In this document: positions 1 through 64,000 of the stretch, piece after piece
Numbering within the stretch: position 1 is the first letter of the stretch
How the letters are laid out: every line of letters starts with the position of its first letter
Notes under the pieces: model-generated
What the model was told of the DNA's origin: nothing
The model's input: the letters and a program-made list of their open reading frames with translations, nothing else
Databases searched by the model: none
DNA from: Arcobacter defluvii
GTDB lineage: Bacteria; Campylobacterota; Campylobacteria; Campylobacterales; Arcobacteraceae
Length of the DNA stretch: 64,000 bases
Assembly: GCF_013201725.1 (NCBI RefSeq)
Contig: NZ_CP053835.1
Location: 186,001-250,000, forward strand
Direction: 5' to 3'
Position numbers and translations under genes: made by a program

Positions 1-617
1 TTTACTCTATCGGGACTAATATTTTTACTTGCAAGTGCTACTAATACATGGTAAGCAATATCGGCTGCTTCGTAAATGATTTCTTCTTCATTATTGTCTT
101 TTATTGCAAAAGTAAATTCTCCTGCTTCTTCAACAACTTTTTTAAGCATAGAATTTTGTTTACCTTGTAAAAGTTTTGCAGTATATGATTTTGTAGAATT
201 TTCATTTTTTCTTTCACAAATTGTATGATACAAAGTATCAATTACACCATATGCAGCAGTAGTATTAACTTCAACATCACTAATTATTTCATTTGTTTTT
301 AAATTTGTATAAAAACATGATTTTCTTCCTGTATGACAGGCAACACCTTCTTGATTTACTTTTAGTAATAAAGTATCATTATCGCAGTCAACTAAAATTT
401 CAACAATTTCTTGAAGATGATTTGAACTTTCACCTTTTTTCCAGATTCGTTGACGGCTTCTACTAAAGTAGTGTGCATAATTAGTTTTTATTGTTAATTC
501 AAGAGCTTCTTTATTCATATAAGCTAACATTAAAACTTCGTTTGTATTAGCATCTTGAGTAATTACAGGAATTAGATTGCCCATTTTTTCCCAATCTATT
601 TTATCCAATTGTTCCAT
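1..617 (-). CDS. hisIE: HisIE, phosphoribosyl-AMP cyclohydrolase / phosphoribosyl-ATP pyrophosphatase (C-terminus cut by window edge)
   Basis: This is the bifunctional enzyme for the second and third steps of histidine biosynthesis in the cytoplasm. The N-terminal half is the cyclohydrolase domain, with the zinc/catalytic motif [10 protein letters not shown]. The C-terminal half is the pyrophosphatase domain, with the acidic EEAGE and YEAADIAYH motifs. About 205 codons are visible and the stop lies outside the window. The ATG at 615-617 follows a good GGAAA ribosome site. The stop of the preceding small reading frame (619-621) is one base upstream, so the two were probably co-transcribed. Identification is secure. 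Confidence 0.95.
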
Positions 618-618
618 T

Positions 619-866
619 TTAATTTCCTTTAAAATTTCGTGCCAACATCAATTCTTTATTTATATAAATATTAATTCCAAAATCATAGTTAGATTTAATA
701 TCATTATTTTTTTCTCTTTGTATTTATTTATCTCTTTATATTTTAAATTTTCATCATATTTTACTTCGGGTTTAATCTTTAAAATAGATTTGATTTCCTT
801 CTCATAAATCGAAGGAATTAAGAGAAAATGGAGAGTAAAAATAAGTTTTAAATATTTTTTTCCCAT
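619..866 (-). pseudogene. small exported protein gene interrupted by a frameshift in an A7 tract
   Basis: An ATG at 864-866 opens a frame with a signal-peptide-like N-terminus (MGKKYLKLIFTLHFLLIP) and a lysine-rich stretch. It runs through seven A residues (minus strand, about 705-711) and then reads 15 low-complexity residues to an early stop at 660. Shifting frame by one base at the A7 tract gives a more natural end (NNDIKSNYDFGINIYINKEL...) whose TAA at 619-621 abuts the hisIE start. The whole would encode about 82 residues. No family is recognised. It may be a decaying gene, a phase-variable gene, a programmed frameshift or a sequencing error. No strong ribosome site precedes the ATG. Confidence 0.5.
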
Positions 867-870
867 GATG

Positions 871-900
871 TTAAAGAAGCAGTAATAACTGCTTCTTTAA
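871..900 (-). terminator. hairpin downstream of the SPFH gene
   Basis: A perfect 13-bp inverted repeat with a 4-nt loop (TTAAAGAAGCAGT, loop, then its complement) starts directly after the SPFH stop codon on the minus strand. No clear T-tract follows, so it could be a weak terminator or an mRNA-stabilising hairpin. Confidence 0.5.
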
Positions 901-1974
901 TTATTGATTTACTGATGTATCTCTTATTTTATCTTTTGAGTCAATCCAAATATTTGGAGTTGATCCACCTGGTGTTAAGAAAATTTTAGCATCTTTGTTT
1001 TCTCTAAGTGCTTCATTAAATTTTCCTTGAACTTCTATTTGTTGCATTTGTAATAAATTTTGTGTTAAAGATAATGCAATTTCTTTGTTTGCTGCTGCTT
1101 GAGCTTTTGCTTCAATAGTTACAGCATCAGCTCTACCTTGCGCTTCAATTCTTTTTGCTTCAGCTTCTCCATTTGCAAGAGCTGCTCTTTTTTCAGCTTC
1201 TTGTTTTGCTCTTAAAACTTCGTATCTAACTCTTTCAGATTCTTGATTTGCAATTTGAACTCTTTCGATTTGTTCTTTTATTTTTGCTGGAAGTACAATC
1301 TCTCTTAATTGAACTGATTCAATTGAAACTGGTTTCCCTTCAAGTGATTCAATTTGTGATCTAATACCATTTTCAATCATAGTAGCAATTTCATTTCTTT
1401 TTGTTGGTAACTCTTCTGCATTAAATCCACCAACAACATTTCTCACAATATTTCTTACCACTGGATTTACAATTTTATCTTCCCATGCTGATCCCCAAGT
1501 TGCAATAGTTGCAGGAGCTCCAGGTGCAGTCAATCTATATTGAACAGTAAGTTCAATAGAAACAGGTAAACCTCTTGCATCTAAAATATTAATTGCAGGA
1601 TTACTTCTAATACTTTGGTCAAAACCAGTACTAGTTTCAATAGTAGCAAAATTCATAAGTCTAACTTTTGTATCAACAACTGTAACTTTTTGGTATCCAG
1701 GAAGAATAAAGTGAAAACCTGGATTTAATGGTTGATCATCATATTTACCTAATGTTTGTTTGATTCCTACATTACCTGATTCGATAGTCATAAATGGTTT
1801 AAATAAAAATAAAGCTCCAATAATAATAATTACTAAATAGAGCATTCCAGCTTTTTTTCCAAAATTCTTGAAAAATTCTGGTGTTTCAAATGGTGGTTGA
1901 TAATTTCCCCCTCCATTTGAACCTCCAGAATTATTTTGTTGTCTGTTTTTAAAATAGTCGTTGTCTATTGGCAT
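901..1974 (-). CDS. SPFH/prohibitin-family membrane protein (HflK/HflC-like)
   Basis: The protein has 357 residues. A Gly/Asn-rich cytoplasmic N-terminus is followed by one membrane segment at about residues 43-62 and a Band-7/SPFH domain (about 65-250). A long Ala/Glu/Lys-rich coiled coil follows (about 235-320, with repeats such as EAEKRAALANGEAEAKRIEA). Proteins of this class form large membrane-anchored oligomers that organise membrane microdomains or control FtsH-type proteolysis. The Gly/Asn-rich start resembles HflK, but no hflC partner lies alongside, so the narrower name is not used. It is 44 bp downstream of ilvE on the same strand. Confidence 0.85.
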   Translation of the reverse strand: MPIDNDYFKNRQQNNSGGSNGGGNYQPPFETPEFFKNFGKKAGMLYLVIIIIGALFLFKPFMTIESGNVGIKQTLGKYDDQPLNPGFHFILPGYQKVTVVDTKVRLMNFATIETSTGFDQSIRSNPAINILDARGLPVSIELTVQYRLTAPGAPATIATWGSAWEDKIVNPVVRNIVRNVVGGFNAEELPTKRNEIATMIENGIRSQIESLEGKPVSIESVQLREIVLPAKIKEQIERVQIANQESERVRYEVLRAKQEAEKRAALANGEAEAKRIEAQGRADAVTIEAKAQAAANKEIALSLTQNLLQMQQIEVQGKFNEALRENKDAKIFLTPGGSTPNIWIDSKDKIRDTSVNQ

Positions 1975-2018
1975 ATTTTTCCTTATATTAAGTATTTAAT
2001 GGGTTATATTAATTAAGT

Positions 2019-2939
2019 TTAGTTAACGTATGTTAAATACTTTAAATATTTTTCATTTTTCCCAGCTACCACATCAAAGTAAGCAGATTGAATTTTTTCA
2101 GTAATTGGTCCTCTTGAACCACAACCTATAATTCTTGCATCTACATCTCTAATTGGTGTAATTTCAGCAGCAGTTCCTGTAAAGAAAGCTTCATCTGCAA
2201 TATAAACTTCTTCTCTACTGATTCTTCTTCTTACAACTTCAATTCCCATATCAGCAGCTAATTCAATAACTGTTGCTTGAGTGATTGATTCAAGTGAATT
2301 ATCATTTGGAGGAGTAATTAGTTTTCCATCTCTAACGATAAAAAAGCAAGCACCAGAAGCCTCTGCAATATAACCTTGGTCATCTCTTAATAATGCTTCA
2401 TCATATCCAGCTTCAACTGCTTCATATTTTGCCATTTGAGAATTTAAATAATTTGCAACTGCTTTTGCTTTACCCATTCCTGAAGTATTTGGAGTTCTTG
2501 TAAAAGATGAAATTTTAACTCTTACACCTTTTTTTAAACCTTCTTCTCCTAAATAAGCTCCCCATTCCCAAGCTGCAACACTTACTTTTACGGGAGCTTC
2601 TTTATGATAAAGTCCCATTACACCGTAACCTAAATATACTAAAGGTCGAATATAAGCACCTTCAAATAATTCATTCTTTTGTAATAATTGAATTTGTGCT
2701 TTATTTAATTCTTCTAAAGAAAAAGGTACATGCATAAGTGTCATTTTTGAAGAATTTAGTAATCTTTGTGTATGTTCATTAAGTTTAAAAATAGCACATC
2801 TTCCATCCACAGTTTTATATGCTTTTGTACCTTCAATAGCACCATTACCATAATGAAGTGTATGACTTAAAACATGTACATTTGCTTCATGCCAATTTAC
2901 AAAATCTCCATCCATCCATATATATTTTGCTTCAGTCAT
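2019..2939 (-). CDS. ilvE: branched-chain amino acid aminotransferase
   Basis: IlvE is a fold-type IV PLP enzyme. It transfers the amino group between glutamate and the keto acids of leucine, isoleucine and valine. At 306 residues it has the normal family length. Visible signatures are WMDGDFVNWHEA at the N-terminus, the HYGNGAIEGTKAY strand, the KAKAVANYLNS motif with the PLP lysine, and EASGACFFIV and FFTGTAAEITPI towards the C-terminus. The ATG is preceded by AGGAA. It probably shares a transcript with the downstream SPFH gene. Confidence 0.95.
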   Translation of the reverse strand: MTEAKYIWMDGDFVNWHEANVHVLSHTLHYGNGAIEGTKAYKTVDGRCAIFKLNEHTQRLLNSSKMTLMHVPFSLEELNKAQIQLLQKNELFEGAYIRPLVYLGYGVMGLYHKEAPVKVSVAAWEWGAYLGEEGLKKGVRVKISSFTRTPNTSGMGKAKAVANYLNSQMAKYEAVEAGYDEALLRDDQGYIAEASGACFFIVRDGKLITPPNDNSLESITQATVIELAADMGIEVVRRRISREEVYIADEAFFTGTAAEITPIRDVDARIIGCGSRGPITEKIQSAYFDVVAGKNEKYLKYLTYVN

Positions 2940-3081
2940 TTCCTAAAATCCTAATGGTTAAATTTTTTGATTATATTTTATCTAAGATAATTAAAATTAA
3001 CTCTTAAATGACTTTTTACTCAGAAATTTAAGAGTATTAAATGTACTATTAAAAAAATAAAATAAATAAGGTATAAAAATT

Positions 3082-3684
3082 ATGATTAAAAATATTTTAA
3101 CTATATTTCTTTTGTTAATTCTTTTTACTGCTTGTTCAACAAATCAATTAAGTTTAAATATAGAAAAAAAAATTGAAAGAGAAAAAGTCTCAGTTGAACT
3201 TTTAAATGAGATAAGTTTTATCCTTGTATTATTAAAACAAAATAATTTAGAAGTAATTAACAGTAAATTAATAAATCCCAAATTTGGTGTGTATAAAGTC
3301 TATAAAGATGATAATACTAATAAAATAACTTTTACACATTCTTTACAAATAGATGAAATTAGTAATGAAGTTGATTCTTTTGAAATAAAACAAGAGGTGG
3401 TTACTTTCAATTGTAGTCCTGATAATGATGCATTTTATGGTTGGAGTAAAGAAGGCACTTTTTTAACACCATATATTAAACCTTATTTATCAAAAATAAT
3501 GAATGAAGAAAATAAAATAAACATAAATAAATATAAAGAAGATGAGTTAAAAAGAGTTGAATTAATAGAAAAAACAAGTTATGAACTTATAGTAACTTAT
3601 AATAAAATATTTTATTTAACAAAGATAGATAATAATTGGTATATTACATTAATTGATGAAGTGAAAACTAACTGCAGTAAATAA
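3082..3684 (+). CDS. predicted lipoprotein of unknown function
   Basis: This 200-residue protein begins with a lipoprotein signal peptide. A hydrophobic stretch ends in the lipobox FTAC, with the lipidated cysteine at residue 18. The mature part is rich in Lys, Glu, Asn and Ile and shows no recognised domain. It contains two later cysteines, at about residue 112 and near the C-terminus. It stands alone between divergent ilvE and ribA. A short inverted repeat, GCAACTAAGTTGC, lies just after its stop (3687-3699). Function is unknown; export as a lipoprotein is inferred from the signal only. Confidence 0.75.
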   Translation: MIKNILTIFLLLILFTACSTNQLSLNIEKKIEREKVSVELLNEISFILVLLKQNNLEVINSKLINPKFGVYKVYKDDNTNKITFTHSLQIDEISNEVDSFEIKQEVVTFNCSPDNDAFYGWSKEGTFLTPYIKPYLSKIMNEENKININKYKEDELKRVELIEKTSYELIVTYNKIFYLTKIDNNWYITLIDEVKTNCSK

Positions 3685-3716
3685 ATGCAACTAAGTTGCA
3701 AATAAGAATTCTCTGT

Positions 3717-3722
3717 TATAAT
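3717..3722 (+). promoter_or_regulatory. -10 element of the ribA promoter
   Basis: An extended -10 (TGTTATAAT) sits 26 bp upstream of the ribA ATG, with an AAAAGAG ribosome site between. No convincing -35 is seen, as is usual in Campylobacterota. Confidence 0.5.
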
Positions 3723-3747
3723 TAAAACTAAAAAAAGAGAATAAAAT

Positions 3748-4323
3748 ATGAATACAATACAATCAAATATAGCAAATTTACCTACAAGATATGGAAAATT
3801 CAAAATAAAAGCTTATAAACAAGGAACTCAAGAACATTTAGCAATTATGAGTCAAGATTTTGAGACACTTGAATCACCTTATGTAAGGATTCACTCAGAA
3901 TGTTTAACCGGAGATACTTTAGGAAGTTTAAAGTGTGATTGCCAAAATCAACTTGATTTATCATTAAAATTTATAGCTCAAAATGGTGGATTAGTGATTT
4001 ATCACAGACAAGAAGGAAGAAATATAGGTTTGGTTAATAAAGTAAATGCTTATGCACTTCAAGACCAAGGAAGAAATACAATAGAAGCAAATTTAGAATT
4101 AGGCTTCAAAGAAGATGAAAGAGATTACTCTATTGTAGGACATATCTTTAGAGATTTAGATATAAAAAAATTAAAGTTAATTACAAATAATCCTGAAAAA
4201 ATGCAGTATGTCGATAGTTTAGGTGTAGAAATAATAGAAAGAATTCCTGCAATTACTAAATCAAACAAATATAATGAAGGTTATTTATCTACTAAAAAAA
4301 ATAAAATGGGGCATTTACTATAA
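3748..4323 (+). CDS. ribA: GTP cyclohydrolase II
   Basis: RibA opens the imidazole ring of GTP in the first committed step of riboflavin synthesis. The 191-residue protein carries the zinc-binding cluster SECLTGDTLGSLKCDCQ (Cys52, Cys63, Cys65). It also has the substrate-binding RQEGRNIGL loop and the ending LITNNPEKMQYVDSLGVEI typical of stand-alone RibA. It is not fused to a RibB domain. It has its own promoter and is followed after 59 bp by a methyltransferase gene. Confidence 0.95.
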   Translation: MNTIQSNIANLPTRYGKFKIKAYKQGTQEHLAIMSQDFETLESPYVRIHSECLTGDTLGSLKCDCQNQLDLSLKFIAQNGGLVIYHRQEGRNIGLVNKVNAYALQDQGRNTIEANLELGFKEDERDYSIVGHIFRDLDIKKLKLITNNPEKMQYVDSLGVEIIERIPAITKSNKYNEGYLSTKKNKMGHLL

Positions 4324-4382
4324 TTTTAATTTAATATAAAAAATAGTAAAAAACTCTTATTTAAAAAATAAAGGTAATAAAA

Positions 4383-4982
4383 ATGAGTCAAAAAGAGTTT
4401 TGGAATAGTAAATTTTCAACTGAAGAATTTTTTTATGGACTACATCCAAATGAATTTTTAGCTTCACATTTAGAAACTTTTAAAGAACATAAAAAAATGT
4501 TATGTTTAGGTGAAGGTGAAGGAAGAAATGCAATCTTTTTTGCAAAAAAAGGATTTGAAATTACAGCGATAGATGCTTCTGATATAGGTTTATCTAAGTT
4601 AGCTAAAAGAGCAGAAGAAGAAAAATTAAATATAAAAACAGTATGTTTAGATTTAAACCACTGGGAAGTAACTGAAAAATATGATGTGATTATGGCTTCG
4701 TATTTACATATGTACAAAAATGAAAGAGAGATCTTATTTAAAAAAATTGAAGATTCTTTAAATAAAAATGGTTACTTTGTAGGAGAGTTTTTTTCTACAA
4801 AACAGCTTACATATAATAGTGGTGGACCTAAAGATTTAGATTTATTGTATACCGTTGAAGATTTTTTAAATCATTTTGATTCTTGTAAAAAAGAGGTTGT
4901 TGAAGAACTTATTGTTTTAGATGAAGGAAAAGGTCATCAAGGCGAGGCTTGCGTTATAAGAGTTGTTATTCAAAAAATTTGA
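4383..4982 (+). CDS. class I SAM-dependent methyltransferase (TehB-like)
   Basis: The protein has 199 residues with a Rossmann methyltransferase core. Motif I reads LCLGEGEGRNAIFFAKKGF at about residues 40-58, followed by the acidic end of strand 2 (TAIDAS) and the strand-4 segment YDVIMASYLHMYK. The overall pattern resembles TehB and thiopurine-type small-molecule methyltransferases. The substrate cannot be read from the sequence. It lies on the same strand between ribA and metH, but the 81-bp gap before metH contains -10 elements, so metH is probably transcribed separately. Confidence 0.8.
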   Translation: MSQKEFWNSKFSTEEFFYGLHPNEFLASHLETFKEHKKMLCLGEGEGRNAIFFAKKGFEITAIDASDIGLSKLAKRAEEEKLNIKTVCLDLNHWEVTEKYDVIMASYLHMYKNEREILFKKIEDSLNKNGYFVGEFFSTKQLTYNSGGPKDLDLLYTVEDFLNHFDSCKKEVVEELIVLDEGKGHQGEACVIRVVIQKI

Positions 4983-5035
4983 TTTAACAACTTTTAACCA
5001 CTCTTTATATATACTATCTAATAAATATTATCAAA

Positions 5036-5047
5036 TATAATTATAAT
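5036..5047 (+). promoter_or_regulatory. two tandem TATAAT elements before metH
   Basis: Two adjacent copies of TATAAT lie 16-28 bp upstream of the metH ATG, implying a short leader. No cobalamin or SAM riboswitch-like structure is visible in the 81-bp gap. Confidence 0.45.
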
Positions 5048-5063
5048 TAACAAAAGAGAATTA

Positions 5064-8000
5064 ATGAAAGAATTAATAGAAAATTTAATTAGTAAAAAGG
5101 TACTAATTATTGATGGAGCTATGGGAACACAGCTTCAAATTGCAGATATAAAAAAGGAAGAATGGCTTTTTGAGGATTTAGATTTAGAAGGATGTAATGA
5201 ACTTTTAAATTTAACTGCTCCACATATTTTGGAAACTATTCATGATAATTATGCAAAAGCTGGTGCTGATTTAATTTGTACAAATACTTTTGGTTCTATG
5301 CCTTGGGTTTTAGATGAATATAATATCGGACATATGTCTTATGAATTATCAAAATTAGGTGCAAGTTTAGTAAAAAAATCTTGTGAAAAATATAGCACAC
5401 CTGAAAAACCTAGATTTGCTGTAGCATCAATTGGACCTGGAACAAAACTTCCATCACTTGGTCATATAAAATATGATGAGATGTATGAAGGTTATAAAAT
5501 CATGGCTAAAGGTTTAGTTGATGGTGGAACTGATATCTTTTTACTTGAAACATGCCAAGATCCACTTCAAATAAAAGCAGCACTTCATGCACTAAATGAT
5601 GTGGCACCACAAATTCCAATAATGGTTTCTGTTACGATTGAGTTAAGTGGAACTATGCTTATTGGAACAGATGCAATGACAATTGCTGCTATTATGGCAC
5701 CATTTAATATTTTATCTTTAGGATTTAACTGTGGAACTGGACCTGTTCAAGTTCATAAACATATTAAAACATTAAGCCAAGTTTGTAAGTTTCCAATATC
5801 AGTTCACTCAAATGCAGGACTTCCTCAAAATAGAGGTGGAAAAACTTATTATCCAATGCAACCGGAAGAGTTTACAGCACATCAAAAAGAGTTTTTAAAA
5901 ATAAATGGAGTTTCATTTTTAGGTGGTTGTTGTGGTACCACTCCTGAACATATTGAAGCTTTGGCAATTGCAGTTGATGGAATGGTACCACTTAAACCTT
6001 GTGGATTTTTAAAAGCTTCATTAGCAAGTTTATTTAATACAGTTCCTTTAAAACAAGAACCAGCACCACTTTTAATTGGTGAGAGAAGTAATGCAACTGG
6101 AAGTAAAGCATTTAGAGAACTCTTAAAAGAGAATGATTATGAAGGAACATTAAGTGTTGGTCAACAGCAAGTAAGAGCTGGTGCTCATGTAATTGACGTT
6201 TCTGTTGGGTTTGCTGGACGTGATGAGAGATTTGATATGGATGAGGTTGTATCACTTTATTCACAAAAAATTTCACTACCACTAATGCCTGATTCAACTC
6301 AAATATTGGCACTTGAAGCTGCTTTAAAACAAATTGGTGGAAGATGTATCATCAACTCAGTAAATCTTGAAGATGGAGAAGAAAAGTTTGATGCTGTTTG
6401 TAAATTAGCTAAAAAATTTGGAGCAGCACTTGTTTGTCTAGTAATTGATGAAATTGGAATGGCGAAATCAGTAGAAAGAAAGCTTGAAGTTGCAGAAAGA
6501 ATCTATGATTTATGTGTAAATAGACATGGATTTGACTCTGCTGATTTAGTATTTGATATGCTTACATTTACAATTGGTTCAGGTGATGATGAATATAGAA
6601 ATGCAGGTATTGATACTCTTGAAGCAATTAGAGAGTTCCAAATCAGACATCCAGAAGTTGGAACTACTTTAGGATTATCAAATATCTCTTTTGGTTTAGC
6701 AGCAAATGCTAGAATTTATCTAAATTCTATCTATCTTGACCATTGTGTAAAAGCTGGATTAACAAGTGCCATTGTAAATGTAAAACATATTTTACCTCTA
6801 AATAAAATTAGTGATGAAGATAGAAAAGCTTGTGATGATTTAATTTTTAATAATCAAGAGAATGGTGACCCACTGTTTAAATTTATCGAACATTTTTCAA
6901 ACGTTGGAGCACAAGAAGAACAAAGTGATGAAGAGTATCAAAAACTAGAACCAATTGAGAAAGTTAAAAAACTATTACTTGATGGAGATAAAGATAGATT
7001 ATTACCACTTGTTGAAGAGTTAAGACATACAGTTCAACCAGAAATCATTGTAAACGAGTGGTTGATAGATGGTATGAAAATTATTGGAGAGTTATTTGGT
7101 AGTGGGCAAATGCAGTTACCATTTGTACTTCAAAGTGCTGAAACTATGAAAGCAACTGTAGATGCACTTAATCCTTATTTACCAAAACAAGAAAAAGCTA
7201 GTGAAACAACATTAATTCTTGGAACTGTAAAAGGTGATGTTCATGATGTTGGTAAAAACTTAGTTGATATTATTCTTTCAAATAATGGATTTAAAGTTGT
7301 AAATATTGGTATAAAAGCTGGTTTAGATACTTTTGTTGAAAAGCTTCAAGAGCATAATGCTCATGCTATTGGAATGAGTGGATTACTTGTTAAATCAACA
7401 GCAGTTATGAAAGAGAATCTTGAAGAGTTACAAAAAATGGGAATTAAAGTTCCTGTTTTACTTGGTGGGGCAGCACTTACTAAAAACTTTATTGATGAGT
7501 ATTGTAGACCTTATTATGATGGACCAATTTTTTATTGTAGAGATGCTTTTGATGGTGTTGTTTCTATGCAAAGAATTGAAAAAGGTGATGAAAATAATAC
7601 TGCACTTGCTGCTGATTTAATCCAAATTCATGATACAAGCAATAGAGTTGAAGAAGAAGTTGTAGAAATTCCACCTTATGAAGAGATTCCAATGCCCCAA
7701 CGTGGAAAATTTGTATTTCCTCCAATTTGGGAGAGAATAACAAAAACTGGAAAAGAACTAGATAAAGAGTTGATTTTTAAATGGATAAATCACAGGGTTT
7801 TATTTAGACAAAGATGGGGATATAAAAGAGGTAAACAAGATTCTGAAACTTTCTTAAAATATGAAAGAGAAGTTGTTGAGCCAACTTATGAAGCTTTAAA
7901 AGCTGAATTAGTTGATAAAGATATTTTTGATCCAATTGCTATTTATGCTTATTATCCTTGTATTTCACACGATAATAAACTTTATATTTTTGATAGAAAA

Positions 8001-8540
8001 TATCTGTTTAACTCTTTAGAAGAGTCTAAAAATGTACCGCCACTAGATGAAGCAATAAAAGTTTTAGAGTTTCCAAGACAAAAAAGAAAACCATTTAGAT
8101 GTATTGCAGATTTCTTTGCAAATGATAGACTTGATGTTGTTGCCTTTACACTTGCTAGTGCTGGACTTAAAATCTCTGATTATGAAAGAAGTTTATACGA
8201 TAAAGGTGAATTTAGTAAATATTATCAAGTTCATGGTCTTGGAGTTGAACTTGCTGAAGCTTTAGCTGAGGTTTTACACAAGCAAATAAGACTTGATTTG
8301 GATATTGTGCCAAAAGAGGGACATACTTTAAATGACGTTCAAATGAAACAATATGTAGGTTGTAGATATTCTCCAGGATATGCAGCTTGTCCAGATTTAG
8401 CTATGAATAGAGATATTTTTGATTTACTAAATCCAGAAGAGTTTGGAATAGAATTATCTGAAACATTCCAAATGCATCCAGAACAAACAACTTGTGCAAT
8501 AGTTGTAACAAACCCAGAAGCTAACTACTATAATATCTAG
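5064..8540 (+). CDS. metH: cobalamin-dependent methionine synthase
   Basis: MetH transfers the methyl group of 5-methyltetrahydrofolate to homocysteine through methylcobalamin. All modules are present in 1158 residues. The homocysteine domain has zinc ligands Cys223, Cys289 and Cys290 (GGCCGTTP). The pterin-binding domain starts at GERSNATGSKAF (from about 339). A cap domain precedes the B12 domain, which has the axial-ligand motif DVHDVG with His727. The C-terminal AdoMet reactivation domain includes CRYSPGYAACPD from residue 1100. Length is slightly below the E. coli enzyme, but nothing is missing. With luxS elsewhere in the window it supplies two steps of the activated-methyl cycle. Confidence 0.98.
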   Translation: MKELIENLISKKVLIIDGAMGTQLQIADIKKEEWLFEDLDLEGCNELLNLTAPHILETIHDNYAKAGADLICTNTFGSMPWVLDEYNIGHMSYELSKLGASLVKKSCEKYSTPEKPRFAVASIGPGTKLPSLGHIKYDEMYEGYKIMAKGLVDGGTDIFLLETCQDPLQIKAALHALNDVAPQIPIMVSVTIELSGTMLIGTDAMTIAAIMAPFNILSLGFNCGTGPVQVHKHIKTLSQVCKFPISVHSNAGLPQNRGGKTYYPMQPEEFTAHQKEFLKINGVSFLGGCCGTTPEHIEALAIAVDGMVPLKPCGFLKASLASLFNTVPLKQEPAPLLIGERSNATGSKAFRELLKENDYEGTLSVGQQQVRAGAHVIDVSVGFAGRDERFDMDEVVSLYSQKISLPLMPDSTQILALEAALKQIGGRCIINSVNLEDGEEKFDAVCKLAKKFGAALVCLVIDEIGMAKSVERKLEVAERIYDLCVNRHGFDSADLVFDMLTFTIGSGDDEYRNAGIDTLEAIREFQIRHPEVGTTLGLSNISFGLAANARIYLNSIYLDHCVKAGLTSAIVNVKHILPLNKISDEDRKACDDLIFNNQENGDPLFKFIEHFSNVGAQEEQSDEEYQKLEPIEKVKKLLLDGDKDRLLPLVEELRHTVQPEIIVNEWLIDGMKIIGELFGSGQMQLPFVLQSAETMKATVDALNPYLPKQEKASETTLILGTVKGDVHDVGKNLVDIILSNNGFKVVNIGIKAGLDTFVEKLQEHNAHAIGMSGLLVKSTAVMKENLEELQKMGIKVPVLLGGAALTKNFIDEYCRPYYDGPIFYCRDAFDGVVSMQRIEKGDENNTALAADLIQIHDTSNRVEEEVVEIPPYEEIPMPQRGKFVFPPIWERITKTGKELDKELIFKWINHRVLFRQRWGYKRGKQDSETFLKYEREVVEPTYEALKAELVDKDIFDPIAIYAYYPCISHDNKLYIFDRKYLFNSLEESKNVPPLDEAIKVLEFPRQKRKPFRCIADFFANDRLDVVAFTLASAGLKISDYERSLYDKGEFSKYYQVHGLGVELAEALAEVLHKQIRLDLDIVPKEGHTLNDVQMKQYVGCRYSPGYAACPDLAMNRDIFDLLNPEEFGIELSETFQMHPEQTTCAIVVTNPEANYYNI

Positions 8541-8591
8541 GAGTTTTTCTCTTAGATTATTTTTATTATATCAATCAATTAGGAATTAAAA

Positions 8592-9458
8592 TTGTCAAAT
8601 AGTGCAAAAGGATTACTCCTTACATCTTTAGGTGTATTTATAATGAGTTTAGAATCATTATTTATAAAATTTACGAACATATCATCTTTTCTTTTTTCAT
8701 TTTATATTGGAATATTTATGTTCGCGTCAATGGCTTCAACATTTTTATTTAAAGATTTTGATTATTTAAAAAAGGCTTTGAAAACTTCATTTCCTTTTTT
8801 AATTATTTGTTCAACTTTTATGGCTGTTTCAAATATATTTTTTATAACAGCAGTAAAAACAACAACAGTTGCAAATGTGGTGATTATATTTAGTACATCA
8901 GCACTTTTTTCTGCTTTAATTGGATATGTAATCTATAAAGAAAAAGTAAATAAAAATATCTTTTATGCCTCTTTTTTTATGTTTATTGGATTATTTATAA
9001 TATTCAATGATAAGTTAGAAATAGGAAGTGTAAAAGGTAATATATTTGCTTTATTGTGTACCTTATTATTTTCTGTATCTTTTGTTTTATTATCAAAATA
9101 TAAAGATATGAATAGGGTTGTTTTAACTGCATTTAGTGGAGCTATTTTAAGTATCATTGCATATTTTTTCTGTGATGAATTAGCAATTGATTTTAAAACA
9201 TTGATGATAGTAATGATTATGGGATTGTTAATAAGTCCAATTTCAAGGGTATTATTAGGAAATGGAGCAAAATATATAAATGCTAGCGAAGTATCACTTT
9301 TGATGTTAATAGAAACAATAATGGCACCAATTTGGGTTTGGATATTTTTAGATGAAGTTCCAAGTTCTTATACTTTTATAGGTGGTTCTATAATTGTAAT
9401 TACACTTATAATAAACTCTTTATATACTTTAAAAAGAGAGAATAAACTTCCTAATTAA
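8592..9458 (+). CDS. EamA/DMT-family transporter
   Basis: This 288-residue integral membrane protein has about ten predicted hydrophobic helices arranged as two EamA repeats (about residues 5-135 and 148-280). The conserved short motif LLMLIETIMAPIW lies near the end. Drug/metabolite transporters of this family export amino acids or metabolites; the substrate is unknown. The start is TTG at 8592, well placed after AGGAATTAAAA. It ends four bases inside the convergent DoxX gene, and both share a hairpin terminator. Confidence 0.85.
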   Translation: MSNSAKGLLLTSLGVFIMSLESLFIKFTNISSFLFSFYIGIFMFASMASTFLFKDFDYLKKALKTSFPFLIICSTFMAVSNIFFITAVKTTTVANVVIIFSTSALFSALIGYVIYKEKVNKNIFYASFFMFIGLFIIFNDKLEIGSVKGNIFALLCTLLFSVSFVLLSKYKDMNRVVLTAFSGAILSIIAYFFCDELAIDFKTLMIVMIMGLLISPISRVLLGNGAKYINASEVSLLMLIETIMAPIWVWIFLDEVPSSYTFIGGSIIVITLIINSLYTLKRENKLPN

Positions 9459-9469
9459 GGAAGTTTATT
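9441..9469. terminator. bidirectional terminator between convergent EamA and DoxX genes
   Basis: A perfect 12-bp inverted repeat (AATAAACTTCCT / AGGAAGTTTATT, 5-nt loop) overlaps both stop codons, so the coding ends themselves form the hairpin. Confidence 0.6.
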
Positions 9470-9895
9470 ACATTTCGTACATTTCGCATCAAGACTATAT
9501 TTACCAGCACCAATAAACATAATAGAAATAGAAGCTAAAAGATAAATCAAAGGAAGTTCAATAACTGGACCACCAGTTTTTCCTAAAGTGAAAATATCTG
9601 CGCTATGAGCTAAAAATATTGCAAAAACCATAGTTAAAGCAAAAAACAGAGATGAAATTCTCGTAAATAAACCAAAAATTATAAAAATAGGAAAAACTAT
9701 CTCTCCAAAATAAACTCCATATGCAATAAATTCAGGTAAACCAGCATTTGTAACTAAAAACTTTATTCCATCAATTCCATTAAATAGTTTTGTAAATCCA
9801 TGAAATAACATAAGACCAGCAATACTTAATCTTAAGATTAATTTACCAATATCTTCGTTTAAAGAACAAGCTAATTTATTCTCACAACTTATCAT
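9455..9895 (-). CDS. DoxX-family membrane protein
   Basis: The 146-residue protein has four hydrophobic helices in the DoxX pattern: LILRLSIAGLMLFHGFTKL at about residues 19-37, then a second helix with AYGVYFGEIVFPIFII, and two more. DoxX relatives are small quinone-pathway or redox-associated membrane proteins; no specific role can be assigned. The N-terminus (ISCENKLACS) and C-terminus (CTKCNKLP) carry cysteines, including a CxxC, which might bind metal or be redox active. Its promoter region is shared back-to-back with the YqhD-like gene. Confidence 0.85.
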   Translation of the reverse strand: MISCENKLACSLNEDIGKLILRLSIAGLMLFHGFTKLFNGIDGIKFLVTNAGLPEFIAYGVYFGEIVFPIFIIFGLFTRISSLFFALTMVFAIFLAHSADIFTLGKTGGPVIELPLIYLLASISIMFIGAGKYSLDAKCTKCNKLP

Positions 9896-10006
9896 AATAA
9901 TTCCTTTTATTTTTAATTTTTGGATTTATATCTTTTTAATATTAAGTAACTGTTTAGTATGATGATTAAATAACAAAAAATTTAAATTTTCTAAAAAGGA
10001 TTTCGC

Positions 10007-11140
10007 ATGACATATACATATTTTAATCCAACAGTTATAGAGTTTGGTGAGGGAAAAATAAAATCAATAACAAAATATATTGATAAAGATTTAAAAGTAT
10101 TAGTTGTTTATGGTGGAGGAAGTATCAAAAAAAATGGAGTTTTTGAGCAAGTTTCAAAAGCTTTAGAAGGTTATACTTGGTTTGAATTTGGTGGAGTAGA
10201 ACCAAATCCCTCTGTTGAAACTTTAAATAAAGCAGTTGCTTTAATCAAAGAAAAAAATATAGATTTTGTTTTAGCTGTTGGTGGTGGTTCAGTTATTGAT
10301 GGAAGTAAATATTTAGTATCTAGTGCACTTTATGATGGAGATGGATGGGACTTTTTAGAGGGTAAAGATGTAAAAAATGCTTTACCTTTAGGTGCCATCT
10401 TAACAATTCCTGCTACAGGAAGTGAATCAAATGGAACAGCTGTTATTTCAAAAAAATCAACAAATGAAAAAAGATATTTTGCATCATCTTTAACTTATCC
10501 TAAATTTGCAATTTTAGACCCAAGTATAATGAGTAGTTTAGATGATAGACAACTTGCAAATGGTTTAGTTGATGCTTTTGTTCATACTTGTGAACAATAT
10601 TTAACTTATCCAAATAGTTCACTTTTACACGATGGCTATGCTCAGACTATTTTAAGAGGTTTATATACTTTATCTTTAAATTGGCAAAATAGAAGAACTA
10701 TATTATGGCAAGAGAACCTAATGCTATTAGCTAATCAGGCTTTAAATGGATTTATAGGTTCAGGAGTTCCACAAGATTGGGCAACACATATGATTGGACA
10801 TGAAATTACAGCATTTTATGGACTTGATCATGCAAGAAGTTTAGCAGTTGTTCAACCACATCTTTTAAGAGTAATGATTGAAGATAAAAAAGAAAAATTA
10901 ACTCAAATGGGAAAAGAAGTTTTTGATATGCCACATAATTATGAAATGGTAGTTGAAGCAATAGAATATATGTATCATAGTATAGGAGTTTCTACAAAAC
11001 TAAAAGATTATGATATTGATAATAAAGTTATTGAAAATATAACAGGAGCACTAAGAAAACATGGGATGAATGCAATAGGTGAAAAAGGAAATTTAACTTT
11101 AGATAAAGTTGCAGTTATTTTAGAAAATTCTATTAAATAA
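10007..11140 (+). CDS. iron-containing alcohol dehydrogenase, YqhD/BdhA type
   Basis: This 377-residue cytoplasmic NAD(P)H-dependent aldehyde/alcohol oxidoreductase has a Rossmann-like N-terminal half. That half carries VYGGGSIKKNG (about residue 36) and VGGGSVIDGSK (about residue 90), the latter being the usual nucleotide-binding signature. The C-terminal metal-binding half includes the NGLVDAFVHTCEQY segment and HEITAFYGLDHARSLAVVQP. The wording of both motifs is that of the YqhD/butanol dehydrogenase subgroup, which mainly reduces aldehydes with NADPH. A -10-like TATGAT lies at 9958-9963. Confidence 0.9.
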   Translation: MTYTYFNPTVIEFGEGKIKSITKYIDKDLKVLVVYGGGSIKKNGVFEQVSKALEGYTWFEFGGVEPNPSVETLNKAVALIKEKNIDFVLAVGGGSVIDGSKYLVSSALYDGDGWDFLEGKDVKNALPLGAILTIPATGSESNGTAVISKKSTNEKRYFASSLTYPKFAILDPSIMSSLDDRQLANGLVDAFVHTCEQYLTYPNSSLLHDGYAQTILRGLYTLSLNWQNRRTILWQENLMLLANQALNGFIGSGVPQDWATHMIGHEITAFYGLDHARSLAVVQPHLLRVMIEDKKEKLTQMGKEVFDMPHNYEMVVEAIEYMYHSIGVSTKLKDYDIDNKVIENITGALRKHGMNAIGEKGNLTLDKVAVILENSIK

Positions 11141-11144
11141 GTTG

Positions 11145-11164
11145 AAGTAGCTAAATGGCTACTT
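11145..11164. terminator. hairpin between convergent genes
   Basis: The inverted repeat AAGTAGC / GCTACTT with a 6-nt loop lies between the alcohol dehydrogenase stop and the DUF2238 stop. A T-rich stretch follows on the plus strand. Confidence 0.45.
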
Positions 11165-11755
11165 TAATGTTTTTTGTAATACTTTATCGTGATATTTACT
11201 AAGTGATAATAAAGCTATAATTGAACCAACTAAAGCCCAAGTCATATCACTTTGAGTATCCCAAATATAACCTTGTGTTCCTAAAAAATCATTTGCAGCA
11301 TCATTTGTAGTAATTGCAACTAACCATTCAACAATTTCATATAAAGCTGAAAGTGCTAAACAAAAGCAGATTATAAAAAAATTTCTCCAAACATTTGTAT
11401 TTATGATATTTTTTCTAATAATTAGTTCTCTTGCAATCATTGCAGGAACAAATCCTTGTGCTAGATGTCCGATTTTATCATAGTTATTTCTATCTTGATT
11501 TAAAAATTCTTTCACATAATCAAAAAAAGGAACTTCTGCATAAGTATAGTGACCACCAATCATCAAAATAATACAATGCATTAAAATCAGAAAATAGATT
11601 AAATTTGTAAATTGAAATTTTTTATATGTAATAAAAAGAACAATAAAACCAATGATTGCGGGAAATACTTCTAAAAACCAAGTAAATAAATCTTTTGGAT
11701 TTATAAGTGACCAAATGAAAAAAGAAAAATAGATAAAAATCCAGATTTTAATCAT
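11159..11755 (-). CDS. DUF2238 (YjdF-like) inner membrane protein
   Basis: The 198-residue protein has about five hydrophobic helices and the family's conserved polar motifs. These are GGHYTYAEVPFFDY, NNYDKIGHLAQGFVPA, and LSALYEIVEWLVA followed by FLGTQGYIWDTQSDM. Function of the family is not known. The His, Asp and Glu residues in these motifs could form a buried active or metal site. The ATG overlaps the end of the upstream histidine-kinase gene by 8 bp, so the two are probably translated from one message. Confidence 0.85.
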   Translation of the reverse strand: MIKIWIFIYFSFFIWSLINPKDLFTWFLEVFPAIIGFIVLFITYKKFQFTNLIYFLILMHCIILMIGGHYTYAEVPFFDYVKEFLNQDRNNYDKIGHLAQGFVPAMIARELIIRKNIINTNVWRNFFIICFCLALSALYEIVEWLVAITTNDAANDFLGTQGYIWDTQSDMTWALVGSIIALLSLSKYHDKVLQKTLK

Positions 11756-14303
11756 TATTAATTTCTAGTGGTAAAGTTATAGTAAATTCTGCTCCTAAAT
11801 ACTCTTTATCATTGTAAAAAAATGTATTATTTGATACTTCAATTTTGCCTTTTAAATGTTTATCAATTAATAATTTACTCATATAAAGTCCAATTCCTGT
11901 ACCATTAAATTTATGTTTTGTAGTAAAATATGGTTCGAATACTTTATCAATAATTTTTTCATCAATACCTTTTGCATTATCTTTGATTTTGATGATTAGA
12001 TTATTTTCTTCTGTATAAATATAGATAAAAATATATCTTTTTTCTTTTATATCAATTTTTTCTTTTAATGCATCTTTTGCATTTACTAAAATATTCATAA
12101 GTACTTGAATAAGTTCATTTTCTAATGATAAAAATTTTGTTTCTTGAGTATTTTTTATTACTACAACTTTGTGTGTATTTAGAGTTGGAGACATTAAATC
12201 AAGAGCTTTATTTATAACTTGGGTTATACTTATTTCTGAAATAATTTTTTCATTACTAAAAAAATTTCTAAAATCATCAATAGTATTTGAAAGGTAAGTA
12301 GTGGCTTGTTTTATATGATTTATTGATTGAAAAAATTCTTCATCATCTAAAGAATTAAATCTTTTTTTTAGTTCAATTCCTGATGCACAAACACTTATTG
12401 TAGAAAGTGGTTGTCTCCACTGATGGGCAATATTTTCAAGCATTTCTCCCATTGAAGCCATTCTTGATTGTTGGATTAAAATTCTATTTTTTTCTTCATT
12501 TTTTTTGATTTCTAAACTTATTTTTTTTGATAATTTTTTATTTAATTTTTTCAATAAATATTGTCTATAAATCACCACTAAAGCTAAAATAAAAATAATT
12601 ATAGAGATTAAAAGTTTATAATTTATATCTTTTTGATAATTGATTGAAATCCATTTATTTAAAATTTCTTGTTTTTGAGCAGATGAAATATCTTCAATTG
12701 CTTTATTTAAAATAGAATTTAAAATAGGTTCATCATTTCTTGAGCCAATTCCCAAATTCCAAGTATCATCAAATTTTCCAGTGATTTTTAATTGACCTAT
12801 ATAATTATTTTGTATTTGGTATCCAACTGTTGCTAAACTTCCAATGAATCCAAATATTTCACCTTTTTCTACAAGTTTTAATCCTTCATTGATATTTGGA
12901 ACATCAATAAAATGAATATTTGGATGTTTTATTTTCAATATTTCAGCATAAGCATAATTACTAACAATTGCAAGTTTCTGGTCTTTTATTTGTTCTAAAT
13001 TATCAATAAATGGAGCATTGATATTTGCAGCAATTACCAAAGGAGTTGTCAAATAAGGAATAGTAAAATTTAGATATTTTTCTCGTTCAGGAGTTGACAT
13101 AACAAGTGAAAAAATATCACACTTCTTTTCTTTTCCTTTTTTCATAGATTCATTCCAAGTTTTTGTAGGAACTAAAACAATTGGAGTTTGAATTTTATTT
13201 TCAATAATTTTTATATAATCAGCAGCAATTCCAATATGTTTATTATTCTCAATTTTCTCAAAAGGCATCCAATTGGGATCAACACACATCGTAATTTTAG
13301 CTTTCTTTTTTAAATATCTTTTTTCTTCATTTGTTAGAAAAATGTTATTCTCTAGGTGTTTTGCATAAATTAAATCATCAACATCTATTTTATTATTTAA
13401 TAATCCCATAACTCTATATGTATTTATAATAAGATTTATTTTTTCAGTTGTTATTGTTCCTATTTTTCCATTTTTGTCATAAACTAATTTTTTCATTTCA
13501 TTTGCTTCGAAAAGTAAACTAGCTAAACTTTTATTTTGACTATTATATTTATTTAAAATAAGATTTACTGTTTCCTCTATATTTTCAAAAGCATATTCCC
13601 AACCTTTGATAGTTGCTTTATAAAAATCTTTTACTATTTCTGGATTATTTTGTGCAAACTCATTAGTTGTAAATATAAGCTCTTCATAAAAATCAAAACC
13701 ATAATCTTTTGGGTTAAAAATAGTACTTTCATAACCTTTTTCTCTAAGAATAAAAGGTTCATTTGTTGTATATGCAAGCATTAAATCAGTTTTTTTATTT
13801 ATCAAATCATCAACATTAAAAGAGTGATTTATCAAGTTTAAATCCGATAAATTTACACCTTTACTTGTAAGCATAGATGAAAAAGTAGCAAATCTTTCTT
13901 GTTCATTTGTAATCATTAAGGTTTTATTTTTTATATCATTTAAATATTTTAATTTGGAGTCTTTTAAAGCTAATAAAATTAAAGGAGATGATTGGAAAAT
14001 TGAACCTAATAATACAATATTTTTTCCATTAGATTTGTCAACAATCAAAGAACTAGAATTTGTACCAAAATCAGCTTTTTTATTTATAACTTCATCTAAT
14101 ACACTTATAGAAGAGTTATACTTTTTCAGTTCAACATCAAGACCAACATCTTTATAAAAACCTTTCTCTTTTGCTACATAAAAACCTGCAAATTGGAATT
14201 GGTCAAGCCACATTAATTGAACAGAAGTTTTTTTCAATGTTGAAGCTTTCAAAAATGAAAAAGAGATAAAAAGTAATATAAAGATATAAATTAGTTTTTT
14301 TAT
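11748..14303 (-). CDS. membrane histidine kinase with two periplasmic substrate-binding domains
   Basis: With the proposed start the protein has 851 residues. The order is: signal peptide (about 1-20); NMT1/ThiY-like binding domain (about 25-315, beginning VQLMWLDQFQFAGFYVAKEKG); type-3 solute-binding domain (about 335-560, ITMCVDPNWMPFEKI); one membrane helix (about 570-590); coiled linker; HisKA with AHQWRQPLS (His627); and HATPase with GTGIGLYMSKLLI. It probably senses a small ligand and passes phosphate to a regulator not located nearby. No ATG, GTG or TTG allows the signal peptide to be translated. An ATA at 14301-14303 has AAAAAAGG eight bases upstream and a TATAAT at -33. The first conventional codon, TTG at 14250-14252, would lose the signal peptide. 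Confidence 0.8.
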   Translation of the reverse strand: MKKLIYIFILLFISFSFLKASTLKKTSVQLMWLDQFQFAGFYVAKEKGFYKDVGLDVELKKYNSSISVLDEVINKKADFGTNSSSLIVDKSNGKNIVLLGSIFQSSPLILLALKDSKLKYLNDIKNKTLMITNEQERFATFSSMLTSKGVNLSDLNLINHSFNVDDLINKKTDLMLAYTTNEPFILREKGYESTIFNPKDYGFDFYEELIFTTNEFAQNNPEIVKDFYKATIKGWEYAFENIEETVNLILNKYNSQNKSLASLLFEANEMKKLVYDKNGKIGTITTEKINLIINTYRVMGLLNNKIDVDDLIYAKHLENNIFLTNEEKRYLKKKAKITMCVDPNWMPFEKIENNKHIGIAADYIKIIENKIQTPIVLVPTKTWNESMKKGKEKKCDIFSLVMSTPEREKYLNFTIPYLTTPLVIAANINAPFIDNLEQIKDQKLAIVSNYAYAEILKIKHPNIHFIDVPNINEGLKLVEKGEIFGFIGSLATVGYQIQNNYIGQLKITGKFDDTWNLGIGSRNDEPILNSILNKAIEDISSAQKQEILNKWISINYQKDINYKLLISIIIFILALVVIYRQYLLKKLNKKLSKKISLEIKKNEEKNRILIQQSRMASMGEMLENIAHQWRQPLSTISVCASGIELKKRFNSLDDEEFFQSINHIKQATTYLSNTIDDFRNFFSNEKIISEISITQVINKALDLMSPTLNTHKVVVIKNTQETKFLSLENELIQVLMNILVNAKDALKEKIDIKEKRYIFIYIYTEENNLIIKIKDNAKGIDEKIIDKVFEPYFTTKHKFNGTGIGLYMSKLLIDKHLKGKIEVSNNTFFYNDKEYLGAEFTITLPLEINND

Positions 14304-14335
14304 TGGAAAACCTTTTTTACAATTTTTAACACAAT

Positions 14336-14341
14336 ATTATA
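14336..14341 (-). promoter_or_regulatory. -10 element for the histidine kinase
   Basis: TATAAT on the minus strand would start a transcript about 26 nt before the proposed ATA start codon. It is divergent from the -10 of the 14386 gene. Confidence 0.45.
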
Positions 14342-14352
14342 ACAAACTAAGA

Positions 14353-14358
14353 TAAAAT
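14353..14358 (+). promoter_or_regulatory. -10 element for the 14386 membrane protein gene
   Basis: GATAAAAT on the plus strand lies about 28 bp before the ATG at 14386, back-to-back with the kinase promoter. Confidence 0.4.
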
Positions 14359-14385
14359 AACGAATTATTAAAATTAGGAAAATAA

Positions 14386-14883
14386 ATGTCTAAAGAAAAA
14401 ACAATAAAAAATAAAATCTTAGAGTATATCTATGTGGTTTCTAAGCAACCAATTTTATTAAAAGATTTATTAGTTGCCAATAGACAGTACAATGAAGGAA
14501 TGCATGTAGACCCAATAAAATTAGGATTTAGATTGATTCTAATGAGAGCATATGTAGTATATATAGGAATAGTTTTAGCTATTTTAGTACCTATTTCTTT
14601 TTTAACTCATAAAGCTTTGGCAAAAATTGATCCACATATTTCTATTTTAGGAGCTATGGTAATAACTGCTGCAATATTTATGGGTTTTAATTTTTTTAGA
14701 GATAAAATGAGAGATATAATGACAAAAGAACTGATACAAAAGTCTTGGAAATTACACTTCCCATTTTTTTCTTATGAAGAGTATTCTATGAAAATTGATG
14801 AAATTTTTGATAATTCTATAAAAGATGAAGTTTCAAAAAGAGATTTAGAAAAATATATATTAGATAAACTAACTACTCTTTAG
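14386..14883 (+). CDS. two-helix membrane protein of unknown function
   Basis: This 165-residue protein has a charged N-terminus, two central hydrophobic segments (about residues 50-73 and 84-104) and a charged C-terminal tail of about 60 residues. That layout implies both ends are on the cytoplasmic side. AGGAAAATAA precedes the ATG. No domain is recognised. It is transcribed away from the kinase and towards the carboxypeptidase gene, and ends in a strong terminator. Confidence 0.75.
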   Translation: MSKEKTIKNKILEYIYVVSKQPILLKDLLVANRQYNEGMHVDPIKLGFRLILMRAYVVYIGIVLAILVPISFLTHKALAKIDPHISILGAMVITAAIFMGFNFFRDKMRDIMTKELIQKSWKLHFPFFSYEEYSMKIDEIFDNSIKDEVSKRDLEKYILDKLTTL

Positions 14884-14902
14884 TAGCTAGTTTATTTTTT
14901 TT
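14866..14902 (+). terminator. rho-independent terminator after the 14386 gene
   Basis: AAACTAACTACT and AGTAGCTAGTTT pair as a 12-bp stem with one mismatch and a 4-nt loop, followed by ATTTTTTTT. The arms overlap the last codons of the gene. Confidence 0.7.
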
Positions 14903-15704
14903 CTAAAATTGTATTTAAAGCTAGTTTTGTATTTTCCCATCTATTTTGAGCATTTAACATAACAAGTAAAATATCTTTTTTATCTTTTTTCGCTCTTGCA
15001 ATCAAACAAGGTCCAGCTTGATTTGTATATCCAGTTTTTACACCAATTACATATTTATCTCTATCTAACATTTTATTACTTGTATGAACTTTATAAAGTC
15101 TTTTTGTATTTGTTGCTTTGAACGCATAAGAGTTTAATTTTACAATAGAGTTAAATGTTTTATTTCTGATTGCATATTCTGTTAATTTTAATAAATCATT
15201 TGCAGTTGTTTTATGAGCTTTTGCATCAAATCCACATGGATTTACAAAGTTTGTATTTTTCATTCCAAGTTTTTTTGCTTTTGCATTCATCATATTTACA
15301 AATTTTTGTTTATTTCCATTTCCTAAATAAATTGCAATTGCAGTTGCAGCGTCATTTGCTGATTTTATAAGTGCTGCGTGAACTAAATCTTTTAGATAAA
15401 ATTTTTCACCAACTTTAAAATTTAAAATAGTTGGTTCTACTTTTTTCATTTCAGCAGTGATTGTAACTATATTATTCATCTTTTTACTTTCAATTGCAAG
15501 CATCGCAGTCATTATTTTTGTAAGACTAGCTGGACTTACCAATTGATTTGCATCTTTTGAAAAGATAGTTTTTTTTGTATTTAAATCCTTAACAATAATA
15601 GAATCTAAATCTTTTTGAATCTTCTGAAAAACTTTTGTATCATTATATGAAAATGCCATTGTTGGAACTAAAACTAGAAAAAGAATAGAGAAAAAAAACT
15701 TCAT
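14892..15704 (-). CDS. D-alanyl-D-alanine carboxypeptidase (PBP5/6-type, peptidase S11)
   Basis: This is a periplasmic penicillin-binding protein that trims the terminal D-Ala of peptidoglycan stem peptides. The 270-residue protein has a cleavable signal peptide (about 1-19). All three active-site motifs are present: SLTK (Ser60, Lys63), SAN (115-117) and KTG (223-225). It ends shortly after the KTG strand. The C-terminal PBP5_C domain and amphipathic anchor of classical PBP5 are therefore absent, and the enzyme is probably soluble in the periplasm. Homologues of this short type are common in Campylobacterota. Confidence 0.92.
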   Translation of the reverse strand: MKFFFSILFLVLVPTMAFSYNDTKVFQKIQKDLDSIIVKDLNTKKTIFSKDANQLVSPASLTKIMTAMLAIESKKMNNIVTITAEMKKVEPTILNFKVGEKFYLKDLVHAALIKSANDAATAIAIYLGNGNKQKFVNMMNAKAKKLGMKNTNFVNPCGFDAKAHKTTANDLLKLTEYAIRNKTFNSIVKLNSYAFKATNTKRLYKVHTSNKMLDRDKYVIGVKTGYTNQAGPCLIARAKKDKKDILLVMLNAQNRWENTKLALNTILEKK

Positions 15705-15797
15705 TTAAACACCTATTTGGAAATTTGATTTAAGACAGAGACAAATCTTTAGTGAAATTATATACAAATTTGCTTTTTTTTTAGTAAAAAAATTGGT

Positions 15798-16547
15798 TTA
15801 TTTATCATACAAAGCAAAAGCTTCTGTATTTCTTTGTTTTTTGAGTTCCATATCAATAAATTTTCCAATCAAATTTTGCTCTTGTTTTGTGGCTAATGTT
15901 ATTTTTCTTTTAACTGGACGATGTTCATATATGAAAAAATTTGCTTCATACATAGAAAGTCTTATAGGTGTTGCAATCGCATAAGAACTCATAATAAAAT
16001 TATCTTTACAAAGATTGGAAATATCATCAAAATACTCTTTTGTCCAAAGTTCAAAGTTTACATCACTAGAAAAGGCATCTTGGTAAACAATGTCAAAAGA
16101 GTTTTTTTCTAAATTTTTTATATACTCTCTTGCATTTCCTATAAAAACTTCTATTTTGATTTTTTCATCTTCATATTTAGAAGTTTGTGAAATAGAATCT
16201 ATGATATGTTTAATATTTTCAAACTCTTTTGGAAATGGAAAATCTTTTAAAGATTTAATCAAATTCCCATCAAGCTCAGGTGAATAAAAATTTAGTTTAA
16301 CATCAAGATTATTTTGTAAAACATAATAAATAGTAGAAAAAGTGTTATATCCAATTCCAAAACAAATATCTAAAATAGTTAGCTCTTTTTTATCTTGATG
16401 AAATGTAAAAGTAGGGATTATGTGTTTTGTTAAAGCTTCATTTATAGCACCATCATCAGGATTATGATAGTGTTGCTTATAAAATTGAGAGAAAAGTGTA
16501 TTTGAGCCATCTTTTGTAGAAACTATTGAGTTTATATTATCTTGCAA
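15798..16547 (-). CDS. MnmC2/MnmD-like tRNA-modification methyltransferase
   Basis: The 249-residue SAM-dependent methyltransferase matches the methyltransferase half of MnmC, which completes the mnm5(s2)U wobble modification of tRNA. Visible features are the N-terminal FSQFYKQHYHNPDDGAINE, motif I LDICFGIGYNTF, the family-specific VYQDAFSSDVNFELWTKEYF, and SYAIATPIR. The FAD oxidase half of MnmC is missing, as in stand-alone MnmD proteins. It is the last gene of the luxS operon, 15 bp after its neighbour. The tRNA role is inferred from the family. Confidence 0.8.
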   Translation of the reverse strand: MQDNINSIVSTKDGSNTLFSQFYKQHYHNPDDGAINEALTKHIIPTFTFHQDKKELTILDICFGIGYNTFSTIYYVLQNNLDVKLNFYSPELDGNLIKSLKDFPFPKEFENIKHIIDSISQTSKYEDEKIKIEVFIGNAREYIKNLEKNSFDIVYQDAFSSDVNFELWTKEYFDDISNLCKDNFIMSSYAIATPIRLSMYEANFFIYEHRPVKRKITLATKQEQNLIGKFIDMELKKQRNTEAFALYDK

Positions 16548-16562
16548 ATTTAATTTTCCAAT

Positions 16563-17006
16563 TTATAAGCCATTGTCCCAATGGTGCATCTTTTTAGCAG
16601 TAAAAATATAAACATCATCAAAAAGGTCAATACAATTTGGTGCTTGAAAACCTATACTTTCTAATAAATCTAAAATTTCATATCTATTATCATTTGATAT
16701 TTTTTCTAAGATGATTATATTTCCTGAGTTTTCCAAAGCTTTATACATAAGTTTTAAAATCTCTTCTTGATTTTTACAATATGAAAGAATATCACCTAAG
16801 ATTACGTATTCAAACTCTCTTGCTGTTGCTTTTAATTTGGCACTTGAATCATCTAAAAAAGGAATATATTTTATCTGACCTTGATTTTTTTCTTTGATTT
16901 CTTCTAATGTAGAATCAACCAAACCTAAAGAGTTATCTATATGTAAAATAGCAATATTTGTATAATCACTAAATAACTCTTTAAAAAGATTTAGTTTTTC
17001 TTGCAC
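16563..17006 (-). CDS. degenerate methyltransferase-like protein in the luxS operon
   Basis: The 147-residue protein looks like a shortened class I methyltransferase. The segment YVILGDILSYCKNQEEILKL followed by an ALENSGNIIILEK strand is the usual strand-4/strand-5 region. The glycine-rich motif I is not recognisable: the N-terminal strand reads IAILHIDNSLGLVDS. It may have lost SAM binding or may act as a partner protein. It starts 3 bp after luxS and sits 15 bp before the MnmC2-like gene, so co-expression is likely. Confidence 0.65.
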   Translation of the reverse strand: MQEKLNLFKELFSDYTNIAILHIDNSLGLVDSTLEEIKEKNQGQIKYIPFLDDSSAKLKATAREFEYVILGDILSYCKNQEEILKLMYKALENSGNIIILEKISNDNRYEILDLLESIGFQAPNCIDLFDDVYIFTAKKMHHWDNGL

Positions 17007-17009
17007 TTT

Positions 17010-17525
17010 TTAGTTTCCTAAAGATTTTAATTTATCATCTGATAAATATAATTTTTCATTTGACATAACACCAATATCTGCTTTTAAAATATCTCTTGCT
17101 ATATCTTTTGCTTCATCAAGTGAGTGCATTGCACATGTTCCACATTGGAAAATATTTAATTCTGGAATATCACTTTGTTTTTCAACTTTTAAAACATCTT
17201 CCATTGCTTTTTTCCAAGCAACGGCAACTTCTTTTTCACTTGGAGTTCCAATTAAACTCATATAAAAACCAGTTCTACAACCCATAGGAGAAACGTCGAT
17301 GATTTCAACTGTTGGAGAGTTTAGATGATTTCTAATAAATCCAGCAAAAAGATGCTCTAATGTGTGAATACCTTTTTCACTCATCATTGATTGATTTGGT
17401 ACACAAAATCTTAAATCAAAAACTGTAATATTATCACCTTTTGGAGTTTTCATCGTTTTTGCAACTCTAACAGCAGGTGCCGGCATAATCGTATGGTCAA
17501 CTCTAAAACTATCTAATAATGGCAT
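17010..17525 (-). CDS. luxS: S-ribosylhomocysteine lyase (autoinducer-2 synthase)
   Basis: LuxS cleaves S-ribosylhomocysteine to homocysteine and the AI-2 precursor DPD. The 171-residue protein has the metal-binding [10 protein letters not shown] motif (HxxEH), the catalytic-cysteine segment [12 protein letters not shown], and [13 protein letters not shown] with the third metal ligand. It feeds homocysteine to MetH, which is encoded at 5064-8540. It is the first gene of a three-gene run with two methyltransferase-like proteins. Confidence 0.97.
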
Positions 17526-17594
17526 AAAAAATCCTTCAAATTTAAAATCTATAAAAATATTGAAGGATTATATCCAAAGAAATGTAAAGGGGTA

Positions 17595-17990
17595 TTAAAT
17601 CGTAGATTTGTAGTTTGTAAGCATATTTTTTAGATATTTTGTTGCTTGAACTTTTTGGTAATAAGTAAATATGATAATAAAAATAATTCCAATTCCATAG
17701 GTAAAAGGAATAGCAAGTATTACTAAAATGGCTAAAATAAGTGTATCGTGAAGTTCTGCATTTACCAAAACTTGTGAAGATTTATCTTTTTTGTTTGTTG
17801 AAGTTGTGATTTTTAGGTTGTATTTTAGATATGTATTTATATTGCATTTTGCTATAGATAAACTCTCTTTTTCTATCTTTGTATCATAATCTTTATCTTT
17901 TAGAAACTGCTTTTTTACGAACTCAAATAAAGATTTGTTTCCTTCTTTTAGATTTATCTCTTCTTGAAACTCTACATCAAACATACCCAT
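17595..17990 (-). CDS. small membrane protein of unknown function
   Basis: The 131-residue protein has a charged, soluble N-terminal part of about 80 residues. A long hydrophobic region of roughly 25-30 residues follows (about 83-110, probably one or two helices with an intervening TYGIG turn), then a short basic tail. No family is recognised. It is a single gene between luxS and the divergent ATPase/HNH pair. The 165 bp upstream (17991-18155) are extremely AT-rich and hold several TATAAA-like boxes on both strands. Confidence 0.65.
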   Translation of the reverse strand: MGMFDVEFQEEINLKEGNKSLFEFVKKQFLKDKDYDTKIEKESLSIAKCNINTYLKYNLKITTSTNKKDKSSQVLVNAELHDTLILAILVILAIPFTYGIGIIFIIIFTYYQKVQATKYLKNMLTNYKSTI

Positions 17991-18155
17991 AAATAGCCTT
18001 TTTTATTTTGAGTATAACAAAAAAATGAAAATGAATAAAATGTTATTTGTATATAAAATAATCTATTGTATAAAAAAGATGAATATAAGAAAAAGAGAAA
18101 ATAAATAATATTTTAACTAAGATTAGTAATAAAAATAATAACAAAAGAGTTTTTT

Positions 18156-19796
18156 ATGGAATTGGTTTATTTGTGGGTAAAGAATTATAAGAATATAGTA
18201 GAACAAGGATTTAATTTTTCACCTAGATTTAGGTGTGAGTATGATGAAGATACTAAAGAATTAAAAATTATCGATAAAGATGAAACGGGTGAATTTTATC
18301 CTAAAAACTTTTTTGGTGATAATATAAATGTAACTGCTATTGTCGGAGAAAATGGAAGTGGGAAAAGCAGTTTATTATTAGGAATTACTAATAGCAAAAT
18401 AATTATTAGAAGAGATAATCAATTCTATACGAATGATTTTACTAGTGAAATTCATAAGTTTACTAATATAAACAGAGAAAAAGACTATGATATTATTTAT
18501 ATGGATTTTGATTTAATAAAAATTAATCCTATAACAGATTTTTGGGATTTTAGTCAACAGAATATTTATGATAAAAATTTATATAAAAGAATTGAAAATA
18601 ACTTCTCAGGAAATGTAAATTTTAATATAATTAAATACAAAGAAAATTTTTACAATTTAATTATCAAATATAATGATTCTTTTTTATCTGAATTATTTTT
18701 TTACAATCCAATTGAAATAAGATTATCTGATTTTATAAAAACTATTCCTTTTCAGGATAGTCAATCCAAATATATCAATGATAAAATAAAATCTGTACAA
18801 AGTAAAAAATACTCAAAAATTAAATTTCTGACTTTTTTATATTCAAAAATTAAAAATAATCCAGAACTATCTAAATTAAAACATTTCGATGATGACATAA
18901 GTATTTTAGAAAAAGAACAAGATATTTTAAATTATAGTAGATTTAGTAATCAAGAAGAAATAGATAATATTTATAAGCTATTGCAAGTATTAGAAAATAA
19001 AAAAATTCATAAATTCTCAATTGAAGATTTTTATAAGCAAATATATAATGAAAATCGGGAGGCTTTTTTTAAACTAACAGAGCTTGGTTATTTAGAAGTG
19101 AATTTGAAAGATAAAACAGGTAGAGAATATTTTGATTTAAGCCAAGGAGAAAGAAAACTTTTTGCAGAATTTTTAATGCTTTTTAATAGTATAAGTAAAA
19201 GTGATAAAAGCGAAATCTTTCTTGTTCTTGATGAGCCTGATTTAACACTTCATCCTCAATGGCAAAAAAATTATATAAAAGAATTAATAAAACTACTTTT
19301 TAACTTTCCTAAAAAAAAGTTTCATATTATAATAACTTCACATTCTCCTTTTTTATTATCAGACCTACCAAAAGAAAATATAATATTTTTAGAAAAAGGA
19401 AAACAAGTTTATCCTTTTGAAGATGGAAAACAAACTTTTGGAGCAAATATTCACACTTTACTTTCTCATGGCTTTTTTATGAAAGATGGTCTTATGGGAG
19501 AGTTTGCCAAAGATAAAATAAAATCAATTATAAATTATCATGAAGAACTTTTGAAAAAAAAATTAACTAAAAACGAAAATAAAAAGCAAAGAGATGAAGA
19601 AAAAGTAATTTACGAAAAAGAGTATAAAACTAAGTTTAGGCAAATCCAATCAATTATCGGAGATGATTATTTAAAGCAAGTGATTAAAAATCATTTAGTA
19701 GAAATAGAAAAGATTTTATACGATGAATATTTGATTGATAAAGAGATAAAAAAACTTGAAGATGAAATTGAAAGATTAAAAAGGTTAAGAAAATAA
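18156..19796 (+). CDS. ABC/RecF-type ATPase, candidate PtuA of a Septu-like defence system
   Basis: The 546-residue protein has an ATPase head split by a long insert. Walker A is GENGSGKSS (64-72), the ABC signature is LSQGERK (328-334) and Walker B is LVLDEPD (356-362), followed by LHPQW and the switch strand IIITSHSPFLLSD. A charged coiled coil fills the last 110 residues. No TOPRIM or nuclease domain is seen, which separates it from OLD proteins. The stop overlaps the next start (TAATG), and that gene encodes an HNH protein. ATPase plus HNH in this order is the Septu (PtuA/PtuB) arrangement. Defence is inferred from architecture; a housekeeping SMC-like role is less likely. Confidence 0.75.
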   Translation: MELVYLWVKNYKNIVEQGFNFSPRFRCEYDEDTKELKIIDKDETGEFYPKNFFGDNINVTAIVGENGSGKSSLLLGITNSKIIIRRDNQFYTNDFTSEIHKFTNINREKDYDIIYMDFDLIKINPITDFWDFSQQNIYDKNLYKRIENNFSGNVNFNIIKYKENFYNLIIKYNDSFLSELFFYNPIEIRLSDFIKTIPFQDSQSKYINDKIKSVQSKKYSKIKFLTFLYSKIKNNPELSKLKHFDDDISILEKEQDILNYSRFSNQEEIDNIYKLLQVLENKKIHKFSIEDFYKQIYNENREAFFKLTELGYLEVNLKDKTGREYFDLSQGERKLFAEFLMLFNSISKSDKSEIFLVLDEPDLTLHPQWQKNYIKELIKLLFNFPKKKFHIIITSHSPFLLSDLPKENIIFLEKGKQVYPFEDGKQTFGANIHTLLSHGFFMKDGLMGEFAKDKIKSIINYHEELLKKKLTKNENKKQRDEEKVIYEKEYKTKFRQIQSIIGDDYLKQVIKNHLVEIEKILYDEYLIDKEIKKLEDEIERLKRLRK

Positions 19797-20704
19797 TGAT
19801 TTTAGTTAAATACAAAGAATTTGAGAAAAAAGATTATTATGAAAAAATTGCAAATTCAAAAATGCAAAAGCAAAATAATTGTAATTTTGAAGAATATTAT
19901 AATACTAATATAAAAGCCATTTTAAATAACTATTCTCTAGCAGATATTTTAATTGGTGATTTTGATAAGTTATTGGAGATAAAAGAATCTATTAATTTAT
20001 CAGATACAGATTTTGAAATGATTAAAACTTTTTTTAATTATGATAAAGCAAATTCAAAAGATTTTATTCCATTACTTTCAAAATTACAACCAAAAATATC
20101 AAACTTTTTTCAAGAAAATATAGAAGTTCATACTTGTTATTACTGTAATATTGATTTTATAAATACTTTTAGAAAAAACAATGAAACAAAAAATGCTTTT
20201 ACTTTAGACCATGTTTTAGAAAAAGCAGATTATCCATTTTTAGCATTGAGTTTATACAATCTAGTACCTAGTTGTTATGTATGTAATAGTAAGGTCAAAG
20301 ATTCAAAAATACCATTTGATAATTTCTCTCCAACAAATAAAGATTTTGATTTTGATAAAAGAGTAAAGTTTAAATCATTTATTTCAAATGTTAATCTTCA
20401 AATAGAAAAAGAACAAGATTTTTATATAAAATTGATTGAAAATTATTCAAACAAATATGATAAATATATAGAAAGTTTAAATTTAAACGATAGATATGAT
20501 TATCACAAATATAAAGTTTTAGAGATGATTCAAAAAAGAAGAGAATATCCAGATAGTAGAATAAAAGAGTTATCAGACTTGACTAAAAAAACGCAAGAAG
20601 AGATAAAACAAGATTTATTTGGTATTTACATATCTGAAGATTTACACAAACGTCCACTATCAAAACTAATCAAAGATATAAGCGAAGAGTTAGATTTGAT
20701 ATAA
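19796..20704 (+). CDS. HNH-type endonuclease, candidate PtuB of a Septu-like defence system
   Basis: The 302-residue protein has an HNH/zinc fold in its middle: CYYC (Cys114, Cys117), LDHVLEK with Asp138-His139, the asparagine of LYNLVP (Asn155), and CYVC (Cys160, Cys163). The flanking regions are helical and charged and match no domain I know. The start shares a base with the stop of the ATPase gene, so translation is coupled. By analogy with PtuB it would cut DNA when the ATPase senses infection. No reverse transcriptase or msr/msd-like RNA is visible beside it, so it does not look like a retron effector. Confidence 0.72.
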   Translation: MILVKYKEFEKKDYYEKIANSKMQKQNNCNFEEYYNTNIKAILNNYSLADILIGDFDKLLEIKESINLSDTDFEMIKTFFNYDKANSKDFIPLLSKLQPKISNFFQENIEVHTCYYCNIDFINTFRKNNETKNAFTLDHVLEKADYPFLALSLYNLVPSCYVCNSKVKDSKIPFDNFSPTNKDFDFDKRVKFKSFISNVNLQIEKEQDFYIKLIENYSNKYDKYIESLNLNDRYDYHKYKVLEMIQKRREYPDSRIKELSDLTKKTQEEIKQDLFGIYISEDLHKRPLSKLIKDISEELDLI

Positions 20705-20728
20705 AATCAACTCTAAGCTATCCAATTT

Positions 20729-21271
20729 TTAAAGACCAAAAGTTACCAAAAGTTCTGAATCTTCGATTTTTACATCTTTTACAAAAGAGCCTTTGAAAGA
20801 TGATTTATCTATTTTATAAACGGGAATTGTGTTGAAAATATTATCAACGATAGGTTTTGTATTTGCTACAACAGTATCTAAAATAGTTTTATCGATATTT
20901 AGATTTGTCATTTTTAACTCATCTAGTTCTATATCTTTTAGGTAGATTGCTGATTTTCCTTTATCAAAATAAGGCTCTCCACTAAAAGTTAGAGTTCCAT
21001 TTGAATTTGGTATAAAAATTGCAGAGATATTTAGATTTATATTTGCACTAATTCTATTTGTTCCATCTTTTATAAATAGATGAGGTTTTTGAAGTTCCAT
21101 ATTTGCAACTACAAAATCTTGTCTTATTGGAAATTCTTGTGAAAAGTTGTTTAGTTCACTCTCTTGAACTTTTAAAGTCAATCCATCACCATCAAATTTT
21201 TTTATACAACCTACAAAAAATAGAAGAGAAAATAAAACCAATAATATTTGAAGCTTTTTTTGAAGATACAT
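20729..21271 (-). CDS. DUF1439 (YceB-like) lipoprotein
   Basis: The 180-residue protein has a lipoprotein signal peptide ending in the lipobox FVGC (Cys22). The mature domain is beta-rich and matches the pattern of the YceB/DUF1439 family: LTLKVQESELNNFSQEFP near the start, a central IFIPNSNGTLTFSGEP, and a terminal amphipathic helix with KIDKSSFKGSFVKDVKI. Such proteins are thought to bind lipid-like ligands at the outer membrane. It converges on the HNH gene with a 24-bp gap. Confidence 0.75.
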   Translation of the reverse strand: MYLQKKLQILLVLFSLLFFVGCIKKFDGDGLTLKVQESELNNFSQEFPIRQDFVVANMELQKPHLFIKDGTNRISANINLNISAIFIPNSNGTLTFSGEPYFDKGKSAIYLKDIELDELKMTNLNIDKTILDTVVANTKPIVDNIFNTIPVYKIDKSSFKGSFVKDVKIEDSELLVTFGL

Positions 21272-21338
21272 TTTTTACCTTTTATTTAAAATTGTGAAAT
21301 TTTACAAATATAAATAAAAAGTTAGCTTTGATATGAAC

Positions 21339-21695
21339 TTAGTTCATACCAAGATTTTTTCTAACCATTGCTTTATATGCTTTCATATCATCACGTATCA
21401 TTGTTGGAATAATCTCTTCTTTACAAGCATGAACAATATTTGCAAATTCTGGTTTTGAATAAATTGTATTTCTATCTCTTGCTAAGATAATCAGTCTATT
21501 TACATCATCATCCAAAGATATATCACTTCTATCACAAATAGCATCATAAACATTAAAAAAAACTTCTCTATCATGTGAACTCATTTGACAACTGTCATCT
21601 AACATTTTAAGAGCTAGTTTTGAAGCGTATTCTATTTGTATTGGTTGAAAATCAAAAGTTGTTGCCCACTCATAAGCTTTTTTAAAATAATCCAT
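21339..21695 (-). CDS. small soluble protein of unknown function
   Basis: This acidic, probably all-helical 118-residue protein has no signal peptide or membrane segment. It has four cysteines and an LDDDVNRLIILARDRN stretch. A strong GAGGAG ribosome site precedes the ATG. Its upstream region is cut 66 bp before the start by the IS110 element, which may have removed or replaced its promoter. No family is recognised. Confidence 0.65.
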   Translation of the reverse strand: MDYFKKAYEWATTFDFQPIQIEYASKLALKMLDDSCQMSSHDREVFFNVYDAICDRSDISLDDDVNRLIILARDRNTIYSKPEFANIVHACKEEIIPTMIRDDMKAYKAMVRKNLGMN

Positions 21696-21764
21696 TTTTT
21701 CTCCTCGTATAATTAATTTTATGAATATATCATCTAGTTTTTAACTAAAAAATATATTCTTCTA

Positions 21765-21813
21765 AGATTGAAGTACTAACTTCAAATCTTTTACTTTTTA
21801 CAGTCTATGACTT
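21765..21813. repeat. left inverted repeat of the IS110 element
   Basis: This is the left arm of a 49-bp imperfect inverted repeat. It pairs with 23257-23305 at 39 of 49 positions without gaps. The best-conserved block is AGTACTAACTT. Such sub-terminal repeats are typical of the IS1111 subgroup of IS110 elements. Confidence 0.8.
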
Positions 21814-21819
21814 TAGATA

Positions 21820-22020
21820 TAACAACATTTTTCTCCTTGTAGCAATGATGAATTAAATTAATATTTCTTCTAACCAAACTACATCATTTAAGCCTGTTGA
21901 TATCTTTAGTTGTTAATCATTTATTAAAAGCTGTAGAGGTAGCTGTATAGCACTTACTACTTATAGATTAACGAGGCTGTGAATCTAGCTTAGGCTAGAA
22001 CAACTAAAGATTATTATAAA
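21820..22020 (+). ncRNA. candidate bridge RNA in the left end of the IS110 element
   Basis: This non-coding leader is richer in G and C than its surroundings and full of inverted repeats. One domain (21844-21921) has a stem AATGAT/ATCATT enclosing two guide-like segments. 21865-21873 (TTCTTCTAA) is identical to the left insertion flank plus core. 21901-21909 (TATCTTTAG) is the complement of core plus right flank. These are the orientations known for the left and right target guides of IS621. A second domain (about 21922-22011) contains hairpins TAGATT/AATCTA and CTAGC/GCTAG and may be the donor loop. A perfect 13-bp pairing (21902-21914 with 21999-22011) is an alternative fold. Boundaries are approximate. 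Confidence 0.6.
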
Positions 22021-22035
22021 CTGAGGTATAAAAAG

Positions 22036-23265
22036 ATGTATTATGTTGGAATTGATATTGCTAAAAATTTTCATGTTGTTACTATCATTGATGATAGTGA
22101 GAAAAAAATTACTACTAAACCTATAAGGGTTACAAATTGTATTGATGGATTTTCAAAGTTTATTGTTAAACTTGAAGCTATCTCATCAAATCCAAACGAT
22201 TTTATAATTGGTCTTGAAGCAACTGGAATTTATGGTGAAAATCTTTTAGAGTTTTTAAATGCTCATGGGTTTAATGTTAAACTATTAAATCCATTTCAAA
22301 CAACCAGATATAGAGAACAACACACAATGAAAAAAGTAAAAAATGACAATATTGATTCTTGGATTATTGCACTCTTCCTAAAAGATGGCAAATTTAGTTC
22401 AGGTTATGTAACTGATGATGAATATCAAAGTTTAAGAACTTTGTATCGTAATCGTGCTTCTATTCAATCAGATATGAAAGAGGTAAAAAAACGAATTATT
22501 ACTCAAGTAACAGTTACATTTCCCGAACTTGAAAATTTTATTGATATATTTAGTATCACAGGACTTGCACTTTTGGATAAATATCCAACTGCACATCATT
22601 ATAAACATAGTAGTGTTGATAGAATACTTAAGATATTTAGACATATTCAAGGAAATAGCTTTAATAGTGAAAAAGCCCTAAAAGTTTTAGAACTTGCAAA
22701 AAATTCTATCTATTCTGGTAAAGCCAAAGATGCAAGAGCCATAGCTATTAAAAGTTCTATTAGACTTCTTAAAATCTATCAAGATGAGTTATCTATTTTA
22801 GAAGATGAAATATTAGCTTTACTTGAAAACAATGGTATTAAAGAAGAAAAAGATGTTCCAACTAATTCATTGATTGAGAACTTAAAAACTATTCCAGGTG
22901 TTTCATCTAAAACTATTGCTGCAGTTATTAGTGAATGTGGTGATTTATCAAGATTTACAACACCTATTAAATTTATAGGGTATCTTGGACTATTTCCAAC
23001 AGAAAATAGTTCAGGTAATTCTAAATCAACAGGTCATTTAAGTCGTAGAGGTTCATCACTAGCAAAACATGCTCTTTATATGGCAAGTGTAAGTTGTATG
23101 ATACACAATAAAGAGCTCAAGCAATATTATGATACTAAAAAATCTCAAGGAAAATCTAAACAAGAAGGACTTATTGCTGTTTCAAGAAAACTAGCAACTA
23201 TTATCTATTCCATTTTTAGATACAACACCCCTTATGATCCAGCTCGTGTTTTTTCTAAGTCATAA
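22036..23265 (+). CDS. IS110-family transposase (RuvC-like DEDD recombinase)
   Basis: The 409-residue protein has the RuvC-like DEDD catalytic set: Asp7 in YVGIDIAK, Glu61 in GLEATG, and Asp104 and Asp107 in KNDNIDSW. The C-terminal Transposase_20 domain has LKTIPGVSSKTIAAVISECGD and FIGYLGLFPTENSSG, then STGHLSRRGSS. A helical linker lies between them. Length fits the longer IS110 members (about 400 residues). GAGG precedes the ATG with a 9-base spacing. The last codons and stop lie inside the right inverted repeat. The frame is complete, so the element may still be active. Confidence 0.95.
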   Translation: MYYVGIDIAKNFHVVTIIDDSEKKITTKPIRVTNCIDGFSKFIVKLEAISSNPNDFIIGLEATGIYGENLLEFLNAHGFNVKLLNPFQTTRYREQHTMKKVKNDNIDSWIIALFLKDGKFSSGYVTDDEYQSLRTLYRNRASIQSDMKEVKKRIITQVTVTFPELENFIDIFSITGLALLDKYPTAHHYKHSSVDRILKIFRHIQGNSFNSEKALKVLELAKNSIYSGKAKDARAIAIKSSIRLLKIYQDELSILEDEILALLENNGIKEEKDVPTNSLIENLKTIPGVSSKTIAAVISECGDLSRFTTPIKFIGYLGLFPTENSSGNSKSTGHLSRRGSSLAKHALYMASVSCMIHNKELKQYYDTKKSQGKSKQEGLIAVSRKLATIIYSIFRYNTPYDPARVFSKS

Positions 23266-23305
23266 ACAGTAAATTATAAAAGATCACAAGTTAGTACTAA
23301 AATCT
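23257..23305. repeat. right inverted repeat of the IS110 element
   Basis: This is the right arm of the 49-bp imperfect inverted repeat with 21765-21813. It includes the transposase stop codon at 23263-23265. Confidence 0.8.
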
Positions 23306-23540
23306 AAAGATAGCATTCAAAAAAGCTATCACTATACTAATTGCCAACCAAACATTTAAACTTGTTTGATCATAGAAACACTACTAGCAAAATTCTAGAT
23401 AATTGCATAAAAATAGTGCTTCCAAAATCAAACATCAGCAAGTTTTTTAAACTTGCAATGTTCTTAAAAAATACATTGTTAAAAAACTATTGTCTTTTTA
23501 AAATTTTCCTTTAATTTAAGTTATTCTTTATAAAAAGGCT
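23306..23540. other. hairpin-rich non-coding region to the right of the IS element
   Basis: No reading frame is supported here. The stretch holds at least four clean stem-loops: GATAGC/GCTATC (23309-23330), CAAACA/TGTTTG (23349-23368), GCAAGTTT/AAACTTGC (23438-23456) and CAATGT/ACATTG (23456-23478). Longer-range pairing is also possible (CACTAT with ATAGTG, GTTTGAT with ATCAAAC). It could be an unidentified RNA, decayed mobile DNA, or the 3' region of the minus-strand gene that ends at 23541. Confidence 0.4.
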
Positions 23541-24104
23541 TTAGTCCATATATGGTATATCTAAGTTTGCATCTCTATCACTTGCACTAAAATCAAAGTC
23601 ACTATTTATAAGAAGTTTTTGAAGATTTTTTTCCAAAACTTTTACTTGAAGTTTGTGATAGTTGTTTGTGTTTATATTTCTTTCTATTTCATTTTTATAA
23701 AAACTAAGAATTATCGAGTGAATTTGTTCTTGTTTCTCTAGTAATTCATTTAAAAAAGAGTTTAGTTTTGAAATATCAAAATCAGAAATTTTTGGCAATT
23801 TTCTTATTAGATTTCTAACAAACTGTTTTTGATGGTAACCTTCACTCATAGTTAAAAGTTTTGAAGCAGCATACATATCAGCTTCATTCCCTCCATAGTT
23901 ATATGAGTATCTAAAATGGTCACAAACAATCTCTATATATTTTGGATAATGTTTTAAAACAAAAACTAACTCCTTCAAATCTCCATCAATTAAAACTTGA
24001 AATAAAGTTGCTGTTCGTTTTTCTATTTTATCCCAGTGATTACCTTGTTCTTTAAATTCACCAAGAAATCGTTCATAATTCTTTAGTTTCTCTTTTTCTT
24101 CCAT
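23541..24104 (-). CDS. soluble helical protein of unknown function
   Basis: The 187-residue protein is charged and predicted almost wholly helical, with no signal peptide. The first 100 residues contain HWDKIEKRTATLFQVLIDGD and an aromatic patch FRYSYNYGG. The C-terminal part is coiled-coil-like (LNELLEKQEQIHSI). No family is recognised. It lies just outside the IS element and is divergent from the mla operon. Confidence 0.65.
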   Translation of the reverse strand: MEEKEKLKNYERFLGEFKEQGNHWDKIEKRTATLFQVLIDGDLKELVFVLKHYPKYIEIVCDHFRYSYNYGGNEADMYAASKLLTMSEGYHQKQFVRNLIRKLPKISDFDISKLNSFLNELLEKQEQIHSIILSFYKNEIERNINTNNYHKLQVKVLEKNLQKLLINSDFDFSASDRDANLDIPYMD

Positions 24105-24232
24105 AGGTTTTTTATATGCAAAAAATATACCTTTATTCTTAAATACTATATTTGATTATTTTTATTTGACTTAGTATAAATTTTGAGCTAAAATCTAACC
24201 TTAAATAGTTGATGAAAGGATAAGTTGTTGCT

Positions 24233-25345
24233 ATGTTAAATAGTTATTTTAAAATAGAAAATTTAGATAACAACATTTTTCAACTTTTATTGATGGAGTC
24301 TTGGAATAAAGATAATCTTCCAAAAATAATTCAAGATTTAGAAAAAACAAATATAAATAAAAATACAAAGATAATCATAAATTTTGAAAATCTACAAGAA
24401 TGTGATAGTTCAGCAATTATTTATCTAATATCTTTTTTAAATAAATTTCCAAAAGAAAATATCACTTTAAAAAATTTAAATTCTCACGAAAAGATTTATA
24501 CTTTTTATGAAAAACATTATCAAGATAAAGTATATGAAGAAGGGAAAAGAAATCCATTTTTTGATAATTTAGGAAAAAAAACTTATGAGTTATATATATC
24601 TTCAATTCATTTCTTAACTTTTGTTGGAAAAGTTTTTTATTATTTTATCTATTCTCTTTTTAATCCTAAAATGATTAGATTTAGAGCAATGTTAAAGTAT
24701 ATAGATACTTCAGCTGTAAATGCACTTTTGATTGTAGCAGTTACTTCTTTTTTGGTTGGCGTAGTTATTGCTTATCAAGGAGCAGTTCAACTTGAAAAAT
24801 TTGGAGCAAATATTTTTGTAGTTGAGATGATAAGTATAACAATGTTTAGAGAAATTGCCCCACTTGTAACTGCTATTGTAATAGCTGGACGAAGTGCAAG
24901 TTCATATACAGCAGAAATTGGAGCTATGAAAATAACTGAAGAGATAGATGCTATGAGAACTATGAATTTTGAACCAACTTTGTTTTTAACACTTCCTAGA
25001 ATTTTTGCTTTATGTATATCGTTGCCTTTGTTGGTTTTTTTCGCTGATGTTATAGGTGTTTTGGGTGGAATGGTGATAGCTTATACAAGTTTAGATGTTT
25101 CTTTTGTAGAATTTATAAATAGATTACAAAATGAAGTTCCAGTAAAACACTTTATTATGGGAATTTTTAAAGCAATATTTTTTGGATTTGCGATAGCTAT
25201 TATTGGATGTTATAGAGGTTTTCAAGTACAAAACAATACAACAAGTATAGGAAAATATACAACAATTAGTGTTGTAAATGCTATCTTTGTTGTGATTTTA
25301 ATTGATGCAGTTTTCTCTGTAATTTTCACACAAATGGGAATTTAA
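24233..25345 (+). CDS. mlaE: MlaE-family lipid ABC transporter permease with N-terminal STAS domain
   Basis: The 370-residue inner-membrane permease belongs to a phospholipid transporter that moves lipids between inner and outer membrane. The first 100 residues form a STAS-like domain (IIINFENLQECDSSAIIYLI). The MlaE core follows with about five helices and the family motifs GANIFVVEMISITMFREIAP and GRSASSYTAEIGAMKITEEI. In E. coli the STAS protein MlaB is separate; the fusion seen here is common in Campylobacterota. The ATPase gene follows with no gap. Confidence 0.92.
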   Translation: MLNSYFKIENLDNNIFQLLLMESWNKDNLPKIIQDLEKTNINKNTKIIINFENLQECDSSAIIYLISFLNKFPKENITLKNLNSHEKIYTFYEKHYQDKVYEEGKRNPFFDNLGKKTYELYISSIHFLTFVGKVFYYFIYSLFNPKMIRFRAMLKYIDTSAVNALLIVAVTSFLVGVVIAYQGAVQLEKFGANIFVVEMISITMFREIAPLVTAIVIAGRSASSYTAEIGAMKITEEIDAMRTMNFEPTLFLTLPRIFALCISLPLLVFFADVIGVLGGMVIAYTSLDVSFVEFINRLQNEVPVKHFIMGIFKAIFFGFAIAIIGCYRGFQVQNNTTSIGKYTTISVVNAIFVVILIDAVFSVIFTQMGI

Positions 25346-26083
25346 ATGAAAATTATAAAAGTAGAAAATCTAACAACAGCTTTTGGTGATAATCTAGTTC
25401 ATAATAATATTTCATTTCATGTAAATGAAGGTGAGATATTTGGGGTTTTAGGTGGAAGTGGTTCAGGGAAAAGTGTTCTTGTAAAACAAATCGTTATGCT
25501 AAATCAAATCCAAAAAGGAACTATAAAAATCTTTGATAAAGATATCTCAAAATTGGATATTAACGAAATTAAAGATATGAAATTAAAATTTTCATATCTA
25601 TTTCAGTTTGGAGCCTTGTACTCTTTTTTAAATGTGATAGAAAATATTTCAGTGATGCTAAAAGAGTATACGAATTTACCAGAAAATTTGATAGAAAAAA
25701 TTGCATATACAAACTTGGATATTGTAGGGCTTCCAAAAAGTACAGCAAAACTTTATCCCAGTGAACTTAGTGGCGGAATGAAAAAAAGAGTAGCACTTGC
25801 AAGAAGTTTAGCAATGCAACCAAAGATTTTATTTTTAGATGAACCTACAAGTGGATTAGACCCAGCAAGTACACAAAAAATAAATGAATTATTGCTCTAT
25901 TTAAAAAATAGTTTAAATATCACCATAGTTATAATAACCCATGATTTAGAGACTATAAAAACTGTACTAGATAGATTTATCATCATCAAAAAAGATATAA
26001 TCTTTGATGGAAATATATCTGAAGCAATGAAATCAGATGATGAATTTATCAAAGATTTTTTAACAAATAAAAAGGCTACTTAA
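25346..26083 (+). CDS. mlaF: MlaF-family lipid transporter ATP-binding protein
   Basis: This 245-residue cytoplasmic ABC ATPase powers the MlaE permease. Visible motifs are Walker A GGSGSGKSV (about 35-43), the Q-loop in FSYLFQFGALYS (the FQFGALFDS signature of MlaF), ABC signature LSGGMKKR, Walker B ILFLDEPTSGLDP and the switch histidine in VIITHD. Its stop shares a base with the next start (TAATG). Confidence 0.94.
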   Translation: MKIIKVENLTTAFGDNLVHNNISFHVNEGEIFGVLGGSGSGKSVLVKQIVMLNQIQKGTIKIFDKDISKLDINEIKDMKLKFSYLFQFGALYSFLNVIENISVMLKEYTNLPENLIEKIAYTNLDIVGLPKSTAKLYPSELSGGMKKRVALARSLAMQPKILFLDEPTSGLDPASTQKINELLLYLKNSLNITIVIITHDLETIKTVLDRFIIIKKDIIFDGNISEAMKSDDEFIKDFLTNKKAT

Positions 26084-26997
26084 TGGATACTAAAATTAAT
26101 TTTTTTAAAATAGGGGTGTTTGTAAGCTCATTATTTATTTTACTTGTTATTGCTATTTTTTGGTTAGGAAAGTATGGAATACAAGATAAAAAATATGATG
26201 AATATTCAATATTCTTTATGGAATCTGTTTCTGGTCTTAGTATAGGTTCAGCTATAAAATATATGGGATTTGAAGTTGGAAATGTAAGTGAAATAAAAAT
26301 AAACCCAACAAATTCAGAAGAGATACAAATAGATATACAAATCCAAAAAGGTACTCCTATAAAAGAAGATAATTATGCAATCTTAGGAAATCTTGGAATT
26401 ACAGGACTTAAATATATTGAGTTAAAAGGTGGAAGTAATAGCTCAAAACTTTTAAGTGCAAATGAAGATGGCATAAAAGTTATAAAATCAAAAACATCAG
26501 CTTTGACAAGTTTTGTTGACTCAACTGAAGATATAACAAAAGAGGTGATGATACTTTTAACTCAAATGAAAAAAGTTTTAAATGATGAAAATGTTTCAAA
26601 TCTTTCATCACTTTTATCAAAGAGTGAAAAAAGTATGGAAAATTTACAACAATTTAGTTCTTATTTGGTTAAAAATGAGAAAAAGATTGATGAGGTAATG
26701 AGAAGTATAAATGAAATGACATCAAAAGGTGGAAAGTCTTTTGATTCAATGAAAACAACAGCAAATAATTTTACAAATTTATCAAAAGAGTTACAAACAC
26801 AAATAAATAGTGGTGCATACAATATAAAAGATATAACACAAGAGAGTTTTGATAATCTTAATAGTGTTTTATATAGTTTAGAAAATAGTTTAGTTCAAAT
26901 ACAAAATTTAATAAATACAATTAGTGAAAGCCCAAGCGATTTAATACTAAAACAAAAAAATATAAAATACGGACCAGGGGAAAAAGATGAAAAATAG
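26083..26997 (+). CDS. mlaD: MCE-domain (MlaD-like) substrate-binding protein
   Basis: The 304-residue protein is anchored by one N-terminal helix (about 8-28) with a periplasmic MCE domain after it (about 40-125). The MCE domain includes GLSIGSAIKYMGFEVGNVSEI and the ILGNLGITGLKYIELKGG strand. A long helical and coiled tail of about 150 residues follows. MCE rings shuttle lipids through the periplasm. The long tail is unlike short E. coli MlaD and resembles tube-forming MCE proteins. It overlaps the following lipoprotein gene by 11 bp. Confidence 0.9.
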   Translation: MDTKINFFKIGVFVSSLFILLVIAIFWLGKYGIQDKKYDEYSIFFMESVSGLSIGSAIKYMGFEVGNVSEIKINPTNSEEIQIDIQIQKGTPIKEDNYAILGNLGITGLKYIELKGGSNSSKLLSANEDGIKVIKSKTSALTSFVDSTEDITKEVMILLTQMKKVLNDENVSNLSSLLSKSEKSMENLQQFSSYLVKNEKKIDEVMRSINEMTSKGGKSFDSMKTTANNFTNLSKELQTQINSGAYNIKDITQESFDNLNSVLYSLENSLVQIQNLINTISESPSDLILKQKNIKYGPGEKDEK

Positions 26998-27565
26998 TGT
27001 TTTAATATTAACAATTTTTTTATTGTTTGCAGGATGTAATCTAAAACAAAATAGTATAGATATAAATCATTATTCTATAGGTTTTAAATCTATACAGATA
27101 GTAAAAAATAATAAATTAGATTCAATTTATATTGAAGAACCAAATGTAAATAAGAGTTTTAATCTTACTTCAATTTTTTATAATACAAAACCATATTTAT
27201 TTGAAGAATATGCAAAAAATAGATGGATAAATCTTCCAAGTGATATGATATATAATCAACTAATAGACTCTTTTAATACAAGTAAAATTTTCAAAAATGT
27301 TATATCTAAAGATTCTAAAATAGAACATGAATATACTTTAAAAACAGATATTATAAAACTTTATCATAGTTTTGAAAATGATAACTCTTATGCTATTTTA
27401 AATATAAAATTTGATTTAGTAAAAGATAAAAAGATTTTAAAATCTATTACTTATGATAAAAAAATTCTATGTAAAACAAATAACGCATATGGTTTTGTAG
27501 AAGCATTAAATAAAGGTTTAGATGAAGTTGTAAATAATTTACTAAGTAGTTTCTCTTCTATCTAA
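26987..27565 (+). CDS. ABC-transport auxiliary lipoprotein of the Mla-type system
   Basis: The 192-residue protein has a lipobox FAGC (Cys18). Its mature domain matches the ABC-type transport auxiliary (PqiC-like) pattern: YSIGFKSIQIV, SIYIEEPNVNKSF, and RWINLPSDMIYNQLIDSF. Such proteins sit at the outer membrane as partners of MCE transporters. The gene overlaps the MCE gene and completes the four-gene operon. Its 3' end overlaps the convergent AbrB gene by 24 bp. Confidence 0.82.
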   Translation: MKNSVLILTIFLLFAGCNLKQNSIDINHYSIGFKSIQIVKNNKLDSIYIEEPNVNKSFNLTSIFYNTKPYLFEEYAKNRWINLPSDMIYNQLIDSFNTSKIFKNVISKDSKIEHEYTLKTDIIKLYHSFENDNSYAILNIKFDLVKDKKILKSITYDKKILCKTNNAYGFVEALNKGLDEVVNNLLSSFSSI

Positions 27566-28597
27566 TCTTTTGGCTATTAATGGTGCAATATTCATAACTA
27601 TTAAAAGCCTTACTATATGATGTAAGGTTATAAAAGGAAGATTTGCTCCTACTAAAATAGCTATTAGATTTATCTCAGATTGTCCACCTGGCCCATAAGC
27701 AAGAAGAATTGAAAGAATAGGAAAATGAAAAAGATTATATGTTATTGAGATAAATACTGCACAAAGAATTACTAAAATTAAAAAATGTCCTAAGGTTGAG
27801 ATAAAAGTTTTTACAATAGTTTGAAGACTTACTCCTTTAAATGTAAAACCAATAATTGTTCCAAATACAACTTGAATAAATTTTAAAAATTCATCAGGAA
27901 CTGGCGTGTGAATAAAACCTGTTGAGTGAACAGCGATACTTATAAGCATTGGTCCCATTAAATATGCAGCAGTTATTTTCACTTTTTTAGCAATAATTGC
28001 TCCAATATATCCTAAAATAATTAAGATAGTTAACTCAAATAAATCAATATTTTTTATTGGAATTGTAATAAGTTTATTTCCACTAATATCTATGTGAAAA
28101 ATATATTGAATTATAAAAGGCAAGGTAACAACAACAAAAAAAAGTCTAGAGCTTTGCATCAAAGTTATCTTTGAAATATTTGCTTTTATCTCTTCTCCAA
28201 TAATTACCATTTCAATTACACCACCTGGCATAGAACCAAGATATGAAGTTTTTATATCATAGTTTAGAAACTTATGATAATAATATGTCCCACAAATGAT
28301 AGTTAAAATAGTAAAAGGAATTACAAGTAATAAAGAAAAGAAATAAACATCAATATAATCTAATATTTCTGGTGTAAAGGCACTTCCAATAGTAAGACCA
28401 ATCAAAATTCGTGCAGGTGGTGAAAATGTTTTTGGACTTTGAATAGGAAGGTTATCAAATCTTATAGCAATAGATGATGCAAAAATAGCTCCTAGAAGCC
28501 AAGGAAGTGGTAAATGTAAATATATAAATAAAATTGAACCACAAACACCTATAAAAAGTGCAAGCAACATTTTCAAGATGATTTGCATATTTATCAT
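27542..28597 (-). CDS. AbrB-family membrane permease
   Basis: The 351-residue integral membrane protein has two related halves. The family landmarks are LPLPWLLGAIFAS near residue 30, PARILIGLTIGSAFTP near 62, YLGSMPGGVIEMVIIGEE near 118 and, in the second half, LAYGPGGQSEINLIAI. AbrB-domain membrane proteins were once called ammonia monooxygenase regulators and are probably transporters; the substrate is unknown. The last 24 bp overlap the convergent lipoprotein gene. Confidence 0.85.
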   Translation of the reverse strand: MINMQIILKMLLALFIGVCGSILFIYLHLPLPWLLGAIFASSIAIRFDNLPIQSPKTFSPPARILIGLTIGSAFTPEILDYIDVYFFSLLLVIPFTILTIICGTYYYHKFLNYDIKTSYLGSMPGGVIEMVIIGEEIKANISKITLMQSSRLFFVVVTLPFIIQYIFHIDISGNKLITIPIKNIDLFELTILIILGYIGAIIAKKVKITAAYLMGPMLISIAVHSTGFIHTPVPDEFLKFIQVVFGTIIGFTFKGVSLQTIVKTFISTLGHFLILVILCAVFISITYNLFHFPILSILLAYGPGGQSEINLIAILVGANLPFITLHHIVRLLIVMNIAPLIAKRLDRRETT

Positions 28598-28688
28598 TAA
28601 AAGCCTAAGATTTTTTTTGTTTGTAGTATATTATGATTGGTTTAAAGTTTCAACTTTTATGAGGAAAATTGAAATTTTTAAAAGTTAA

Positions 28689-28713
28689 TTGTCCTAGAAA
28701 GTATCTAGGACAA
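28689..28713 (-). terminator. hairpin after porB
   Basis: A perfect 10-bp stem (TTGTCCTAGA / TCTAGGACAA, 5-nt loop) follows the porB stop on the minus strand. The following T-tract is short. Confidence 0.55.
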
Positions 28714-28719
28714 CTATTT

Positions 28720-29688
28720 TTACATTCTGATTTCTTCTCTTTTTTGTAAGAAAGCCCATCTTTCATCAATTCTTTTTTGCCACTCATCAATCAAATATTC
28801 ATATTCAGGTTTGAATAAGTGTTTAAATCTAGGTTGAGCACCTAAATAATCTCTTACAGGAATTATATTTTTTGGTCTATAAGTGATGTTTAATTCTCTT
28901 CCATCAATGATTTCATATAATGGGAAAACAAGTGAATCAACAGCTAAATCAGAAACTTCAATAGTTTGATTTGGAGCAAATTTCCATTCAGTTGTACATG
29001 CACTCATTGCATTTATAAATACAGGACCGTGAGTATCAAAACCTCTTTGGATTTTTTTAACCATATCTTTCCATTTATTTGGAGCAACTTGAGCAACATA
29101 AGGTGCACCATGAGCTGCCATAATTGAAACAATATCTTTTTTCTGTCTTTTTTCACCATAAGAATGGCTTCCTGCTGGTGCTGTTGTTGTACTTGAACCA
29201 ATTGGTGTTGAAGATGATCTTTGACCTCCTGTATTTGCATAAACTTCATTGTCTAAACAAACATACATAAAGTCGTGTCCTCTTTCAAAACATCCAGAAA
29301 TCCATTGGAATCCAATATCATAAGTTGAACCATCTCCACCAAATGTTACAAATTTTGGTTGAGGAGTATCAGCACTTATTCTTCCTTTATTTCTTAAAGC
29401 TTTGTTCATTGTCTCAACACCTGCCATTGCAGTTGAAGAGTTTTCAAATCCAATATGAATCCAAGAACAATCCCAAGAAGTGTGAGGATAAATAGCTGTA
29501 CAAACTTCTAAACAACCAGTTGAAGCTGATACAACTAAGTTGTCATTTGTTGCATTTAAAACTTCTCTAACAATAATTGAGTGGGCACAACCTGGACATA
29601 AAAGGTGTGAACCCTCAAATCTCTCAGCTGCTGTTGAGAAAGTTTTTAAGTTTTTAATCTCTTTTTGAGTATTTACTAATGTACTCAT
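28720..29688 (-). CDS. porB: pyruvate:acceptor oxidoreductase, beta subunit
   Basis: This 322-residue thiamine-diphosphate-binding subunit belongs to the four-subunit enzyme that converts pyruvate and CoA to acetyl-CoA and CO2, passing electrons to ferredoxin or flavodoxin. Features are CPGCAHSIIVREVL near residue 32, the TPP motif GGDGSTYDIGFQ and DNEVYANTGGQRSS. The cysteines needed for a cluster are visible, including ASTGCLEVC. Its ATG overlaps the porA stop by 4 bp. It is the last gene of the porGDAB operon. Confidence 0.95.
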   Translation of the reverse strand: MSTLVNTQKEIKNLKTFSTAAERFEGSHLLCPGCAHSIIVREVLNATNDNLVVSASTGCLEVCTAIYPHTSWDCSWIHIGFENSSTAMAGVETMNKALRNKGRISADTPQPKFVTFGGDGSTYDIGFQWISGCFERGHDFMYVCLDNEVYANTGGQRSSSTPIGSSTTTAPAGSHSYGEKRQKKDIVSIMAAHGAPYVAQVAPNKWKDMVKKIQRGFDTHGPVFINAMSACTTEWKFAPNQTIEVSDLAVDSLVFPLYEIIDGRELNITYRPKNIIPVRDYLGAQPRFKHLFKPEYEYLIDEWQKRIDERWAFLQKREEIRM

Positions 29689-30926
29689 TTTTGTGCTCCT
29701 TGCGCATTATAGAAGCTCAATTCTGGACCTCTTACTCCAACAAATCTTTGGATTTTTCCAGATAATTTACCTTCTTTTGCTTCTTTGTCTAAAGTTCTAT
29801 AAATATCTTTTAATGCTGCAACAGTCATATCTCTTCCACCTAACCCATAGATTAAGTTAGACATTAATGGTCTGTTTTGAGTATTTATTAATGCTCCAGA
29901 AACTTCGTTGAATAATGCTCCAACAGTTCCTCCTGGTGCACTTCTATCCATACAAGCCACTGCTTTTACACCTTGTAAAGCTTCAGCCATTTCTTCAAGA
30001 GGGAATGGTCTAAATACTCTTGGTGCTACAATACCTGCATTTATACCTTCTTCTTTTAGTTGTTCAACTGCAAGAATAGCAGTTTCATAAGTTGTACCTA
30101 AACAAACTATTGCAATATCAGCATTTTCAATATTATAAGTTTCAACAAGTTTATATTCTCTACCTGTTAATTCTTTGAACTCTTTAAATACATCTAAAAT
30201 AACTTTTTTAGAACCCATTAAAGCGGCATGTTGTTTTGCTTTGTGTTCAAAATGCCAATCTTGTTCAGTTTGAACACCATGAGTTACAGGTTTATCAAAA
30301 TTTAATAAAGCATTTACTTGTAAATAATTACCTATAAAATCACATGCAACTTTATCTTCTAAGGGTGTAACATTTTGTGCAGTGTGAGATGTCATAAATC
30401 CATCTTGGTTAGAAATTACTGGCAATCTAACATCTGGATGTTCTGATATTTTAAATGACATTAAAGTCATATCATAAGCTTGTTGAGGGTTAAATGCATC
30501 AAGTGATATCCAACCTGAATCTCTTGTAAGATATAAATCTGAGTGGTCTCCATTTACATTTAAAGGTGCTGCTAATGCTCTATTTACTAAACATAAAACA
30601 ACAGGTATTCTCATTCCAGATGCTTGATATAAAACTTCTATCATAAGTGCTAAACCTTGAGATGATGTTGCAGTTGCAACTCTTCCTCCAGCAGCTCCTG
30701 CTCCAACACAAGCAGACATGGCAGCATGTTCAGATTCAACCATAATTACTTCACCATCGATGTAACCATTTGCATGAAACATTGCATAGTTTTCAACTGT
30801 TGCAGTTGAAGGTGTAATTGGGTAAGCTGCGACAACATCAACATCAGCTTGTCTTAAAGCTTGGGCATTTGCCATATTTCCATCCCAAACTTCAACTTTT
30901 TTTAATTCCATTACTCTTTTATTCAT
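29685..30926 (-). CDS. porA: pyruvate:acceptor oxidoreductase, alpha subunit
   Basis: The 413-residue alpha subunit contains the pyrimidine-binding domain with AYPITPSTATVENYA and the ESEHAAMSACVGAGAAGGRVATATSSQG stretch. A transketolase-C-like domain at the C-terminus carries the segment CMDRSAPGGTVGALFNEV. It forms the active site together with PorB. It shares single-base or 4-bp overlaps with both neighbours, so the subunits are translated together. Confidence 0.95.
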   Translation of the reverse strand: MNKRVMELKKVEVWDGNMANAQALRQADVDVVAAYPITPSTATVENYAMFHANGYIDGEVIMVESEHAAMSACVGAGAAGGRVATATSSQGLALMIEVLYQASGMRIPVVLCLVNRALAAPLNVNGDHSDLYLTRDSGWISLDAFNPQQAYDMTLMSFKISEHPDVRLPVISNQDGFMTSHTAQNVTPLEDKVACDFIGNYLQVNALLNFDKPVTHGVQTEQDWHFEHKAKQHAALMGSKKVILDVFKEFKELTGREYKLVETYNIENADIAIVCLGTTYETAILAVEQLKEEGINAGIVAPRVFRPFPLEEMAEALQGVKAVACMDRSAPGGTVGALFNEVSGALINTQNRPLMSNLIYGLGGRDMTVAALKDIYRTLDKEAKEGKLSGKIQRFVGVRGPELSFYNAQGAQK

Positions 30927-31336
30927 TATTCACCCTTTTTTTGTTTCGCTGGCCATTGAGATAAAGCTTCTTCAGCTGTAACATATTCATTAAACATTAA
31001 TAGTGATTTTGGATTTGTAGGACAAACACTTACACATAATCCACAACCTTTACAGTGTTCATAATCCACACCTTTCATCTCTTTATTTCTTGCAATAATT
31101 GATGAATCTGGGCAGAAAATCCAACAGTTTTGACAGTCAATACATGTTTCAGAATTCCAAACAGGTTTAATAACTCTCCAGTCTCCAACAGACATACTTT
31201 TTGAACTTGTTTCAGAATAAAGTCTATCTTCTGGTTGAATTTCAGCAATATTATAATCTACACTTCCATCGAATGTATAAAGAGCAGCACCTGGTACTAA
31301 CTCATCCCATCCCATTTCTCTAATTGGTTTACTCAT
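30926..31336 (-). CDS. porD: pyruvate:acceptor oxidoreductase, delta (ferredoxin-like) subunit
   Basis: The 136-residue subunit has two 4Fe-4S motifs: CIDCQNCWIFCPD and CKGCGLCVSVCP. They relay electrons from the PorAB active site to an external acceptor. The N-terminal 60 residues match the extension typical of delta subunits (PIREMGWDELVPGAALY). It is encoded between the gamma and alpha genes. Confidence 0.95.
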   Translation of the reverse strand: MSKPIREMGWDELVPGAALYTFDGSVDYNIAEIQPEDRLYSETSSKSMSVGDWRVIKPVWNSETCIDCQNCWIFCPDSSIIARNKEMKGVDYEHCKGCGLCVSVCPTNPKSLLMFNEYVTAEEALSQWPAKQKKGE

Positions 31337-31347
31337 TTTATATCCTT

Positions 31348-31911
31348 CTAATGAACTTCGTCATAAGCTCTTTGGATTGCTACCATATTTGCTTCAACTA
31401 GATTTGGTGGCAATTTTTTTAGTACACTTTTCATTTTATCTTTAAAGTATTCTAAGTCATACATTCCACTAACTTTCATAAATGCACCAAGCATTGGAGT
31501 GTTAGGAATCGCTTTTCCAATTGTATCTCTTGCAATTTGGAAACAGTCAAGTATAAATACTCTATCTTTAATTTCTTGAAGTTCAGGAACTAATGAAATT
31601 AACTCATCTTTACTAAGGTGAGTTGTAATAATATATTTAGTTGTATCTTTGCCATTAGCAGTAAAATCGTCAGTTATAGCAAGACCTGGATCTAATATAA
31701 ATACAAAATCAGGACTCATATATTTTTCGTGGTTTAAAATTGTATTATCATCAATTCTATTGTAAGCAGTCATAGACGCACCTCTTTTTGCAGATCCATA
31801 AAATGCAAATGCTTGAACTTGTTTTCCAGATTCAGCAACAATTGAACCAAGACCTTTTGCCCCAGTAACAGCACCTTGACCTGCACGGCTATGCCATCTA
31901 ATTTCTAACAT
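31348..31911 (-). CDS. porG: pyruvate:acceptor oxidoreductase, gamma subunit
   Basis: The 187-residue gamma subunit begins with the family signature IRWHSRAGQGAVTGAKGLG, followed by FAFYGSAKRGASMTAYNRI. It helps bind CoA and closes the active site. It is the first gene of porGDAB and lies 57 bp downstream of a TATAAT promoter element. The gene order gamma-delta-alpha-beta is the one usual in Campylobacterota. Confidence 0.95.
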   Translation of the reverse strand: MLEIRWHSRAGQGAVTGAKGLGSIVAESGKQVQAFAFYGSAKRGASMTAYNRIDDNTILNHEKYMSPDFVFILDPGLAITDDFTANGKDTTKYIITTHLSKDELISLVPELQEIKDRVFILDCFQIARDTIGKAIPNTPMLGAFMKVSGMYDLEYFKDKMKSVLKKLPPNLVEANMVAIQRAYDEVH

Positions 31912-32238
31912 AGTGGCTCCTTATTTAAAATATTAAATTTGACTTAAAAAATTTAATTAGTCTGTTGTATTATAGAAAATTTTAACTTAAATCAACTTTT
32001 ATTTTATAAATTTGTAAGAAAAGTGAGATAAAAATTCACACTTTAGAGTAGTAAAAAGAACATAAATCTAAAAAAAACAAAAAAAATATGAATTGTTTAT
32101 GAGCCTAAAAAGCCCTTAATATAGTGTATTAATCTAATAATTTAATAAAAAATAAAATATCCTATTTATTATAGAATTAAAAACTTGTTTTTATATATTT
32201 AAATAAAAGTAATATTTAAATTTAAGCAATATTTAATA
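31912..32238. other. 327-bp intergenic region with the por promoter and a HAD-gene terminator
   Basis: It is extremely AT-rich. Near 31920-32000 it holds the porG leader and promoter; at its far end it holds half of the palindrome following the HAD gene. The middle (about 32000-32220) contains only AT-rich sequence with no supported gene or structure. Confidence 0.5.
31969..31974 (-). promoter_or_regulatory. -10 element of the porGDAB promoter
   Basis: TATAAT on the minus strand lies 57 bp before the porG ATG. A TTGATT resembling a -35 lies 15 bp further upstream (31990-31995). Confidence 0.5.
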
Positions 32239-32250
32239 TTAAATATTGCT
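32225..32250 (-). terminator. 26-bp perfect palindrome over the HAD-gene stop
   Basis: AGCAATATTTAAT and its exact complement meet head to head. The palindrome covers the last codons and TAA of the HAD gene and would fold into a hairpin followed by TTAAATTT. It is a likely terminator but has no strong T-tract. Confidence 0.45.
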
Positions 32251-32898
32251 AGAGAGAAATTTAATTGCTTCAAAAGAATCTTTTTTTATGTGATTAGTGT
32301 ATTTTTTAAGTTCATTTTCTTCTCCATATCCACATAAAACACCAATTGAATTTATATTTGCTTCATTTGCAGCAATTAAATCAAGTTTTGTATCACCTAT
32401 CATCCATACTGAATCTTTTTTTCTATCATAATTCATTTGTGTTAATGTAACTAAGATTGGTTCAGGATGTGGTTTAGGATTTTGTACGTTTTCTCTTCCT
32501 GTTACTATTTCAAAAAATTGTGAAATATTAAAATGATCTAATAAAGGAATAGTATACATTCTAGTTTTTGTAGTAACTACACTAACTCTTGCAATTTTAG
32601 ATGCAAGTTCAACTGCTTCATAAGCATTTTCTAAAAGAGTTGTTTGTTCTTTTGAAATAATTCTATATCTGTTTTTATATGAATCAACAAAATCCCAAAC
32701 TTTTGACTCATCAACACCTAAATTTTTATACATTATATCAAGAGGATAACCAATCAAATTTTTTATATCTTTATCTGTTCCATTAAAATTAAAATTTAAT
32801 TCATTAAATGAGTGTTTAAAAGTTGAAACTATAGCATCAGTTGAGTCTATTAATGTTCCATCTAAATCAAAAAGTATTATTTTATTCTTATTAATCAA
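32239..32898 (-). CDS. HAD-superfamily hydrolase (phosphoglycolate-phosphatase-like)
   Basis: The 219-residue soluble phosphatase has HAD motif I FDLDGTLIDS with the nucleophile Asp11, motif II in SVVTTK, and motifs III/IV in PKPHPEPILVTL and WMIGDTKLDLIAANEA. The cap is the small helical type between residues 20 and 90. Members act on phosphoglycolate, pyrophosphate or sugar phosphates; the substrate is not fixed by the sequence. It follows the peptide-binding-protein gene by 17 bp on the same strand. Confidence 0.87.
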   Translation of the reverse strand: MINKNKIILFDLDGTLIDSTDAIVSTFKHSFNELNFNFNGTDKDIKNLIGYPLDIMYKNLGVDESKVWDFVDSYKNRYRIISKEQTTLLENAYEAVELASKIARVSVVTTKTRMYTIPLLDHFNISQFFEIVTGRENVQNPKPHPEPILVTLTQMNYDRKKDSVWMIGDTKLDLIAANEANINSIGVLCGYGEENELKKYTNHIKKDSFEAIKFLSSNI

Positions 32899-32915
32899 AT
32901 TTTATTCCTTTTATA

Positions 32916-34418
32916 TTATTCTTCAATTTCCCAATCTTTTTGATTGTGCATGATACCTATAAACGCAGGTTCAATATTTTTTATATTTTTATTTATTACA
33001 GTTATTCCATCTGGAATATATAAAAATAAATATGGTAAATCATCACTGATAAGTTTAAAGATTTTTTTATAAATAATAGAGAGTTCATCTCTGTTTATCG
33101 TTCCCATACCTTTTTCAATTAATCTGTCTACTTCTTCATTTTTATAAGAAACTAAATTAAACCCACCTAATTTTGCACTTGAGCTATGCCAAAGAGGATA
33201 AGCATCAGGCATAAGAGCAAGTGCCCAACCTAAAAGTATTGCTTCGAAATTTCTTGGATGAACAACTGTATTTAAGAATGCTTGCCATTCCATAACTCGA
33301 ATTTTCATTATAACACCAGCTTTTTGTAATTGATACTGCATAATTTGAGCTGCATTTATTCTTGTATCATTTCCTGTATTAGTTACTACTTCAAATATTA
33401 AGGGATTATTTTCATCATAACCTGCTTCTTTTAATAATTTTTTTGCTTTATTTATATCTTGAGATATTGGTTTTATATCATCATTATATGCAAAAGAACC
33501 AGGTAAGAAAGGACCATTACAAACTTTTCCATAACCAAAGAAAAGAATATCTACTAATTCTTGTCTATTTATAGCTAATGATAAAGCTTCTCTTACTTTT
33601 TTATTTTTAAATTTCTCATTATTTAGATTAAATCCTAAATAAGCAAATGTAAAACTTTGTTTTTGCAAAATTGTATATGTATTTTTAAAATCAGAATCTA
33701 TTTGTCTATCTGCTTGAATTGGATCAAGTCCACCAATATCAAGTTTTTTTTGTTTCAAATATAAAAATGAAGTATTTGGGTCTGGTAAAAATTTATATAA
33801 AATTTTTTCAATTTTTGGTTTACCTTCGAAATAATTCTCATTTGCAATAAGTTCTATATCTTCTCCCGTTTTAAACTCTTTTAACTTATATGAACCTGTT
33901 CCTATAGGATTTTTATTAAATGAACTTGTCATTAAATCTTTTTCATCTTTTAAAAGATGATAAGGTAAAATCCCAACAAACCAAGTTTCAATAGCTTTAA
34001 AATAAGGTTCTTTATAAATTATTTCAAGTGTGAAATCATCTAAAGCTTTTACACTTTGAACTTCAGTGAAATTTGATTTTATAGAATTAAAAACTTTGGG
34101 ATTAATAATTTGTTCATAAGTAAAAATTACATCTTTTGCAGTAAACCTAACATTATCATGCCAAAGAACATTATTTCGAAGTTTTACAATTAGTTTTGTA
34201 GGTGTTTCAAAATAGTATGATGATGCTAAATCAACTGTTGGATTCCCATTTTTATCATATTTAAATAATCCATTAAATAGCCAATCAGATATTTCACTAC
34301 TTGCAGTATCATTGGATAATATTGGATTTAATCTACTTGGACTTGATGTCATTGACAAATTTAATGTACTCGCAGTTAAATAAGTAAAAAATAATAGATT
34401 ATAAATAAAAATTTTCAT
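32916..34418 (-). CDS. family-5 ABC transporter substrate-binding protein
   Basis: The protein has 500 residues from the proposed start. It is an exported peptide/nickel-type binding protein: signal peptide MKIFIYNLLFFTYLTAS, then the SBP family-5 fold with PILSNDTASSEISDWLFNGLFKYD, VKLRNNVLWHDNVRFTAKDV and KKVREALSLAINRQELV. The open frame extends 35 codons further upstream, but that stretch is the rpsI terminator, so the ATG at 34416-34418 is chosen. No ABC permease or ATPase genes lie beside it. It probably works with a transporter encoded elsewhere or as a sensor. Confidence 0.87.
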   Translation of the reverse strand: MKIFIYNLLFFTYLTASTLNLSMTSSPSRLNPILSNDTASSEISDWLFNGLFKYDKNGNPTVDLASSYYFETPTKLIVKLRNNVLWHDNVRFTAKDVIFTYEQIINPKVFNSIKSNFTEVQSVKALDDFTLEIIYKEPYFKAIETWFVGILPYHLLKDEKDLMTSSFNKNPIGTGSYKLKEFKTGEDIELIANENYFEGKPKIEKILYKFLPDPNTSFLYLKQKKLDIGGLDPIQADRQIDSDFKNTYTILQKQSFTFAYLGFNLNNEKFKNKKVREALSLAINRQELVDILFFGYGKVCNGPFLPGSFAYNDDIKPISQDINKAKKLLKEAGYDENNPLIFEVVTNTGNDTRINAAQIMQYQLQKAGVIMKIRVMEWQAFLNTVVHPRNFEAILLGWALALMPDAYPLWHSSSAKLGGFNLVSYKNEEVDRLIEKGMGTINRDELSIIYKKIFKLISDDLPYLFLYIPDGITVINKNIKNIEPAFIGIMHNQKDWEIEE

Positions 34419-34454
34419 GGTGCTATTGTATTGTTTTTTTATAAAAAAAGGCAT

Positions 34455-34484
34455 AAAAAAAGGAGCAACTTTTGTCGCTCCTTC
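34455..34484 (-). terminator. rho-independent terminator of rplM-rpsI
   Basis: On the minus strand GGAGCGAC, loop AAAA, GTTGCTCC, then TTTTTTT form a textbook terminator 40 bp after rpsI. It overlaps the untranslated 5' extension of the binding-protein frame. Confidence 0.9.
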
Positions 34485-34523
34485 TTGAAAATAGTAAAGA
34501 AATATACTCTTTGAAAATACCAA

Positions 34524-34913
34524 TTATCTTTTTGAGAATTGAGAAGATTTTCTTGCTTTTTTCTTTCCGTATTTTTTTCTTTCAACAGATCTAGCATCTC
34601 TTGTTAACAATCCATAAGGTTTTAAAACTGTTCTGAATTGCTCATCAAAAGCAACTAATGCTCTTGAAATACCGTGTCTAGCAGCATCAGCTTGAGCTGA
34701 ATAACCACCACCAAGAGTTTTTACAACGATATTAACAGAAGTTTCTTGTTTAGAAACGTTTAATGGTTGCATAACTCTTTTTTTAATTGATTCATGACCA
34801 CCTAACCACGCATCTAAAGTTTGACCGTTGATTGTTAATTGTCCATTACCAGACTCTAACCATACTTTTGCTACAGATGTTTTTCTTCTTCCAGTTGCAT
34901 AAACTTTTGCCAT
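34524..34913 (-). CDS. rpsI: 30S ribosomal protein S9
   Basis: The 129-residue protein starts [18 protein letters not shown] and ends in the invariant basic tail SSQFSKR that reaches the ribosomal P site. The gene follows rplM by 5 bp, the usual operon pair, and is followed by a strong terminator. Confidence 0.98.
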
Positions 34914-34918
34914 TACAA

Positions 34919-35338
34919 TTATCCTTTAATTTGCGCAGTATGAGGGTGTTCACTTCCTGCATATACTTTTAATTTTTTTAACATAGCTTTACCAAGAGTT
35001 GTTTTTGGAAGCATACCTCTAGTAGCTAGTTTATATAATTTTTCTGGATTTTTTTCAAACATTTCAGACATTTTGTGAGTTTTTGTACTACCAAAATAAC
35101 CTGAGTGAGTAAAGTAATTTTTACTTTCTAATTTTTTACCAGAAAATTTTGCTTTTGATGCATTTATAATTACAACAAAATCTCCGCAGTCTACATTTGG
35201 TGTGAAGCAAGGTTTATTTTTACCTCTTAAGATAGTAGCTACTTCTGTAATGATTCTTCCGAATACTTTATCAGTTGCATCAACTACTATCCAATCTCTT
35301 TCGATTTCGTTAGCATGTGCCATTTGAGTAAATTTCAT
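34919..35338 (-). CDS. rplM: 50S ribosomal protein L13
   Basis: The 139-residue protein carries the L13 signatures [31 protein letters not shown], and [31 protein letters not shown] lies before the ATG. It is first in the rplM-rpsI operon. A -10-like TATTAT at 35369-35374 lies 31 bp upstream. Confidence 0.98.
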
Positions 35339-35388
35339 TTATTTTCTCCGCTTTTTTAATGAGGTGCAATAATAGTGTACTAATACTT

Positions 35389-35415
35389 AAAATATACTTA
35401 AATTAAGTATATTTT
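35389..35415 (-). terminator. hairpin after phoR
   Basis: A perfect 12-bp stem (AAAATATACTTA with its complement, 3-nt loop) begins at the phoR stop. It separates the phosphate regulon from rplM-rpsI. Confidence 0.55.
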
Positions 35416-36799
35416 AATAATTTATATAAAATTGAGAACCTTTTTTTATTTCAGACTTGATTTCAAGCCTAAAATTATGTAAATTTAAAATAGATTGAAC
35501 AATAAAAAGACCTAAACCTAAAGAGTTATTCCAGCCATTATTTGAAATTCGGTAGAATTTTTGATTGATATTTTCCAACTCTTTTTCTTCTATACCTATT
35601 CCTTTATCCACAATACAAATTGAAGTTTCAGAAATATTTACAATAACTTCATTTTCAGAATATTTCAAAGCATTCTCTATTAGATTAGAAATAGCCATAG
35701 AAATAAGTGTTTCATCAACTTTTAAACTTATATCGTCTCCTATAATTAAGATTTCTCTATTTTTATATTTATCTTTTAAATCACTAATACAATTTTCAAT
35801 CAATTTTTTCATAGAGCAAGGAATTAAAAGTAGTTCTTGTTTTCCTTCTTCAAGTTTTAATGTTAGTCTTAATTTATCAATAATTTGAGACATTTTATTT
35901 GCATTTGTATGAATTTTTGTTAAAAATTTATTTTTCATAATTTGAGGTATTTGTTCATCATTTAATATGGTTTCACTATAACCTGAGATTATTGCGATTG
36001 GATTTTTAAATTCATGGGAAATTGCAGATATTATTTCATCTTTTTGTCTATTTGAAAGTTTTAGTTTTGCTGTTTGTTTTGCTTTTTGTTTCTCTTTTTT
36101 TGATAATTTCATTGCAACTTTATTTAAAAGTTTTGTAATTTTATAAAATTCATAAGTATATGTTGATTTTAGTGGAAAAGAAGTTTTTTTATTTGTTAAT
36201 TGAGTTAAAAAATATAAAACATTATCAGTCTCTTTTTTTATTCGTAAACTAATAAAGTAAGTAGCTAAAAAAGCAATGATTAGAAAAAATGTTATATACA
36301 TAAAAATTTCAAGAGTTAATTTCATAAAATTATCAGTGATTTTATTTGTATAATCTGCCATTCTTATATAATATATAGAAGTGTCTATATTGATTTTTTT
36401 TGCAATATACAATAACTGTTTTTGTACAGTTTCAGAATTTCTTGTATCTTTTCCAATTCCTACATTTTTTGCTTGAATTATTTCAACTCTATTTGCATGA
36501 TTATTTATATGAGCTAAATCTTTATCACTTTCTGCTATAACATTACCACTTTCATCAATTATTGTAATTCTTAAATTTAATTTTGTATGTAAATCTCTTA
36601 CGATACTTCTAATATTATTCATATTATTTGAATTTTTTAGAACAATAGATAATGTATCAATATTTTGTATAAGATTTTTTTCTATCTGATTTAAATATAA
36701 GTTTTTTGCCCAAAAGTAAGTAACTAAAGTGAGAGTAATTAAAATAGCAGCAAAAATTGTTATATAAGTTCTTAAAAAAAGTTGATGTATTTTTAACAA
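35414..36799 (-). CDS. phoR: sensor histidine kinase, PhoR-like
   Basis: The 461-residue membrane kinase has two helices (about 12-32 and 163-187) flanking a periplasmic sensor domain of about 130 residues. HisKA follows with AISHEFKNPIAIISGY (phospho-accepting His near 265), then HATPase motifs NLIENALKYSEN, DKGIGIEEKEL and SLGLGLFIVQSIL. It starts with TTG at 36797-36799, overlapping the regulator gene by 7 bp. Its place at the end of the pst-pho cluster suggests it answers phosphate limitation. The sizeable sensor domain leaves room for another signal. Confidence 0.85.
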   Translation of the reverse strand: MLKIHQLFLRTYITIFAAILITLTLVTYFWAKNLYLNQIEKNLIQNIDTLSIVLKNSNNMNNIRSIVRDLHTKLNLRITIIDESGNVIAESDKDLAHINNHANRVEIIQAKNVGIGKDTRNSETVQKQLLYIAKKINIDTSIYYIRMADYTNKITDNFMKLTLEIFMYITFFLIIAFLATYFISLRIKKETDNVLYFLTQLTNKKTSFPLKSTYTYEFYKITKLLNKVAMKLSKKEKQKAKQTAKLKLSNRQKDEIISAISHEFKNPIAIISGYSETILNDEQIPQIMKNKFLTKIHTNANKMSQIIDKLRLTLKLEEGKQELLLIPCSMKKLIENCISDLKDKYKNREILIIGDDISLKVDETLISMAISNLIENALKYSENEVIVNISETSICIVDKGIGIEEKELENINQKFYRISNNGWNNSLGLGLFIVQSILNLHNFRLEIKSEIKKGSQFYINY

Positions 36800-37467
36800 A
36801 AAATATAACCTTCACCCCTAATTGATCTGATATAATCTTTTGTTCCTTTAGGGTCAATTTTAGCTTTTAATCTTTTTATTGCAACATTTACTGTTTTTTC
36901 CTTTTTATCAAAAGAGTCTTCCCAAACTTTATTTAATAAATGTTCTCTTGTCATTAAAATATCTTTGTTTTTAATAAATTCTAATAATAAATCATGCTCA
37001 AGATGTGTTAATTCAACTTCTTTATCATTTATAAAAAATTTTTTATTTGAAGATTTGTAAACAATATCTTTTACTTTTAAAATATCTACTTCTTTTGAAC
37101 TTCTTTTGATAACAGCTTTTATTCTTGCGCAAAGTTCTTTAATATTAAAAGGTTTTGTTATGTAATCATCTGCATGAGAATCAAAACCTTCAATAATATC
37201 TTCATCATTATCTTTTGCACTTACATAAATAACAGGATTAGAATAACCTTGTTGTTTTATTTCATTGATAAAGCTTGTTCCTTCAATTCCTGGAAGATTT
37301 CTATCCATTAAAATCAAATCAATTTGTTCCTCATCTAAAATCTTTCTAACATTTTTATCAATTGTTAAAAAACCAATAGTTTCATAACCTTCTTTTTGTA
37401 AGGTATATTCAAGAAGTTCTAAAATATCTTCTTCATCTTCAACAATTAAAATAAGTTTATTATTCAT
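36793..37467 (-). CDS. phoB: OmpR/PhoB-family response regulator
   Basis: The 224-residue protein has a receiver domain (1-115) with the acidic pair EDEED, the phospho-acceptor aspartate in LILMDRNLPG and the lysine in ITKPFN. A winged-helix DNA-binding domain follows (125-224) with LTHLEHDLLLEFI and VAIKRLKAKIDPKGTKDYIRSIRGEGY. It is encoded between the PsiE-like gene and the kinase with overlaps on both sides. It likely binds the repeated boxes found before pstS and pstC. Confidence 0.9.
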   Translation of the reverse strand: MNNKLILIVEDEEDILELLEYTLQKEGYETIGFLTIDKNVRKILDEEQIDLILMDRNLPGIEGTSFINEIKQQGYSNPVIYVSAKDNDEDIIEGFDSHADDYITKPFNIKELCARIKAVIKRSSKEVDILKVKDIVYKSSNKKFFINDKEVELTHLEHDLLLEFIKNKDILMTREHLLNKVWEDSFDKKEKTVNVAIKRLKAKIDPKGTKDYIRSIRGEGYIFC

Positions 37468-37909
37468 CAGGATTTAACTCTTTTTTAGGGAGAACTTTTT
37501 TATTTGGTCTTTCATCATCATATTCAATAACGGTATCTCTTGAAATTTTTATAACACCTGGTGAAAATTTAATAGCAAGTATTCTAAACATAAAAAAAAC
37601 AAAGATTACAAATAATAGAAAACTAATATCAAAGTAATCTCTACCTTTATTTGTTGTTAATATAATAACATCTCGGATTAAAAATATGATGAAAATATCA
37701 ATAATATATCGAAGTCGTAAAGTCTCTTTTTTGATAAAATCAGAGACCATTTTTACAACTTCCATGATTACAATAAATTCTAACATTAAAATAATTGCTT
37801 TGTAAAACTCTTTACCTGAAGCAATTATTCCAATAAATATAATAGAAGCTGCAAGAACTTCAAAATTTGTACTAAAGTATGCTTTAATTTTATTAATAGC
37901 TTTTTTCAT
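37460..37909 (-). CDS. PsiE-family membrane protein
   Basis: The 149-residue protein has four hydrophobic helices in the pattern of the phosphate-starvation-inducible PsiE family (FEVLAASIIFIGIIASGKEF, VIMEVVKMVSDF, RYIIDIFIIFLIRDVIIL). The cytoplasmic tail is acidic and basic (IEYDDERPNKKVLPKK). The molecular function of PsiE is unknown. It is inserted between phoU and phoB and overlaps phoB by 8 bp. A TATACT lies only 7 bp before its ATG. Confidence 0.75.
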   Translation of the reverse strand: MKKAINKIKAYFSTNFEVLAASIIFIGIIASGKEFYKAIILMLEFIVIMEVVKMVSDFIKKETLRLRYIIDIFIIFLIRDVIILTTNKGRDYFDISFLLFVIFVFFMFRILAIKFSPGVIKISRDTVIEYDDERPNKKVLPKKELNPDE

Positions 37910-37931
37910 AAGAGAAAGTATACCATAAAGA

Positions 37932-38600
37932 TTATGATTGTACTATATCTCCTCCTATCTGTGCAAATTGTAATAGATTTGCTATAGAAACAGCTCTATC
38001 TGCAATTTTCTCTAATCTTCTTAATGCACTTAAAGTATCAAAATACTCTTTAGATAAATCAAGTTTTTTTGTGATTAGTTTTAAAATATTTTTTTCAATC
38101 ATTAAATATAAATCATCCGTTTTACTCTCTTCAACAATAACTCTATGATATTTTTCTTCAATATGAGCAGCATTTGTTTCATCAATAATTGAAATTGATG
38201 TTTTAAGTGATAAAAGAGCTGATTTTAATAATGGAACGGCATATTCTAAAATCATACTTGTATTTAAATCTTCAGAATATGATTTTTTGAACATTTTTGC
38301 AAAATCTTTTGCATTTGCTCCTGTTCTTACTAATTCATTTGTAATTTTTAGAAATGAAACTAATTGTCTTAAATCTTTTGCTTCAGGTGAATACAAAGCT
38401 AGAGTTGTAACAATGATATTATCAATTTCATTTGATTTAATTAGAAGTTTTTTTTCTGTAACACTTACATTTGCTAAATCTTCTATTTTTCTCTCTTCTA
38501 ATGCATTCAAACATATTTCTAATGCTTCAACAACATCAACACCAATTTTTAAAATTTCGTCTTTAATATTTTGTAATTTTGATTCATAAGGCTTTAACAT
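37932..38600 (-). CDS. phoU: phosphate transport regulator PhoU
   Basis: The 222-residue all-helical protein has two PhoU three-helix bundles. Metal-binding acidic clusters are visible in VTEKKLLIKSNEIDNIIV and LRQLVSFLKITNELVRTGANAKDFAK. PhoU links PstB activity to PhoR signalling. The start overlaps the pstB stop by one base (TAATG), giving tight translational coupling. Confidence 0.92.
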   Translation of the reverse strand: MLKPYESKLQNIKDEILKIGVDVVEALEICLNALEERKIEDLANVSVTEKKLLIKSNEIDNIIVTTLALYSPEAKDLRQLVSFLKITNELVRTGANAKDFAKMFKKSYSEDLNTSMILEYAVPLLKSALLSLKTSISIIDETNAAHIEEKYHRVIVEESKTDDLYLMIEKNILKLITKKLDLSKEYFDTLSALRRLEKIADRAVSIANLLQFAQIGGDIVQS

Positions 38601-39373
38601 TATCCAAATCTCCCTGTAATATAATCTTCTGTTTTTTTATTATGTGGATTAACAAAAATAGTTTCTGTTTCATCATATTCAATCAATTTTCCTAAATGGA
38701 AAAATGCTGTATAATCTGCAACTCTTGCTGCTTGTTGCATATTGTGAGTAACAGTGATAATTGTGTAATCTTGTTTTAATTCAAGCATTAAAGCTTCAAT
38801 TTTTTCTGTACTTATTGGATCAAGTGCAGATGTTGGTTCATCCATTAAAATAACTTCTGGTCTAACGGCAATTGTTCTAGCAATACAAAGTCTTTGTTGT
38901 TGACCTCCACTAAGTGAAGTTCCAGGTTGAGTTAATTTATCTTTTACTTCATTCCATAAACCAGATTTTATTAAAGAAGTTTCAACTAACTCATCACACT
39001 CTTTACCTTTTTTAATAATCCCATGTTTTAGTGGAGCGTAAGCTACATTGTCATAAATTGATTTTGGAAAAGGATTTGGTTGTTGAAATACCATTCCAAT
39101 TTTTTTTCTAACACTTACTTCATCAACATCTTTATCATAAATATTTTTGTTATCAATTATAATTGAACCATCAATTCTTACTATTGGAATCAAATCATTC
39201 ATTCTGTTTATACATCTTAAAAATGTTGATTTTCCACAACCAGAAGGTCCAATTAGTGCTGTTATTTTATTTTCATATAAATCTGCTGTAATATCAAATA
39301 ATGCTTGATTTGAACCATAAAATAAGTTCAAGTTCCTAACATCAATTTTACTTTTATTATCATTTGTAATCAT
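38600..39373 (-). CDS. pstB: phosphate ABC transporter ATP-binding protein
   Basis: The 257-residue ABC ATPase of the high-affinity phosphate importer has Walker [11 protein letters not shown]-loop [19 protein letters not shown] (the PstB-specific wording), ABC signature LSGGQQQR, Walker [14 protein letters not shown] and [15 protein letters not shown]. It lies 15 bp after pstA. Confidence 0.97.
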
Positions 39374-39388
39374 TTTTTATTTTCCTTC

Positions 39389-40576
39389 TTACCATTTAAC
39401 TTCTAATTTTTTTCTCAAATAAATTGCAATAGCATTTAATGAAATTAAGATTGTTAATAACACCATAATTCCAGCAGCAGTTTTTTCAACATACATACCT
39501 TCTGGCATTCCAGCCCAAGTAAACAATTGTGCTGGCATAACAGTTGATGCTTGTGTAACCATTGAAGGAGCATCAGGAATAAATGCAATCATTCCTATAA
39601 TAATCAATGGTGCAGTCTCTCCCATAGCTTGTGCTAACCCAATAATAGAACCAGTTAAAACTCCTGGAAATGCTAAAGGTAAAACATGGTCTTTTGTAAC
39701 TTGAATTTTATTTAATCCTAATCCATAACCCGCTTGTCTTATACTATCAGGAACAGCTCTTAGTGCTGCACGTGAACTTACAATAATAATTGGCAATGTC
39801 ATAAGCGCAAGAGTTAAACCTCCAACAAGTGGCGAACTTCTAGGCATTCCAAAAAGATTGATAAATATTGCAAGACCTAAAAGACCAAATAGTATTGAAG
39901 GAATAGCTGCAAGGTTATTGATGTTTATTTCAATAAATCTTGTAAATTTATTATCTCCTGCAAACTCTTCTAGATAAATTGCAGTCATAACTCCAATTGG
40001 GAATGCAACAAGCATTGTAATAATTAATGTTAAAACAGAACCAATAATTGCTGAATAAAGTCCTGCATATTCTGGAATTTTTGAATCACCATTAGTAAAG
40101 AAAATAGTATTAAATTTTTTTTCTATTAATCCTTGTGCATATAATTCATCAACAATTGCAATCTCTTTGTCTTTTAATTTGTGGTTATGTCCTTTTAAAT
40201 ATTGATCAACTTGATCATCTGCTAAAACCCAAAGATGTTGAGTTGAATCCATGTATTCAGGATGTTGTTTTATCAAAACAGGAATATCTCTAAGCCAAGC
40301 TCTTGAAACAATATCTCTGAATTTTTTTTCAACGGCAAATCTTGAATCATCTATTGATTTAGCATTAAAAGTAACATCAACTTTTACATAGGCAATTTTA
40401 AATGCAGGTACACCTTTTCCTACAATATCAAAAAGGAAAAATACTAAAAAAGCAACAGAAAAAATTAGTGAAGTTAATGTAAACTTTTTAAATCTTGCTG
40501 CACTTGCATGTCTACTTTTTAAAGTAGGGTCATAAAATGGATTAGTTTGTTTGTTTTTCTTTTTTCTTTTTATCAT
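39389..40576 (-). CDS. pstA: phosphate ABC transporter permease with DUF3333-type extension
   Basis: The 395-residue permease has the normal six-helix PstA core in its last 220 residues (the ALMTLPIIIVSSRAALRAVP region, and QAMGETAPLIIIGMIAFIP). After the first helix there is an extra periplasmic domain of about 110 residues (about 60-170), matching the DUF3333 insert of some PstA proteins. The first 25 residues are basic and cytoplasmic. It overlaps pstC by 4 bp. Confidence 0.95.
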   Translation of the reverse strand: MIKRKKKNKQTNPFYDPTLKSRHASAARFKKFTLTSLIFSVAFLVFFLFDIVGKGVPAFKIAYVKVDVTFNAKSIDDSRFAVEKKFRDIVSRAWLRDIPVLIKQHPEYMDSTQHLWVLADDQVDQYLKGHNHKLKDKEIAIVDELYAQGLIEKKFNTIFFTNGDSKIPEYAGLYSAIIGSVLTLIITMLVAFPIGVMTAIYLEEFAGDNKFTRFIEININNLAAIPSILFGLLGLAIFINLFGMPRSSPLVGGLTLALMTLPIIIVSSRAALRAVPDSIRQAGYGLGLNKIQVTKDHVLPLAFPGVLTGSIIGLAQAMGETAPLIIIGMIAFIPDAPSMVTQASTVMPAQLFTWAGMPEGMYVEKTAAGIMVLLTILISLNAIAIYLRKKLEVKW

Positions 40577-41502
40577 AATGTATTCACTTTATATTTTTCT
40601 TTGAATTTTCTAATTAGGGACAACGAAATCATATTTAGAATTAGAGTTACTATGAATAGTATTAATCCTAAGGCAAATGCTGATAGAGTTTCAGGTGAAT
40701 TAAACTCAAAATCTCCAACCAGTGAATTTACAATAGTTACGGTAACTGTTGTCATATCTTCAAGAGGATTCCAAGAAAGATTTGGTCTAAGTCCTGCTGC
40801 CATAACAACAATCATTGTTTCACCTAAAGCTTTTGATAAAGCTAAAAGAGATGCAGAAATAATTCCTGGCATTGCAGAAGGTAAAACAATATTTTTTATT
40901 GTTTCTCCATGAGTCATTCCTAATCCAAATGCTGCTTTTCTTTGACTATCTGGAACAGCACGAATAACATCATCAGATAAAGATGAAATTACTGGAATAA
41001 TCATAATTCCCATAACAATACCAGAAGCTAAAGCACTATTAAATGTAGCTTCTAATCCTACTGATTCTGCTACTTTAACAACAAGAGGTGCAACAGTAAT
41101 TGCAGCAAAAAATCCATAAACAACTGTTGGAATACCTGCTAAAACTTCAAGTAAAGGTTTTAAATAATCCCTTAATTTTGGACTTGCATATTCACTCATA
41201 TAAATAGCACTACCAAGCCCAATAGGAATAGAAACAGCTAATGCAATTAAAGTAATTACAAATGTTCCAGCAAAAATTGGAAGTGCTCCAAATTGGCTAC
41301 CAACAACTCCTGGACTCCAAACTGTACCAGTTATAAAATACCAAAAACTTCTTAATTTGAAAAATTCGATGGCTTCGAATAAAATTGAGAATAAAATACC
41401 AAAAGTAGTTAAAATTGAGATTGCTGCTGCACAAATAAGCCCAATTTTGATTAATTTTTCAATAAGTTCTCTCTGTTTTTTTCTCGATTCAAAAGTGCTC
41501 AA
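40573..41502 (-). CDS. pstC: phosphate ABC transporter permease
   Basis: The 309-residue inner-membrane permease has six helices and the PstC/A coupling-loop motifs, including EVLAGIPTVVYGFFA, DVIRAVPDSQRKAAFGLGM and LSKALGETMIVVMAAG. It starts with TTG at 41500-41502 after AAAGGC. A two-repeat box lies directly upstream (41544-41565), so the pstCAB-phoU genes can be induced separately from pstS. Confidence 0.95.
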   Translation of the reverse strand: MSTFESRKKQRELIEKLIKIGLICAAAISILTTFGILFSILFEAIEFFKLRSFWYFITGTVWSPGVVGSQFGALPIFAGTFVITLIALAVSIPIGLGSAIYMSEYASPKLRDYLKPLLEVLAGIPTVVYGFFAAITVAPLVVKVAESVGLEATFNSALASGIVMGIMIIPVISSLSDDVIRAVPDSQRKAAFGLGMTHGETIKNIVLPSAMPGIISASLLALSKALGETMIVVMAAGLRPNLSWNPLEDMTTVTVTIVNSLVGDFEFNSPETLSAFALGLILFIVTLILNMISLSLIRKFKEKYKVNTL

Positions 41503-41543
41503 TACTTTTGCCTTTATATTAAATTTTGTAAAATTTTAATTAA

Positions 41544-41565
41544 AGTTGATTACATAATGGTTACA
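41544..41565 (-). promoter_or_regulatory. candidate PhoB box before pstC
   Basis: Two 11-bp direct repeats on the minus strand, TGTAACCATTA and then TGTAATCAACT, match the paired 11-bp layout of PhoB boxes. They agree at 18 of 22 positions with the box before pstS. The box abuts the stop of the EAL-GGDEF gene, 42 bp upstream of the pstC start. Confidence 0.65.
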
Positions 41566-43296
41566 TTATAAGATGCTAGAAATTGGTTTGTCTGAACCTT
41601 TAGATGCTTTTTTTAAGATATTTAAGGAGTTGTCAAAATTATTTATATTTGATTCACCATTTATTTCCATAATTGCAGAAGATACAGATAATAAATCAAA
41701 TTTTCTTTCCATATTAAATCTATCTTTTGAAATAATATATCCATTCTTTTTGTCTTCTTTTGAATAGATATTTTTAGCACTATTTTTAAACTCTTCTTGA
41801 ATTTCTGCTGTTAAATCATAAACTTCTTTATATTCATAATTTTTCAATCCTACAAAAAAATCATCTCCTCCAATATGTGCAATAAAAGCATCTTTTGGAT
41901 AACGTTTTTGTAATAGTTCTGAAAAAATTAGAATTGCACGATCTCCTTGCCTAAAGCCATAAATATCATTGAAAGGTTTAAAATCATTAAAATCAAAATA
42001 GATTATATGAGTTATAACTTTTTGATTCTTTTTTAAACTTTTTTCTATAAATTTCTCAATTTGATTATTCCCTGGAAGTTTAGTAAGAGGATTTTGATTT
42101 GTTGCTATTTCAATATTTCTTTTATAAGATAAAGTTAAAAGAGAATTTAAATTTATAAAACCTTTATACTTGTCTGAATCAGTTATAAATATACCTAAAG
42201 AATCATTTGCTTTTAAATTATACATTTCAAGTATTTTATCTATGCCCCAAGAAATTTCTACAGATAAAGCAGGTTTTATATATTTTATTAATGTTGAAGA
42301 AACAGTTTGATTTTGTGCAAGTGATAATCCATATTGAGAATAAGAGATTTTTTTTATATCGCTTTCATAGATAATTCCTAAAAAGTTTTCAAATTCATCA
42401 ATAATTGGAACAAAATGTATTTTAGTATTTTCTTTAAAGTGAACAAATAAATCATACAAAGAAGTGTTTACGCTCAAAGGTGTAATTTCTTCTATAAATT
42501 CATCATTAATAATATTAGTTGCATTTAATCTTTTATCATCATTTATTAATGTGATAATATTTAAATATGTACTTGTAATATCATTTATTTGTAAAGTTGG
42601 TCTTTGAACTAAATAACCTTGAATAAAATCCGCACCAATATCTTTACAAGTATAAAACTCTTTTGCTGTTTCAATTCCTTCTGCCACAACTTGCATTCCC
42701 ATAATATGCGCCATTTCAATAATAGAAGAACAAAAAAGTTTTTTCTTTGAATCTTGGTCAATATTTGTAATAAAAAATCTATCTAATTTTATAACGTTTG
42801 CTTCACTAAAATATAAAAGTTTTAATCCTGAAACACCAATCCCAAAATCATCAATTGCAATTGTATAGCTACTTTGTTTATATTTTTGAATCATAGTAGA
42901 AAGGGCATTTTGTTCTATTGCTGTTCCTTTTTCACTTAATTCAAAACAGATTCTATCTTTATTTAAACCATATTTTTTTAAAATTTTTGCAGTATTTCCT
43001 TGAGAATATTTTTTGTTATAAATTATTCTATTGTCAAGATTATAAAAAAGTTTTATATTATCTATTTTAATTTTTGAAAATTTACTTATAGCCTTTTCTC
43101 TTAATTGTAAATCAAGTTCATATAAATAATCATCATTAAAAGCTAGGTTAAATAAATCATCAATTGATGTTAATTCTGGAATTAAATTAGTATTTCGTAA
43201 TAATGCTTCAACTGCATATATTTTGCCACTATGAGAATAGATTATAGGCTGAAAAGCATAATCAAGTTTTTCTATTATTTCAGTCCAATTTGGCAT
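41566..43296 (-). CDS. EAL-CBS-GGDEF protein (cyclic-di-GMP turnover) inside the pst cluster
   Basis: The 576-residue cytoplasmic protein has an N-terminal EAL phosphodiesterase domain (about 10-240) with its catalytic wording intact: VEALLR, CFELSEKG, AIDDFGIGVSGL, VVAEGIET. Two CBS-like repeats follow (about 270-400), which commonly sense adenine nucleotides. The C-terminal GGDEF domain (about 410-575) has the signature HIGGDDFFVG, i.e. GGDDF with aspartate where glutamate is usual, so cyclase activity is uncertain. There are no membrane helices. It sits between pstS and pstC on the same strand, behind a 25-bp hairpin. Confidence 0.88.
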   Translation of the reverse strand: MPNWTEIIEKLDYAFQPIIYSHSGKIYAVEALLRNTNLIPELTSIDDLFNLAFNDDYLYELDLQLREKAISKFSKIKIDNIKLFYNLDNRIIYNKKYSQGNTAKILKKYGLNKDRICFELSEKGTAIEQNALSTMIQKYKQSSYTIAIDDFGIGVSGLKLLYFSEANVIKLDRFFITNIDQDSKKKLFCSSIIEMAHIMGMQVVAEGIETAKEFYTCKDIGADFIQGYLVQRPTLQINDITSTYLNIITLINDDKRLNATNIINDEFIEEITPLSVNTSLYDLFVHFKENTKIHFVPIIDEFENFLGIIYESDIKKISYSQYGLSLAQNQTVSSTLIKYIKPALSVEISWGIDKILEMYNLKANDSLGIFITDSDKYKGFINLNSLLTLSYKRNIEIATNQNPLTKLPGNNQIEKFIEKSLKKNQKVITHIIYFDFNDFKPFNDIYGFRQGDRAILIFSELLQKRYPKDAFIAHIGGDDFFVGLKNYEYKEVYDLTAEIQEEFKNSAKNIYSKEDKKNGYIISKDRFNMERKFDLLSVSSAIMEINGESNINNFDNSLNILKKASKGSDKPISSIL

Positions 43297-43307
43297 AGTT
43301 TTCCTAA

Positions 43308-43373
43308 AAATTACATTATTAAGTTTTTATCTCTTTGTTCGCGTTAACAGATAAAAACTTAATAATGTAATTT
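43308..43373 (-). repeat. perfect 25-bp inverted repeat in the leader of the EAL-GGDEF gene
   Basis: The arms 43308-43332 and 43349-43373 are exactly complementary over 25 bp, with a 16-nt loop that itself can pair GTT with AAC. On the minus strand it ends in TTTTT, followed directly by AGGAAAAC and the ATG. It may act as terminator, attenuator or mRNA stabiliser. Confidence 0.7.
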
Positions 43374-43385
43374 GCATGTTAAGAT

Positions 43386-43410
43386 AAAGAAAGAGAAAAA
43401 CTCTTTCTTT
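43386..43410 (-). terminator. hairpin after pstS
   Basis: AAAGAAAGAG, a 5-nt loop and CTCTTTCTTT form a 10-bp stem just after the pstS stop. T-rich sequence lies on both sides. Together with the 25-bp hairpin it would reduce read-through from pstS. Confidence 0.55.
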
Positions 43411-43418
43411 TTTTATAA

Positions 43419-44474
43419 TTAATGTTTTAAAGATTCTAAAGTTACTTTTTCGTTATTCATAACTTTTGTTCTTGCAGCTGCTCTTACATCATCAGTTAAT
43501 GATACAAGACCAAGTTCAGTTAAGATACCATCACTTCCAATCATTTTTTCAGACATAAATAAGTTCGTATAATCTTTTAATGCTGGAACATCTTTTGCGT
43601 GTTGATTTTTAATATAGAAATACATAGATCTAGCAATTGGGTATTTACCAGATGAAATTGTTTCAACAGTTGGCATAGTATTTTCGATACTTAATCCAAC
43701 AACTTTATCTTTGTTTTCTTCTAAAAATGAATATCCAAAAATACCAATTGCAGCTTCATTTTTAGTTAATTTTTGAACGATTAAGTTGTCATTTTCACCA
43801 GACTCAACATAAACACCATCTGTTCTTAAAACAGAATAAGCTTTATATTTTTTATTTGCTTTTTCATCAGCTTTATATAAATCAGTATAAACTGGCATTT
43901 TTTCAAATACATGTTGTAATACTAATTCTTCAATAGAGTCTCTTGTCCCAGATGATTTAGGTGGTCCGTAAACAATAATTTCTCTATTTGGTAAAGATGC
44001 ATCAATATCTGACCATTTTTTATATGGATTTGCAATTAATGTTTTACCATCTTTTGATGGAACTTCTTGAGCTACTGCTAATGCTAATTGTTCTTTTGTT
44101 ACATTGAACCCTTTAACTTTTGCAGATTGAGCAATTGCAATACCATCAAATCCAATTAATGCTTCAGTGATATCTGTTACACCATTTTCTTCACACATTT
44201 TAAATTCTTTGTCTTTCATTCTTCTTGAAGCATTTGTGATATCTGGAGTATTTAAATCAACACCAGCACAAAATAGTTTCATTCCTCCACCAGTACCAGT
44301 TGATTCAACTACAGGAGTAGGAAATTTTGTAGTAGCTCCAAATTCTTCAGCTACTGATGATGAAAAAGGATATACAGTAGAAGAACCAACAATTTTAATT
44401 TGGTCTCTTGCACTTAACGTAGTTGCTAATAAAGCACTTGCAATTAAAGCCATAGATGTTTTTTTGAAAGTCAT
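43419..44474 (-). CDS. pstS: phosphate-binding protein PstS
   Basis: The 351-residue periplasmic phosphate receptor has signal peptide MKKTSMALIASALLATTLSA-like (cleavage after about residue 22). The binding-site segments IKIVGSSTVYPFSSSVAEEF, ESTGTGGGMKLFCAG, YGPPKSSGTRDSIEELV and AAIGIFGYSF match the PstS family. It leads the phosphate cluster behind its own box and is separated from pstC by the c-di-GMP gene and hairpins, which would allow it to be made in excess. Confidence 0.95.
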   Translation of the reverse strand: MTFKKTSMALIASALLATTLSARDQIKIVGSSTVYPFSSSVAEEFGATTKFPTPVVESTGTGGGMKLFCAGVDLNTPDITNASRRMKDKEFKMCEENGVTDITEALIGFDGIAIAQSAKVKGFNVTKEQLALAVAQEVPSKDGKTLIANPYKKWSDIDASLPNREIIVYGPPKSSGTRDSIEELVLQHVFEKMPVYTDLYKADEKANKKYKAYSVLRTDGVYVESGENDNLIVQKLTKNEAAIGIFGYSFLEENKDKVVGLSIENTMPTVETISSGKYPIARSMYFYIKNQHAKDVPALKDYTNLFMSEKMIGSDGILTELGLVSLTDDVRAAARTKVMNNEKVTLESLKH

Positions 44475-44516
44475 TTTTATCTCCGATAATTTTTTTTACC
44501 GTGAAAGTTTAATGTT

Positions 44517-44538
44517 AGTTGGTTACATTTTGGTTACT
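44517..44538 (-). promoter_or_regulatory. candidate PhoB box before pstS
   Basis: Two 11-bp direct repeats on the minus strand, AGTAACCAAAA and then TGTAACCAACT, lie 43 bp before the pstS ATG. The same arrangement occurs before pstC with 18 of 22 identical bases. Confidence 0.65.
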
Positions 44539-44549
44539 ATAAGGAATAG

Positions 44550-44738
44550 TTAGTTTTGTTGTTTAATAAATTTTTCTTGAAATTCTTGGTAAGTTCTTAC
44601 GAAAAGTTCTTCGTTATCTTCAGGTTTATAAATAACTGCTTTTACCCAAATGTCATTTTCTTGTATCTTACAGAAATTTAGAGGAATATAAAATTTTTTA
44701 TTTTTGTAGTGAATATAAGTTGTATTTAGTTCTATCAT
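44550..44738 (-). CDS. small DUF1653-like protein
   Basis: The 62-residue protein has the layout of DUF1653: THYIHYKN-like opening (TYIHYKNKKFYIPLNFCKI), a central VKAVIYKPEDNEELFVRTYQEF, and a short basic tail. Function is unknown. It lies between pstS and prfA. Its stop is 11 bp upstream of the pstS box, so it is probably expressed independently. Confidence 0.55.
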   Translation of the reverse strand: MIELNTTYIHYKNKKFYIPLNFCKIQENDIWVKAVIYKPEDNEELFVRTYQEFQEKFIKQQN

Positions 44739-44742
44739 AGAT

Positions 44743-44773
44743 AAAAAAAGCTAATGGATTATAATCCATTAGC
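44743..44773 (-). terminator. rho-independent terminator of rpsT-prfA
   Basis: GCTAATGGAT, loop TATA and ATCCATTAGC form a perfect 10-bp stem followed by TTTTTTT on the minus strand. The first arm lies within the last codons of prfA. Confidence 0.88.
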
Positions 44774-45826
44774 TTCGATAAGTTTAGATTGATGATCAGC
44801 AATAAGAGGATCAATTACTTCATCAAATAAACCATCATTCATGATGTAGTCAAGTCTATAAAGAGTTAAGTTGATTCTATGATCACTGATTCTATTTTGT
44901 GGATAGTTATAAGTTCTAATTCTTCCACTTCTATCACCAGTGCCTACTTGCTCTTTTCTAGTAGCACCTTCTGTTTCCATTTTCTTTTGCATCTCAATTT
45001 CATAAAGTTTTGCTTTTAAAACTTTCATAGCTCTGTCTTTATTTTTATGTTGAGATTTTTGATCTTGGTTTGTTACTACTATACCAGATGGAATATGAGT
45101 GATTCTAACAGCCGAGTCTGTAGTATTTACAGATTGACCACCATTTCCACTGGCTCTCATAACATCAATTTTTAAATCATTAGGATCAATTTCAACTTCA
45201 ACATCATCAACTTCAGGCATAACTGCAACAGTAATTGCTGATGTGTGAACTCGTCCTTGAGATTCAGTTGCGGGAACCCTTTGAACTCTATGAGTACCAC
45301 CCTCAAATTTTAGTTTTGAATAAACGTGGTCACCTTTAACAAGAATAACTATTTCCTTGTATCCTCCAGATTCACTCTCACTTGAACTCATAATTTCAAC
45401 TTTCCAACCATTGTTTTCTGCATATCTTAAATAACCTCTAAATAAGTCACCTACAAATATTGCAGCTTCATCTCCACCTGTACCAGCTCTTAATTCTAAA
45501 TAGATATTTTTATCATCATTAGGATCTTTAGGAATCATTAAAAATTTAATATCTTCTTCAAGCTTTGGTTTTTTTATTTCTAATTCTTTTAACTCTTCTT
45601 TTGCTAAGTCTCCAAGTTCAGAATCATCTAGCATAAGTTTATTTTCTTCAATATTATCTATTAATTTAATATATTCTCTAGCTTTAGAAACAATAGGTTG
45701 AATACTTGACTGTTCTTTTGAAAGATCAGTCATTCTTTTTATATCAGCAGTAATATCTGGAGACATTAATAATTCATTAATTTCCTCAAATCTGTTGATA
45801 AATGGTTGTAGTTTATCTTTTAACAT
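44759..45826 (-). CDS. prfA: peptide chain release factor 1
   Basis: The 355-residue factor terminates translation at UAA and UAG. It has the catalytic GGQ loop in [19 protein letters not shown], the RF1 family start [39 protein letters not shown], and the C-terminal [20 protein letters not shown]. It follows rpsT by 3 bp. Confidence 0.98.
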
Positions 45827-45829
45827 AAA

Positions 45830-46090
45830 TTATATAGCGTTAACTTTTACTTGTAATCTACTAACTCTTCTTGCAGCAGTACCTTGTTTTAAAATACCTT
45901 TTGATACACAATGATGTAGGTATTTGTTTGCTGCTTTCATAGCTTCTACAGCTTTTTCTTTATCAGCTATTTCAATTGCAGATAATACATTTTTAGTTAC
46001 GTTTTTGATTCTAGTTTTATAAAATCTATTTCTCTCAGTCTTAATCTTTGTTTGTCTAGCTCTTTTTTCGCAAGATTTATGATTTGCCAT
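45830..46090 (-). CDS. rpsT: 30S ribosomal protein S20
   Basis: The 86-residue basic helical protein has the S20 wording: [21 protein letters not shown] at the start and [22 protein letters not shown] at the end. It is co-transcribed with prfA, an arrangement common in Campylobacterota. It is divergent from glmM. Confidence 0.97.
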
Positions 46091-46119
46091 TTTTTTTAAC
46101 CTCTTTGTAAAAATTTTAA

Positions 46120-46135
46120 GGGTAGAATATTACCC
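46120..46135. promoter_or_regulatory. palindromic region between divergent rpsT and glmM
   Basis: GGGTAGAATATTACCC is a near-perfect inverted repeat. It contains TAGAAT as a possible -10 for glmM on the plus strand and TATTCT on the minus strand. It may serve as overlapping divergent promoters. Confidence 0.4.
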
Positions 46136-46173
46136 AAAGTAACTTAAAGAGAGTTTAATTTTAGGAAGGTTTA

Positions 46174-47508
46174 ATGAAACTATTCGGAACAGATGGCGTT
46201 AGAGGTAAGGCAGGTGATTTCTTAGATGCAATTACAGTATTGAAATTAGCAAAAGCTGCTGGAATCTATTTTAGAAAGCATTCAACAACTAAAAAAATTC
46301 TTGTAGGAAAAGATACAAGAAGAAGTGGTTATATGATAGAAAATGCACTTGTAAGTGGATTGACTGCTGTTGGATATGATGTAATTCAAATTGGACCAAT
46401 GCCAACACCTGCAATTGCATACTTAACTGAAAGTATGAGATGTGATGCAGGAATTATGATAAGTGCATCTCACAATCCTTTTGAAGATAATGGTATTAAA
46501 TTTTTTGACAATCATGGTGATAAGTTAAGTATTGCTGCTGAAGAAGAGATTGAAAAAATATTTAGTGATGTTGAATTAATGACAAATGAGCAAGTAACTG
46601 GTAAAGAAATTGGTTCATCAAAAAGAATTGATGATGTTATTGGAAGATACATTGTTTCAATTAAAAGTTCTTTTCCTAAAGATTTAACTCTAAAAGGTCT
46701 TAGAATTGTTCTTGATTGTGCAAACGGAGCAGCATACAAAGTAGGACCAACAATTTTAGAAGAGTTAGGTGCTGATGTAATAACAATTAATAATAAACCA
46801 AATGGATTTAATATAAATGATAATTGTGGAGCAATGCATCCAGAAACTGTGGCAAAATTAGTAAAAGAGTATAGAGCTGATATTGGATTAGCTTTAGATG
46901 GTGATGCGGATAGATTGGTTGTTGTTGATGAAAACGGTGAAATTGTCGATGGTGATAAATTAATAGGTGCACTTTGTGCTTATTTAAAAAACGAAAATCT
47001 TTTAGAAGGCAATGGTTGTGTAGCAACTGTTATGTCAAATAAAGCTTTAGAAGATTATTTAGGTAGTCATAAAATAAAACTATTTAGATCTAATGTTGGA
47101 GATAAATATGTTTTAGAAGTTATGAAAGAAAAAAGCATAAACTTTGGTGGTGAACAAAGTGGACATATTATTTTTTCAGATGTAGCAAAAACAGGAGATG
47201 GATTAGCATCTGCTTTACAAGTTTTAGCATTGATTATTAAATCTGGAAAAAAAGCAAGTGAAGTTTTAAATCCATTTGAATTGTATCCTCAAATTTTACA
47301 TAATATGAAAGTTAGTGAAAAAATACCATTAAATGAAATTAAAGGTTTAGACGAACTTTTAAAACCTTTAAGAAATAAAGGTTTAAGAGATTTGATTAGA
47401 TATTCAGGAACTGAAAATAAAATAAGACTTCTTTTAGAAGGTAAAAATAAAAAAGATGTTGAAGATGGAATGCAAACTTTAATATCATTTTTTAAAAAAG
47501 CATTATGA
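46174..47508 (+). CDS. glmM: phosphoglucosamine mutase
   Basis: GlmM interconverts glucosamine 6- and 1-phosphate on the way to UDP-GlcNAc for peptidoglycan and lipopolysaccharide. The 444-residue protein starts [12 protein letters not shown] and has the phosphoserine loop [12 protein letters not shown] (Ser99), the metal-binding DGDADR, the sugar-binding GGEQSGHI, and the phosphate-binding [10 protein letters not shown]. Its stop overlaps the lspA start by 4 bp. Confidence 0.98.
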
Positions 47509-47972
47509 AAAAAGAGTTAAAAATTGCAGCAACTATATTTGTAGTTGTATTTATAATAGACCAAGTTGTTAAATATGGTTTTGCAAATTTAGGTTGGGAT
47601 GTTGATGGTCCTTATATGTCTTTAAAATTGGCATATAACTATGGAGTAGCATTTTCAATGTTCTCTTTTTTAGAGCATTATTTGAAATATATTCAATTAT
47701 CAATAGTTTTAATAGCAATGATTTATTTATTTATGAATAAAGATATTTTTAAAGAGTATTATGTGCCAATAGCATTACTTTTTGCAGGTGGATTATCAAA
47801 TATACTTGATAGATTTACTTATGGTGGAGTAGTTGATTATTTTTATTGGCATCATTGGTTTGAATTTGCAATTTTTAACTTTGCAGATGTTATTATAGAT
47901 TTAGGTGTGGTTATAATAATTTACAAGCAAATTAAGCAATCAAGAGAAGAAAAGAAGAAAAACGAGATTTAA
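47505..47972 (+). CDS. lspA: lipoprotein signal peptidase (signal peptidase II)
   Basis: The 155-residue inner-membrane aspartic protease with four helices removes signal peptides of lipoproteins. Catalytic aspartates are in [10 protein letters not shown] and [20 protein letters not shown] near residue 46 is the conserved box. It serves the several lipoproteins encoded in this window. Translationally coupled to glmM. Confidence 0.96.
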
Positions 47973-48003
47973 TACTAGATTTGTAGCTTAAAATAAATTT
48001 AGA

Positions 48004-48009
48004 TATAAT
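48004..48009 (+). promoter_or_regulatory. -10 element of the leuC promoter
   Basis: GATATAAT lies 34 bp before the leuC ATG, with AGGAATA as ribosome site. Confidence 0.5.
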
Positions 48010-48042
48010 CCAACAAATTTTAGAAAATGACAGGAATATTTT

Positions 48043-49323
48043 ATGGGTCAAACAATAACAGAAAAAATTTTTAGTGAACATGTAGGAAAAGTTGTATATG
48101 CAGGTGAAATCGTAAGAAGTCCAATTGATATGGTAATTGGAAATGATATTACAACTCCTATTTCAATTAGAGCTTTTGAAGATGGTGGTTTTGAAAAACT
48201 TGCTAATCCAGATGGTTTTGCAATTGTTTTAGACCACTTTATCCCAGCAAAAGATATAGCTTCTGCTAACCAAGCAAAAATCTCAAGAGATTTTGCAATG
48301 AAACACAATTTAAAAAATTTCTTTGATGAAAAAGATATGGGAATTGAGCATGCATTATTACCAGAAAAAGGTTTAGTAATCCCTGGTGATGTTATTATTG
48401 GAGCAGATTCACATACATGTACTCATGGTGCATTAGGTGCTTTCTCAACAGGTATGGGAAGTACAGATATCTCTTTTGGAATGATTACAGGTGGTAACTG
48501 GTTTAAAGTTCCAGAATCAATTAAAGTAGTATTCAAAGGTAAACCAGCACCATTTGTTACAGGAAAAGATTTAATTTTAGAAATTATTAGAATTTTAGGT
48601 GTTGATGGAGCTTTATACAAAGCTTTAGAATTTACTGGTGATACAATTCAATATTTATCAATGGATGATAGATTCTCTTTATGTAACATGGCTATTGAAG
48701 CAGGTGCAAAAAATGGTATTGTTGCATATGATGAAATTACAAAAGAATTCTTAGATAAAGTAAGTGCTGCAAATGGTGGATTAAGAGCTGAACCAAAAAT
48801 TCACTATTCTGATGATGATGCAAACTATTGTCAAGTTATTGAAATAGATGTAGCAAAATTAGAACCAGTTATTGCATATCCTTTCTTACCATCAAATGGT
48901 CACTCAGTTTCTCAAGCAGTTAGTGATAATATTAGAGTTGATCAAGTATTTATTGGATCATGTACAAATGGAAGATTAAGTGACTTTAAAATGGCTGCTG
49001 AAATTTTAGCAGGTAAAAAAGTAGCACGTCATGTAAGACTTATCTTAACTCCTGGAACTCAAAAAATTCTTAGAGAAGCAACAAAACTTGGTTACATTGA
49101 CACTTTAGTTGATGCTGGAGCAGTTGTTTCAAATCCCACATGTGGAGCATGTTTAGGTGGATATATGGGGATTTTAGGAGATGGAGAAGTTTGTATCTCT
49201 ACAACTAACAGAAACTTTGTTGGAAGAATGGGTTCAAGAAGTTCAAAAATTTATTTAGCAAATAGTGCAGTTGCTGCAGCATCTGCAATTTCAGGATATA
49301 TAACAGATCCAAGAAGCTTATAA
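48043..49323 (+). CDS. leuC: 3-isopropylmalate dehydratase large subunit
   Basis: The 426-residue aconitase-family protein binds a 4Fe-4S cluster through the cysteines of IGSCTNGR and NPTCGACLGG. Other signatures are GDVIIGADSHTCTHGALGAFSTGMGSTD-type residues around 108-135 and GRMGSRSSKIYLANSAV at the end. The length is that of the shorter archaeal-type LeuC subgroup. The small subunit leuD is not next to it; mobA follows instead with a TAATG overlap. Confidence 0.9.
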   Translation: MGQTITEKIFSEHVGKVVYAGEIVRSPIDMVIGNDITTPISIRAFEDGGFEKLANPDGFAIVLDHFIPAKDIASANQAKISRDFAMKHNLKNFFDEKDMGIEHALLPEKGLVIPGDVIIGADSHTCTHGALGAFSTGMGSTDISFGMITGGNWFKVPESIKVVFKGKPAPFVTGKDLILEIIRILGVDGALYKALEFTGDTIQYLSMDDRFSLCNMAIEAGAKNGIVAYDEITKEFLDKVSAANGGLRAEPKIHYSDDDANYCQVIEIDVAKLEPVIAYPFLPSNGHSVSQAVSDNIRVDQVFIGSCTNGRLSDFKMAAEILAGKKVARHVRLILTPGTQKILREATKLGYIDTLVDAGAVVSNPTCGACLGGYMGILGDGEVCISTTNRNFVGRMGSRSSKIYLANSAVAAASAISGYITDPRSL

Positions 49324-49928
49324 TGGATATACTTCCATTTGAAATACCTTGTGTAATTTTAAGTGGAGGTAAAAGCTCACGAATGGGAGAAGATAAATCT
49401 CTTCTCCCTTTTCTTCATAATAATTCTATAATTGAATATCAATACCAAAGATTAAAACCTTATTTTAAAGATATTTATATCTCTTCAAAAACGAATAAAT
49501 TTGATTTTATTGATGAAACAACACTTATTTTAGATGAAAATAAAGATATATATTCTCCAATACTTGCATTAGATACAATTTTTGAGAAATTAAATAATCA
49601 AAAAATTTTTATAATAACTGTTGATACTCCATTTGTAACTATAGATTCAATAAAAAGAATTATTGATGAATCAATTGATGTAGATATATGTGTAGCTGAA
49701 ACTGAAAAAATACATAATTTATGTGGTGTATTTTCATCAAATATAAGTTTAACTATTAAAACAATGCTAAAAAAAGATATACATAAAATTTTTTATTTGA
49801 TAAAAAATAATTTACATAAAATTATAAATTTTTCTAATGATGATGAATTTATGAACATAAATAATAAAAATGAATATGAAAAATCATTATCTTATATAAA
49901 TAAAAATAATAATTCTTATAAATTTTAA
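49323..49928 (+). CDS. mobA: molybdenum cofactor guanylyltransferase
   Basis: MobA adds GMP to molybdopterin. The 201-residue protein has the nucleotidyltransferase signature ILSGGKSSRMGEDKSLLPF near the N-terminus, the metal-binding segment IITVDTPFVTI, and LCGVFSSN. The C-terminus is rich in Asn and Lys. It overlaps leuC by one base although the pathways are unrelated. Confidence 0.92.
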   Translation: MDILPFEIPCVILSGGKSSRMGEDKSLLPFLHNNSIIEYQYQRLKPYFKDIYISSKTNKFDFIDETTLILDENKDIYSPILALDTIFEKLNNQKIFIITVDTPFVTIDSIKRIIDESIDVDICVAETEKIHNLCGVFSSNISLTIKTMLKKDIHKIFYLIKNNLHKIINFSNDDEFMNINNKNEYEKSLSYINKNNNSYKF

Positions 49929-50006
49929 CAACTAATATATAAGTGGCTTATTATATCTTTTTTGTTATTCTATAGACATAGTTTTTATAAAAAAAAGGAA
50001 ATTAAA

Positions 50007-51473
50007 ATGGCAAAAAATGAACTAGAAGAAGCACTAGAACTAGTTGATTCAGAGATAAAAAAAGCTGGAATTTCAAGAAGAGAAGCTTTTAAGTTAGCAG
50101 GATTAGGTTCAGCAGCTTATTTATTTTCAGGAACTAATGCAGAAGCAAATACAGAGGCAAAAGCAAGTGAAGCAACAGGGAAAATTGTGATTATTGGAGG
50201 GGGATTGGCTGGTATTTCAACTGCAGCAAGATTAGTTAATCATTTATCAAATCCTGATATTACAATTGTTGAACCAAATCCAAAATCAGTAACATATCAA
50301 CCAGGGACTACATTAGTTGCATCAGGAATTTACAAAAAAGAAGATATTGATTACAATACAAAAGATTTTTTACCAAAAGGTGTAACTCTTTTAAAAGATA
50401 AAGCAATTGATTTTAATCCAGAAGCAAATAAAGTTGCATTAGAATCAGGGGAAACACTAACTTATGACTTTTTAATTGTAACTGCTGGAATAGCATTAGA
50501 CTATGGTGCGATTAAAGGACTAGAAGAGATAGGAGATGCTTATACAGCAGGAGATGCTTCTAAAATACTAAAAGTATTTGGCGATTCTGGTGTTACATCT
50601 GTTTATAATGTTGATTCTGCTGTTGCTATGTGGGAACAAATGCAAAAATTTGTACAAAAAGCAAAAGATGGACAAAAAGTAAAAGGTGTGTTCACTGACC
50701 CAAATACTGCAATAAAATGCGGTGGAGCACCAAAGAAAGTTATGTATTTAACAAATGCTAGATTAAATGAAGCAAAAGCAAGAGCGAATGCCGAATTAAC
50801 ATTTTATGCAGATAGTGGAAAATTATTTGGTGTAAAAGAGTATGCAGATGCAATTGAAAAACAATTTATAGCAAGAGATATGAAATGGAATTTTAATCAC
50901 AATTTAATTGCAGTTGATATAAATAAAAAAATTGCAACTTTTGACAAACACTGGCAAGAAAAAGGTGCATATGATAAAGATCTAGAAGAGTATGAAATGG
51001 TAACTAAACATCAAAACATTGAAGTACCATTTGATTTCTTACATATTACACCTCCACAAAAAGCTCCAGATGAAATAGGAAAATCTGCAATTGGTTCAGC
51101 TAAAGGGTGGGTACCTGTTAATAAAGAAACATTGCAACATGTAAAATATAAAAATATTTTTTCATTAGGTGATATTGCCGCTGTTCCTATGGGTAAAACA
51201 GGCGGAAGTGTAAGAAAACAATATAAAGTATTGGTTGATAATTTAATTGCCGTAATGGAAGGGAAAGAGCCAACAGCAAAATATGCTGGTTATACAGTTT
51301 GTCCTTTAATAACTGATATAGGAAAAGTAATGTTAGCTGAGTTTGATTGGACAGCAAAACCAACTCCATCTTTCCCTCTTGATCCAACACAAGAAAGATA
51401 TATTTGGTGGTTATTAAAAGTTTATTTATTAAAACCTATGACACAGTATGGTATGTTAAGTGGCAAAGCATAA
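50007..51473 (+). CDS. sulfide:quinone oxidoreductase / flavocytochrome c-type flavoprotein with twin-arginine signal
   Basis: The protein has 488 residues from the chosen ATG, which has AAAAGGAAATTAAA before it (an upstream in-frame TTG is unlikely). The N-terminus has SRREAFKLAGLGSAAYLFSG, a twin-arginine-like export signal. The FAD-binding domain starts VIIGGGLAGISTAARLV near residue 60. Later segments KCGGAPKKVMYLT and FSLGDIAAVPMGKTGGSVR match the SQR/FCSD family, which oxidises sulfide. The cysteine in KCGGAP fits one redox-active Cys. A small membrane protein gene follows. Confidence 0.82.
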   Translation: MAKNELEEALELVDSEIKKAGISRREAFKLAGLGSAAYLFSGTNAEANTEAKASEATGKIVIIGGGLAGISTAARLVNHLSNPDITIVEPNPKSVTYQPGTTLVASGIYKKEDIDYNTKDFLPKGVTLLKDKAIDFNPEANKVALESGETLTYDFLIVTAGIALDYGAIKGLEEIGDAYTAGDASKILKVFGDSGVTSVYNVDSAVAMWEQMQKFVQKAKDGQKVKGVFTDPNTAIKCGGAPKKVMYLTNARLNEAKARANAELTFYADSGKLFGVKEYADAIEKQFIARDMKWNFNHNLIAVDINKKIATFDKHWQEKGAYDKDLEEYEMVTKHQNIEVPFDFLHITPPQKAPDEIGKSAIGSAKGWVPVNKETLQHVKYKNIFSLGDIAAVPMGKTGGSVRKQYKVLVDNLIAVMEGKEPTAKYAGYTVCPLITDIGKVMLAEFDWTAKPTPSFPLDPTQERYIWWLLKVYLLKPMTQYGMLSGKA

Positions 51474-51482
51474 GGTTAATTC

Positions 51483-51704
51483 TTGAAAAATGAATTAACA
51501 ATTTTTTTATGTGTTCTTATACTCTTAAGTATAGGAATGCATTACAAAGAGTTTTTAAATTATCCTCTTGAACATTTTTTTGCATTGCCCAATTCATCTG
51601 TATATGGATTTGGATTTTTACATCCTTTATTTTTTTCAATTATTATTTATATATTGTTATTAATACCGAGGTTTGTTTTTAGATTAATTTTGAGAAAAAA
51701 GTAA
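51483..51704 (+). CDS. small two-helix membrane protein beside the SQR-like gene
   Basis: The 73-residue protein has two hydrophobic helices (about 4-20 and 47-69) joined by a loop with HYKEFLNYPLEHFFALPNSS. It begins with TTG at 51483, 9 bp after the flavoprotein stop, so the two genes form a unit. It could anchor the flavoprotein to the membrane, but this is only suggested by the arrangement. No family is recognised. Confidence 0.65.
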   Translation: MKNELTIFLCVLILLSIGMHYKEFLNYPLEHFFALPNSSVYGFGFLHPLFFSIIIYILLLIPRFVFRLILRKK

Positions 51705-51720
51705 AAAAATATTTTAAATA

Positions 51721-51757
51721 AAAAAAAGGGTAGAAAGTTTCTTTCTACCCTTTTTTA
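51721..51757. terminator. bidirectional terminator between the 51483 gene and rplT
   Basis: GGGTAGAAAG and CTTTCTACCC pair with a 3-nt loop (51728-51750). They are flanked by seven A on the left and TTTTTT on the right, so it works in both directions for the convergent genes. Confidence 0.92.
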
Positions 51758-51770
51758 TGTTTTTGCAAAT

Positions 51771-52127
51771 TTATTTTAGTGCAGCTTTAGCAGTAACTAC
51801 TAATGATGCAAATGCAGCAGAATCATTCATAGCCATATCAGCTAAAATTTTTCTATCTAATTCTAAACCAGATAATTTTAATCCGTTCATGAATCTTGAG
51901 TAGTTAATATCATTTAATCTACAAGCTGCATTGATTCTTATAATCCATAATTTTCTAATATCTCTTTTTTTCTGTCTTCTATCTCTAAAAGCATAAACTA
52001 AAGATCTTTCTAATTGTTCCTTAGCTTTTCTAAAGTGTTTTCTTCTACCACTGAAGAATCCTCTAGCAGCTTTTAATACTTTCTTATGTCTTCTTCTTCT
52101 AACAACACCAGTTTTAACTCTAGGCAT
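51771..52127 (-). CDS. rplT: 50S ribosomal protein L20
   Basis: The 118-residue basic helical protein has the L20 signatures [37 protein letters not shown], and [19 protein letters not shown]. It is last in the thrS-infC-rpmI-rplT order conserved across bacteria. L20 is a known autoregulator of this operon in other bacteria. Confidence 0.98.
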
Positions 52128-52165
52128 ATATATTTCCTTTCTTAACCATTATTTCTAATAAGGTG

Positions 52166-52199
52166 TCAGCAATAAGCTGAACTTTTCCATCTTTGATGG
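52166..52199 (-). promoter_or_regulatory. two tandem hairpins between rpmI and rplT
   Basis: On the minus strand CCATC-AAA-GATGG (52199-52187) and TCAGC-TTATT-GCTGA (52180-52166) lie in the 102-bp leader of rplT. A further stem, ATTACTTAAA with its complement, overlaps the rpmI stop. They could form an L20-responsive leader, processing sites or a weak attenuator. Confidence 0.4.
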
Positions 52200-52229
52200 A
52201 GGGACAAAAATTACTTAAATTTTAAGTAA

Positions 52230-52427
52230 TTACGCTTTACATAATGCTACAAGTATTCTTCCAGCATCTGTACTATGTACAGTTTTTGGTCCTCGTAGGT
52301 TTCTTTTTCTTTTTTGAGTCATTTTAGTTAAGATATGGCTTCTAAAAGCTGAACCTCTTTTAATTGACCCATTTTTCTTCACTTTAAATCTTTTTAAAGC
52401 GCCACTAACAGTTTTCATTTTTGGCAT
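52230..52427 (-). CDS. rpmI: 50S ribosomal protein L35
   Basis: The 65-residue basic protein reads [20 protein letters not shown] at its start and has [19 protein letters not shown] near the end. The frame is open for 11 more codons upstream, but the ATG at 52425-52427 has AAGGAGG just before it and gives the standard L35 N-terminus. A TAAAAT upstream may give it its own promoter, since 143 bp separate it from infC. Confidence 0.96.
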
Positions 52428-52570
52428 TGAAGAATCCTCCTTATAAATTTGCATTTTCATAATATTAATGAAAAAGTTTTGGATTTTACTGAAATTTTGT
52501 TTAGTTTAAGTTTAAATGTAAAAATTTAAGGGGAGAAAAGAAGAGTTTTACTTCTTCTTTTATTGTGAGT

Positions 52571-53098
52571 TTAGTCTTTTTTAGGAAGAACCATAAGATT
52601 TACGTATCTTCCTTCAAGTTTAGGTTCTTTATCCATAATAGCAATGTCTTCTAGCATAGGCCAAATTCTGTTTAGTACATCAATTCCTGATTGAGGATTA
52701 GCCATTTCTCTACCTTTTAAGAAAACTCTAAATTTAACATGATTTCCTTCATCCAAAAATTCTCTTGCATGTTTAACTTTGTAATTGATATCATTTTCAG
52801 CAATTTTTACTGAAAGTTTAATCTCTTTTATTACAATAACTTTTTGATTCTTTTTAGCTTCTTTTTTCTTTTTTTCTTGTTGGTATCTAAATTTACCATA
52901 ATCCATAATTTTCGCAACAGGTGGTTTTGCATCAGGTGCAACTAAAACTAAATCTAAGCCCATTTCATCTGCAAGATTTAATGCATCAGAAGTTGAAATA
53001 ATTCCATAATTCGTCCCCTCATCACTTGTACACCTAACTTCTTTTGATGTAATCATTTCATTCATGATTACATCATCTTTTCTTTTGTCTTTACTCAA
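52571..53098 (-). CDS. infC: translation initiation factor IF-3
   Basis: The 175-residue factor has the N-domain wording [21 protein letters not shown] and [17 protein letters not shown]. The linker is [20 protein letters not shown]. The C-domain has [19 protein letters not shown] and [13 protein letters not shown]. The start is TTG at 53096-53098, preceded by GGGAG and overlapping the thrS stop by 4 bp. A rare start codon is usual for infC, because IF-3 discriminates against it and so limits its own synthesis. A hairpin at about 52541-52567 follows the stop. Confidence 0.97.
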
Positions 53099-54903
53099 AT
53101 TTTGCTCCCGTTTTTGATTTCATTTAGCATTGAAATAAATTCTTCTTTGCTCATGTTTGATTGTTCTCTAGTTCTTCTATTTCTTAATGCAACAGATTTA
53201 TTAGCAACTTCTTCATCTCCAATAACAACTATCATTGGAACTCTTTGCTTTTCTGCCATTCTAATTCTTTTATTTAAACTTTCATTCATGTTGTAAATTT
53301 CAGAATCCATATCATCTTCTAATAAACATTTTTGTAATTCTTTTGCATATTCAATATGAGAATCAGCAATTGGCACAAAAATAACTTGTGTTGGAGCAAT
53401 TATAAATGGAAATTCTCCCGCACAGTGTTCAGTTAAAATACCAATAAATCTTTCAAAAGAACCAAGTATCGCTCTATGAATCATAACAGGTTGTTCTTTT
53501 TCACCTTTTTCATTTATATATTCAACTTCAAATCTTGAAGGTAAATTCATATCAACTTGAACTGTACCACATTGCCATTTTCTTCCAATAGCATCAAGAA
53601 TTTTAATATCAATTTTTGGACCATAGAAAGCTCCACCACCTTCATCAATTCCATAAGAGATATTATTTTCATCTAAAGCATCCATAATACCTTTTGTAGT
53701 TTTTTCCCAAAAAATATCATCACCAATAGCTTTTTCAGGTTTTGTAGAAACTTCAATTTCATATTTAAAATCAAAAACTTTTAATAAAGTATCAACAAAC
53801 TCTAATACTTCAAAAATAACTTGTTTTATTTGATCTTGTGTACAAAATATATGTGAATCATCTTGAGTAAATTCTCTTACTCTAAATAATCCATGCATAG
53901 CTCCACTCATTTCATGTCTATGAACAACACCATATTCAAAAAGTTTTTTTGGTAGTTCTTTATATGAAACAAGATTATTTTTAAATATTTGAATATGTCC
54001 AACACAATTCATTGGTTTTATTCCATACTCTTGATCATCAATAGTAGTAAAATACATATTTTCTTTATAGTTTGCATAGTGACCAGATATTTTCCACATT
54101 TCTGCTTTTAAAATTTCAGGTCCTCGAACAGGTTCATAACCTCTAATTCTGTGCGCTTTATAAAGTAGGTGTTCTAATTTACTTCTTAATCTTGCACCTT
54201 TTGGTAACCACATAGGCAGACCAGCACCAACATCATCATTAAATGTAAATAGTTCTAATTCTGTTCCTAATTTTCTATGGTCTCTTTTTTTAGCTTCTTC
54301 AAGCATTCTTGTATAATCAAAAAGTGCTTGTTTATCAAAGAACGCAATTCCATAGATTCTCGTAATCATTTCATTCTTTTCATCACCGCCAAGATAAGCT
54401 CCAGCTACTCTTGTTAATTTGAAACTTCTAATCATTCTTGTATTTGGTAAGTGAGGACCTCTACATAAATCTTCAAAATCACCTTGCTTATAGATTGTTA
54501 AAGTTTCATCTTTGATATTTTTTAGAACGGCTTGCTTTAATTCATCATTTTTAAACTTTTCAAAGAATTCTTCTTTTGAGGTTTCATGTCTTGTGATAGG
54601 AAGTTTTCTATCCGCAATTTCTTTCATTTTCTTTTCAATAGTAGGTAAATCGTCATCTGAAATTTTACTTTCTACTTTGAAATCATAGTAAAAGCCTTCT
54701 TTTACAACTGGTCCAACGAAGAATTTTGCCTCAGGATAAAGTTCTTTGATAGCCTGAGCCATTAAGTGTGCACATGAGTGTCTTAAAATATCTAAAGATT
54801 CTTTTGAATCATCAGCTTTTATCTCTTCTCCTTGGATATTTAGCGCGTCTGCAGTTTGAAGGTCATAAATTTGACCATCTTTTAATATTCCAATAGGTTC
54901 CAA
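53095..54903 (-). CDS. thrS: threonyl-tRNA synthetase
   Basis: The 602-residue enzyme charges tRNA-Thr. It has a very short N-terminal region in place of a full TGS domain. The editing domain follows with [18 protein letters not shown] and [11 protein letters not shown]. The class II core has motif 2 [15 protein letters not shown] and motif 3 [18 protein letters not shown], and the C-terminal anticodon-binding domain closes the protein. The short form is normal for Campylobacterota. The start is TTG at 54901-54903 after AGGAAATTA. The infC start overlaps its stop. Confidence 0.97.
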
Positions 54904-55013
54904 TAATTTCCTTTTTTTCTTAATTATTTATTAAATTATGTTTATTTTACCTCAAAATGACTTAAACTTAATGAGATATGATTTAATTTAGTGAAATTTT
55001 GTTACAATTGGCT

Positions 55014-55529
55014 ATGATTTTAAATGTATCAAAAATAAAAACAGAAAGTTTATTGTTATTTTGTAAAGATTTAATTTTATCATATAAAGATAAGATTGAT
55101 ACTAATAATTATGGTATTGATAAAGAGATTATTGACAATTTTAATGATATTGGAAATGATATGTTAAAACAAATTTTGAACGTAACATTTCCTGAAAATT
55201 ATTATATACAAAATAGAAAACATTATAGAATTAAAGCTATTTTAGATGGATACAATTTTATAAATAAAGAAATATCAAAAAACTTGAAAGAAAATGAATC
55301 TTTTAATCCTTCAATGCTTTATTTTTCACTTCTTGCTCTTTGGTTTAAAGAATTAAATAAAGAATCTCGTTCTAAAGAATATATATATTTTATTTTATAT
55401 CCTTATTCACATATTTACGATGATTTATTAGTTAAAATGAAAAATAAAGAGTTTAAAAATTTAAATATAAAAATGATTGAATTAGCTGAAAAAATTATTT
55501 ATAAATTTGATAAATATGATTTAAAATAA
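55014..55529 (+). CDS. soluble helical protein of unknown function
   Basis: The protein has 171 residues from the ATG at 55014 (the frame also has a TTG at 54999). It is rich in Lys, Asn and Ile, with no signal peptide. The regularly spaced hydrophobic residues and segments such as SMLYFSLLALWFKELNKESR suggest a helical bundle. A TACAAT -10-like box sits only 6 bp before the ATG, so either the leader is almost absent or the true promoter is further up. No family is recognised. Confidence 0.6.
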   Translation: MILNVSKIKTESLLLFCKDLILSYKDKIDTNNYGIDKEIIDNFNDIGNDMLKQILNVTFPENYYIQNRKHYRIKAILDGYNFINKEISKNLKENESFNPSMLYFSLLALWFKELNKESRSKEYIYFILYPYSHIYDDLLVKMKNKEFKNLNIKMIELAEKIIYKFDKYDLK

Positions 55530-55551
55530 AAGAGGAAACCTCTTTTATTTT
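55523..55551. terminator. bidirectional terminator between convergent genes
   Basis: A perfect 13-bp stem (AAAATAAAAGAGG with its complement, loop AAA) overlaps the end of the 55014 gene and is followed by AT-rich sequence in both directions. Confidence 0.75.
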
Positions 55552-55557
55552 ATAAAA

Positions 55558-57144
55558 TTAGAATTTATATCTCATATAAGCTCTAACATCTTGTGCTTCA
55601 GATACTGCACTTCCTGCCGCTTCAGAAATAGCTACAGGTGTTCCATCAGCTCCAAAGAATGAGTTTGAACCTGTGTAGTCATAATCCATAAATACATAAC
55701 TAACACCAAAACTTAAAGCTTTAGTTAATTTTTGAGTTCTATAAACTTCCCAAGCTTGACCTCTTGTTGCAATTTTACTTCCAGCATATGTGTCTTCGCC
55801 ATAAGTCATTGATCTCCAGTATTTACTTCCTTTATTCCATTCAAATCCTATTTTTGCATTGTCTGGATCGATTGGACAAGGTGCATTTACTCCTAACCAA
55901 ACAGAATATCCATTTTCAGAATCAGTTGAACCTAACATTCCACCTGGAATATCATTTGGATTTGTTTTACTCATTGCAAATGAAGCAAAAGCAATAGTAT
56001 TATCTAAATAATCAGAAATACCATTTCCAATTCCTTCAGTTTTAAATAAAACCGTTGCTAAATCAATATCACCAACATCTTTAAATGAAGGTGTTGCCAT
56101 TTGTAAAGCATAAGCATTATTTACATCTGTTGGATTCATAGAATAATTATAGTAGGCTGTATTAAAATTATTTAATGATTGTCCATCAAATCCAATTAAA
56201 TTCCAAGCATGTGAATATTGCATATGAACAGAATATTGACCATCATCATATGGTACGGCAATAAATCCTAACATATCAACATCAACATTTTTATCATCAT
56301 CAGATGCATAAGCAGTACCTGACATATCAAATCTAGGTTTAGCATTAGTTAAACCTCTTCCTCCACAGATTTTAAACCAAGAACCTGTAAGTCCAGTTAA
56401 ACTTTGTGTATCAAATTTAAGTGAGAAACCATCAAATTCAACATCAACTGTATGTGATAGCGGAGAGTTTGGTTGTTGATCATTTCTAATATTGATTGGT
56501 AAACCATCTGTTGAAGGTCGTCTTCCAACTGATGCTGCCCATGGAATATCAGCTCCAAATAATTTTTCTTTTTGATATAACCAATAAGCTTCTTTTAATT
56601 TTATACTATTATCTGTTGCATTTTCATTTGTAACCCAGTCAAAGTTTGCATAACCTGGATTTGTATTTGATTGGCTATGATCAGCTGTATCTCCAAAAGC
56701 TTTGTTATAAGATAATTTACCATGGAATGATGAATTATCATCTGCCTTGTATCCCATACCTAACCATAATCTATTTGTTAGAAGTGCGTTATTTTTAGAT
56801 TTTGAACCATCAACATGTTTATATTGGATATTATCAACTTGTGTTCTAAAATCAACATCCCATTTTAAATTATCATTTCCACTTTGAATTTTTGCAGCTG
56901 TTGCAGTTTTTGAAACTGTATCAAGTTTTTTTTCAATTTTCTCAATTCTTTTTTCATCAACTATTGTAACTGCTGGTGTTTGAGTTTTTTGTTTAGCTTC
57001 TTGTTCAGCCATTTTTTTCTCTAATGCATCAAGTTTAGCTTTCAATGCTTGTATTTGATTGTACATTTCTTTATTTAAGTCATTTGCAAATGATGTTGTA
57101 GTTAAAGCAGCAACCACAGACATTGCAATTAAATTTTTTTTCAT
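55558..57144 (-). CDS. DUF3373-family outer-membrane protein
   Basis: The 528-residue protein has a signal peptide (about 1-21, ending TSFA) and a coiled-coil periplasmic region (about 25-80). A beta-barrel-like remainder follows, with alternating strands and a C-terminal aromatic strand ending in Phe (DVRAYMRYKF). This is the layout of the DUF3373 proteins abundant in the outer membrane of Arcobacter and Sulfurospirillum relatives. The coiled coil may bind peptidoglycan as in other Campylobacterota porin-like proteins. Transport role unknown. Confidence 0.85.
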   Translation of the reverse strand: MKKNLIAMSVVAALTTTSFANDLNKEMYNQIQALKAKLDALEKKMAEQEAKQKTQTPAVTIVDEKRIEKIEKKLDTVSKTATAAKIQSGNDNLKWDVDFRTQVDNIQYKHVDGSKSKNNALLTNRLWLGMGYKADDNSSFHGKLSYNKAFGDTADHSQSNTNPGYANFDWVTNENATDNSIKLKEAYWLYQKEKLFGADIPWAASVGRRPSTDGLPINIRNDQQPNSPLSHTVDVEFDGFSLKFDTQSLTGLTGSWFKICGGRGLTNAKPRFDMSGTAYASDDDKNVDVDMLGFIAVPYDDGQYSVHMQYSHAWNLIGFDGQSLNNFNTAYYNYSMNPTDVNNAYALQMATPSFKDVGDIDLATVLFKTEGIGNGISDYLDNTIAFASFAMSKTNPNDIPGGMLGSTDSENGYSVWLGVNAPCPIDPDNAKIGFEWNKGSKYWRSMTYGEDTYAGSKIATRGQAWEVYRTQKLTKALSFGVSYVFMDYDYTGSNSFFGADGTPVAISEAAGSAVSEAQDVRAYMRYKF

Positions 57145-57189
57145 ATGATTCCTTTTATATTTGACTTCTGAATTTTACGACAATGCATT

Positions 57190-57216
57190 AAAAAAGGGTA
57201 AGTTCACTCACCCTTT
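57190..57216 (-). terminator. rho-independent terminator after the cytochrome-like gene
   Basis: AAAGGGTGAGT pairs with ACTTACCCTTT (one G-T pair, 2-nt loop) and is followed by TTTTTT on the minus strand. The DUF3373 gene downstream must therefore have its own promoter. Confidence 0.8.
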
Positions 57217-57243
57217 AAAATAATTTCTTGAAAAAACATATTA

Positions 57244-57564
57244 TTAACAAGAAGGAACATTTCCTGAATCACTTGCAAATTCAACTGTAAAGTCAAAAAT
57301 ATGTTCCATTGCAGATTCTTTAACATCTCCTGCTTTTACATTTGGACAAATAGTAATAACTTCTTTTTCAAAGTTTCCAGATTCTTTGATTTGTTTCCAC
57401 TCTTCTTGTGTATGTTTTGCAGCAAATTTTGCTCCTGTCATTCCACAAGGTTCTTTTAGTAATTTACTAAAAAGTTTTTGTCCTTTAACTGCATCAGCTG
57501 ATAAAGATGTTGATGCAACACCAAGTGCTAATGTACCCGCAATAATTATATTTAATAATTTCAT
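57244..57564 (-). CDS. small periplasmic cytochrome-c-like protein lacking a CxxCH haem motif
   Basis: The 106-residue protein has a cleavable signal peptide (about 1-23, ending SLSA). The mature start DAVKGQKLFSKLLKEPCGMTGAKFA has the spacing of a class I cytochrome c, but only one cysteine and no CxxCH where haem would be attached. Three cysteines remain in the mature protein (near residues 40, 73 and 106). It may be a haem-free descendant of a cytochrome c. Found between RqcH and the DUF3373 gene. Confidence 0.7.
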   Translation of the reverse strand: MKLLNIIIAGTLALGVASTSLSADAVKGQKLFSKLLKEPCGMTGAKFAAKHTQEEWKQIKESGNFEKEVITICPNVKAGDVKESAMEHIFDFTVEFASDSGNVPSC

Positions 57565-57651
57565 ATTATACTCCCTAATGAAAAATTAGGTACAATTATA
57601 TCTAATGTATATAAAAATGCTCTTAGAAAATTAAATAAAAAGTGAACTAAA

Positions 57652-58980
57652 ATGAAATATTTTTTATTAAAGGAAATAGTACAATATTTATCTTTAAATG
57701 CCCAAAATATCAAGTCAATAAGGAGAATAGACAATAATTTAATTATAATTGAATTTAATAATAGAAATATAGTCTATTTTGATGTTTCTAAAGGAAATGC
57801 AAGAATATTTAAGCATAAAAAGATTTTATCTTCTAAAAAAGATTTTAATGCGCCATTTGATGTAAGTTTACAAAAAAGATTTAACAACTCGAAAATAGAG
57901 AATTTTGAGCTTTATAACGAAGATAAAATTATAAATATTAAAGTAAATTCTTCATCTTCTTATAAAAAATTAACAACAATATTACAATTAGAGTTTACAG
58001 GAAAACACACAAATATAATCATTTTAGATGAAAATAGAGTAGTAATTGAAGCCTTAAGACATATTGATGAATTCTCTTCAAGTAGAGTTGTTAAAGTGGG
58101 ACATAAGTTAGATGAAGTTCCAAAACAAAATTTTATTCCAAAGATGGAAGAGATTACTAATATTGAAGATTATTTGTATGAAATTTATGAAAAAAGTGAA
58201 CTTGAAAATTTAGAAAATATAAAAAAACAAAAAATTTCACAAATTGAAAAAAAAGTGACAAAACTAAAAAAGACTATTGAATCTTTACCAAAAAAAGAAG
58301 AACTAGAATTTGAATCAAATAGTTTATATGAAAAAGCAAACTTAATTTTGTCAAATTTACATAATATTAAACCTTATCAAAAAAGTTTTAAAGTTTATAA
58401 TTATGAAGGCGTTGAAATTGAAATTGATTTAGAAGGAAAAGCAAGTGCTTCAAAATATTCAAATGATTTATTTAAAAAAGCAAAAAGAGCGAAACAAAAA
58501 GCATCAAATATCTCTTTAGAAAAAGATAATTTAACTGAAAAGTTAGATTATTTATTAAGATTGATAAATAATCTTAAAAATGCAACTTCAATTGAAGAGT
58601 GTGAATTTTTATTGCCTAAAAAAGAAAGAAATCAAACTAAAACAAAAAAAGCACAATCTTTTGAAAGTTTCTTTTTTGAAGGTTATAAAATAATGTTGGG
58701 TTCTAGTGAAAGGGAAAATATTTATTTACTAGAAAATTCAAAAGCAAGTGATTTTTGGTTTCATTTAAAAGATAGACCATCTTGTCATGTAATTGTACAA
58801 AATACAAAAAAAGAAATTCCTCAAAGTGTGATAAACCAAGCAGCAACTTTATGCGTAAAATTTTCAGTTGATTATTCAGGAACTTATGAAGTAGATTTTA
58901 CACAAAGAAGAAATGTTAAAATTCAAGTAGGAGCAAATGTTTTATACAATCCTTATACAACAGCAGTTGTAAGAATTTAA
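57652..58980 (+). CDS. rqcH: NFACT-family protein RqcH (ribosome-associated quality control)
   Basis: The 442-residue protein is related to FbpA/RqcH/Rqc2. The NFACT-N domain (about 1-190) includes LQLEFTGKHTNIIILDENRVV. A charged coiled coil follows (about 190-310), then NFACT-R (about 330-440) with SDFWFHLKDRPSCHVIVQN, the DxxWFH-type signature. RqcH binds stalled 50S subunits and tRNA-Ala and adds alanine tails that mark proteins for degradation. The shorter length reflects compact linkers. It has no partner gene nearby. Confidence 0.85.
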   Translation: MKYFLLKEIVQYLSLNAQNIKSIRRIDNNLIIIEFNNRNIVYFDVSKGNARIFKHKKILSSKKDFNAPFDVSLQKRFNNSKIENFELYNEDKIINIKVNSSSSYKKLTTILQLEFTGKHTNIIILDENRVVIEALRHIDEFSSSRVVKVGHKLDEVPKQNFIPKMEEITNIEDYLYEIYEKSELENLENIKKQKISQIEKKVTKLKKTIESLPKKEELEFESNSLYEKANLILSNLHNIKPYQKSFKVYNYEGVEIEIDLEGKASASKYSNDLFKKAKRAKQKASNISLEKDNLTEKLDYLLRLINNLKNATSIEECEFLLPKKERNQTKTKKAQSFESFFFEGYKIMLGSSERENIYLLENSKASDFWFHLKDRPSCHVIVQNTKKEIPQSVINQAATLCVKFSVDYSGTYEVDFTQRRNVKIQVGANVLYNPYTTAVVRI

Positions 58981-59068
58981 AGAGAATTAAATATAACATT
59001 AAAAGAATGAAATTTTACAAAATATTTTAAGTTTAAAAAAAAGAGTCATATAAGAGATATTTTGATAA

Positions 59069-59074
59069 TATAAT
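59069..59074 (+). promoter_or_regulatory. -10 element of the traT-like gene
   Basis: TATAAT lies 27 bp before the ATG, with AAGGAGAAGG as a strong ribosome site between. Confidence 0.5.
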
Positions 59075-59100
59075 TTTGTTATTAATTATAAGGAGAAGGA

Positions 59101-59877
59101 ATGAATAAAATTAAAACATTGGGATTGAGTATTGCTGTATCTGCATTATTTTTTTCAGGTTGTGCTACAACGGAACTACAAACAAGTTCAAAAATGACAC
59201 AAAGTGTATTTATAAATCCTGTAGCAAAAAGTAAAAGATTAATTTTTGTTTCAAGTAAAAACACAAGTGGGCAAAAAATAAATCTTGAAAATAGTATTTT
59301 AACTGAGCTACAGGCAAAAGGATACACTATTGTAGAAGATCCAGAACAAGCAACTTATGTTTTAATGATGAATGTTTTATATTGTGATAAAAAACAAGAA
59401 AATAACGCAGCAGGTGGAGCAGTTGCAGCTGGTGCAGCTGGTGCTGGAATTTCTGCTTATAATAATGGTGGAGCAGGACAAGCAATTGGTGTTGGTTTAG
59501 GAGCTGCATTAGTTGGAGGTTTATTAGCAAAAGCTACAGAAGACACAATTTATCAAATGCAAGTTGATATTTTAATTAGAGAAAAAGCAAATGGAAAAGT
59601 TTATACTTCAAGTGCAACAGCAAATGGACAATCAAGTGTAAGTGATTCTGGTAAAGCTGGATTTATGAATACTTTCTCAGGAAATATTAAAAATACAGAT
59701 GCATCTGGTAAATTAAATTCAAATATGGCTAATGCTACAGCTCAACAATATGAGACAAATTATATAGAACATAAAACTATGTTATTTGCAGAAGCTACAA
59801 AAATGAATTTAACATTACAAGAAGCTACACCAATTTTAGAAAAACAAATAGCAAATCAAATTGCTGGATTATTCTAA
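59101..59877 (+). CDS. TraT-like outer-membrane lipoprotein
   Basis: The 258-residue protein has a lipobox FSGC (Cys21). The mature sequence matches TraT: KNTSGQKINLENSILTELQAKGYTIVEDPEQATYVL, then a long Gly/Ala-rich hydrophobic segment (about 103-140), then YQMQVDILIREKANGKV. On conjugative plasmids TraT mediates surface exclusion and serum resistance. Here it stands alone among chromosomal genes without any transfer genes, so its role is probably different. A strong terminator follows. Confidence 0.87.
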   Translation: MNKIKTLGLSIAVSALFFSGCATTELQTSSKMTQSVFINPVAKSKRLIFVSSKNTSGQKINLENSILTELQAKGYTIVEDPEQATYVLMMNVLYCDKKQENNAAGGAVAAGAAGAGISAYNNGGAGQAIGVGLGAALVGGLLAKATEDTIYQMQVDILIREKANGKVYTSSATANGQSSVSDSGKAGFMNTFSGNIKNTDASGKLNSNMANATAQQYETNYIEHKTMLFAEATKMNLTLQEATPILEKQIANQIAGLF

Positions 59878-59891
59878 TATCTTTTTAATTT

Positions 59892-59920
59892 AACATCCTA
59901 TTTTTTAATAGGATGTTTCT
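59892..59920 (+). terminator. rho-independent terminator of the traT-like gene
   Basis: AACATCCTATT and AATAGGATGTT form a perfect 11-bp stem with loop TTTT, followed by TCTTATTT. Confidence 0.8.
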
Positions 59921-59979
59921 TATTTAAACTAACATTAATTAAAACAAACAAAACAAAGTAACCAAAAGCCAAAATTTAG

Positions 59980-59985
59980 TATAAT
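59980..59985 (+). promoter_or_regulatory. -10 element of the cdsA promoter
   Basis: AGTATAAT lies 30 bp before the cdsA ATG, with TTAAGG as ribosome site. Confidence 0.5.
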
Positions 59986-60014
59986 TAAAAACTTTTAACT
60001 TTAAGGTTTGATAA

Positions 60015-60773
60015 ATGTCTGAGATAATAAACGAGAGTTCAACTCGTATAAAAACAGGAATTGTTTTAATTTTAGCTATGTTAATACTTGGCTATATTGA
60101 TTCATATTTTTTATTTTGGTTAGTATTTGGAATTATGTTAATGATTTCAATTTCTGAATCAAAAAAATTATATAGTTTAAAAAGTGATAGTATTTACGTT
60201 TACACTGCTTTATTGTGGTTTGCAGCATTTTTTTATCCAATGCCTATTGATTTGATTTTTATTGTAGCAATTGGTTATGCTTCACAATTAGCTTATAAAA
60301 GAACATTGAATCAAAAACTGTTTTTGCCTCTTTTGTATCCCACAGCATCATTTTTATTTTTATTGACGCTTTATAGTGAGTATGGAGTAATGACTCTTTT
60401 ATGGTTATTGGTAATTGTTGCAAGTACTGATATTGGAGCTTATTTTGTTGGTAGAACATTTGGAAAAACAAAATTTTGTGAAACAAGTCCAAATAAAACA
60501 GTTGAAGGTGTAATTGGCGGAATTGCATTTGCTGTTGTTTTAGGAACATTATCTTCTATTAATGAAATAAGTATCATTGGCGCAATAATTGTTTCAGCTA
60601 TTGTATCTTTTGCTTCAGTATTTGGTGATTTATTTGAAAGTTACTTAAAAAGAGAAGCAGGATTAAAAGATAGTGGTTCTATTTTACCAGGTCATGGTGG
60701 AATTTTAGATAGAACAGATGGCTATTTATTTGGTGCAATTGCGATGCTTGTAATTTTAAGGATAATCATTTGA
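60015..60773 (+). CDS. cdsA: phosphatidate cytidylyltransferase
   Basis: CdsA makes CDP-diacylglycerol, the precursor of all phospholipids. The 252-residue inner-membrane protein has about seven helices and the C-terminal signature KRE...LKDSGSILPGHGGILDRTDG. The metal-binding D-x-G-A-Y (STDIGAYFVGRTFG) precedes it. The stop overlaps the dxr start by 4 bp (TTGA), so they are translated together. Confidence 0.96.
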   Translation: MSEIINESSTRIKTGIVLILAMLILGYIDSYFLFWLVFGIMLMISISESKKLYSLKSDSIYVYTALLWFAAFFYPMPIDLIFIVAIGYASQLAYKRTLNQKLFLPLLYPTASFLFLLTLYSEYGVMTLLWLLVIVASTDIGAYFVGRTFGKTKFCETSPNKTVEGVIGGIAFAVVLGTLSSINEISIIGAIIVSAIVSFASVFGDLFESYLKREAGLKDSGSILPGHGGILDRTDGYLFGAIAMLVILRIII

Positions 60774-61837
60774 TACTTCTTGGAAGTACAGGTTCAATAG
60801 GCGTAAATACTTTAAATATTGCACGAAAATTTGATTTGAATGTTGAAGTTTTAGTTGCAGGAAGAAATATAAAACTGCTAAATGAACAAATAAGAGAGTT
60901 TAAACCTAAAAAAGTTGTTATTGATAGAAAAGAAGATATATCTTTAGTTTGTCATGATAATGTTTCTTTTGGAGAAACTGCTATTTTAGAAGCAATTGAA
61001 AATAGTAGTTCTAAAACAGTTGTAAATGCACTGGTTGGATTTTTAGGATTAAAACCAACATTAAAAGCTATAGAATGTGGTAAAAAAATTGCTTTAGCAA
61101 ATAAAGAATCACTTGTTGTTGCTGGAAAATTTATAGACCAAAAAAATTTAAGTCCAATAGATAGTGAACATTTTGGGCTTTGGTATTTACTTCAAGATAA
61201 AAAAATTGATTCGATGATGATAACTGCAAGTGGTGGATCTTTTAGGGATTATCCACTTGATAAGCTTTCAAATGTTTCAATTAAAGAAGCTCTTGCCCAT
61301 CCTAATTGGTCAATGGGAAATAAAATTACAATTGATAGTGCAACTATGACAAATAAAATGTTTGAATTAATGGAAGCTGCTTGGCTTTTTGACATTAGAA
61401 AACTAGATGCAATAATAGAAACAAAATCACTCATTCATGCTTTTATAAATTTTGTTGATGGAAGTACAACTGCACATATTGCTAATACTTCAATGCAACT
61501 TCCAATAGCTTATGCAATACTTGGTCGTTGTGATGAACAGATATTAAAACCTGTAAATTTAATTGATATTGGAAATCTTGAGTTTAAAAAAATAGAAGTT
61601 TCAAGATATCCAATTTGGGAAATAAAAGATGAAATATTAAATAATCTTGATTTGGGTGTAGTTTTAAATGCTGCTAACGAAGTTGCAGTATCAAAATTTT
61701 TAAATTCTCAAATAGGATTTTTAGATATTTCAAAAATTACAATGAATGCAATAAAAAAATTTAATAACGTTAATCCAACTTCAATAGATGAAATTTTTCA
61801 AATAGATAAAGAAGTGAGAAAATATTGTGAATTATGA
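60770..61837 (+). CDS. dxr: 1-deoxy-D-xylulose 5-phosphate reductoisomerase
   Basis: Dxr is the committing enzyme of the MEP isoprenoid pathway. The 355-residue protein has an NADPH-binding start ILLGSTGSIGVNTLNIA, then ALANKESLVVAG, the acidic metal-site segment PIDSEHFGLW, TASGGSFRDYP, and HPNWSMGNKITIDSATMTNK. It starts with TTG overlapping cdsA. The cdsA-dxr pair is a common arrangement in bacteria. Confidence 0.97.
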   Translation: MILLGSTGSIGVNTLNIARKFDLNVEVLVAGRNIKLLNEQIREFKPKKVVIDRKEDISLVCHDNVSFGETAILEAIENSSSKTVVNALVGFLGLKPTLKAIECGKKIALANKESLVVAGKFIDQKNLSPIDSEHFGLWYLLQDKKIDSMMITASGGSFRDYPLDKLSNVSIKEALAHPNWSMGNKITIDSATMTNKMFELMEAAWLFDIRKLDAIIETKSLIHAFINFVDGSTTAHIANTSMQLPIAYAILGRCDEQILKPVNLIDIGNLEFKKIEVSRYPIWEIKDEILNNLDLGVVLNAANEVAVSKFLNSQIGFLDISKITMNAIKKFNNVNPTSIDEIFQIDKEVRKYCEL

Positions 61838-62108
61838 TTTGATTATACCTTTTGCTATTTTGCTTATTTTAGTTATTTATTTGATTTATACAAGAAATAA
61901 TTTTGAAAAGAATATTACAAATTTATATGAGAAAAAATTTGAAGAGTGGAAAAAACATAGTACAATAGAAGATAATAAAACTTCACAAAAAGAATTAGTT
62001 GGTTTTGTTTTCAAAAAAGACTATAAAATAACAATTGAGTTTTTAGATGAAAATGTGGAGTCACAATTAAATAGAGGAAAATTTGAGATAACTAAATATA
62101 AAGGATAG
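61827..62108 (+). CDS. small single-helix membrane protein of unknown function
   Basis: The 93-residue protein has an N-terminal membrane helix (about 5-22, IPFAILLILVIYLIYT) and a charged cytoplasmic or periplasmic tail with a central FKKDYKITIEFLDENV strand pattern. It starts with GTG at 61827, inside the last 11 bp of dxr, so it is probably part of that operon. No family is recognised. Confidence 0.65.
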   Translation: MNYDLIIPFAILLILVIYLIYTRNNFEKNITNLYEKKFEEWKKHSTIEDNKTSQKELVGFVFKKDYKITIEFLDENVESQLNRGKFEITKYKG

Positions 62109-62111
62109 ATA

Positions 62112-62537
62112 ATGAAATATCTATTTGTAATTTTGATAATTTTTTCATTTTTAGATGCAAAAATTAATAGAGATAGTCAAAAAGAAGTGGTTATTGATGA
62201 TGTTGCAAAACTTATGTGGCTTGATAATATTTCAGTTATTAAAACTTTAAAAAATCATGAAAATGCAGCAAAATATTGTAAAGAAATAACACATTTAGGA
62301 TTTAATAATTGGCGATTGCCAAAAGTTGAAGAGTATGAGTTAATAGTTGATAAAACTAATACAAAGACATATATAAATAGAGCATTTAAATATAATGTTC
62401 CTGACGGTTATTGGGCAGCAAAAGCTCATTGGAGAACACTTTGGTATTATGCTGATTATATGCATTTTATAAGTGGGACACCGTATTATGATAATCGTAT
62501 TAAGAAAAAATATGTTAGATGTGTAAGAGATTATTAA
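62112..62537 (+). CDS. exported DUF1566-domain protein
   Basis: The 141-residue protein has a short signal peptide (about 1-17) and one DUF1566 (Lcl C-terminal type) domain. The family wording is VIDDVAKLMWLDN, the helix AAKYCKEITHLGFNNWRLPKVEEYELI, YWAAKAHWRTLWYYADY and the last-strand VRCVRDY. Such domains occur in secreted or surface proteins; binding partners are unknown. It is 3 bp after the previous gene. Confidence 0.8.
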   Translation: MKYLFVILIIFSFLDAKINRDSQKEVVIDDVAKLMWLDNISVIKTLKNHENAAKYCKEITHLGFNNWRLPKVEEYELIVDKTNTKTYINRAFKYNVPDGYWAAKAHWRTLWYYADYMHFISGTPYYDNRIKKKYVRCVRDY

Positions 62538-62547
62538 AGGATAGAAT

Positions 62548-63108
62548 TTGAGTAAAAGAGTATTAATACTTCATGGACTTGGAGGAAGTGATTATCCTCA
62601 TTGGCAATCACAACTTGCAATGGATTTAATTAAAGAAAATTATGTAGTTTCATTTCCTATATTTCCAAGTAGAAATAACCCAAAGTTAGAAGAATGGAAA
62701 GAGTTCTTAAAAAATGAAATAAAACATTTTAAACCTGATATTGTAGTTTGTCACTCTTTGGCAAATATATTATGGTTTCATACATGTGATGAGTTTGATA
62801 TAAAACTTGATAAATTGATGCTTGTTGCACCTGTTCGAAATGAAGTTTTAGAAGATGCAAAAACATTTTTTCCATATCCAATAGTAAAAGATTTAAAAGC
62901 TTGTGAAATTATAATGGCATCATCAACAAATGATCCTTATATGAGTTTAGAAGAAGCAATTGAACTTCAATCAAAACTAAATATCGGTATGAAGATTATG
63001 GAAAATGCAGGACATATAAATGCTGCTTCTGGATTTGGTAAACTTGATTGTGCACTTGATTGGATAAAACGAGTTGATGAATGTGAAATTAATAAAGAGC
63101 AAAAATGA
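62548..63108 (+). CDS. RBBP9/YdeN-family alpha/beta hydrolase
   Basis: The 186-residue serine hydrolase opens with [17 protein letters not shown] (the HG-GG-WQ pattern of the YdeN family). The catalytic serine is in [10 protein letters not shown], the aspartate in SSTNDPYMS and the histidine in [12 protein letters not shown]. The substrate is unknown. It starts with TTG at 62548 after AAAGGATAGAA. It overlaps tsaD by 4 bp. Confidence 0.88.
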
Positions 63109-64000
63109 TTTTAAGTATAGAAAGTAGTTGTGATGATAGTTCTATTTCAATTACAAAAATAGAAACAAATGAATTAATCTATCATAAAAAAATATCTCAA
63201 GAATTACAGCATAGTGTTTATGGAGGAGTAGTTCCAGAGCTTGCAGCTAGGCTTCATATTGAAGCACTTCCTAAAATACTTGAAGAGTGTAAAGAGTATT
63301 TTCCTAAACTTAAAGCAATAGCTGTTACAAATGCTCCTGGTCTTTCTGTTACACTTATGGAAGGTGTAACAATGGCAAAAGCTTTAAGTATTTCTTTAAA
63401 TCTTCCTTTAATTGCAGTAAATCATTTAAAAGGTCATATTTATTCACTTTTTATAGAAAAAGAAGCTGTTCTTCCTATTACTGTTTTATTAGTTTCAGGG
63501 GGACATACACAAATTATTGAAGCAAATAGTTTAACTGATATGAAAGTTATTGCAACTACGATTGATGATAGTTTTGGTGAGAGTTTTGATAAAGTTGCTA
63601 AGATGTTAGGACTTGGTTATCCAGGTGGTCCCGTTGTTCAAGAGTATTCTTTAAAAGGTGATGCAAATAGATTTGAGTTACCAATTCCACTTAGTCAAAG
63701 TCCAAAAATAGAGTTTAGTTATAGTGGACTTAAAAATGCAGTTAGACTTCATATTGAAAAACTTGAAAATAGAGAATTTGGAATTATCGAACAAGATAAA
63801 TATGATATCTGCGCAAGTTTTCAAAAAACAGCAGTTGACCATATTTTGCAAAAACTAAAAAAACAATTTAAACAAGAAGTTCCAAAAAACTTTGCAATTG
63901 TTGGAGGCGCTAGTGCAAATATTTATTTAAGAGCACAAATAGATGAACTTTGCAAAAAGCACAATATGAACTTATATCTTAGTGAACTTAAATATTGTAG
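63105..64000 (+). CDS. tsaD: tRNA N6-threonylcarbamoyladenosine synthase TsaD (3' end cut by window edge)
   Basis: TsaD transfers the threonylcarbamoyl group to A37 of ANN-decoding tRNAs. About 298 codons are visible. The start is [15 protein letters not shown]. The metal-binding motif is HLKGHIYS, and the nucleotide-binding region has [10 protein letters not shown] and [34 protein letters not shown] lies near the cut. Its ATG overlaps the stop of the hydrolase gene. Confidence 0.97.

What the first reader, a model, noticed from the sequence alone, without database searches (positions are those of the whole stretch)
21844..21921. The IS110 leader carries guide-like segments matching both sides of its own insertion site
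Seen: 21865-21873 (TTCTTCTAA) is identical to the left junction at 21757-21765. 21901-21909 (TATCTTTAG) is the exact complement of the right junction at 23304-23312. Both matches include the CT found at each end. Known: in IS621 the bridge RNA's left target guide equals the top strand of the left target and the right guide complements the right target, with a CT core and a stem around the loop. A flanking stem, AATGAT/ATCATT, is present at the right place. Inference: this is the target-binding loop of a bridge RNA not described before for this kind of host. Two 9-nt matches with the right polarity and register are unlikely by chance, though AT-rich DNA weakens the argument.
Basis: partly seen in the sequence, partly recalled or inferred. 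Interest (0 to 1): 0.8.

Follow-up and report, generated by a model that had tools for sequence, protein, structure and literature searches.

The report
Bridge-RNA transposon aimed at ribosome-binding sites
This is a real IS110-type jumping element whose leader encodes a bridge RNA, but it is longer than first thought and its guide segments lie elsewhere: they spell the complement of the Shine-Dalgarno signal, which explains why nearly every copy sits just in front of a gene's start codon.

Summary
The letter matches exist, but the two "junctions" are internal sequence. Three identical copies in this genome, 14 in G014, one each in G016 and G083, and an empty orthologous site in the closest species put the element at 21704-23540 with CT cores at 21704-21705 and 23539-23540. 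Two such 9-mer matches arise in about 11% of random leaders. The broader idea, a bridge RNA in the leader, is right. The left target guide is 21828-21837 (TTTTTCTC-CT), with RTG 21889-21892, LDG about 21922-21932 and RDG 21971-21975. Across related clades the donor guides change in step with the element ends, and guide position -3 changes with target position -3 (Fisher p = 1e-4). The guide is anti-Shine-Dalgarno, and 34 of 37 insertions lie 8-10 nt from a start ATG. IS900, also IS110 family, was already reported to target translation initiation signals, so the behaviour has precedent; the guide-level explanation and this Campylobacterota lineage appear new in the literature held. Unexplained: every clade keeps clade-specific complementarity between the bridge RNA's 5' domain and the right end, and most carry a covarying right-end hairpin.

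The parts
21704..23540 (+). Complete IS110-group insertion element, 1837 bp (core to core)
   Evidence: 3 identical copies in G000, 14 in G014 (89% id), 1 each in G016 and G083; empty orthologous site in G010
21704..21705 (+). CT core at left end
   Evidence: constant LE starts CTCGTATAAT after variable flank; core is TT at both ends in clade B and an orthologous empty site there reads CC-TT
23539..23540 (+). CT core at right end
21706..21713 (+). Right donor sequence CGTATAAT; TATAAT would be the -10 box of a promoter completed only in the circular form
   Evidence: LE conserved as CGTATAAT, CCTATAAT or CATATAAT across clades; promoter role inferred
23530..23538 (+). Left donor sequence ATAAAAAGG; ATA/TAT short subterminal inverted repeat flanks the donor
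   Evidence: STIR pattern as in PMC11208160
21764..22012 (+). Predicted bridge RNA body (5' stem-loop, target-binding loop, donor-binding loop); transcript probably starts near 21719
   Evidence: fold z = -3.6; conserved in 8 clade-A leaders; extent inferred
21764..21790 (+). Conserved stem-loop (AAGATTGAAG...CTTCAAATCTT)
21815..21827 (+). 5' strand of target-binding-loop outer stem (AGATATaaCAACA)
21828..21837 (+). Left target guide TTTTTCTC-CT (anti-Shine-Dalgarno)
   Evidence: 10/10 identity to the window's left target plus core; position -3 varies with targets
21889..21892 (+). Right target guide TAAG (complement of CT-TA)
   Evidence: 3' side of the loop; +1 T in 31 of 34 targets
21893..21894 (+). 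Handshake bases CC, complementary to donor GG before the core
   Evidence: scheme from PMC11208158
21895..21905 (+).
21922..21932 (+). Left donor guide TATTAAAAG-CT, matches right end TATAAAAAGG-CT with one bulge
   Evidence: type-level permutation 6/720
21971..21975 (+). Right donor guide ACG-AG, complement of CT-CGT
   Evidence: changes with LE in four end types
22036..23265 (+). DEDD/serine IS110 transposase, 409 aa
   Evidence: PF01548 + PF02371; NF033542 IS110 family RNA-guided transposase 214 bits vs cut-off 140; IS621 8wt6 E 8e-17
21764..21824 (+). Left arm of long subterminal inverted repeat (5' domain of the bridge RNA)
23247..23305 (-). Right arm, complementary to the bridge RNA 5' domain; overlaps the last codons of the transposase
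   Evidence: own LE/RE scores 15-34, cross-clade at shuffled background
23363..23432 (+). Covarying right-end hairpin with internal loop, unknown role
   Evidence: 5 of 12 pairs with double changes, 0/500 shuffles reach the covariation score
21693..21703 (-). Left target: start codon (CAT, 21693-21695) and spacer plus most of the Shine-Dalgarno of the 118-aa gene 21339-21695

Best explanation
The feature is an IS110-group insertion sequence of Aliarcobacter-type bacteria (21704-23540). After excision the joined right and left ends would complete a promoter (TATAAT) that transcribes a bridge RNA from the left end. [quoted passage not shown] Its second loop pairs with the element's own joined ends (LDG and RDG). 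The DEDD/serine transposase then recombines target and donor at the CT core without further duplication. Because the guide is the complement of a Shine-Dalgarno plus A-rich spacer, the element lands in ribosome-binding sites, nearly always in the same orientation relative to the gene, and leaves AG-GAG next to the start codon. Shown by sequence: boundaries, empty site, guide/donor covariation, Shine-Dalgarno position. Inferred: transcription, RNA-protein complex, strand exchange, and that the restored Shine-Dalgarno makes insertions tolerable.
For: Boundaries from 19 copies with one core position; empty sites in 5 related species align at the core without the element, and likewise for the TT-core clade. 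RDG matches LE in every element, 5-7 nt with the core, through four end types CT-CGT/ACG-AG, TT-CGT/ACG-AA, CT-CCT/AGG-AG, CT-CAT/ATG-AG. LDG fits its own right end, 6 of 720 type permutations as good. LTG -3 C or T tracks target -3: 9/10 vs 3/21 C, Fisher p = 9.6e-5; the AGGAG share among AGGA sites is about 30% in both G000 and G014, so this is not a difference between those hosts. Handshake positions pair as in IS621: donor -1 in all testable elements, target -1 in all but three. 34/37 insertions lie 8-10 nt from a start ATG; background 2% for CT, 9% for TCCTT. Leader folds with z -3.6 and a loop exposing the LTG.
Against: No transcript or protein data. Many G014 targets match only 3-7 of 8 LTG positions, and RTG beyond +1 is not selected. 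Only 30-60% of good non-coding guide matches lie at gene starts, so guide pairing alone does not give the observed 92%; selection against other insertions or extra recognition is needed. Most stems in the clade-A leader alignment are invariant, so covariation of the RNA fold itself is thin.
Confidence: 0.92

Rival explanations
1. One reading: an IS of 21765-23304 whose guides are 21865-21873 and 21901-21909 and whose empty site reads TATTCTT-CT-AAAGATA.
For: Exact 9-mer matches with CT; a 49-nt inverted repeat ends at these points.
Against: All copies extend beyond these ends; the empty site differs; segments do not change in step; chance 11%.
Confidence: 0.01
2. An inner IS110 (21765-23304) sits inside an outer repeat and the composite moves.
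For: Inner inverted repeats look like ends.
Against: The outer segments occur only with the transposase in this genome and are kept in G014, G016 and G083; corresponding ends occur in distant clades. No empty inner site was found.
Confidence: 0.01
3. Target choice is not RNA-guided; Shine-Dalgarno sites are what survives selection or what the protein recognises.
For: Guide matches alone over-predict coding sites.
Against: Guide and target vary together at -3; donor guides vary with the ends; same scheme as IS621.
Confidence: 0.05

Closest known systems
IS621 / IS110-group bridge-RNA elements (PMC11208160, PMC11208158)
   Same: DEDD/serine recombinase, CT core, left-end RNA with target loop then donor loop, LTG/RTG/LDG/RDG polarity, handshake bases, ATA/TAT subterminal repeat, scarless insertion.
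   Different: Longer leader (about 290 nt predicted RNA against 177), long right end with conserved RNA structure, anti-Shine-Dalgarno guide instead of REP target, TT core in one clade.
IS900 of Mycobacterium avium subsp. paratuberculosis (Doran et al. 1997, title in the reference list of PMC8141618)
   Same: IS110 family; reported to target translation initiation signals; from memory its target consensus is CATG-N4-6-CNCCTT, start codon on the same side as here.
   Different: IS900 has an antisense ORF (hed); no antisense ORF of 80 aa or more was listed here. No guide RNA for IS900 was found in the papers held.
ISEc21 seekRNA (IS110 type, PMC11187229)
   Same: Upstream non-coding RNA with the bottom-strand match 5' of the top-strand match.
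   Different: Targets a codon motif in IS3 transposases.
ISPpu9 with Asr9/Ssr9 sRNAs (PMC8450116)
   Same: IS110-family element with RNA features on both sides of the transposase gene, partly complementary to each other.
   Different: There Asr9 is antisense to the leader and Ssr9 sense; here the right arm is the inverted complement of the leader and no transcript is known.

Membership tests
IS110 group (bridge-RNA recombinases) | DEDD_Tnp_IS110 (PF01548) and Transposase_20 (PF02371) domains | tested here: met
   106 and 78 bits, above cut-offs; NF033542
IS110 group (bridge-RNA recombinases) | Short core at both ends, no target duplication beyond it | tested here: met
IS110 group (bridge-RNA recombinases) | Non-coding RNA in the left end (IS1111: right end), left end longer than right | tested here: met
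   LE 332, RE 275; guides all in LE; RE is long for this group
IS110 group (bridge-RNA recombinases) | LTG equals top-strand left target, RTG complements right target, in one loop | tested here: met
   RTG only supported at the core and +1
IS110 group (bridge-RNA recombinases) | LDG and RDG match the element's own ends and covary with them | tested here: met
IS110 group (bridge-RNA recombinases) | RNA is transcribed and bound by the recombinase | not testable with these tools
   needs small-RNA sequencing and a binding assay
IS1111 group | Bridge RNA in the right end and 7-17 bp STIRs near the ends | tested here: not met
   guides in LE; STIR next to the donor is the short ATA/TAT type
IS900-like targeting | Insertion at the Shine-Dalgarno just upstream of a start codon, fixed orientation | tested here: met
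   34/37; IS900 itself was not compared by sequence

The most novel reading that the evidence does not exclude
These elements carry a second, right-end RNA that works with the bridge RNA: its arm pairs with the bridge RNA's 5' domain (a switch or sponge), and the partnership is under selection, since the complementarity is kept while its sequence changes completely between clades. Together with an anti-Shine-Dalgarno guide this would be a self-regulated RNA-guided transposon using translation start sites as safe harbours.
Probability: 0.35. Interest if true: 0.72.

Novelty: new variant of a known kind. Interest (0 to 1): 0.56.

Why it matters
It gives a guide-level explanation for Shine-Dalgarno targeting by an IS110-family element, a behaviour reported for IS900 in 1997. 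It adds a bridge-RNA lineage with natural guide, core and donor variants from Campylobacterota, useful for learning the pairing rules. The long LE/RE complementarity and the right-end hairpin point to a layer of control that I did not find described.

Tried and rejected
Rfam scan of 21000-24000: nothing but a sub-threshold chance hit. Viral contigs: no relative. Plasmids: two close Aliarcobacter relatives, the rest distant. A direct 14-mer repeat (21696-21709 / 21828-21841) was first read as chance; it is the target/LTG match. An outward promoter in the left end (21744-21716, minus) is within chance and not conserved. Joined flanks of copy L011 gave orthologous sites, but most were too diverged for a clean empty-site reading. 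No structure prediction was run because family membership is clear from sequence.

Full report
What was checked. The genome (G000) holds three identical copies, and identity runs from 21701 to 23541. G014 has 14 copies at 89% identity, G016 and G083 one each. Aligned on their flanks, all copies start at CTCGTATAAT (21704) and end at AAAAAGG-CT (23539-23540); G016's right core has mutated to AT. The closest species, G010, has the uninterrupted site CATTTTTTCTC|CTTTAGTCC. With free choice of junction, random leaders yield both 9-mer matches in 11% of trials.

What it is. The 409-aa protein is an IS110 transposase, related to IS621 and ISCro4, which have solved structures. The G016 copy lies on a 3297-bp contig that matches an Aliarcobacter MAG record (L078), so the window is probably Aliarcobacter. 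Relatives at 44-76% identity occur in Sulfurimonas, Sulfurovum, Nitratifractor and Aliarcobacter plasmids.

Bridge RNA. Eight clade-A leaders align closely; the window leader folds with z -3.6, and the consensus fold keeps the same target-binding-loop outer stem. In the MFE fold, a stem AGAUAU..CAACA/UGUUGAUAUCU closes an internal loop. Its 5' side is UUUUUCUCCU (21828-21837), its 3' side UCAUUUAAGCC. The 5' side equals the window's own left target plus core, 10 of 10; the chance of this in a random leader is 0.001.

Covariation. Right donor guide: CT-CGT ends go with ACG-AG, TT-CGT with ACG-AA, CT-CCT with AGG-AG, CT-CAT with ATG-AG. Left donor guide: most right-end types are served best or equally well by their own leader; 6 of 720 type permutations score as high as the true pairing. 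Left target guide: at -3, guide C goes with target C in 9 of 10 sites, guide T with C in 3 of 21 (Fisher p = 9.6e-5). Sites within one element are not independent. The share of AGGAG is about 30% of AGGA sites in both G000 and G014. Handshake bases described for IS621 (PMC11208158) also fit, though they vary little.

Target. Of 37 insertions counted, 34 lie 8-10 nt from the ATG of a gene reading away from the element. The same motif without the element gives 2-9%. The guide carries an anti-Shine-Dalgarno string in all clades, and clade B keeps it with a core shifted from CT to TT; orthologous empty sites confirm CC-TT. Guide matching raises the share of gene-start sites from under 1% to 20-50% and higher, but most other matches are inside genes. 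Selection against those, or further recognition, must add to guide pairing. The insertion leaves AG-GAG next to the start codon, which may preserve translation; this is inference.

Known or new. Bridge RNAs in left ends are established for the IS110 group (PMC11208160; PMC11187229). IS900 was reported to target translation initiation signals (Doran et al. 1997, cited in PMC8141618); its sequence consensus is from memory. A search for IS110 with Arcobacter found no paper; IS110 with Shine-Dalgarno found one paper, on Amoebophilus asiaticus, that was not read in detail. I therefore call it a new variant of a known kind.

Unexplained. In every clade the bridge RNA's 5' domain (21764-21824 here) is complementary over about 40-75 nt to the right end (23247-23305). 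Scores are 15-34 within an element and at shuffled background between clades. A right-end hairpin (23363-23432) shows compensatory changes, 0 of 500 shuffles reaching its covariation score. ISPpu9 has interacting RNAs on both sides of its transposase (PMC8450116), but in a different arrangement.

Noticed in passing
window 21764-21824 and 23247-23305: Clade-specific long inverted repeat between bridge RNA 5' domain and right end, kept in all clades while the sequence diverges.
   Followed up: partly
window 23363-23461: Right-end hairpin with covarying pairs and conserved internal loop, followed by a second hairpin at 23438-23456.
   Followed up: partly
window 21719-21760: A further 5' hairpin GAATATAT...ATATATTC upstream of the bridge RNA body, with compensatory-looking changes in relatives (GAGTAA/TTACTC).
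   Followed up: partly
L198 upstream of the transposase: Left end appears deleted between the target TCTCCTT and the guide TCTCCTT, as if by recombination between guide and target.
   Followed up: no
L144 (G016): Copy with a TAG stop in the transposase, an insert of about 23 nt in the leader and a mutated right core (AT): probably dead.
   Followed up: no
L193 and L194 (G005): Two copies with identical flanks, so probably a duplicated segment containing the element.
   Followed up: no
window 18156-20704: ATPase plus HNH-type gene pair matching candidate defence system PDC-M62 (A 7e-85, B 3e-49), weakly PtuA/PtuB.
   Followed up: partly
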